Shown piece by piece: positions 1 to 44,931 of a DNA stretch of 44,931 nt. Position 1 is the stretch's first letter; each line of letters opens with the position of its first letter. Origin of the DNA: Ectocarpus siliculosus (taxonomy: Eukaryota > Sar > Phaeophyceae > Ectocarpales > Ectocarpaceae). The notes beneath the pieces are model-generated. The model had not been told where the DNA came from, did no database searches, and was given only the letters and a program-made list of their open reading frames with translations. The position numbers were made by a program, and so were the translations under genes. The stretch covers positions 3,125,580 through 3,170,510 of the forward strand of contig FN649727.1 of assembly GCA_000310025.1 (NCBI GenBank), in the 5' to 3' direction.

Positions 1-332
1 GGTACGGGTAGCCCCCCCTGGTATTTTGAAGACGAAGACGACCGGACGATATAGACAATGACACCACATTCTTGCGGGCGGGTCATCATACCGCCGTACT
101 TCAAGGCGGAACGCTAACGTCAAACGCAGGCTGAAATATGGATACACAGGGGCAACTCGGGTCGCAGAACACCATGACCATATAACCTGTCGTACTCTCC
201 GCACCGGAGGCGCCGAGCACAGCAACAGAGTGCCTTTGTCGCCACTATTGCTGCTGCCTGTTGTGCTGTGTAGTCTTAACACGGTAAATGAAGGCGGACG
301 ACACCCGCGCAGCCACCCACAAAAGCAGCAGT
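1..332. other. No gene seen at left edge
   Basis: I see no supported coding region, RNA gene or repeat boundary in this stretch. It lies before the first unit of the diverged repeat array. Confidence 0.4.
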
Positions 333-1710
333 TCTGAAGGTTTAGCTTCAGTCTCATATTTCATTATCCGTGGGTGGGTGGGTGGAACTTTTATTCGCAT
401 GCCCCACCCCTTGCCTGACCCGGTCTCAAATGCTGATCTCGAGCTACAGTGCAAATGTCGTGACGCCCCTAGTATGGTTCGGTAGGCAATCGCAAACCAT
501 GACCCCTCCCCGAGTTTCAGCAGCTTCCACTTCCTGTGGCCGACACGACTCGGCCTTGACTGTTCGTTGTCTGTTTCGCCATGGAAACGGCCGGTTGAAC
601 AGCGAAAGAGGGTCCTGCGTGCTGCGCGCCACATTTTTTTTTTTTTTTTCTTCCTGAGTGACCATGCTGCTGTTGCTGAATTGCTTCAGATAAGGTTGAA
701 GGCTATCGTGTCTGTCGCTTTGGGGTGCACGCGTCGCGTAGTAGGCGATGCGCGTCGCTTACTTTTTCGCCTGTTGTGTCGTTATACATGAAAAGCAACA
801 GCAGCACAACAGTTGAGACAGACAACAACAGGCCCTTCTCCAACTCCGTGGTGCAGTGGGTGGTTTTCTCTCTTTTGCTGCATATGCATGGGTGGTATGC
901 ATCGTATTTAGTTAGTCTAAGCGGCGTATGCATGGGTGGCATTCATCGAATAAGGGTGTTGATGATTTTTGAGTCTGCTGCGTAACTATAGCTTGAGCGA
1001 TAAGTAAGGTAGATGGCAGCACAATCTTATTTACAACAGAAAGTGAGGAATGACACAGCAGTGCAACGGTGCACATCTATCGCGGACGGACTAGTTCATC
1101 CGTGTAGTCATGTTTTTTGTTCTCCCTTCGTCACAGAAGGATGAAAGTCCGCACTACTCTAGTCTAGTTCCAACTCGGCGACTTGTGGTTGTTGTGTTTG
1201 TTGTTGCTGAGCCCACTTCGGATACCGCCGTTCGGTACAGATGTCTGACAGCCTGCGGTGGGCCAAAGGGACGAGAGTGAGTGAGTGTCTTCTCGAGAGT
1301 GAATGCCTTGTCTTCTCTCCGCTCTCTTCTTTTAGTCTACCTGTCTCTCTCGCCTTTCGCCGGTGGGGTCCCAACAATATCGAACTACGTCAACCGCAGT
1401 GGTTCCGCATCTTGCTGAGTAAGAGACCACCCGTGCACCGGGCTGCTGCATGAGAGGCGATGTGCGCTACCTGTTTAATATCAAGCAATGGACTTGGGGC
1501 CCTACCTAATGCTGGACATGCAGTGCTATGTGACATGTTCCAGCGGCCCAGAGCGAGCGACGACCACGGTGGGTTTTCTATGCTTATTTCGCCTCCTCCC
1601 TCAAGCCTGTCGCGCCTGGCTCACTTGTCTTTGATTTTTTTTTTTCCTGCTTTGTTTGTTGGGGTCCCCCAGCCACCCGCCCACCATTAATTTTTGTTGG
1701 GAGGGGTGTT
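333..1710. repeat. Repeat array unit 1
   Basis: First and longest unit of a diverged array. Its left block (about 333-665) returns at about 1835-2160, with shared landmarks in the same order: GCATGCCCCACCCC, CTGATCTCGAGCTACAGT, GTATGGTTCGGT, CCATGGAAACGGCCGGTTGA and a poly-T run followed by GAGTGACCATG. Its right block (about 1060-1710) returns at about 2285-2940, with TGTTTGTTGTTGCTGAGC, ATGCCTTGTCTTCTC and GGGGTCCCC shared. The middle (665-1060) is poorly conserved between units. No reading frame is preserved between copies, so it appears non-coding. Confidence 0.75.
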
Positions 1711-1834
1711 TACTTGCCATGTTTATGACTGGGCCCCGGACTTTTTACTCGCACCCCGTCCATTCCACTTGTCAACACACCACCACATCCTATTGTACCA
1801 TGCCCACCGACACGTCCAAGGCCTAGGGAATTTT

Positions 1835-2940
1835 GAAGCTTTAGCTTCAGTCTCATCGTTCAATATCCGTGGAAGTTTCATTCGCATGCCCCACCCCTGC
1901 CCGACCCGGTCTAAAAAGCTGATCTCGAGCTACAGTAGTGCAAATCTCGTAGCGCCTCGAGTATGGTTCGGTGTGGAATCGCAAGTCATGAGCCGTCCCC
2001 GAGTTTGAGCGGCTTCCGCCTCCTGTGGCCGGCACGAGTCGGCCTTGACTGTTCCTTGCCTGTTTCGCCATGGAAACGGCCGGTTGAACAGCGAAAAAGG
2101 GTCCTGCGTGCTGCGCGCCACATTTAGTTTTTTTTTGCGTTTGTTCTTGAGTGACCATGGTAAATTAGTGCACATGCGGCTGCTGCTGCGGTTTCTGCTG
2201 TTTGTTATGGTCGGAATGTGCTGCAATGATCGTACGGTTATCGTAGTCAGGTTTGACAACAGTCTACTCGTTCGTATAACGGTAGCGGTGCGCATCTATC
2301 CCGACGGCAAGCGCATTGAGATAATAGTTCGTCCGTCGTGCTTCTAGTCTACACAGACAGATACAAGTCGTGTTCTTCTTTGTTGCCACTTCGTACCAGA
2401 AAAGAAAGAAAGTCTCCACCAACTTACAGTATCTCCACAGCAGTTCGGAAACGACGACTAATTTTCTTTTGTCGTGTTTGTTGTTGCTGAGCGCACATCG
2501 GATGTCGCCGTTCGTTACACGTGTTCAAGCCTCTGCGGTGGACCAGAGGGATGAGAGTGAGTGCCTTCTCGACGAGAGTTCATGCCTTGTCTTCTCGAGT
2601 CTCTCTTTCTTTAGTTTACCTCTCTCTCTCTGTTGCATTTTCGCCGTTAGGGTCCCCAATAACATCGAAGGTCAACGGCAATCGTTTTGCGTCTTGCTGA
2701 GTAGGAGGCCACCCGTGTACCCGGCTGCTGCATGTGAGGCAATGGGCGCCGCCTCTTTCCGTCAAGCAATGCGCATGGCCCCTACGGTTCGCCGCACATG
2801 CAGTGCTGTGTGACAGCTTCCAGCGGTTCAGAGCGTCGACGGTGTATTTCGCCGGTCCCGCGACTGTTTCATTGTTTTGGGGTCCCCCACTCACCCACCC
2901 ATCCATGAATTTCAGCAGTTTTCGTTGGGGGGATGTTGTT
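1835..2940. repeat. Repeat array unit 2
   Basis: Second unit in the same orientation as unit 1. It matches the left block of unit 1 (1835-2160) and then the right block (2285-2940), with a much shorter middle. Substitutions and small indels are spread throughout, which suggests an old duplication. I recognise no transposase, reverse transcriptase or structural RNA in it. Confidence 0.75.
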
Positions 2941-3385
2941 CTTGTCATGACCATGACGTGGTGCCCCGAGCGAGTATGGTTCGGTAGGGACTCGCAAACC
3001 ATGACCCCTCCCCGAGTGTGAGCATCAGCTTCGGCCTCCTGTGACGGACAAGAAGATCGGAAATTGTCTCGCCATCCAAACAACAGTTAGTTGGCCAGTT
3101 GCAAAAAAAGAGGGTCCGGTCCGCCAAAGATTTTGTTTTTATGTTTCTCTGCCGACAAATAACCTCGGGTACGGCAGTGCAAATCATGGCGCCTCAAGTA
3201 CGGTTCCGTAGGGAATTGCAAATCACGACCCCTCCCCAACTTTGAGTATAGCTTCCACCTCCTGCGGCGGATAAGACCGACGTCAAACCCTAGATTTTGT
3301 CCGCCTGTGTCGCCATGTCGTCGCCATCCACGAACAGCAGTTGGAGAGTCACAATAAAGAGGGTCCGCTTCGCCACCAAGAAAAC
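2941..3385. repeat. Two truncated repeat copies (units 3 and 4)
   Basis: Two further, more diverged copies of the left block follow directly. One runs from about 2941 to 3130 and is recognised by GTATGGTTCGGTAGGGA and CATGACCCCTCCCCGAG. The other, about 3165-3385, has ACGGTTCCGTAGGGAATTGC and ACGACCCCTCCCCAA. Both end in an A-rich run followed by AGAGGGTCCG, where units 1 and 2 have AAAGGGTCCTGCG or AGAGGGTCCTGCG. Both lack the right block. Confidence 0.6.
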
Positions 3386-3798
3386 AATTTTTTTTCGATT
3401 CCATGTATCGGGTATAGCTGTGGTTGAGCTTGGGGGATATAGGGTCTTCGGCAGCATATTCTATGCGAAGAGTTAACGCCTTCCTCGCGTAACGATGCGC
3501 ATCTCCCATGGCAAGCAGAATGGATGACGTCATCATGACGCTATTTCTTGTGACTACAAGTTCAAGTTCGCCCGGGCGTTATTATTCTTGCCGGAGAAAG
3601 AGACTAAACTTCTACTACGTAACAATACAAAATCAATATCAAAACGCCACACACCACTCTTTTACGCGCACGGGCGCGTATGTATCTCAACTGGAGGAGG
3701 AACTGGGTAGAGAGAACAGAACGAACGGTTTTTTGTAGTTAATTGTGAAGGGCACTGCTGGGTTCGTCCATGGATAGTTTTTGCAGCACTTGTTTTTT
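3386..3798. other. No gene seen between repeat array and TIR element
   Basis: I see no supported gene here. The stretch separates the repeat array from the inverted-repeat element and ends in the T-rich run at the left edge of that element. Confidence 0.4.
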
Positions 3799-4047
3799 AG
3801 AGCAGTGGCCAAAATCGGGTACACCCGGTCCAAACACGGCCATAATCGGGTACCCCTACAAGATGCTGCTGGGAGCGGCCGCATGCCACCATCTGATTGG
3901 CCGACCGACGCCCGCCCCTACCCGACCTTGACCGCCTTTCCACCGGTTGCACCCGATCTTGGCTACTCACCCCCCGGAGGGGTACCCGGTTTTTCTTTCC
4001 CCAACCCGAAAATGGCTGGGCTGTTCGACCAAAACCCATACACACAA
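3799..4047 (+). repeat. Left terminal inverted repeat
   Basis: About 249 bp, ending inward near ACCCATACACACAA. It is inverted relative to 4322-4566. Short open frames read through both arms, but they are mirror images of the repeat and are not supported as genes. Confidence 0.8.
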
Positions 4048-4321
4048 CCACGGGTCGGACGCACACCACTGGCCCTCGTTTGTCGCCAATAATGAGAAAG
4101 TAGCGGGAGGGAGAGAAATATGTCTATTCTTGAGATGAGTCCCGTGTGTGTCGCATCTCGTGAGGGAGGTAGTCATCCAGCTCTTTCTTCTTCTCGATCA
4201 TTTGCACAGACCGCCTGCCGTTTCCCCGAAGGGAGACTTCCACCGCCGGCGGGGGGTCTGCCTCCGCCCGCCGGGCCGTCAGAAGGTCCGAATTCGAGGG
4301 CAGGGCGTTGCTGACGTGTAC

Positions 4322-4566
4322 TTGTGTGCATGGGTTTTGGTCGAACAGCCCAGCCATTTTCGGGGTGGGGAAAGAAAAACTGGGTACTCCTCCGGGGGGT
4401 GAGTAGCCAAGATCGGGTGCACCCGGTGGAAAGGCGGTCAAGGTCGGGTAGGGGCGGGCGTCGGCCAATCAGATGGTGGCATGCGGCCGCTCCCAGCAGC
4501 ATCTTGTAGGGGTACCCGATTATGGCCGTGTTTGGACCGGGTGTACCCGATTTTGGCCACTGCTCT
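4322..4566 (-). repeat. Right terminal inverted repeat
   Basis: About 245 bp, the reverse complement of the left arm. It starts inward near TTGTGTGCATGGGTTTTGG and ends outward at GGCCACTGCTCT. Scattered mismatches to the left arm show that the two arms have begun to diverge. Confidence 0.8.
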
Positions 4567-4882
4567 TTTTTTTAAGTATTTGTGTATAAAACGACTTCTT
4601 GATGGATGGGTAATGAGAGGTTTCATTTCAACTACTACACTGGAGTATGGAGGGTGCTCGTTGTTCTTATGCATGGCATGTACCCGCAGTAGTAGGTGAC
4701 ATAATATATCGCATCATCAATATTCACAGCTAATAATGCTAGTCCACGACGACGAGGATGTCAAACGAGAGGTTTGTTTCGGAAAGCTATCGGTGCCAAC
4801 GCCGCCCGGCCACGATTTCTGCTGTGGAGTAATGAGCTTTGAAAATTAAAAATTGTTCAGGGGGTGTGATATCTTATGTCAT
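4567..4882. other. Gap between TIR element and ABC1-like gene
   Basis: No gene is supported. On the minus strand this is immediately downstream of the stop codon of the ABC1-like gene, so it probably holds its 3' untranslated region and termination signals. I could not identify a polyadenylation signal. Confidence 0.3.
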
Positions 4883-7247
4883 CTACTCTGTGTATAGAAC
4901 TCTTTGTCGTGCTCGGTGGGCGAGCGTGTCGCGGTGTGCGCCCTCGACTTTATTAACGGCTAAAAAACTGGAAAGCTTCAGACAGGCAACGCGACGATAC
5001 TCGTCGAGTTGCTGTCACAATACCACCACTGCCAACGGCAAGGGAGGAATGAGAGGGTGTGTTTTCTGTCGAGACGGGCAGCAGCAGTTCCACTCACCAA
5101 GTGGGCACAGAGGCCCCTCAAGTTGGCCACCATCTTGAGCACGGGCACCATGGCCTGTGGGAGTCTTCTCACGGCCATGCCCTTCAACAGCTCCATGCCC
5201 CCGCCGCCCACCAGCGCGAGGGCTTCGTCTCTCCGCGTGTCGAACAGCCCTCGGAGGAGCATCACGTAGGTCAGCGGCGCGCTCGACGCTGCCAACGGCG
5301 GGGGCGGCGGCGCCCCCGCCCCCGCTGCTCTCCCCCCTTCCTCTTCCTTTCCCTCGTCAGCCTCCGCCCCCACCTCCCAGTGCCCCTCCCCTCCGCCCCC
5401 CTCCTCCTCCTCCTCCTCTTCCGAGGAGTCTTCGCTGTCGTCGCCGTCGCCGACGATAGCACCGCCGTACGTCGCGGCGATAACCCTCTCCGCCGCGCTC
5501 GCCAGCGCAAGGGACGCCTCTTCCTCCGCCGCCCGCCCGGACGGAGACCCCCACTCCCCCCGCCGCCGCCGCCGCTGCTGGTCCATCCCGCCACCGGCGG
5601 GGGGAAGGTCGATCACGAGACCGACGCTCTCCATGGCGGCCCTGGCCTTGAGCTCGGCCGCCTCCGAAGGGTTGACGGCGTCCTCGCGCCTGAGGTCCGC
5701 CAGGGTGTGGTAAAGGCGGCAGAGCGCCCGGCGTTGGCTCTCGGCGAGCTGGGTCACGGACGAGAGGTCTGTCAGGCCGACCTGGTGCTCGTCATAATCC
5801 AAAGCGCAGCAGTTTGGTAGGTCAAGGGGGGTGGGTGGGGGTCAGCAGGGAGAAAAAGGGTCGTGCGTATCCGACCCCCTTGGCCTGTGTAGTTGCCAGA
5901 TTCGCCGCTTGGGACGTCGAAGCACGATGCTACCTCCCACACGTCGGAAGCCCCTAGTTTTGAGCAAGACCCCTACTTACACATCACGCGCACACCACCC
6001 GCGCCTATCTCTCTCATTCGCCAGTCCAACCCCCCCGTTCCCCGTCCACGCACACGACCCCACCCCCCACACACACTATCCTGTTTTCGTCATTTACCTG
6101 GCCGCTGTACATGTACAGCAGGTTCTCCGGCAAGGGGTTCGAGGGGAAGCAGCCGTCCGCGAGGCACATCTGCCCGAAGGCCCTGAACACGCCGTCCAGG
6201 AAGCGGCCCCTCTCCTTCTCCCCGCCGGGGGCCGCGTGCTGCATCACGTACGAGTCCGACACGTCCACCCCGCGCAGGGCGGTGGTCACCAGGATCCCCT
6301 TCCGCGCGAGAGCCCCCAGCTCCGGGCACGACAGCACCTCCGGCACCCCGACCACCGACCCCAGCATGCCCGCCTTGAACAGGTTGGACCGCACCTTCTC
6401 GATGCTCCTCGCCTCGGTGCGGAGGTCTGCGGCCCGGGAGACGGCCGCCGCGACCGCCGCAAGCACGCCGGACATGTCCAGGTCGATCTCGGCCCTGAAC
6501 GTCAGGCGGCGCAGCACCTTCCGGGCCGCGGCGAGGTCGTCCTCGGCGAGCATGAGCTGCCGCCGGACGTTCCGCTTGATCACCACCGGCTGGAGGGTCG
6601 CCGCCTTACGGGCCGCCGCCGCCACCGCCGACGGCGTCGGCGTCGACTCCATGCGCGCCAGCACCTCCTCGTCCTCGTCCCGGTCGCCGCCGTCGCCCGC
6701 GGAACCCCATCCCCCCCCCGCCGGCACGCCCCTCTGCAGCTTCGCGTACCACAGGGAGAACGAGTCGCCCTCCGGGTCCACCTGGCCGTCCCCGTACGGC
6801 AGCTCAGCCAAGGCGCGGTAGCTCCGGGTGAGAGTCGAGCCCCGCGACGCGATCGTGGTCACGTTGTGGAAGCGGACCAGGGGTCCCTCCGCGGGAATCC
6901 CCTCGGGCATCAACGCCTCCTTCCTTCCCCCCCGCCTCCGCGTCCCGTCCTCCACCCCGTCCCGATCCGAGCCAGCGGCAAGGGCACCGGCGTCGCCGTA
7001 CAGCACGGTCGAGTACTCTTCCCCGACCTCCTCCACCACGACGCCGCCGCCGCTGCCGTCCCCCTGCTCGTGACCTTCCGCGCCGACAAGCTGTTCAACC
7101 GCAAAGTCGTCATCCTCGTCGTCGTCGTCGTCGTCATCGTCTTCATCGTCATCATCGTCCTCGTCCACATAATCCACTCGCCCGCCGCCGCGCACCCTGG
7201 GAGCCCGACCGGAGATCCGCTTGTTCTCGCGTCGCGCAGCCGGCGAT
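4883..7247 (-). CDS. Degenerate ABC1/UbiB (ADCK-like) kinase-fold protein
   Basis: Read on the minus strand as three exons: 7247-6098, 5781-5098 and 5011-4883 (stop at 4885-4883). The donors AG|GTAAAT and TG|GTGAGT are clear. The acceptor of exon 2 could instead be six bases earlier (5787). In order, the protein shows an acidic run, a degenerate N-lobe (TTIASRGS...RSYRALAEL), a lysine segment (PVVIKRNVRRQL), an ELDF-like stretch (DLRTEARSIEKVRSN), PEVL..PELGALARKGILVT, ALRGVDVSDS, and a position equivalent to HADPHPGN that reads LADGCFPSNPLPENLLY. The DFG-like site reads VGLTDLSSVTQL. This order matches the ABC1 family, whose members act in ubiquinone, plastoquinone or lipid metabolism. Several catalytic signatures are altered, and no KxGQ motif is visible. 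Acidic inserts enlarge the C-terminal half. The 5' end is unresolved because exon 1 opens at an acceptor; see the gene at 7538-9469. Confidence 0.6.
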
Positions 7248-7537
7248 CTGAAAACGAACCTTAAGGTTCCCAGGACGACTCGGTGAGGTATCCTCCAACC
7301 GAGGAGGCCGACGCCTACGGGGCGAGCGCGCTGCGCTCTGGGGCCGAGCTCCCGCCGCAGTCGCCGGTCGACGCGTCGGAGGACAAACCACCCCTACAAC
7401 CAGCACACACGTTAAACAGACGGAAACAAAACGCGAGCGAGGATAGCGGGGGTAATCGCAAACGGGGGAGGGGTTGGGTGTAAGCAAAAGCAGGCGAGAG
7501 TCTGATGCGACGGAGTAGAAGCAGCGTTGCTGGCGTT

Positions 7538-9469
7538 TCATGTAACGACGCCGAATCGTTCGAGGGCGGTGACAAATGCTTCATCAAGCCGGTCGAGCTT
7601 CACGGGACGTGGCTGTCGAAACCCCGTCTTCCACCTCGAACACCTTTCCGGGACACCCCTAACGAGTCCGTTTTGTTCGCGAAGCCCGCAAGCAAAAACG
7701 CAACCGCTTACTATAAAACCGTCCACATAAAAAATCAATATTCCGTTTTCACCTTTTCCACGCGTGGTGGAGGGTTGCACTCCGACCAATACGCCAAGCG
7801 GCAGCCGCCCGCGATGAACGCCGCCTGGCGGCAAAGGTCCGGGACCAGCCCCTGCACGCTTCGGGCCGCGTCGGCGGTGTCTTGCACGATCAGCCCCAGC
7901 GGCGATCCCCCCCTTATCACCCAGCGAGGCCTATATATCCTCATGAACCGAAGCTGAACGCGGGGGGCCGAGGGTGCGCAGCGAGAGAAGGAGGAGGCCA
8001 CACACCAACAGACGATGGTTGAAACCCTGAGAAAATGCTCTGAACAATTTTCACGGATGGCATATAAGTGTTTTTTTTGCGTGGCTTGTTTTTGCCGGCT
8101 GCTCTCATCGCTTGTTGCTGTCTTTCTGTTCCATCACATGCTTCGTTTTAAAAAGGCTGCACTATGGCGGCAACTGCGCCGTCGTACGTCTCGTGCCATC
8201 TCCTGATGGGTGAGAACGCAGCCCCTCTCTCTCGGAAGGCAACGACTACATTCACAATTACAACCATCAACAACGACAACGGCAGCAAACAACCACCAAA
8301 ACATAGACACACACCGCTGGTGCTCACCTGGTAGCGCAGCCTGAAGAGCGTCGCCCTGACGAACAGCCGGCGCCAGAACCTGAACCGCGCCGCGCGCAGC
8401 GCGGTGCCGGCGGCCGCGAGGTGGAGCGACGGCATTCCCAGCAGCAGCCGCCCCTCGTCCCTGCAGAACGTCTCCACCCCGCCCTCGTGGGACCGGGCCA
8501 CAGCCGCCGCGACGTAGGCGACGTTGACGGCGGTCATGACCTTGGGCGGGAGGAAGAGGCCGAGCGCCGTGGAGGCGGCGGCGTAGGCGGCGTAGCCGGG
8601 GGCCCTGCGGCCGACCTCCTCGGCGATCGGGCCGACGGCTCGCGTGAGGTTGAAGCCCTTGTTCTTGAAGGGGTCCCAGAAGGAGAAGCTCTCATCGTCG
8701 AAGCTCACCTTGACCTTTGGGAGGGATGGGGGCAAGGTGGTGAGTTTGGAACAGCAGGTGGATGTTGGAAAGACTGCTACTGCGCTGCTGCTGTGCTGCT
8801 GAAGTATGGTATCGATTCATGTCCGAGAGAGGGCAGGTTTCCTCTGGGGTGTAACGGCGGTACATTTTTTCGAAAAAAAAAGTGTTGTGTTCGGTAGGAC
8901 ACGTGGAATTTCGCCCACAGATAGCCGAAGCTGCGGCGAAGAGTTGCAGGAGGAGAGGAGAGGAACAGAGTCCGAGGTGGCCGTGCCTCAATCGCAAGCA
9001 GGCGGAGCACACAGGTCCAGTCTCTACTGGTGGTGGCGCGGTTTGCAAGCAGGCGGAACAAAAAACAAAAGATCGATCGTGGCGTGTACCTCAACCGCCA
9101 ACTCTCGGGGAAAGCATGCGAGGGATGAGGTGATGTTCTCTGCCTCCGCTCCTTATATCTTCCCTTGTAAAGCAACGCGGGTTCATGCGCAAATCCTGAG
9201 TATTGTACGCACATCTACGGTGGCTGCTGCGCCACCCAAACCAATAAGTTAGCAGTAACGGAACAGCAGACCGAGAGCACCAACGGCAGACCGAACACGA
9301 AAAAAGCTAGGCTGCAACTTGCACAGAAATTGAAAATCCCAACAACCCATACCCGCTTTTTCGTAGCTGGCGCCTGCGCTCCAAATTTCCACTTGCTTGC
9401 GTCCACATGACATGCTTTCGCCAGAAGCACTAGGGCTAAGGACGCAGCATGAGCTAACGGTGGCCGCAT
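7538..9469 (-). CDS. Unrecognised protein with signal peptide (possible N-terminal half of ABC1-like gene)
   Basis: Four minus-strand exons join in phase 0: 9469-9353, 8714-8328, 7953-7753 and 7612-7538 (stop 7540-7538). Donors are GTATGG, GTGAGC and GTGAAA. Acceptors follow CCCAAAG, GTTCAG and TTCGACAG. Exon 1 encodes a start Met and a hydrophobic signal-peptide-like stretch (ASLALVLLAKA). Exon 2 contains an Ala-rich, probably membrane-associated segment (YAAYAAASTALGLFLPP) and a basic Arg/Phe-rich part. The assembled protein is about 230 residues. I do not recognise the family. The last exon ends LDEAFVTALERFGVV, which resembles the helix just before the KxGQ motif in ABC1 proteins. The stop lies only 290 bp upstream of the first ABC1-like exon on the same strand, so these may be one gene with a missed exon. 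An extra small exon in the 637-bp first intron cannot be excluded. Confidence 0.5.
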
Positions 9470-9703
9470 GAGAGGGAAGGAGAGCCGGGAGTCTTGCGTT
9501 TGTGACCCGTCGCTGTCGCAACCCGTCTCTCTCATTTATGATTCGAACCCATGAAACGCCAACCGGGACACATACAAACCCACATCCACGGGGCCCCCAG
9601 GCGCGTGAACGCGTGAACGTCGGGTCGTCGTGGTCGTGTCGTGTCGTGTCCTGCTGCTGTGGTGTACGCTGTGCTTGGCAGGCGTGTCGCTATCACATCA
9701 GCG
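9470..9703. promoter_or_regulatory. Short divergent intergenic region
   Basis: Only 234 bp separate the start codon of the minus-strand signal-peptide gene (9469) from that of the plus-strand PDZ-ferredoxin gene (9704). Both promoters and both 5' untranslated regions must fit here unless one gene has an upstream non-coding exon. I see no clear TATA box. The short run GTCGTCGTGGTCGTGTCGTGTCGTG near 9627-9650 is a simple repeat of unknown meaning. Confidence 0.35.
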
Positions 9704-9842
9704 ATGAAGGCACCAGTGTGCGTTGTTTTCCTCTCCCATTGCTGCGCCGCGTTCACGCTCTCGCCAGCGACATGGTTGTTGTCCTCGCAAAGATCATGTG
9801 CCTTCTCCGCAGCAGAGCATGTGAGCTCTCCCCAGCGGAGGT

Positions 9843-9877
<35 letters not shown>

Positions 9878-10553
9878 TGCCAACCTGATCGACGAAGGCA
9901 GCGATCGCCTGGTGGTTCTCGCGTTCCTAGTTTCGCCCTGGGTGAGTTCTTGGATGTTGGCGTTTTGTGTCATGTTGTGATGTACATGCAGTTTCATGCC
10001 TCTTTACAGAAGTGACCCAACATCAACGCGATGCATACATGCAGTCTCAGCAAGGCTCGCCCGTACTGCTGTAGACGATAGCTGTAAGATGCGGCACAGC
10101 CCTCGTTCTGTGTCTGACTGTCTCTCTCCTTGGCTGTATGCATACGTTGCTTGGTTGGTACCGAGGTCAACGATGAACGTGATCACAGGCACATTTACAA
10201 TTTTCCATCTTGGTTCTTGGCGTTTTCAGAAAATGGCGATCACACGAAACAGGACTTGAAAACCTACGCTCTACGATGCGTAGAGGTAGCCCTTATAGCA
10301 GACCTACTCTGTAACATTCATAGCGCTCCGGAGGCACCTCACCACGTTAAATCAGGAGTCTTCGAAAGAGAAAATACCGTGTGTACTCTTAATCTTGAGT
10401 GGTAAACCGCCAACGATGCAAAATTTCTCTGTGTATGTGCTGCGTCCGGCTGCCGCACCGCGAACGAGTGAAGGTGCAGCTAAGGACTGGCTCAAAGGAG
10501 GCTCTCAAGGGAAGAGCGGACCGGAGGGACCCAAGGCCGGATCTGTTGCAGGT

Positions 10554-10611
<58 letters not shown>

Positions 10612-11478
10612 CAAGAAGCGGGCCAGTCGACCCTTGTGATTGACCCGTCTTGCACCTGCAGAACGTGCGCACACCGATCCAGTCCGTGCCTCCTTGCGTT
10701 GGGAGGTTGCACAATGCAACCCTCGATGCTTTGAGCTGACCCTGCCGTGCAAGGGATGGCGGCCGGCTCGGGTGTCCAATGCGCGCTCTAGTACAACGGG
10801 GCTCTACAATTTCACGATGCCAACGTTCGCCGGAGTCGGAGGGCTTGTAATCGATTGGTGGCCCCAACAAACCGGCCGAGAGATAAGATAGACGGCTTCG
10901 TATCCAATATCTGCCTTAGCTTCTCCTCGTTCGCTTTGAGTGCAATCGCTGGCGCTACACATTACCGTGCCGTCGCGAGTACCTAGCAAACAGAGGCACC
11001 GCTCCCGGTCTCTTCGGATGCCGTCCTTTCCGTGGACTCCGAATGTAGCTGCTCTAACCAGACGAACTTCCGCCCTCACATGCGAATACCCGCAACACTA
11101 CATGACGCTTCGCGCAGCAGGGACGTCGGGCAAGAGCGGAGAGGTCAAGAAGGGTCCCAACGGAGAAGAGCTGGACCCCCGTCTCTACTCGGTCAGGATC
11201 GCCCGCGCCACCGGGATCGAATGGGGCACGGACATCAGCTTCTCGTGGGTGTACATTCGGGCCCTGCAGCCGGACGGTGCGGCGGCGAACTGCGGGGAAA
11301 TCTCCGTCGGAGATCAGGTGCGCCCATTGCATCTTCGGTTGCTGTTGACCTCTCTGCAGCGTAGCTATAGCAACGCTAGAAGTCATTTGGTTGTTGTTGG
11401 TTTCTCCCCGACCCTTTCCTGCATTTTTCATTTCCTGGTGTATCGTGCCAGCAAACGGGCTGCACCAAAGCGATTGAA

Positions 11479-11511
<33 letters not shown>

Positions 11512-12567
11512 GGCTGTGCGTGTTGGCTGAAAGGCCATCAATGCCGCAAACGGGGTGGGGTGCGGAGACGCATACCTACTTGGGCGTTTATCCCACGCAC
11601 GCGGTTTTCGTTCACGCCTCAAGCCCTCGATCCCCCCGGTCCGCCTTCCTATCCCCGATGCGCACCACCCGTAGCTAATTGCAATAAACGACCAGACGTT
11701 GGCCGGGGCACCTTTCGACGTGGCGATGGACGCCATGATTGCTCTAGAGGGCACCGACGTCGAGTTCACCTTCTTCAGGGGCTCGACGGAGGAGCTCAAG
11801 AAGGTGGTTGGTGAGTCCAGCAGTTAACTCTCGCTCACTGCTGTATGGGTTGGTTCCTTGTGCTGCTCTCGCAGCACGATTGCATAGGAGGTGCCACTAG
11901 CTAGGCTGGGGTGCTTGTGCTGTGTCTGTCCTTCAGAGAGCGTGAATGGTTGGTCGAATCGGTAGGAAGAAAAGTTTTCACACCGACGGAGCTCTATGTG
12001 GGGTGGTAGTGGGGAACATGAAGAAGACACCAAGATGCCCCATGTGTTGAGCGTTTTTGCAGGGACGGCTCTGCTTCTTTCACTCGAGGCGTCGAAGCTG
12101 TTTAGAACCGCGATTTGTTGAACCGCATCGTGGCGCGCCTTGTTCGCACGGGAACACTCGCGCCCCGCCGAGCGAGCGCCAGGCACTCAACGCGCCGACC
12201 CTGTTTCCTCCCGTATGGCATATGCCACTTCCTGGCCCGAGCGGAGCTCCTAGAGCGATCTTTGCGTTCCTCCGGTGTTCGCTGTCTCCTCTACACCCGC
12301 CCATCATCGGGCTTTCTCTCCCGAGAGGCATGTTTTTTGCCCACCGACACCGGTCCTCTTTGACGTCGCCGACACACACACGCTCTACACGCCCGGCAGG
12401 TGCGGAAGCTCCCCCGGCAGAGATCACGGTTACCGTCAAGCAGGACGGGAAGCCGGAGTTGGCCCTCACGGCGCCCTCGGGGGCCAACCTCCGCGACTTT
12501 CTCACCGAGAACGGCATCAACGTCTACCAGTCCGTCACGCGCTGGACCAACTGCAAGGGGAAGCAGC

Positions 12568-12663
<96 letters not shown>

Positions 12664-13412
12664 GGCGGCGCGTTAACGTACGAAATTCCGGAAACATGTT
12701 GTCGCCAAGGGGTGTTTTTTGGGAACGTGCCGTGAGTGTTTCCGCCGGTGGGGAAGGTTGAGGTTTTTCTTTTTGACGGCGTCGACTGCGTTCTTTAGTG
12801 GCCGTCTGACCGAAAAAGTGTGTCATGTCGTTCGGCAAGTGTACGAAATTGTGTCGAGCTGTGGGAGCGTACTGTCTGTTTCCAAGTGGTGTGGATGATG
12901 GTTGTTTGCCACGGACGCGTGCTTTTGTGCCTGCTGCGTGCGTTCGTTGTTGCCTTTTCAGCCCCCATGCAACAAATGTTTCCTATCGGCATGCATTCCT
13001 CTCGTAACGAACATGCCACGTTTTGTCTCGCTGTGCACCTATGCGGACGTATCTCTCCAGTCTAACTTTGTGCACCCTAAACTTCCTCTGCTTTGCCCGT
13101 CCTCTCTCTTGTTCCTTCTCTACCCCCCCCCCCCTCTCTGTCTCTGCCTGACTCTTCTTCGCTGTTTCGTCATTGCTGCCGCTTGTTTGTCTCTCCCGCT
13201 ATTTCTCTCTCCTCTCCCTCGCGGTACACCAAAGCACGTGCATCGTGGCGATCGACGAGGGTCTGGAGAGCACGACAATCCGCTCGGTCGACGAGAGCTC
13301 CACGCTCAGAGACAACCCGCCTAACTACCGCCTATCGTGCGTCACCAACATGTACGACGACGTGACCGTCACGGTGTTCCCGCCAGTTGGGGCCGCTCAA
13401 TGGACAAGATGA
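9704..13412 (+). CDS. Plastid-targeted PDZ-ferredoxin ([2Fe-2S]) fusion protein
   Basis: Five exons give 302 residues with every phase consistent: 9704-9820, 10994-11317, 11696-11810, 12400-12574 and 13235-13412. Exon 1 encodes a signal peptide ending CCAAFTLSP, which looks like the heterokont ASAFAP plastid signal. It is followed by an Arg/Ser/Thr-rich transit-like stretch. Residues around 90-185 form a PDZ-like domain (YSVRIARATGIEWG...VYIRALQPDGAA...ISVGDQ...GAPFDVAMDAMIAL). The C-terminal 115 residues form a ferredoxin fold with Cx5Cx2C (NCKGKQLCGTC) and a fourth Cys 32 residues on (YRLSC). The cluster spacing and the GTCIV...RLSC pattern recall the thylakoid ferredoxin-like NDF4/PnsB3 family rather than classical plant ferredoxin, which has Cx4Cx2C. 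An electron-transfer or assembly role in the plastid is inferred. The join of exon 1 to exon 2 is the least certain. Confidence 0.75.
9844..9876 (+). repeat. (CAG)11 microsatellite
   Basis: Eleven perfect CAG units in the first intron of the PDZ-ferredoxin gene, 23 bp after the exon 1 donor. Reading through it would give poly-Ser or poly-Gln, but it lies outside the exons as modelled. Confidence 0.9.
10556..10609 (+). repeat. (GA)n microsatellite
   Basis: About 27 GA units within intron 1 of the PDZ-ferredoxin gene, directly after TTGCAGGTGA, which itself resembles a splice donor. The open frames of Arg-Glu or Ser-Leu repeats through it are artefacts of the repeat. Confidence 0.9.
11481..11509 (+). 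repeat. (CAG)9 microsatellite
   Basis: Nine perfect CAG units plus CA in intron 2 of the PDZ-ferredoxin gene. The neighbouring sequence has no coding character. Confidence 0.9.
12577..12663 (+). repeat. (GA)n microsatellite starting at a 5' splice site
   Basis: About 43 GA units, with one AA interruption near 12650, begin within the donor of intron 4 of the PDZ-ferredoxin gene. The exon ends ...CTGTGCGG at 12574 and the intron opens GTGAGAGAGA. The donor consensus therefore grades directly into the repeat. Confidence 0.9.
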
Positions 13413-13879
13413 AAACAAAAACAAGAATTTCGGCGACCCTCGGGTCGTTCGTCGGCGTGGTTGCGTTTCGCCTGCAGAAAACGACGCGCCAGGGGGAAAG
13501 GGGGGCAGATCATGTACGTAGCAGCAGCACTGCAATGGAATACCTGGCGGTTGGTTCGGGAGAGAGTGGGACACCTACACAGCCTGCCAGGTTGTTTGCT
13601 TTGTATTGTCGTTGTGGTGGTGAGGCATGGCCTGGGTTTTGGCAAGCGCAGTTGTGACAACATGTATCGCCTTTCGGTGTGGGACGTTTTGCGGACCTCT
13701 TTCGCTTCTCTCTCTCGCTGCAACAGGTCGCCGGTCACTTCATCTGGCTCTTGTAGGACGTACGTACGGTTACCAAAGTTATGGGAACCTTAGCTCGCTG
13801 CTGCAGCAAGAGAAGATGGCACTGCTGCTGTTGTTGTATCTACACTCCACCTGTTCCACGCATGGACAAGGTCAAAATT
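13413..13879. other. 3' flank of PDZ-ferredoxin gene
   Basis: Downstream of the stop codon I see no further coding region. The stretch probably contains the 3' untranslated region. No AATAAA-type signal is obvious near the stop. Confidence 0.3.
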
Positions 13880-14048
13880 AAGTCGTGTGTTCGCTGTCGA
13901 GGAGCGTCGAACCGAGGTTAGGTTAACTAGCAGCATACCTCTCCGCACTCCAACATCGATTGTAGACTCCAACAACAACGATTTTAGAGGTATGCTGCTA
14001 GTTAACCTAACCTCGGTTCGACGCTCCTCGACAGCGAACACGCGACTT
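13880..14048. repeat. Near-perfect 63-bp inverted repeat (hairpin)
   Basis: The left arm 13880-13942 and right arm 13986-14048 are reverse complements with one mismatch by eye (AAGTCGT against AAGTCGC near the base), around a 43-nt loop. RNA from either strand would fold into a long stem. The arms contain AGGTTAACCTAA-like half sites but no coding frame. It could be a foldback mobile element, a small-RNA precursor, or a recent inverted duplication of 63 bp. It lies 467 bp after the PDZ-ferredoxin stop and 2.1 kb after the SF3B2 stop, between converging genes. Confidence 0.9.
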
Positions 14049-16168
14049 ATTTTTAGTTTTTTGCGAGCAAAAACCAATTCTCAGCAGGATTGCTCGTTCT
14101 GAGTATGTGTCGCCCATCAACCTACCCGCCCGGTCAGTACTATCCATGTAGTACGGTTCGGGTGAAAGCCGCCTCACGCGGTCAACAAGCAAGCGCGATC
14201 GATCGATACCTTGATCAAACCTCGCGAAATCGCGCAAGTCGATTCTGAATCCAGTTCCTTCAGGGGTTTCAACATGTCCATTCTGAAGCTCTGATTGTGA
14301 CAATAAAAGACCAAACGATTATGGGAATCACCCCCCCCCCCCCTTTTTTTTTCTCTTTTGGACAATTTTGTCGCTCCACCTTTCGTACGGAAATTGTGGA
14401 GACGAGGGAAAAAAACAAAATTGATCGCCTTTGAATGAACTGCCACCCTTGCCTACTGGCCCAGGGATAGCCATCCCTGACTCTCCTCTCCACCACCGGG
14501 AAACGCTTTCAAAAAGTTGCTTTGAACATTACCCAGACAACAGCATCGCTCTGATGCACAGCAGTGTCATCGCACATCGTGCGCTCCTGCATGTTACATG
14601 TACCAACATTTTCGCACATCTCTACCGTGCTTCTTGGTTCACAACAAATTTAGTCGCGCTTGGGTATTTTTTTCTTCCCATGAGCTTTCTTGTTTTTCCT
14701 TTTTCTACCGCCGATTGCCCGGTCGGTTCCGTACTTCGAACAAATTCACGACATTTTTTTTTTTGTTAGGCATACACGAATAAAACGCCCCCCTCGCGTA
14801 TTTAGTTCCGTTCAGACTGACTTAGTATCTCCTTTGGGAGCTGGTGAGCCCGGTCGACGCTAATAACAAGAGCAAGTACAGCACGAGCATGCACACACAC
14901 ACATGCGCGTATGCGGAAATATGCAACATGGTCCTCTCACACCTTGTACGCGATAGACTTGACACCGTACGACTGACGCCGCCCTACCAGCAACGACACA
15001 ACGCCTACACCAAAGAAAATTGGAAGACGACCTACCAAAGCCTGTAGGTGTGTTTCACTTATCATCTAGCATATATGGTACGATTTTTCCCTCCCGCCCG
15101 CCCCCCGGGGGAACGCCCAGTACTTTTCCCACGCTTTTGCGGGCAACGAACAAAAACACACGACACGTTAGACACCGTACATACGCCGTCGTCGCTTGCT
15201 CTGCCGACACACCACACGAAGTGGACCACTGGTGTAACGAGAGCCTCACCGTCGGCACAAACGAATGATTTTTGCGGCACCATGCCGTCGCCGCCGCCGC
15301 CGTCACAAGCGGCAACAAATATATCCCTGACTTCTTCGCCGAATGGCCGTGTTCAAATAGGACAGCCAGCCAGCCAAAAGCAAGACATCACACGTTCTTC
15401 TGACTATCGCTCGCGCACACCTCGGCCGGGGACGACAACCAGACGCGCCTCGCCCCTGCACGTGGATACATACCCCTCCGTTTGGAGCATCGCCCCCCCC
15501 CCGTCAACCATTGCTAGCAGTCCCTCGGCTGGTGGAGACAGAAAAATAAGCGTAAGGATAACTCGGAGCCGCAACACGGACCCTTTCGATAGCCGCGCTT
15601 TTTGCCTTGCTTCTCAAGACGAGAGGAAACCACGGGCTCCCCCCACTTTTTTCTAGTTGTTAAAGCCACGTGCGCTCGTTGAACGCTAAGTAAGCCGGCA
15701 TTTCTTTTTTTTCTTTCTTGGTTTCCATATCGATCGGCATCTTCTTGCATGGTCACCGTCCCGCCGCCTCAAAATCAAGCGCAACAAACGCGAGAGACAG
15801 AGAGAGCTAGACCGTCTACATAGGTCAATCTTCTTCATCTACGAAGACCGAGCAGGGTTGATCCACACACTTGTCTCTGGAGTAGACAAGTGCCAAGACA
15901 GGAGAAAAGCCGAACCAAAGTAGTCCACCAGGGAGAGCGTGAGTAAAAGAAAGACACAATAATACAATAAGAACGAAACCAGCCAAGGTCAAACGAAACA
16001 AAGCAGCGACGGTCAAGACGATCGACGACCCACAGCAGTCGCACGAACGACCGACCAAGAGACCAAACCAACCGGGAAAAAAACGAAGCAAGAGAAGCAC
16101 AGCACGCACACGAATCCTGTCGAACACAAATCAAAACTAGAACCGAGAACCACGCGTACCGCAAAGCG
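14049..16168. other. Long gene-free stretch between converging genes
   Basis: I see no supported gene in 2.1 kb. It holds a run of about 17 C then 9 T near 14331-14357, several short A- or T-rich runs, and scattered open frames without domain-like content. The longest (about 15048-15656, plus strand) is rich in Pro, Ser and Thr with no recognisable motif. The part next to 16168 should include the SF3B2 3' untranslated region. Confidence 0.4.
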
Positions 16169-19100
16169 CTAGAACTTGAAGGAGTCCTTGTAGCGCTTGC
16201 CCTTGTCGGCCGCCTTCTCCTTCTCCTTCTTCTCGAGCTTGCGCTTGCGCTTACGGTTCTCCTCTGCCACGATGTCGCTCACGTCTTCCTTCCCCTTGGC
16301 GCCGCCGACGGACGCGGCCGCTCGCTCCTGCTCCTCGAACCTAGGGGACAAGGGGGGGAGGAGGAGGGCAGGGCGGTTTTGAGAAGAGGGCACGGAGGTC
16401 AGCTGAGAGGCAAGACACGCTGTTGGGAACACAACCAAGAACAAGCAATTGTTATCCCCGCCGTCGTTCTGCACATCCTGCGGTGGGAACGAGAACGCGC
16501 CCAAAGGCGAAAGGCAGAATCCCTCTCCAAAAAAAAAAAGCCCCACTTTCCACATCATGCACCGCAACAACACGGACAGCAGCCCAAACACCCCCCTCCC
16601 ACCCCAGCAATTCCAAAAACCAACTCCAATATTGGGCAGGCGGCTTTCCAACTCCCACTAGATTTCCACCACATCCCCTCTCATCTCGAACGCGCAAAGT
16701 CATTTATTTCTCTGGCATTGCTTGCGCGTAAATCATTTCTACCCTACCGCAGTACAGCAGAAAAACAAAATCCTCCTGAAAAATTATTTCTTCTTCTCAC
16801 TTCTCCCGGAGGCCCTCCTCGTCGTTGAGCTGCTCGTCCACCTCGTCGGGGTTAAGGGACACCTGCACGTCCCGCGGGGGTGCCTCGGAAGCGTCCCCGC
16901 CCAGCCCCGCCGCGCCGCCCCCGCCGCCCTTGGAGCCGGGCAGGACGTACTTTCGGTCCCCGCCGAACAGAGCCCCGGCCCCCACGGCGGAATCCCTCGA
17001 CTGGACCACCTTGTAGAGCTCCTGGGGCACCGCGGACAGCCCGGTCGTGTCGGGGGTGTCCACCCCGGCCCTCTTGCGGAGGTCCATCATCGTGTCCGGC
17101 GTCTCGAGCCCGGAGACGCTCGAGACGCCGCCGCCCTCGAACATGGGCGTCTCCGCCCCGCCGTCCTCCTCCTCCTCCTCTTCCTCCTCCTCCTCCTCCT
17201 CCTCCTCCTCGTCGTCGTCATCGTCGGATTCGGCCAAGTCTCCCCAGTGAGACTTGTCCATCTCTTCGACGTCGTCCCCGTCCTTCGCGGCCAGGTTGAA
17301 CACGTCTGTTTTGATCGTGTTTCCGCGCAAGTTGTTCATGTTCCGTTGAGGACGGTCGCGGCGGGGGGGGGGGGGGGGGAGTGGCGGTATGTGTGAGGGT
17401 GATTGCGAGCGTTTCTAAGCGAGAGTACAGCAGTGCAGGCATCACGGCATGCTGTGTACGACGTGTGTGTACGTGCGATAAGCGGCTCGATCGTTGGCGG
17501 TTCGCCTAGTTCGGTGTGCGCCAAGAGGCGGCACGATCGACGACGTCATGTCCCACAACCATGGGACGCCAAGCACACCACAAGGCGCCTGTTCATACGG
17601 TAGCAAACAGCTCGCCCTACGGCCAAAGTGCCCCCCAGCCACGCAAAAACAACACGGGCCGAAAGAGACGACGGCAGCTAACTAGATGAGCCCCTCACCT
17701 CCGTACAGAGGGTTTCCCTTCGAGTCCACCGGAGGCTTCCCCCACTCCGACGAACCGAACCCGTACCGGGCCCCCGCCGGGATAGGAGCGTTGAGCCCCG
17801 GGATTCGGAGGTGCGGGTAGGACAACGGCGGGCCGTATCTTTGCATGTTGATGAGCCATGGCGGGGGGTCGTCCTCTCCGATGCCCAGCGCCTGCGGCCA
17901 CACACCAAGCAAGCGCCACCGACAACAAACACCCCGGCAGGAAGCGGCAGCGTGATGATGATATGAAAGCCGGACGTCAAATGCCATCTCATTTCGCAAG
18001 CTTTTGTTGATACGCACGCGTCGAAAGCGCGAATACACTGCACTAACTGCGTGGGAGACACGTCGGAAATGAACAAAATACTCACTACTGTGAGCCTGAC
18101 AACCAACCACCAACCAAATACGCGGAGTACATGCCGTGTAGGTACCGTGTCACCTACGGCGCACGTATCCGTCATCGCTTCTCTTGCTCACGATCAAAAC
18201 GTGAACAGCAAACAAAAAAACACAACAAGACGGAAGCAACACAGGGCCGGACCTCTCTCAAGTCTGAGCTGACGTGCCCGGGCTTGTGCTCCTGGTTCTT
18301 CGCCTCGAACTCCTTGCCCTCATAGTACAGATCCCCCGGGTTTGTCAGCGGCGGCTTGGTCTGGTGCTTGAAGAACGCGTCGTGCAGCACCTACAATCGG
18401 GGGGGCGGGGGCGGTAGGAGCACACACGTGAGCAAATGTCGTACGGTACGGTTTGCAGGAAGAATTTCCAAGACACACATAGTTAAGGCTAAGGGTTTCT
18501 GGAGACGGATGAAACGGCTTGGCACCGCACTAAAATGCAACAAGATCGTATGCATAGACGCCAACACCGTTACCGGCCGTTGTAGGGAAGGATATGCAGC
18601 GGGCATGAGCGGTGCGCATCGTTGGAAAACCTATTTTCCCCACGTGTTCCCAACTACGTTGTGTCCCTTCATATTCCAGCTCCCCTTTCAGAGGATCTTT
18701 GAAAAAAAAAAACGATACATATACCCTGGGGCGAACAGCCCCCGGGGGGGTGCCAAAGTCGTTGAGACCATTTCGGCGACTATTGTGTGTGCGTGTGGCG
18801 GGGGGGGAGGCGGAACATCTCAAGGGGATCATCAGATGATATCAAGGAAGGAATGCCGCAGATTTTCCGTGCTCGCCACGATAGGTGGCGGGCGGGCATT
18901 TCTCGTGCGAAGAAAGACTTTTCACGGGAATCTGATCGGCAAATTTGCCCAACGGGATGACTCTCACGTTTTTTTATTGGGGGGTCGTTTCTACGAAGTT
19001 TTCAATTCTTATTCTTGACTGCTATGCTTCTCGCATGCGTTCGATTTATCGTGACAACGGGATAATCAACCGTACTTCCACTGCTGTGAATGGTTAAGTT

Positions 19101-22100
19101 TGACTACATTGCATTTCGGAGCAATCAAAGCTTCGCTCTCGTTTCATGTCAGAACTACATCATCTGGTGGGAAATATTGTGACGGCCACCAAGCACCAAC
19201 AGCCACAAGGACACCGCCCGAGCTATTCCGGGGCCCATGCCCACACGCCGCGTGCCCATGTCAGTACATAACCGCCGCACCTGATAGTCGATGTCGATCT
19301 TCCCCATCTTTGGAGCGACTCTCTCCCTCTGCTTCTGCTTCGCCTGGGAGAAAGACGACGGCGATAGGAAAAGACGCCGACAGGACGACATTGTCCCGAA
19401 CCGCAACCAAAAGAAAAGGTGGACCAAAGAGCGAGACATAACGAACGAGGCAAACAGGCAAACCAGGAGCGTGAGAAATGACAGTCGAATCCGATCAGGA
19501 GAGGGAGGGTGGGAGGTGCCGCGTGTTTCTAGAGAGGAACAAGGAATACCCAGGGGGGGAGTCGAACCTCCGACGTTACCGAATCTACGATATCATCGAA
19601 TCTACCATGAAATATCTGGGGAGAAGGCACCGATGCCGCAACCACTCATCACGCCCATCTGCCGTGTGCATTTCGCGTCTCTAGCTTACAACCGGACGTG
19701 AGGAACACGGAGAAAAGAATCACCGCCCTCCACAAAAAATCTAACTTGCACATATCATACGCAATAGAAAACAAAACAGAAGTAACGAAATAACCAGCCC
19801 AACCTGCAGGACAGCGCAGACGCCCCCCCCCTTCACTGCTGTCTTTCTCTCGTCGTCCACACAAAAAAAAAAAGAAGCAAACAGAAACCCACTCAATGAC
19901 ATGCACAAACGATAAAACGAAAAATAGACGAGAGGCAGCAGCCATGCACCACCACCCCCCCGGTCACCTTCTTTTGACTGTCGGCCTCCTCGATCGCCGC
20001 CCTGATCTTATCGATGCCTGTCATGGCGATGAACTCCGGCAGCTCGAACGGCGTCTTCTCTATCCCTCGCTTCCCCTGCAAGTACTTGCGCTTCTGGCAC
20101 CAGTGGCGCGGCACCGGCACCGTGTTACGGTAGGACTGCGCAAGCGGATTGCAAGACAGGAAGGAACGATAATTGATCGGGCGGGGTCGTGCCGAGGTCT
20201 ACCTAGCGGTCCCAGTTATGCCTCACAGCGGAGACTTGTCGACTAACCACTACTTTTTCCAGGGGGGCACCGCCAATTGTTCTCTTTGCAGACATGCCTC
20301 CAGCAATTCGGGGCGACCTCTCGACGATTGTCTGCGATATGTTCCGCAGCACAACATCCTTGCTACTGACTGGTGTATTTCCACTACGTTGTATATGGGG
20401 AGAGGAGGGAACCGAGCACGCAACCTACACGGGGTTGTTAGTGCTCTTGTCGCTGCTTGCAGCGCAAGGGGCTATACGGTGCGGGGTGCCGTTTGTGACA
20501 AAGATGTCACCACGCTATAATAGTGCGGAAAAGCAAGAGGCGGTTGTGTTGGCGGTGGTGGTGGTGACTCGCTGACGGCGCTCGGCAGCCGTACGTAGAT
20601 GAAGCTCCCGGTCTCGTGCTCATTCGCACAAACGACCAGCCAAAACGCGAACTCCTCAACAACATGCCCTCGCCCTCACCACCCTACGCATCCCCGCCAA
20701 GCGCCTTCCTATCTACAGGGCCCCCATCTTTAGGTGCGAGTAGCCATCTCTTACCGTGCGCTGGAACAACGAACGGCGTGCCAAACTGAAGACCTGGCCA
20801 ACCCAATGCCGGTCTTAAGGCAACCCATCAAAATGCAGAGAGAACATCTACTACCTTGTGCAATCATGTCCGCTTCGTCAATGTCGGTGCTATCGAATCT
20901 ACTTCACCCCCCCACTACACATGAAACGGAGCCTGGGCCGGTGAAAACCCGGCCTATTGCAAGGATGCGAGGCCAGTAGTTCTTATCGACTATATACGAC
21001 ATGAGTACCCCGCCGAAAGCAAAACCCACCTTGAGAAACACCAGCATGCGCGGGTCAGCCGCCGTCACGTCGTGCGCCTCCACCACGTCCGGCCGCTGCA
21101 CGAGCTGCTTGAGCTCGGCCACCGAGAGCCTGCTCTTGAGCTTTCGCGCTTTCCGGGACAACCGGGGCCCCGCCCCCTCCTCGTCCGACCCCTCCTCCTC
21201 GCCGTCGCTCCCGCGGGCCGCCGCCGCTGCCGCCTTCTTGCTGGCCGCCTTCGCCGCTTCCGCCGCCGCCGCCGCCGCTTCCGCCTCCGCCTCCGCGGCG
21301 TCGGCGGCGGCGCCACTGGCCTCGTCCGCGACCTTGGTGAACCGCTCGAAGATCTGCTTGAACTCCTCGAGGGAGGCGGCGTCCATCTCGGCCCCGTCGA
21401 GGACCGAGGTGTTGTCGGCGACGTACTCCACCTGTTTTATTGCCACGTATTTCCCAGAACGAAAGGCTGGCCTTTAATGTTGACGGGGTTTGGTTGGTTT
21501 CGAATGAATGCGAACGCCAGAGAGACAGCTAAAACACGCCCAGGGCGCAGATAAAACAAAATATTGGGGGGTTGAAGAAAAGACGAAGGAGATGGCGAGA
21601 AGCATACTTGTCGGCATACACCCATTCTTGCTCCTTTTGGGGAACCTTCCAACTCGTTTTGGGGGGAACAAAGCCTACGAAGTGGTGGTCCGTCGAACTG
21701 ACGAAGGCACTCAGGAAATGTCGTTGCTGTTGCTGTTGCTGTTGTCTTCGCTGTTGTTGATTTTCGGATTTGGATTGTATTCTTCAGCTTCAGGTTCACC
21801 CGGCATGAGCCTCCTCAGCTTCACCGTGAAGGTAATTTCCGGCCGCTGACCTCTGTGCTGCAGGAACTTTTGGATGCGTGGTGAAACCAAGAATAGCACA
21901 AGCAACGGTTCGTTCAAGACGATTCCCCGTAATGCGAAGAGCAAGCACAACACGGAAAACACGACTATTGCGGCCAAACGGCAGGGCACCGGATAATAGG
22001 GCCGAATCAATCGGCAGGTTCTACACCCCATTCGTCTGTGATATGTTATCTACGACGACTCCAGCTCTCGTCTTGTTTCCCTTTTCTTCTCAAAACTGGA

Positions 22101-24202
22101 GGAAGGGAGGGGAGGGTGCCACACCCGGCGATAAGGCAAGAAACAGTAACCTCTAGCCTCGCACTAGTGCGGCCAATGACCGGCCCATACCATACTTCTT
22201 TTGCCCGACCTGGTAAGCAAGACCCCGACGATAGAGTAGCTTCTTTACCGTTTGACCATCGAGGGTTAATTCGTGGTAGATGAGAAATAGCGCGAGCAAA
22301 CTACAATATGCCTCGTCGGAGCAAAACGTACCACATTGACAACGAGGAGGAAGTGTCAGCTGGGTTCACATAACTTTGCGCAGGCCACCAGGATACATCA
22401 CGATATGCCATTTTTGTCTGACACAAAACGCCTCCTATAATAGTCTGTTTGGAGGGTGTTTCGAGATCGTCACCGCTCTTCCAGACGTGGATACACAAGG
22501 CCCTCCGACAACAAATGCTACTGCTGTTGTTCGTAAATACCTACGTTCACAACCATCCCATCTCCGACTGCTGCTCTGTCTCTCTTTTCGCCCCGTCACC
22601 CCGCTAGACCTCACACGCAGACGGCAAAAGCTCGGCCCCGTTATCGTTTTGTGCTGGCCGCGCGTGGGAGCAGCAGACGGAAATGGCAGCTGAAAGCTGT
22701 ACCTACGGTACCGCGAGGCATATTTTGGTGATCGGGAAGGCTGGGGGATGACAGCGAAGATACTGCCCGGTCGAAATCTCCGTGTGAGAGACGAGGATGA
22801 TCAACCCATTCCTCTAATTTTTGGTTTCTAGTTATCCCCATCCTTTTGCCGTGACTTGTGTCTACCTCCCTCACGTGGCCTCCTCCTCTGTACTGGAGGA
22901 AGTCCAACCGTAGCTACATGTAGGATCCGGCGGGGCGGCTCGCCTCCAATTTTTTACGCAAGGATACGGCTTCTGTGTAATCGAAATAAGAAATTTGATG
23001 CCTTCTCGCACCGTGACACTTTCGAATCGACGTGTGATGTAATTGATTCTGCTGCTGAAAACCTATCGAATCGTCAACGGCTGTCAACACTGCTTGTAGT
23101 CCTTAAAATAGACACTAAATCTTGCATGTTCGCAATTGCCAGAGCATTGTGTATTCTATTTCTAAATTCGTCCCATCTCGGCGACAGTCTTACTAATATA
23201 GGTTACGCCTTACGTACCAGCTTGGGTATTGCAGGAGGAAAATCCCCATCTCTTCCCGTCGGTACTTGCTACTTATGTGTATGTACTGCACCGAGAAGGA
23301 ATCGTGTTGACGCTATGATGAGGAAATATAAATAGTTGTTTTTAACCGTCCATTGTTGTGCAACCGCAAAGTTCAAGCGCTGACCTACCTCGACACTTTC
23401 TAGAGAGAGAGAGAGGTGTTGTGAGCGTGAGACAGAGGGAGAGGTCAAATAGTCCACAGCAACCGTCACCGACGCCAACGTCTGGTACCTGCTTCATGGT
23501 TGTCGGTGCCAAACTTTACGATTAAATATGCCTACAGCACAACTCAATCTCATGGTACCACGTGGGCTGTTGGGGTCACACACGAGACACGAACGACACC
23601 CACAACTGCACGCCCGTCGCACCAAGGGCCTGCCTTCTCCTAACCTTGGGTGCAAGAGTCGGCGTACCGCATACTGGTATATAGGAGGGACATAAGAACA
23701 AACAGATTAGTTCACCAGAGGGGACGACTGCTGCTGTGAACGTTCCAAAACAGCTGTTGCCAAGAACAGACGGCGGAGAAAGCATAGTCTATACACATGA
23801 TGCAAACGGTACAAAACCATGCAAAACCCCCACCTGCACATCCGACGCTTCGTCCTTCGGTGCCGGCGGGGGTGGCCATGAAGCCACGGCGACGCCGTTC
23901 GATTCCGCCATCGACTTCTCCACCACCGCGCCCTCCACGGCCTGCGCTTTTCTCTGCTTGTTTTTTTGCCGTCGCTTCTCGTTTTTGGTCAGCTTCCGCG
24001 GCGCCGCCGCCGTGCCGCCATTTCCCCCTCCCTGCCCCCCTCGCCCGCTCCCGCCGTTCCCCACCGCCGCCTTGGCCACGCCGTTTCCGTTCCTGTCGTC
24101 GCCGTTGCCACTGCTGCCCTTGTTTTTCGCGAGACCGAGATCGGATGGTGGCGCCTTACCGGTCACCACGCCTGCCATGTTGTTCACCACAAGCCTCACC
24201 AT
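16169..24202 (-). CDS. SF3B2: Splicing factor 3B subunit 2 (SF3b145/SAP145)
   Basis: SF3B2 is a U2 snRNP SF3b subunit that contacts pre-mRNA near the branch site in the nucleus. Eight minus-strand exons join without a frame break to 669 residues: 24202-23834, 21431-21030, 20135-19968, 19343-19281, 18390-18253, 17891-17699, 17305-16801 and 16340-16169. Residues 1-123 are Gly-rich with a basic TKNEKRRQKNKQRK patch. The DUF382 core spans about 205-350 (KSRLSVAELKQLVQRPDVVE, NTVPVPRHWCQKRKYLQGKR, PKMGKIDIDYQ, HDAFFKHQTKP). The PSP domain follows at about 375-435 (DPPPWLINMQRYGPP, IPGLNAPIP, WGKPPVD). Then come a long Asp/Glu run, a SGLETP segment and a basic tail ending KRYKDSFKF. It is shorter than the human protein, and I see no N-terminal SAP domain. 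The first ATG in the open frame is at 24202. Intron 1 is 2.4 kb. Confidence 0.95.
17163..17225 (-). repeat. Triplet repeat coding for the SF3B2 acidic run
   Basis: A (TCC)n-rich tract on the plus strand encodes about 15 Glu preceded by five Asp in exon 7 of SF3B2. An acidic stretch occurs at this place in SF3B2 of other eukaryotes. Here it is coded almost entirely by GAG and GAC and so behaves like a microsatellite within an exon. Confidence 0.8.
19547..19622 (-). pseudogene. tRNA-like fragment (weak)
   Basis: On the minus strand this 76-nt stretch has ends that pair over six of seven positions (TCCCCAG with CTGGGTA). It also has a D-arm-like GGTAGA, a GTAACGTC variable region and a T-arm-like GGAGGTTCGACTCCCCC. 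A normal five-pair anticodon stem does not form, and a direct repeat GTAGATTCG surrounds where the anticodon should be. It lies in intron 3 of SF3B2. I read it as a possible tRNA relic or chance resemblance, not a working tRNA gene. Confidence 0.25.
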
Positions 24203-25467
24203 TTTCGCCCTACGAACACGCCTACTTTGCCGTGCTCTCTCGCCTCCCGCCGAAAAAGCGCGATCCCGCGCCGGCAAAACTACGATAGAGCGCGCCGGTC
24301 AGTTCCCTTCCAGCGAGTGCCCAGCTCCGCTATAGCTGTTCGCCAGTGTCCTTGCTCCGTGTGCTCTCCACCGTTCCGGAGTGCACGAAGCTTATATCAG
24401 GGCGCGTTGGTGCTTTGCGGCGTCCGTGGGTATGTATGATGAAGGGAAGCCTGCCCTCCAAAAGCCCTCTCTGTTTCGCCTGCGCGCGCTGGATCCACGC
24501 AGATCAGGCGGGATCTCTGCCGACAGCAATATAAAACAACGGCTATGCTATCCCTACGCCAGACGAGCGTTGCTCCCTTTCCCCCCTCTGCCTCGTCCCT
24601 CGGTCCTAGTCTTGGACCGCCTCTCGCTTGGGAAGGTTCACACGGCAAGATGGTGTTGGTCAGTCATGCATACCGCGGAACCCCCAATGGCGGGTTGTTG
24701 TATCAGCTGCAGAACCCCGCCGAGGATGCCTTGTCTGCTGCTGTCTGCTGGGCATCTGGGCATAACCGTTCTCAGTTCAGCAGCAGAGAGCGAGGTGGAG
24801 CGATTGAACAAAAACCACCTCATGCGAGGGTTTGAGTTGCGGGCAAGCTGACCTCACTCGTGGTGGGCTGTTGAATACAGGATGCTTCTTCCGGCACCAG
24901 CAGCGGATGTAGTTCGTCTGGCCCTTCAGAGGAGGAACGGCGGTGATTGCCTCCGCATCCTCGTCGTGCTAGCTTGCTTGGCTAGCTGCCGGCGAGGGAG
25001 AGCGGCTCTAAGCCTCGCCGTCTGCAAGGTTTGTAAGTGTTTGTGTGCTGGAAAGTAGCTCTGAGAAACATGTATGTCAACTGTCCACCTAGCAGTCTAT
25101 GCATTAGGATTCAGTTTTTGAATTCACGGTGCCGTTGCAAGTTTGAAGTTCTTGCGTGTATTGCATCCTCTCTCTGTTGAGAGTTGGCTTGGTTTATCGC
25201 CAACGATTTCCGACAAGGTGGCGCAGGCCTTTCAGTAGCGCCTGCTGGATATACCAACGGCCGGTGTCTTGCCAATGCAGTGCTTGGTATTAAATGAATC
25301 TAGGTTTGTGAGCCTGAAGTAACTTCGTTCATGGCCGGCACACATGGCCGGCCGTAGTTTTGTGGGTGGAACACGCCGGCATTGGTCACACAAAGGGGGA
25401 TGCCCCCTGCAATGTAATCCGGGTGGGAGAGACTGCGTCACGAGGACCGCACCAGGATGTTGTGACG
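24203..25467. promoter_or_regulatory. Intergenic region between divergent SF3B2 and BTB-BACK genes
   Basis: This 1.3 kb should contain the SF3B2 promoter and 5' untranslated region, read leftward, and that of the BTB-BACK gene, read rightward. I cannot place a TATA box or transcription start. Near 24970-25020 there is a GC-rich inverted motif (GCTAGCTTGC...GGCTAGC). No coding region is supported. Confidence 0.3.
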
Positions 25468-25881
25468 ATGACGGCACCACGATGTCCACCCTATTCTCCT
25501 GAGCGAAGCGTTGTCCCGAAACTTGTTGTTAACTACCGCCCCTGGACACAGCAGTTAGACCTGCCAACCGTAACTGCTGGAACCTACGACACGCCGCCGC
25601 CGCCTCCCGCTTCCGACGAGCCACAGCAGTAGATAATTTCGCTGCAAACACAGGGCAACCGCGTGAAAACAAAGGCGTTTAGACATGAGATTGTCAATCT
25701 GTCGGTGGCCCAGCTCACACGATGCTCCTCGAACGCATGCAGAGCCCCCATGCCCCCGACCGGTGTCTATCCCTGGTGGGGCTCACTGCTGTCGATTGCT
25801 CACGTTTAACCCTCTTGCCAACACCAAACGATCATAGGTCACGAGCCCTGTCTCCTTTCTGCTCTACTGCATCGGCCTGAG

Positions 25882-28687
25882 TCGAAGGAGAGATCGCAAC
25901 AACGGAACCCTGCTGTGCGGGAACGACAACGGCGACACCAACGCCGGGCAACGTCCGAGAGGACGAATAGGGGGGTGGAGGGGCGCGTTCAGGAGGGGCA
26001 TCCCCAGCTGCGAATCCGGGGCAGGGGGGGAGCTGTTCGACCAGCAGGGCGGTGGAGCGCTTGCGTCGAGATCGGCACTACGCGAGGCGACGCTGGGGGC
26101 GCGCGGTAGGCGGGCGGCCTTCGAGAGGTTTGGGGAGCTGCGGCGGGTCGGGGCGTGCTGCGACGTGACCCTGGCCGTGGGGGGTAAACACTTCAAGGCG
26201 CACAAGTGAGGGGGGAGGCGTTTGGGGAGGCCAGCGCGTGTGTGGTGGTGGGGGGGGAAGCATGCAGGGCTTGAGGTCCAGAGCGTGTCAGCCGTAACGG
26301 TGTTCTTGGAACGGAAATTAGTTGCTGTGACCAGCCCCCACATACGATTACTCCCACCGTGCTCCGTCGGGTCGGTTGCGGTCTTTCCCGGCACGGGAAG
26401 TTTGGTTGGTGGATTGCGATGTGCTCTAACCGATGGTAAAGTGGTGTGTGTAACGTGTCACATGGGATACCCTTCAAAGTCCTGCCCCTGCCCCCGAACA
26501 ACCGGAACCGACAAAAGGTGTGTCTTGGCAGCCCAGAGCTCGCCGCTGCGCGCCATGTTCGAGGGCTCGTTCAAGGAAGGCAGCGAGGACGTGATCGCGC
26601 TCCTGGACGTGGAGCCCTCCAGCTTCTCGCTCCTGCTGGACTTCTTCTACGACCGCAGGGTCGAGGTCACGGACGAAAACGTGGAAGCGCTGCTAGACCT
26701 CAGCGCGAGGTACGGCGTGTCGCTGCTGCGGCGGCACTGCTGCGCCTTCCTGGCGGGCTCTGCTAGCCCTGCCACGGCCTGCTCCCTGCTCTCGGTGGCC
26801 GACCGCTACGACTGCCACAGGCTGCGGAGAGTTATCCTCGCGTACACGCTAGAGGTAAGTTTTTTTTTCTCGCTCTCGTGTGTGCATGGGCCGTTGTGTG
26901 CACCAGTCGGGAATCGATCTTGTCGCACGGGCGGAGGGGGCGTACTTCTTCGTCACTTGTTGCCTTTTTCTAGAGTCGTTACCTTTGACCATGCACTGAG
27001 AACCGCCGTTCCTCCTCCTAAGAGACCTTGCCACCACTCGGGCGCTTTTGCAGGGTCCGCGACGTTTGTTTTAAGTAAATTCTCTGCTTGTTCCTTGTAA
27101 CCTCTCCCGCGCTGTCAGGCCACCGTTGATCTCCCAGCACGGTCATGACTTGGGAAAGGGGGAGGTTGAAAGTTTGTTCTTAAAGAAGAGGTGTTCGCGC
27201 GTTTTTTCGAGTAGACACGCTCATTGACCGAAACGTGAGCTCGTCAAACGGCGCTCTGCACGTAGCATTGTGAACGAGGCGTTCTTGGTCACCTCAAGGG
27301 TTGTGGAAGCAAGCTCAATTCAATGTCCTAAGCGTCTTTCTGAGGCATTTTGTCGCACGTGCAGCACACCATCCCGAGCGTCCTTGGTCACCACCCGCCC
27401 CCCTCCCCGCTTCTGCACACGCCTTGCTGTTTCCACCACGCAGCGATTCCCGACGACGTGCCGCGACAGCTCTTCGGACGGGTTTCGCCATCTCTCCGCT
27501 GCTCTAGTTGTCGAGGTGCTCAAGGACGACCGGTTGGCTGCGGGGCAGGAGGGCGAGCTTGCTGTCTTCTGGGCGGCGATATCCTGGCTGGAAGCAGAGC
27601 AGTCCCGCCGAAGGAATGCGGATGAGGCGAGTTTTCGAGTTTCTCGCACTCGAGAGACCGTCGTTGCTTGGGTTTACCGTTGTGCTCGCAGTGTCCATGT
27701 TGGCGTGACAGTGGACGGGGTGGTGGCATTAGACTTGTCAACCTGTGGTGATATTGGAGTCATTTTTGCTCGGAGCGCTGTGTGATCATCGTCATAGCAT
27801 CATCCACGTGCGGCGACGAAGACATCGTCGTGAGGTATGGAACGCATTGGGAGTGCGCAAGGTTGGGCGCGCCCGTTTTGGTAGAGTGTTGATTGACCAA
27901 ACACAGAGCCCGTATGAGATGCCTCACCTCCATTGTGTCCTGTTCCTGACCCCCCCCCCCGCGACGCGGCGCTCTCTCTGGCTCACTACCCTCCTTGGCT
28001 TCAAACCCGCCGCCGCAGGTGCTCTCACACGTACGGTTCGGCCTCGTCTCCGCCAAAGCCCTCGCCGATGCCGTGGAAGCCCACCCCTTGATGCAGTCGG
28101 CCGCCGGCAAGGCCTTCGTGCACGGGGCCTACCGTTACCAAGCGCTGCCGCCGGAGAGCCGGGACGACTTGGCCTCGTCGATGGCGGCGCGTGCGCGCCC
28201 GCGAACAGCGGCCGGCGGTGACGGCGGCGGCGGCGGCGGCTACCGCACGGGCCGGTCATCCTCCGCTGCTCTGAAACCGGACCATGGTGATGGTGTGGGT
28301 GATTTTTCTGGATGGTTGAGGGCGGATGGTTTTGGTGATGACCAAGGGGACAGTAGTGGTTGTTCGAGTTGCGAGGGTCAGGGTGGCGGCGGCGGGGAAA
28401 ACGAATCTGAGGGAGAAGGGGATCCTCCGGTGCCAGGGGGCGAAGGTAGCTGGCACGGTAATAGCAACGGCGCCGCCGCCGCCGCCGCCGCCGCCGACGG
28501 TGGCATCGGTGACGGCATGCGCTCGGCGCCTGTGTCCGGTAGTGCCGAAGAGATTGGTGCAGGGAGGGAAGAATCGGCGAGCGGGGAGAGCAGAGTGGGG
28601 AGCGAATCTCGGCCGAGGAAGTTGCACATGACCGACGGCAGCCCCATAAGAAGGTTGTGGGGGGCGGGGACTCGGATGTACGTTTGA
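25882..28687 (+). CDS. BTB/POZ-BACK domain protein
   Basis: BTB-BACK proteins usually act as substrate adaptors for Cullin-3 ubiquitin ligases. Four exons are supported: 25882-26205, 26518-26854, 27444-27626 and 28019-28687, about 504 residues. The BTB domain begins CCDVTLAVGGKHFKAHK, continues VLAAQSSPLRAMFEGSF, then SFSLLLDFFYDRRVEVTDENV and ends near VADRYDCHRLRRVILAYTLE. The BACK part shows FRHLSAALVVEVLKDDRL, VFWAAISWLEAE and VLSHVRFGLVSAKALADAVE. No Kelch repeats follow. The last 150 residues are Gly-, Ser- and Ala-rich low complexity, with a poly-Ala coded by GCC repeats. Exon 3 ends at a GC donor (GAG|GCGAGT). The 5' end is open: 25468-25628 could be a starting exon, since its phase fits, but its donor is weak. 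Domain identity is firm; the targets are unknown. Confidence 0.75.
27627..27628 (+). other. GC splice donor, BTB-BACK intron 3
   Basis: The coding frame needs a join exactly after GATGAG (27626), because the BACK domain resumes in phase 0 at 28019 (VLSHVRF). The intron therefore opens GCGAGT instead of GT. No GT nearby keeps both frame and domain. Confidence 0.6.
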
Positions 28688-30296
28688 TCCGCAGGTGATC
28701 TGGGCCGCCGGGCGTCGCCCGCTTTTATCACGGGAGGGTCGTTTTGAAAAGCTGCGTATGTAGACAGCCGCAACCGGTTTTGGTGTGAATACTTTTACGC
28801 AGGGTATCCCCGGTGTGGTGTTTGTTTTGAGTAGCTCGTGATATATGCTCTTATGAGACGATGGATGCGCCCTGTGCGTGCCTACACTTTGGCATGATCT
28901 GTGTGATGCGTGGACGAGGAGGGGGTAACCGCTGGCATGCCTAGACTAGTCTTCGGTTGCTGTGCAATAACCTTCTGTTTATCTTGTCCTTTGAATAATG
29001 GTTTGGGTGTTCTTCGTTTCAGTTTGATTTTTTTTTTACTCTTCATTTTTTGGGGGGACGCAATGTCTATATACCTTTCACGAGATCTTATGGGTGAAAG
29101 TCGGTTAAGCGCGTTAAATTTCCGTTTCTCTTGTTTGTGGAAACTAAACGAAGTAAAATTAGTGTTTTCACTCCACGGTGTGCTTACCGCCCAGTGGTCT
29201 ACGGCTGCCGAGGCGGTGGGCCAGTACATGATCAATTGTCCCCCCCGGGCCTCTCTGAAATCCCCGACAAAGAAGAGCGCGCTTTGGTCCGTGTTTCTGT
29301 CTGTGTGGCCTTTTCTGTCCGTGTGATCGAGGCCAAAACCAGGACCTTCTGATATGTCAGGCTGCCCCAAATGTGGCCGGGTTCTCTCCACGGCATGTAG
29401 CATTTGGTGAGATTTGCTGATTGTTGTATCAGCTTCTCTGAATAATTCAATCTCACAGGGGAGGAAGTTGAAAACGACCCGCCTTGCCCACACTTATTAT
29501 TACTGGGTGAATACACCACCCCGAGCTCTTTTTTTGTCGTCCTATTTATTATGGCTTCAAGGGAGAAGAAAATAGAAATTACAAACAATTGCATTGCACT
29601 TGCCGTTGGTTCCTCTTTGAATCATCCCGAGCACTGTTTTCTTCAAGGACATCTATCTCTTTTGCTCTACGTATGTAGTTCCTTCGTTGGTATTACATGT
29701 AGTCTTCATTCAACACATCCCCAGTGATGAGTGTTTCCTGTGTTGTGTACAAGAACAAGTCTTTCAGTCACAATGTTTTAGGCGCCTCCTCTGCAACTCA
29801 TATGACACATAGATGCATGACACAACCATTCACTAGTTGTGGATAGACAGCATGCACAAAAGAAGACATCACAACATTCATGTGCGTGCATGATCAAGAT
29901 AACAAGATCCAAACGACAAGATACATGAAGTCCTCACCCCCAGTAAAACAACCCTACAATCCCCTTCGCGTCGCCCCTCTTTTCAAAGTTGATAAATCTC
30001 GCCGCACTTCGTGCCCGGCTTCTCTCGTCTCTCTCCCCTCCACTCTCCTGTCCCCACTGCTGCATCACACGCTCGCAAGGTTTTGCGTATTCGGTGCCAC
30101 AGATAGGTAGACTGGAGGAACGTGGAAGACAAGAGACGAGCGAACATATTATATCATCAAGGACACCAACGAGCTCACCATACTCAGCCACACCGAACAC
30201 CGCCATCGTCCCTACTGCCTACAGCAGTAGTCCCTAGCGAGGAAGTGCTGCGTGCTGTCCACAGCAGTATCGCGCAGCTAGCAGGTGCTTCCTGCC
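28688..30296. other. Intergenic region between BTB-BACK and KDSR
   Basis: No supported gene. The part from about 28980 to 29800 is visibly richer in A and T than its surroundings. It holds a 203-codon minus-strand open frame (29493-28882) without an ATG start or recognisable motif. The right end should contain the KDSR promoter. Confidence 0.35.
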
Positions 30297-33200
30297 ATGG
30301 ACGATGAGTGGTCTACGGAGGCGGTGTGTACGGCGCTCATTGGTGCTGGCACGGTGCTCTGCGTGTTGAGGCATCTTGCGCGGTCGGTCTTGGGCACGAA
30401 CGGCAGGATTACAATGCGGGGCAAACACTGCCTGGTCACCGGCGGCAGCAGCGGCATCGGGAAGGAAGTGGCAAAGGTGCGCGCTAGCTAGTAGTGCGCA
30501 CCGCTCACACAAGGCAGTTCGTCGGTGATGATCCCAGCGGCTTGCTGCCGGGTCGGATGTTGCTTGAGATAGACGCATCATCACGTTGCACTGAAGTACC
30601 AAGATTGAACGAAGGGGGTGTACCTCTTTCTCTCCGGCCCATGATAGATACATGTAGTGACTGCTAGTCTCAGTTGATACCTCGCATAGCGCGAAGAGGG
30701 AGTGGAGGATTCCAGAATATCTGTCGTTGAATTCTATTGACTTGCGGACCCCTCGGGGCCAGTGCATTTGAGTGTACCTTTTTAGGGTAAGTTAACCTGT
30801 GACCACGGGAATCGACCGAGTCGAGTGTTGGATCAGTACGGACATACGAAGGTACTGGGTAGAGAGAGATCGGAACGGTTTTTAATGTGAAGACAACAAC
30901 AACAACAACAACAACTGCTGTTTATCGAGGATGCCAGCGCGCTTGCTTGTTCTCTGGGGACACCGCTGAATGCTGAAACCCACCGGTGCTCCGCCGTTTC
31001 CCGTCGCCGAATGTCCCCTTTACGCAGCAACTAGCTCGCGAGGGAGCCCACGTGACGATTGTGGCGCGTCGACAGGAAGTTCTCGATGGTGAGATCTCGC
31101 AATCCTGTGATCTGTGGTCTAGATACGGGGTGCAGAAGCCTCTCACTACAGCAGTAGTTCCTTGGATTCGTTTGTACGGCCTCGAATAACCAGCTGCTTG
31201 TTTCCTCAGGTAGGCATAGGCCGGTGCATAATGCTGTAGCACCCACTACTAGCTGCGCTTATCTGGCTGACCAACAGAGTCATCCGTCCTAGCGGAGAAT
31301 AAACCAACGCGTCGTGTCTGTTTTGTAGACAATGTTCGAGAGGACTGAATCACAGTCACCTCCTATTCCGTGCACCTGCCCCAAAGGTACAGAGCAACGG
31401 CTTCGTTGTGACATAAGCTTCGGTTCTCTTGTTCGTGTTTGGGAGAACCGCAGTTGCATCATCCCCTGGGACATAGCAGGCATTTACACGTCGGGGCACC
31501 ACTCTTTCCTCTTGGGCACTCGCTATCCAGACTCACACCCTTTTCTTTCGTGTCCTTTCAGTGGCCCAGGTGGAGGTTGAGGCCTGTCGAGAGTCGCCCG
31601 ATCAGATGGTGCAAGCGATCAGCGTCGACGTGGGGGACGCTGAGGCGGTGAAGGTTGCCATGGGCGCGGCGGTGGCCAAGCAGGGGGCGGTGCAGGTGAT
31701 GGGCGGTGTGTCGCGAAAGCGTAGCGGCAGCAGCAGCAGGAGCAACCAGTTTTTGTCGGGATTCTGTCACTGCTGTTCCAGCCGTGCGTGTGGCTTTTGT
31801 GTCGTTCCATTGCACGGCACCTATCAGAGCCCGTAAAATTGTGTCACTTAAGGGTGGTATCCGCGCGGGCTCCCTCCCCCTGATAGCGAGTTACAGCAAA
31901 TGTTAATGTTGCCCTGTCGACAATCCCTTTCGTATGCATAGCATAGGGCCCCAATTCTGCGCAATGTAGTCCACAGTCCGTAAACCGATTCTGCAGAGGC
32001 GCCGATCCATCAACCCCACGATGCTGCCGTTGTGCCATTCGTCGCTGCCTTCCTTCCGGCGTGTCAACGAGGGTGCTTACTGCCTCCGGCCACGTCCAAA
32101 GTAGGCAATAAACTGCACAAACTTCTGATTCATCCTTGCCTCTAAAAAAAGGTCTTGGCGAACTGTGCCGGATTCGCCATCGCAAAAGAGTTCGACCAGA
32201 TGGAGATGGGCGACTTCGAACGCCTCCTCCGCGTCAACACCCTCGGGTCGGCCTACGTCACGCGGGCACTCCTGCCTCCAATGAAGGCCGCGGGCGGCGG
32301 GCGAGTCCTCTTTACGTCGTCGATGGCCGGCCAGGTGTGGTCCTATCGGCGTCTTTTCTCCTGAGGGTGAAGAGTCGAATCTTTGTTCCTCCAATTCACG
32401 ATCTACTGTAGAGTCTCTCCTTTCTTCTCAGACGCGACAGTTGCTGCCCCCCCCCCCCCCCCACTCCTGGATTCCGAAAGACACACACACGCGCATGGTC
32501 TGTATCAGGAAGGAGAGTGGACCCTGTTGCCCAACCTCCTCCGCAGTCCCCCTGTCGGGGGAGGCTGCTGGCTGGAAGCGCATTCACTTTTTTTTTGGTC
32601 GCTCTACAAGGTTGGCGTGTTGTCATTGGTCGGCAGTTGTAGACAAGAAACGCACACACATGTGCATTTTCCGGCAGGTGCACGTGAGCAGCAGACACCG
32701 TTTAGGCAGCAGTCATGCGGCGCGCGTTAGTAGGTGTCGTGACACGTTGAACGCTGGCTGCGAAACCCGCGGCCAGCACACACCGCTCGTTCCCACCGAA
32801 CCATGCGCGCAGGGTTGTGCTTTGATGTCATTAGTCTTCTTACAAATTGTTTTTGATCTGAAATGGCTCCATTTATTTTTCTTCTTTTTCTTTCCCGCAT
32901 TTTCCTGCTCTCTCGGCGCTCCTCCGCCCCCGTCTCGATGCCTGACAGCGCAGCTTTTCTTTCCTAAGATACTCTTCTCGATAGTAGTTCCGATTCTGCG
33001 GAGCTCTCTGTTGCACATTGCAAGCTGGGCACACTGAGGGTTAGCACACCCCGCGTTGGGCATGCACTTATCATCGATCGACGACGTGGTGGGNNNNNNN
33101 NNNNNNNNNNNNNNNNNNNNNNNNNNNNNNNNNNNNNNNNNNNNNNNNNNNNNNNNNNNNNNNNNNNNNNNNNNNNNNNNNNNNNNNNNNNNNCATTTTG

Positions 33201-36009
33201 CAGGGGGGCCGATCCATCAACCCCCCGAGGGTGCCGTTGGGCCCTTTGTCGATGCCTTCCTTCCGGGGGGTCAAAGGGGGGGGTTATTCCCCCCGGCCCC
33301 TTCCAAAGTGGGCAAAAAACTGCCCAAACTTTTGATTTATCCTTGCCTTTAAAAAAAAGTTTTGGGGAACTGCGCCGGGTTTCCCTTCTCAAAAGAGTTT
33401 GCCCAGAAGGGGAAGGGGGATTTTGAACCCCTTCTTCGGGTCAACCCCCTGGGGTGGGCCTATGTCCCGGGGGCCTTCCTGCCTCCAAAGAAGGCCGGGG
33501 GGGGGGGGGGGGTTCTTTTTATTTTGTGGATGGCCGGCCCGGGGGGGTCCTTTTGGGGTTTTTTTTCCGGGGGGGGAAGGGTGGAATTTTTTTTCCTCCA
33601 ATTCCCGATTTACTGGAGGGTTTTTCCTTTTTTTTCAGACGGGACAGTTGGTCCCCCCCCCCCCCCCCCACTCCTGGATTCCGAAAGACACACACACGCG
33701 CATGGTCTGTATCAGGAAGGAGAGTGGACCCTGTTGCCCAACCTCCTCCGCAGTCCCCCTGTCGGGGGAGGCTGCTGGCTGGAAGCGCATTCACTTTTTT
33801 TTTGGTCGCTCTACAAGGTTGGCGTGTTGTCATTGGTCGGCAGTTGTAGACAAGAAACGCACACACATGTGCATTTTCCGGCAGGTGCACGTGAGCAGCA
33901 GACACCGTTTAGGCAGCAGTCATGCGGCGCGCGTTAGTAGGTGTCGTGACACGTTGAACGCTGGCTGCGAAACCCGCGGCCAGCACACACCGCTCGTTCC
34001 CACCGAACCATGCGCGCAGGGTTGTGCTTTGATGTCATTAGTCTTCTTACAAATTGTTTTTGATCTGAAATGGCTCCATTTATTTTTCTTCTTTTTCTTT
34101 CCCGCATTTTCCTGCTCTCTCGGCGCTCCTCCGCCCCCGTCTCGATGCCTGACAGCGCAGCTTTTCTTTCCTAAGATACTCTTCTCGATAGTAGTTCCGA
34201 TTCTGCGGAGCTCTCTGTTGCACATTGCAAGCTGGGCACACTGAGGGTTAGCACACCCCGCGTTGGGCATGCACTTATCATCGATCGACGACGTGGTGGG
34301 CAGACCCTCTTCTTCCCATGACTCTCTTTTCCCCCTACCTCGCCGTCTATACTCTCGCTGCCGCACGGTCTCACTCGTTCATCATCTGTCTTCCACAACA
34401 TTCACACCAATATTCCGGTCTGGACGCCGTGGACACTGTTTTAGGTATATTCGACTCTTCTTCTGTGAGAGCCACCGCGCCGCACACACTCTCTCTGCCT
34501 CGCATTTTAATCGATCGACACCATGGATGGATAGACACTTTTACAACTACCTACCTACTCCTCCCACGACTCCTCCACCAAGCCTTCTCTCCTCTCCTCG
34601 TCACTGTCTATCGTACTCACTCGCTCATTGGTCTTCGACTTCATAAACTGCTCTCATGGTTGTTCTGCTCTCGTTGTCATCGCGTACATCTACATATATG
34701 CATGCAATGCGTTGATCTCCTCTTGGAAATATTCCGATTTTAAACGACCAACAAGAAGACAATCGATTCTCTCCGTTCGGCGGCGGCGCGAAGCGCCCAT
34801 TACCCGACAATCTACCATAATCATTTGGGGACGACGGACCCACAGGCAGGGTGCACTCTGTGTGTTTGTCGTTGATGGCACTCAACCTTCAGCAGTGTCA
34901 GACACACAAGGCATTGCTGCGTTCGTCCTCGTTCCGGCCTACATCAGACACGTCACGGTAGATATACTCATCATGGCGGCGGCGCGGTAAGTGCCAGTAG
35001 CAAATTAAAAGCATTCTCTTCTTCCAAATGTAGATGCATGTAGTCTAGATGCAACGCCCGGCCTTCTCCATTCAGAATGCAACACAGCAGTGGTGAGTGC
35101 TGTTTTCACCTATCGCCTGGCCTCTTGCACTCCGTATTGACCTTTGCCTTGGAATCGCTCAGTTTGGGCGGGGGCGCGAAAGCGCCATAGCTTTGTATCT
35201 TGTTCCAAGGACGCAGTGAGTTTTACAGAGCCAACCAACCCCGCAAGCAAGCGTGTTTGCTCGGATCACCAAGGTCGCCCGGCTTCTGAATACTACGCCC
35301 TTTTATCTCTCCCTCTCTCGCCTTCGGCAAGGTCTCAGCGCACCGCACAGCAGTAGTAGTCGTTTCGTGTTTCGTCGCTCTCGCCAGGCCTCCGATCGAT
35401 CGACCGACTTACCCCCGTGCCTGTAATGCGGGTGCCACGCAGTCGGGAAGCTTCGGCTACGCCGCGTACAGCGCTTCCAAGTTTGCGCTAGTCGGCCTGG
35501 CCCAGTCCTTGCAGATGGAGGTGGGTGGACCGTTCTTGCGTTTTATCGTTAGGGGGTGGGGGGGGGGTGTACTCATAGTCGTGCATGCCGTAGTCGTTTG
35601 ACCATTGTTAGGGGGTGGGGGGGAGGGAATGACGACGCAAGGGGAAATGGTGTTTTTCGTGACGTCTGGGGTTCTTTCTTGTCGCCGCGTACTACAGCTT
35701 TTGCTGTGCTCGATGATTTGATGAGGAGAGGACTTTACTGGCTGTTTGACAACGCCCTGCTCATAATGGGGGCTTTGACTGCGCCGTTACTACCCCTTGC
35801 AATTAACTCGTCTTGCGCGCCGAGGAATTCAGGTGCGCAGGCTTGTACGTAGCGTGTGCAAGCACATGGTGGACCACCAGGCCACACCCTGATAGTCTCC
35901 AATAGCTCAAACGCAGATGGATCGCCTCATGGTCAAGTGCCAGGTGTGGCGATAGACGGGTGCGCACGTGGTTTTACACTTGGCACACGGCCGTGATTCT
36001 CCCTTCCTC

Positions 36010-36076
<67 letters not shown>

Positions 36077-37366
36077 CTGTCTGTCTCTCTTGCTGTTTCT
36101 CTTTCTCTATCTCGGTCGCTCCCTCTCTCTTTCTCTCTATCTCTCTCTCTATCTTTATATTGCCCCCCCTCTCTCTCGGGGATGGTTTTGGATCAGGTGA
36201 AGGCTTACGGCATCGGGGTCGCCGTGGCCTACCCGCCGGACACCGACACGCCAGGGTTCGAAAGGGAGAACGTGGGGAAGCCTGAGGTCACCCGCTTGAT
36301 AGGCGAGGACGCGGGAGGGCTCTTCTCTCCGACACAGGCAAGAAGCTGCTGCTGCTGCTGTGCTGTAGTTCTGCCTGTAGCTTAGGTTCCAGATCGCCGC
36401 ACACATACGTCCATCGCGAGCGGCAAGCCTTGTCCTGGAGTAGAAGAAGACGACAGGGCTCCTCAAGGCAAGCAGAGATTTTTTAGGGGTATCCCTGCTC
36501 CTGGGCGAGGGATGCCCCCCGCCATACCCCAACAATAGCAACAAGTTTTGTCCAACCTGCGTTCATCGCCAGGTGGCCGCGACGATGGTCAAGGGCTTGA
36601 AGGCTGGAGACTTCTGCATCACGCTCGGCGGGGAGGGTTACCTCGTGGGGCTTGCGACGGCGGGATTCGCGCCCTGCTTCTCTGTATCGCGAGCCCTGTG
36701 CCAGGTGATGTCCGCCGGCCGACACCCGGTGGTTATTCTTCGGTATAGTACTTCGTGGTCGAGCCCCCTACAGCAGTAGCAGCAGTTAGCGGTAGCGCTA
36801 GAAGTATGGTGGCCTGGAGCCCTGTGCGGTTGCGCGCCTTCTAGTGTAAATTGCCCGTCACGCAGCCCGGGCACCCCCTCTCCGTTGATGCGCTCGCTTC
36901 CTTCGCTGATCGTTCATACCTCGCCGATTCCCTCTCGTGTGCTGGTCGCTGAACGATTCATCGATGGCTATGATGGTACACCGCTTTTCTTGTTGGATGT
37001 GGTGCAATATAGTGGAAGGATTGATGGTGCTCTGTGTCGTGGAAATTATTGACTTCTTCGGGCAACCTGGCAGCGACAAGAGCTTTGAGTCTGTGGATGA
37101 ACAACGCAAGTCGTATGCATACGGGTAACGGTTAGTTTTTTTGTTCTTGGACTTGTTGGTTGTTGTGACCCTCTGCTGCTACCGTCGGTTCCATCCTGTT
37201 CCGTCATCTCATGTTGCATACTTACGCTTTTGCCAAACAACAGGTGCTGAGTGCGGGGGTCCTTAGGGCGGCGTCCTTCTACTACAACTGGAGATTTTAC
37301 GCCATGGCTGCCGCTGAAAAGCGGAGAAAAGACGTGTCGAGCGCGGCGGCGTCGGTAACCGATTGA
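30297..37366 (+). CDS. KDSR: 3-ketodihydrosphingosine reductase (short-chain dehydrogenase)
   Basis: KDSR reduces 3-ketodihydrosphingosine to dihydrosphingosine with NADPH, the second step of sphingolipid synthesis at the ER. Eight exons give 343 residues, close to the usual length: 30297-30476, 31028-31088, 31562-31695, 32152-32334, 35443-35520, 36197-36337, 36573-36704 and 37244-37366. Residues 8-30 are a hydrophobic N-terminal anchor. The cofactor motif TGGSSGIG is at 48-55, NCAG at 129-132, the catalytic Ser near 181, and YSASK at 195-199. The family hallmark [11 protein letters not shown] follows. The C-terminus is basic (EKRRKD). Exon 6 ends at a GC donor (CAG|GCAAGA). Intron 4 contains an N gap and a probable assembly duplication, including a corrupted second copy of exon 4. 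The correct exon 4 is the first copy. Confidence 0.95.
31987..33093 (+). repeat. First copy of the sequence duplicated across the gap
   Basis: This 1107-bp stretch reappears at 33194-34300 at a constant offset of 1207 without indels that I can see. It includes KDSR exon 4. The part 32463-33093 appears identical in both copies. This copy gives an intact exon 4 and clean sequence, so it is the reliable one. Confidence 0.9.
33094..33193. other. Assembly gap of exactly 100 N
   Basis: A run of 100 N, a conventional filler for a gap of unknown size. It lies in KDSR intron 4. The flanking sequence is duplicated, so the true gap is probably negative: the contigs overlap. Confidence 1.
33194..34300 (+). 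repeat. Second copy: corrupted contig end, then identical copy
   Basis: The first 476 bp (33194-33669) follow 31987-32462 base for base in length, but many bases are replaced by their neighbours, which produces runs of G, C and T. From 33670 the match to 32463 onward looks perfect until 34300, where unique sequence begins. The corrupted copy of KDSR exon 4 would be 33359-33541. It still reads as an SDR-like peptide ([11 protein letters not shown]) with many replacements. This pattern is typical of poor base calls at a contig end. Confidence 0.9.
36007..36071 (+). repeat. (CT)n microsatellite before KDSR exon 6
   Basis: About 30 CT units, followed by further CT-rich sequence to about 36178, form the polypyrimidine region upstream of the KDSR exon 6 acceptor (ATCAG at 36192-36196). 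Confidence 0.9.
36338..36339 (+). other. GC splice donor, KDSR intron 6
   Basis: Exon 6 ends SPTQ at 36337 and exon 7 continues VAATMVKG at 36573, as in other KDSR proteins. The intron therefore opens GCAAGA after CAG, which fits the consensus of rare GC-AG introns. Confidence 0.8.
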
Positions 37367-39538
37367 CACTAGAATTGACACACTACACGTAGTATCACAC
37401 GTCTTCTTCGTTGTCTTGCAGTTTAGTAGGGGGGCGGCCACTTGGCAGAGATAACCGTGGGTCCATTCAGCAATGATAGCGCCCGGCCTGTGTGATCGTT
37501 GGTTGTGTCGGATTGTTTTCTGGTGTGATGTGGTCTATGGTGTTGTGTGGTGTGGTATTTTTCTCTCGTCGTCTGTCGTTCCTGCCCTCAGTTGTTGTCT
37601 CAGTGGAGTCGATGCGAGAGCCACCAATCAATACAGCGCGTGACAAGTGCTTTTTAGGCCACGTTCTGTAAGATTTCCATCCGCTTGTTTTATTCCGTGT
37701 TCTGGAGAGTGGCGCCTCGCCCCCCCCCCGCGCGCACGCGCGTTACGGGATACGGGAGGTACCAGTGCTATGTATGGCGGTACACTCGTATATACATAGA
37801 CTTCCAGCCGTAAACGTTGGCATCACGGTCACCACAGAATATGCGAACAGTAACAGCAGTCATTTGCGTTCAACTACCAAATATTGTCATCCCAAGGTGT
37901 ACCCACGCACGCATGTGTGCTTCTTGCTTTAATAACTTAGTATCTTCGCGCGTGGGTGGTATAGGTAGATCGAATACAAATGATTGCTGTCTGTGAAGTA
38001 CATTTGAGATTTTTTTAAACCAACCAGCTGTCAGTACCAGGCGTGCTTGAGAACCGACGCCCCTATACGTACACTTTTTGAGGAATAGATAGATATAGAC
38101 TATAGAGGTGTTCAGCCGTATATCCTGAACTGCCCCCCCGCCCCCCCGGAAGTTTTTCAGTGTGATATTTCCGGCTACATATGCCCACCCTATAACCTGC
38201 CTGTTGTAATAATAGCTGTTTGTTGGTGGGAGTGAACGCGAAGAATGTCTAATGTTGTCGAAAGGCATCAAGATGCATACCATGTGAGAGGAAGGCGGGG
38301 GGGAGGGCGCGGGTGAGGAAGCAGGTGAAGGGCTGTGCCAAACGTACAATCAATGTACGCTGACCGTTCGTCATCCTCGTCACAGACACAAGAGTCTACA
38401 GCAGTCGCAGCAGTGGTACTGCACACACACCTACCTCCAAAATCCTGTCGATCGATTTGAATATATGTATCGATCATGGTCCACGATACCACGCAGACTG
38501 AATTTTCCAATGTCCACCTGCCTGTACTCCTGGTGTTCTCCACGCAAATAATACTTCGTAAATCCTGTCGTTCGATACGTGACCCCTGCGTCCCTCAACA
38601 CCGCTCAACGCAAGGTGACGGTAACTGGTGATGTGGCAACGCCCACCACGTGTGTGTTCAAGTTGGATCATGAAGACGGCGGGAAAAAAACGCGGAAGGA
38701 AGTTGCAGCCACACGTTTGCATGTTTGTTCCTGAGACACGACGGGCTAACATAGAGAACTGCTGTGAGGGGGGCGACGTTGCAACAAAATCGAGCGAGTC
38801 TCTAATCACAAAAGGGGCAGACTAAAAACTCCGTACGTATATGTACACTATTTACACCGCCGCAGTTGACAGGCGCCCAGATGAGGGCAGACCTTGGATC
38901 CACACCAGCACAGCCTCACTTCTGTTACATATATAACCTAGCAAGTAGCGCCGAATGGAATCCAAAAATTCGTTTTTTTTTTTTTGTAGCGCGCGCCTTC
39001 TGCCTTTGCCCCTCTCTCTCCATCTCTCTCTCGCGCGCACACACCACGTTTTCACACAGACAAACAGGCCGAGAGAGAGAAAGAGAGAGGTCACGAAAGA
39101 GAGAGACGAACACACGGGCATACAGCGGCCGCATCTGCGAAGTACTGCGCCAAGAGCGTCGGGTCATCACCCGGGGGCCTCTTCTTCTCGGAGCTGAGGA
39201 TCGGTTTTCCTACTACTACTGCCACGGGGGCGCCGTTTGTCTTCGGTTTTTCAGTTGGGCCGAGCAGCGCCAAGAGGGGCGGCCATCAGGAGCAGCAAGG
39301 AGCCGAAAACAATCAACCCGAGAAGTCCGTTCAGTGAAAGCGGGGTTTGACCGGCGCGCAGCAGCAGACAGAAGAGGGTAGTCAATCTCACCAGACTGGT
39401 TCGACCGTGAGACGAGGGGGGGAACCGGGTTACGTCCCAGAACACCGGCAGGAAGGGATCACGTATAAGAGCTGGGTTCGTTCGCCTCAACTTCTCGCAA
39501 GGGCAGCAGCAGCAGCGGCAACAGCAGCAGCATCGGTC
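37367..39538. other. Intergenic region between KDSR and the IQ-PH gene
   Basis: No supported gene. The left part should hold the KDSR 3' untranslated region. From about 38990 to 39110 CT-rich sequence is followed by GA-rich sequence, and CAG-rich sequence leads up to the ATG at 39539. These are plausible promoter and 5' untranslated sequences. Several short minus-strand open frames have no motif. Confidence 0.35.
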
Positions 39539-42500
39539 ATGACAAGCAACGGCGAGGAGGTACGGGGCGGTGGGGGTCGCCGCGGCGGGGGTCGCGGCGA
39601 CTCGACCCGCAAGGCCGACCCGGCGAAGTACGACGAGGGCGCGGGCGGGCGAGCGGCTTCCTCGAACCGGCGAGGTGGCGGTGGCGGCGCTCGCCAATCT
39701 GCCGCCGACGCAAACGGAAATGGGAACCTGACACACAGCAGCAAGATGGATGAAGACAACAGCAGCTTCATGGGCGAGGCTGTTGATGACACAGACGGCG
39801 AGATGGCTTCCATTACCAGCTCCTTCTCGGCGTCCTCCCCCCTCAGCAGCGTGGGGAGCGGGGGTGGTGACGGCAGGAGGAGAACAGGCAGCGCTGGCGC
39901 CGCCGCGGGCACGAGCAACAACAAGCTGGCACCCCAGAATAATGGGAATGGTTCGTACAGGCCATCTTCATCGAACGGGGATAGCACGCAGGCGGCCAAC
40001 GGCGGCGGCGGCGCGCAGGCCATCCCGGGAGTGGCCACGCGGCCGGCGGGAGTCCCCTTCGGCGCCAGTGCCCTGAGCAAGAACATGCCGAACAGTGGCC
40101 GGGGACGCCCACGAGGCCTGCGTCCTCGCGGCACGGGCACCACGCCAAGAAGCGGCGGCGGCGGCGGCGCACAGCGCATTCCCTCATTCTCAGGTTCCGC
40201 TGCCTCGTCGACGCAGCAGCAGTTCGGCAGCACCGGCGGCAGTTCATCCTCCTCCGCCCGACGCGGCGCGCCTGGCAGCGCTAATCGCAAGGACGTCGAG
40301 GCGAGGGCGGCCGGGGTGCTGGCCCCGGGGGTCCCCGTGGAGGTGGCGGTGAAGGCGGCGATCAAGATCGAGTCGGTGATACGGGTGCTGATCGCGAGGG
40401 GCTACGTGCGGCGAAAGCTCGTGTCGGAGGTGACCGCCTTCTCGCTCATCATGGAGCGCGGTATCGAGGTAATCAAGGTGAGCGAGAGGGGGAGCGGGGT
40501 AGCAGGCTAGGTTGCTATGAAAGGTCCTGTTTCTGTGTGGGGAGGCCTGCTTACGGACTGCTGCCGTTGTCGTCTCTTTTCTCTCGTCATTTTTGTTTGT
40601 TTCTCTCGTTTTTCTGTGAGAGAATGTCTTTCGATTTTATTCCGTCTGCAGCGGCCGGCCGTTGGTTCTAGCCGCTTGCGTGAATCGGCGCTCTCGATCA
40701 CCTCGTCGTTGCTTCCGGTGTAGAATTAGCAATGCTGCTGCTGCTGCTGCTGCTCCTGCTGCTGCTACCCATCGAAGGTTTTTCCAAAATGCGAGCAGAG
40801 AGGTGCCGCATACGGGGCGGTGTGACTTGTTCCATTCATGAAGAAACAGCGTGTGTCTGTCTCTTCTTATTCTATCTCTCTCCCACGTTTCTCGTTTATC
40901 TACTTTGCGCGAGACCTGGCAACATGTTGTTAGCAGCTGCTGTCGAATGTGTTGTGGTGCGTCCTTCGCTTCCGGGAACATTCGGAGCAAAGCCTTGGCT
41001 GCCTTGTTCGGTGCTTCTGTTGTGTTGGGTAGGGGGAAAGGTAGTAGATTTGGTGGCGAGCGTCTTGCGCAGTACCATTGGTACACGAAGCAGGCAGCGG
41101 TTCGGTTCGGCAGCAAATTCTGGCAGCAGTAGCATAGGAGTACGAAGTATCATACACACGACCTCACACGACACGAGATAGAAGGCTCGAGTGTGTCACC
41201 GAGAGAGAACAAAAATGTTTCCGAACGTACGTAGATATGCGTACTCTGGCATCCTCGCAAAAGTTTCAAGTTTCGAAACGCAGGATATATACAATCGTCC
41301 CCCCCAAGCAAGAAAATAAGCTTTAAAAGCAAAATCCGTTAGTATTTGCGTACCACGAACGCCAGAGGGCGCCCGTTGGTATGCATATTTGGTACCAAAG
41401 CAGTAGATGGGACCTTGGCTTGAGACCATCCTTCACCCAAAACGGATCTACCAGCAACAGCTAGAGAGCACAGCAATTTTTCTTACCACAGCGCACATAT
41501 AAAATACATGCACGCCCGCCTACCTTGTATGTACGCATGCGGACACAACGTATCAATGTTCGTACTTCCCTCTGCCGTATGTAGCGTACAGTATGTACCT
41601 CTCTGCCAGCACCAACCACGTAGTGAGTTTTGAACTCGAGGCAGACATATAGATGCCTGCTGGCTGCTGCTGTAGGCCCGGGAGGAGGTTCCGAAAATCG
41701 AGAGTCATCAAATCAAACCAAGCATGAGAAACGACGCGGGGTTTGTACCCACCCCCCTTGGCAACTGAATTTAACCTTCTTCTATCTAAATTACTTAATT
41801 TTTTTTTCGGGCACCGCTTGCATAACAAGTCAACGATAACGAACGATTGTACTGCGGTTGTCGATGTTCCGGTACTTCGCCAAGAATCATCCCGATCCTT
41901 CGCCAAGAGCCAGCCGATTGTAACGTACTTGGCACAACGTCTTTTTTGGTTCGTTGGCGGCGCCGCAGCAGTGAGAAATATGAAATCAGGACACCGCCGA
42001 GAGGGCGAGCTACCGGGCTCAAGAACCGAAAACAATATTGCTGTACATCAAAACTATTCTTCCTCTGTCTTTGCGCCCATGCCACGTATGAAGTGGAGTG
42101 AAAAGAAAAAAAGAATGGGCGCTCGCACAGCTGGATGTGTCACCTATGAAATAGTTGCTCTTCTCATCGCAAGTGTTACGGTTTGCCTGCTGCAAGTGCC
42201 CCGTCCTCGCCGCAAGTGCTAATTAATGCCGTCGAAACTGTTGTTCTCCCCTCGCTCCTCCTCCCTCTTCCCTCGCCCCTTACGTGTGTTTCGTCGTTTT
42301 GCCGAACTATTTTATTCGTCGAGTGTAGCACCCCTTCAGCGGCAAGGGCAAGCCCAAGAACGTCACGGTGAACTTCGTCTCTCGGAAGGGCGCGATGCAG
42401 CTTAGCTGGGGGGGCAAGAGTGGGGTACCCCTGGAGACCATCTTCGGAGTGACCAAGGGCATCAACACGGACGTAAGTGCGCACTTTCGTGAACTACCTC

Positions 42501-44644
42501 TGCGTGCGTCGCTGGTTATTGCTTTAAAATATTTTAGCACGGTTTGGCGGCGGTGGGTTCATTCCCGTTGCCGCCAACAGAAGGGAAGGTAGTGCGTGAG
42601 GAGCACGGGGTAGAAAAAGTTTTGGGGGCGTTTTTTCTCGACCGACTCGCGTGAACAAAATAAAAACGCCAGCTCTACCCCCCCCAGGCTGTCTTGCACA
42701 GTATTCTCGAACGACGATTGGCGGCCTATTTCTCTCTGTTGCGACCTACATGCTACACGTGCGGCATTTCCTGTTACAGCAGCCCCGTTGGCTTGGACGT
42801 TCTTCGGTGATGATGACTTACCTCCCTTCACCTGCACATCTAAGGCGGCAATGTATGCTTGACCTCGCGCGTGTTGTTAAATTCCCTCGAACCCCCCCCC
42901 CTCCCCCTCACACGGTACACAGGCCCTTAAGAGCGTGGTGAGCCCGGACCGAGCGGAGAACTGCTTCTCGCTGCACACGCAGGACCGCACGATAGACTTC
43001 GAGGTGGACAACCCGTGGCTCGTTCTCCTGGTGGTGCGGGCGCTGCGGCTCTTCCTCGGCGCGCACTACGACACCCTCCCGGCCCCCACGTTCTTCTCGC
43101 ACCTGTGCCTGCGCCCGCGGGGTGCCGCCGCCGGCGCCAACAGCCGGACGGATAGCCCCAAGCAGTCCCTGGTGTGGACTAGCGCGGATAAGGAGCCGCC
43201 CGTGTCACCACTGCCCAAGGAGCAGACGACTAGGTCCACCCCCACGGAGCGGGCCTCGCGGGACTCGGCCTCGGACGAGGGCGACGACCGCGACGGCGAC
43301 GGCCAGAGGCCTCCCTTGCCCTGGGAGGGCGGCGGCGGCGGCGGCGGCGAGCTCGACAGCGCGGCCGGCAGCACCATGTTCGAGGCGGTCCCGATGGGGG
43401 AGGGCATGGTGTACCCGCCGGCGCCGGACGGCCATGCCCCCGGAGCGGGATCAGCGGCCCGCGCTCCCCGCCCCCCCCGCGTGGTGGCGGCCGGGGAGGA
43501 CGGTGAGGAAGGGATGCCCGTCACCGACTTCGCGGACGAGGAGGACGACGGGCATGGTTCGGCGGACCGGTCTCCGGGAGGGATCATGGCGCTGTTCTCG
43601 TCCGGTGGGAGGCGGAGCGCGGAGGAGTCGAGCGTCGGCAGCGCGGCCGGGTCGATCCCCAGGAGCAGGAGCGGGGTGGAGGGCGGCGGAGGGGTCGACT
43701 CTTCGACGGGCGGGACGACGCCCAGGGGTCGGGAGGCGGAGGCTGGTGGTGGGCCGAGCGCCGGCGCCGGCGGCGGTGAAGGTGCTGGGCAGCTGACGGC
43801 GTCGCAGGTGCTGGCGACCCGGGGCATGACAAAGAGGCTGAACCTGTCGAAGAAGCTCGCGGCGAACAACACGGGGCCGCTGAAGGGGAGGAGGTTCGAC
43901 CTGATGGCGCTGCCGATGGACCCTGGGCAGCAAGACCGGCGGGACAGAGGGATGAGCGAGCACGCGGAGACAACAACTAGTGAGTCTGGCCTCAAGTCTT
44001 GCCTTGCCTTGGGAGGCTTTTTTTTGTTTCTTGTCCTACCCGTCCGTGCGCCCGAGTTTGTGTTTGGTTCTTAGCGCGGTGGGAGAGAGTGTTCGGGTGG
44101 CAGTGTTTCTTTGTCGGGGAGATTTTGACCGGCGAGGCGTTTTTGTGTTGCGGAGGAGGCCCGTGCTCGGCCCCCGGGTGTTGCACAACACGCGAGCGGA
44201 GCGTCCGGTGTCCAGCACCAGCATCGTACTCAGTAAGAGCGCGGGGTGATGACGAACTCGTCGTGTTTTTTTCTGCTGTGCTTTGGGCGTGACTCCGCTG
44301 ACTCTCGCACTTGACTGTTGTCAAGCGACGTTCCCCCGACTTCCTAACGTGCTCCAGTTCCTGACGTGCTCGAGCTGTTCTTTTGTTGTTGTTTTTGTTG
44401 TCACGATCCTTGATGTTTGTTCACGCCGCCGCTCTGGCCCCCTTGCGTGTTCCTTCTGTGGGGCGCTGCTGCAGAACGTTCGCAAGGAATGTCGATTTCT
44501 ATCGGCGCTGGTTACACCCTCCCGGAAGAGAAGAACAGATCGAAGGGCCTTAACGGCGAAGGGGCAGACGAGGGAACGCCGAGCATGCTAGGGCTAGACT
44601 CTGGGCGCACCGCTGTCGTGGACGATCTCAACGACAAACTCCAG
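39539..44644 (+). CDS. IQ-like and PH-like domain protein (3' end outside window)
   Basis: Four exons join in frame: 39539-40477, 42329-42472, 42923-43979 and 44475-44644, giving at least 770 residues. The ATG at 39539 is the first in the frame. Residues 1-260 are Gly/Ser/Asn-rich low complexity. Residues about 273-295 (AAIKIESVIRVLIARGYVRR) resemble an IQ calmodulin-binding motif with Glu for the usual Gln. Residues about 314-400 look like a PH domain (KHPFSGKGKPKNVTVNFV, MQLSWGG, TIFGVTKGI, NCFSLHTQDRTIDFEVDNP, WLVLLVVRALRLFLGAHY). A long Gly/Pro/Glu-rich linker and a basic conserved-looking block (TRGMTKRLNLSKKLAANN) follow. The last exon seen ends at a GC donor (CAG|GCAAGT), so more exons lie to the right. 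Membrane or calmodulin binding is inferred. I do not recognise a named family. Confidence 0.7.
40734..40767 (+). repeat. (CTG)n microsatellite
   Basis: Eleven triplets, CTG with one CTC interruption, in the first intron of the IQ-PH gene. A poly-Leu open frame through it is an artefact. Confidence 0.9.
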
Positions 44645-44646
44645 GC
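44645..44646 (+). other. GC splice donor at the last exon seen of the IQ-PH gene
   Basis: The frame DDLNDKLQ ends at CAG (44644) and the next bases are GCAAGT, an exact GC-donor consensus. In-frame reading beyond it soon loses coding character. The following exon is outside the window, so this donor cannot be confirmed from the acceptor side. Confidence 0.6.
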
Positions 44647-44931
44647 AAGTGTGGCGTTAGAGTCACATTGGTGCGCGTTCAGAGACAGAGAGAAGTCCTG
44701 TACTACCCAAGCCAGGCACTTCGCACAGCAAGATCAGCGACAGCGATATGTAGTTCAACAAGTGTTGAGCAAAAGCGGCAGCGCGGAATTCTGGCGAGGG
44801 CTGTCGTCAAAGGAGGGCGTTTTAAGCTCACCAGCGACCGCAGCGCCATCCCGCCCGATGCATCCCGCCACCTTGCCATCGTTTGTTTCCCGTCTGACGC
44901 CTAGGCAACTTCGTCCCCCCCCCCCCCCCCC
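44647..44931. other. Intron sequence to the right edge, ending in poly-C
   Basis: Presumed intron of the IQ-PH gene. I see no exon. The window ends in about 17 C, which may mark low-quality sequence or a coming gap. Confidence 0.35.

Follow-up and report, generated by a model that had tools for sequence, protein, structure and literature searches.

The two copies of an 1107-bp segment that flank a 100-N gap in the window (the whole analysed stretch of Ectocarpus siliculosus DNA, 44,931 nucleotides of contig FN649727.1 in assembly GCA_000310025.1, positions 3,125,580 to 3,170,510) are most probably one segment drawn twice. In this false duplication, Sanger-type read(s) garbled by slippage at a poly-C run would have left two contig ends unmerged (rough probability 0.94). 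Judged from the sequence and its regularities, the locus was confirmed as an assembly artefact and not a biological feature, and the scaffold is 1207 bp too long at this place. A previous inspection of the letters alone (the sequence-only reading) had already called the duplication an unmerged contig overlap, and this claim is now supported by the edge-to-edge overlap, 647 identical bases, a substitution rule and all four of the further loci that were targeted. That reading had missed the cause. What the present analysis adds is a probable one, namely slippage at poly-C, together with its recurrence in the assembly.

The window contains a single N run of exactly 100 bases, a placeholder gap at 33094..33193. 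The left copy (31987..33093) is the end of the left contig; it appears to be correct and carries an intact exon of a short-chain dehydrogenase (SDR). The right copy (33194..34300) is the start of the right contig and the false second copy in the scaffold; neither copy nor the gap was assigned a strand. As the earlier reading had described, the 1107 bp are shared across the gap at a constant offset of 1207, and they align without indels. The identity at this offset climbs above background near 31987 and continues up to the gap. When the 3-kb flanks were compared by BLAST, the left flank aligned to its last base and the right flank from its second base, as is required of an unmerged dovetail. 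The end of one contig repeats the start of the other as far as the gap edges on both sides, which is the anatomy of an unmerged overlap or homotype false duplication. All 95 mismatches fall at the start of the right copy, within its first 460 bp (33194-33653, 79.3% identical), and the remaining 647 bp of the two copies are identical. The corruption noticed earlier is real, but its extent had been put at 476 bp (to 33669); the mismatches span 460 bp, and the rest is a C17 run at 33653-33669. The intron had been described as inflated by about 1.2 kb, in agreement with the scaffold excess of 1207 bp.

The wrong bases follow a simple rule. In the garbled part of the right copy (33194..33653, minus strand if the read ran leftwards), 94% of the 95 mismatches (90/95 in the script that compared several loci) equal the +1 or -1 neighbour of the true base. 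The corresponding value in 2000 shuffles keeping the substitution spectrum was 60% on average (s.d. 4%, maximum 77%). The wrong base agreed with the -1 neighbour in 78% of the mismatches and with the +1 neighbour in 71%; agreement was weaker for the ±2 neighbours and at background for those at ±3. Bases standing between two identical, different bases (Y-X-Y) were changed in 53 of 87 instances, 51 of them to Y, and 4 of 213 bases with at least one identical neighbour were changed. These counts and the indel-free alignment bear out the earlier description of bases replaced by their neighbours without a change in length, followed by identity. The mismatch density was flat over the garbled 460 bp, at 7-12 mismatches per 46 bp. 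We also fitted a logistic model that treats every call as the true sequence summed with weights over shifts from -2 to +2. In ten-fold cross-validation it raised the log-likelihood from -323.0 to -177.1; of the 95 changed bases it predicts just 49, and it makes false changes at 14 of 365 others. In this part of the window, shifted copies of the true sequence are the source of the calls. Garbling also created a spurious G16 run (33497..33512, plus strand), the Gs being interrupted at the matching place in the left copy. We know of no mutation process that produces the observed substitution rule.

The intact exon in the left copy (32152..32334, plus strand; exon 4 of the sequence-only reading) is bordered by AG and GT, and its translation matches adh_short (PF00106, E 8.4e-12). 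Neighbouring exons of the same SDR lie on the same strand near 30435, 31570 and 35440, and from about 36180. A partial protein joined by hand from the exons gave many SDR matches; by these domain and protein matches, the gene is a short-chain dehydrogenase. It is likely to be KDSR (3-ketodihydrosphingosine reductase), as suggested by a motif which we take to be typical of KDSR and by a match to TSC10 (8jat). In the PDB search with the partial protein, TSC10 was among the matches but far from the best, other SDRs scoring higher, and NCBIfam KdsR gave 86.5 bits on the partial protein against a cut-off of 400.

In the garbled exon copy (33359..33541, plus strand), 39 of the 61 codons are changed, 21 non-synonymously and 18 synonymously. 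The splice sites are lost at the matching positions: GG stands in place of the donor GT and AA in place of the acceptor AG, with an AG persisting one base on. The false second exon 4 proposed earlier does exist as an open reading frame, but with its splice sites spoiled and no Pfam family matched at E 0.001 it is the wreck of an exon. The exon and its surroundings were equally affected (41/183 vs 54/277 bases changed). The exon changes numbered 8, 13 and 20 at the three codon positions (n=41), and the Y-X-Y contexts 8, 12 and 14; since these contexts also favour the third position, the third-position excess is partly one of context and was not read as selection. From the neighbour rule, the absence of indels and the fact that the exon was not spared, we infer that the differences between the copies are sequencing errors and not variation.

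The garbling begins at a long homopolymer and lies on one side of it only. The left copy has a C16 run at 32447..32462 (plus strand), the putative slippage site, and the counterpart in the right copy is the C17 run (33653..33669, plus strand), the first base of which is itself a mismatch. This last mismatch, at 33653, is the base touching the C run; on the other side of the run, 0 of 631 positions differ. The left contig crosses the same C16 run cleanly. As the garbled part is located to the left of the run, the read presumably ran leftwards. Because the corruption sets in at the run and its density does not change over 460 bp, it points to slippage at the poly-C rather than to general poor quality. 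A sum of slightly shifted copies with an abrupt onset at a homopolymer and unchanged length is what would be expected from polymerase slippage in Sanger sequencing.

The proposed course of events is as follows. Leftward read(s) through the C16-17 run, perhaps a single one, would be the source of the right contig's first 460 bp. Polymerase slippage in the C run would yield products displaced by one or two bases, and base calls past the run would therefore reflect neighbouring peaks lying on top of each other. This garbling would then spoil the overlap, and the assembler would leave the two contig ends unmerged, which may be the reason for the gap. The scaffolder would finally place these ends side by side with a 100-N placeholder, drawing one segment twice. 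Close to where the left contig ends lies an interspersed repeat some 260 bp long (32829..33089, no strand assigned), also present at 10 or more other places on several contigs; it is a second possible reason for the break. A search of the organism's own genome (189.5 Mb, 492 contigs) with the 1107-bp query returned at least 17 matches, the counts being lower bounds: the two copies, 10 repeat places and five short, weak matches. At least 10 repeat places match positions 843-1103 of the query only, with 75-83% identity and E 3.9e-29 or better, and end at 1098-1103. As the left contig ends four bases past the best of these matches (query 1103 of 1107), the repeat may have helped the break.

The same arrangement was found at other poly-C runs. 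A search for C20 on the plus strand of contig C1 gave 27 distinct runs among the matches listed (first 100 places), which reach up to 2.59 Mb. At least four pairs of runs lay within 1.3 kb of each other, and all of these were fetched (L030-L033). In all four, an N run (100, 100, 100 and 38 bases) is flanked by an overlap. The flank alignments cover 633, 405, 85 and 57 bp with 72, 68, 74 and 81% identity, the two short ones being made up partly of the C run, and they stop no more than 5 bases from the left gap edge and no more than 13 from the right. As gaps are present in three of the four alignments, length is not always preserved. The garbling lies past the run when viewed from each contig body, and in L030 and L031 it is reciprocal, with the left contig affected on the run's right side and the right contig on its left side. 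The wrong base equals a ±1 neighbour in 61/62 and 107/110 cases in L030, 11/13 and 106/110 in L031, 21/21 in L032 and 10/12 in L033, counts in which the script took the copy with lower adjacent-base identity as intact and so leans towards the garbling reading. The small sets of L031 (11/13) and L033 (10/12) do not rise above the shuffle maximum of 0.92 (500 shuffles).

The control comprised 8 of the 19 C20 runs without a close partner, each taken with about 800 bp on either side, and six of these adjoin N. The run lies within 25 bases of N in L035, L038, L039 and L041, and a smear extends from the run to N in L036 and L040, being milder near the run in L036. No N and no smear were found within about 800 bp of the isolated runs of L034 and L037. 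The idea that only runs reading as G in the read direction smear was dropped, as L030, L031 and L036 are smeared to the right of a C run. The window itself starts directly after N and ends in a C17 run (44915-44931), the next base of the contig being N (at least 1790 N), another poly-C break. The stretch GTCAATGGTCAAACGACTACGGCATGCACGACTATGA is common to L032:671-850 and L038 (left of C25) and stands directly before the C23 and C25 runs. It suggests that a repeat element ending in poly-C spreads break points.

A sample drawn without regard to C runs comprised the window and 21 pieces of contig C2, each 10 kb long, in total 217 kb of known bases with a GC content of 54.6%. The ten 200-bp intervals with the highest adjacent-base identity fall into three places: the garbled part described here, L026 and L018. 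The latter two (L026:2965-3109 and L018:1825-1991) are smeared contig ends, which start at a G16 and a G21 run, respectively, and extend to N; no matching second copy was found for them within the fetched stretch. A C/G run of 14 or more bases occurs within 500 bp of 6 of the 15 N edges, about 0.74 being expected from the 22 runs in 217 kb, two of which (G16 of the window and C14 of L026) are garbling products themselves. Several long C/G runs in the sample are crossed cleanly, and there is no smear at the G22 that adjoins the L018 gap on its right edge. Among the six gaps with at least 50 bp on both sides, an edge-to-edge overlap was present only at that of the window, so most sampled gaps are of other kinds, and part of the long N runs in the sample may be something other than gaps. 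Next in adjacent-base identity after the three smears is L016:9001-9350, which was set aside because it looks like a natural C-rich tandem repeat. Its tandem-like C-rich units with TTGGCAACGACGTTGTAAAACAA-type segments occur also beside the C21 run of L039 and are perhaps a repeat family carrying poly-C.

Other explanations of the locus were weighed against these data. Towards the end of a Sanger read, peaks broaden and run into one another. The same false duplication could thus have arisen with garbling by an ordinary late-read loss of peak resolution, the end at the C run being a coincidence. The position of the garbled part at a contig end would suit such decay. However, mismatches do not become denser with distance from the run (7-12 in every 46 bp), the boundary is the very base touching the C run, and the arrangement is repeated at other C/G runs, so we consider this course very unlikely. 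Slippage before sequencing, during amplification or cloning, or another platform reading a mixed template would yield the same superposed calls. Yet a length-preserving superposition over 460 bp would best fit capillary traces, and there is scarcely any probability left for such an origin.

A real tandem duplication, or allelic copies, of which one has decayed while gene conversion kept 647 bp identical, would account for two adjacent copies, and the abrupt step from 79% to 100% identity could mark the edge of a conversion tract. Against it, the substitutions obey the ±1 neighbour rule, 460 bp at 79% identity contain zero indels, the copies stop at both gap edges and the exon is not spared. 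Moreover, unrelated loci show the same garbling, and in each of those examined it adjoins a C/G run and N. We regard a real duplication as having almost no chance of being correct. Real duplication, allelic copies and gene conversion, like plain end-of-read decay, were rejected on the substitution rule, the lack of indels, the flat density and the onset. A false duplication by slippage at the poly-C run is hence the reading retained here.

Beyond this locus, there is a good chance that the fault is systematic, poly-C/G tracts genome-wide leaving paired false tandem duplications that are garbled past the tract, and reciprocally so where both contigs pass it. A very crude extrapolation from at least four cases in the first 2.59 Mb of C1, with plus-strand C20 pairs alone, gives about 290 in 189.5 Mb. 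If true, gene models would contain such false duplications in the form of doubled exons and overlong introns. Users of the assembly should treat the tandem exon, the G16 run and the additional 1.2 kb of intron as spurious; other gap-flanking copies near its C/G runs are suspect. The signature has three parts: ±1-neighbour substitutions of even density on a single side of a homopolymer, a high identity of adjacent bases, and an overlap to both gap edges; it allows such faults to be located from the assembled letters, without reads.

Our limited literature search gave no work evidently concerned with false duplications driven by poly-C. For Ectocarpus, the relevant passages of PMC6418280 give 54% GC and introns of 740 bp, and those of PMC7386250 state that the v1 assembly was built with Sanger reads. 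An error-driven false duplication is termed 'homotype' in PMC9516828, in which sequencing errors are described as a minor source. Like the case there, read errors here seem to have left one sequence under-collapsed and drawn twice; here a gap lies between the copies. That work deals with vertebrate assemblies, and its passages on this class mention neither poly-C slippage nor reciprocal garbling. Its class also uses a read-depth criterion, whereas the present locus was assigned by anatomy. For Sanger slippage stutter, the account in PMC10643650 describes additional peaks immediately preceding or following the true one, which lead to miscalls, and names homopolymers as a setting. The stutter there consists of minor peaks in traces, whereas here it would have reached the deposited consensus, with about one-fifth of the calls wrong.
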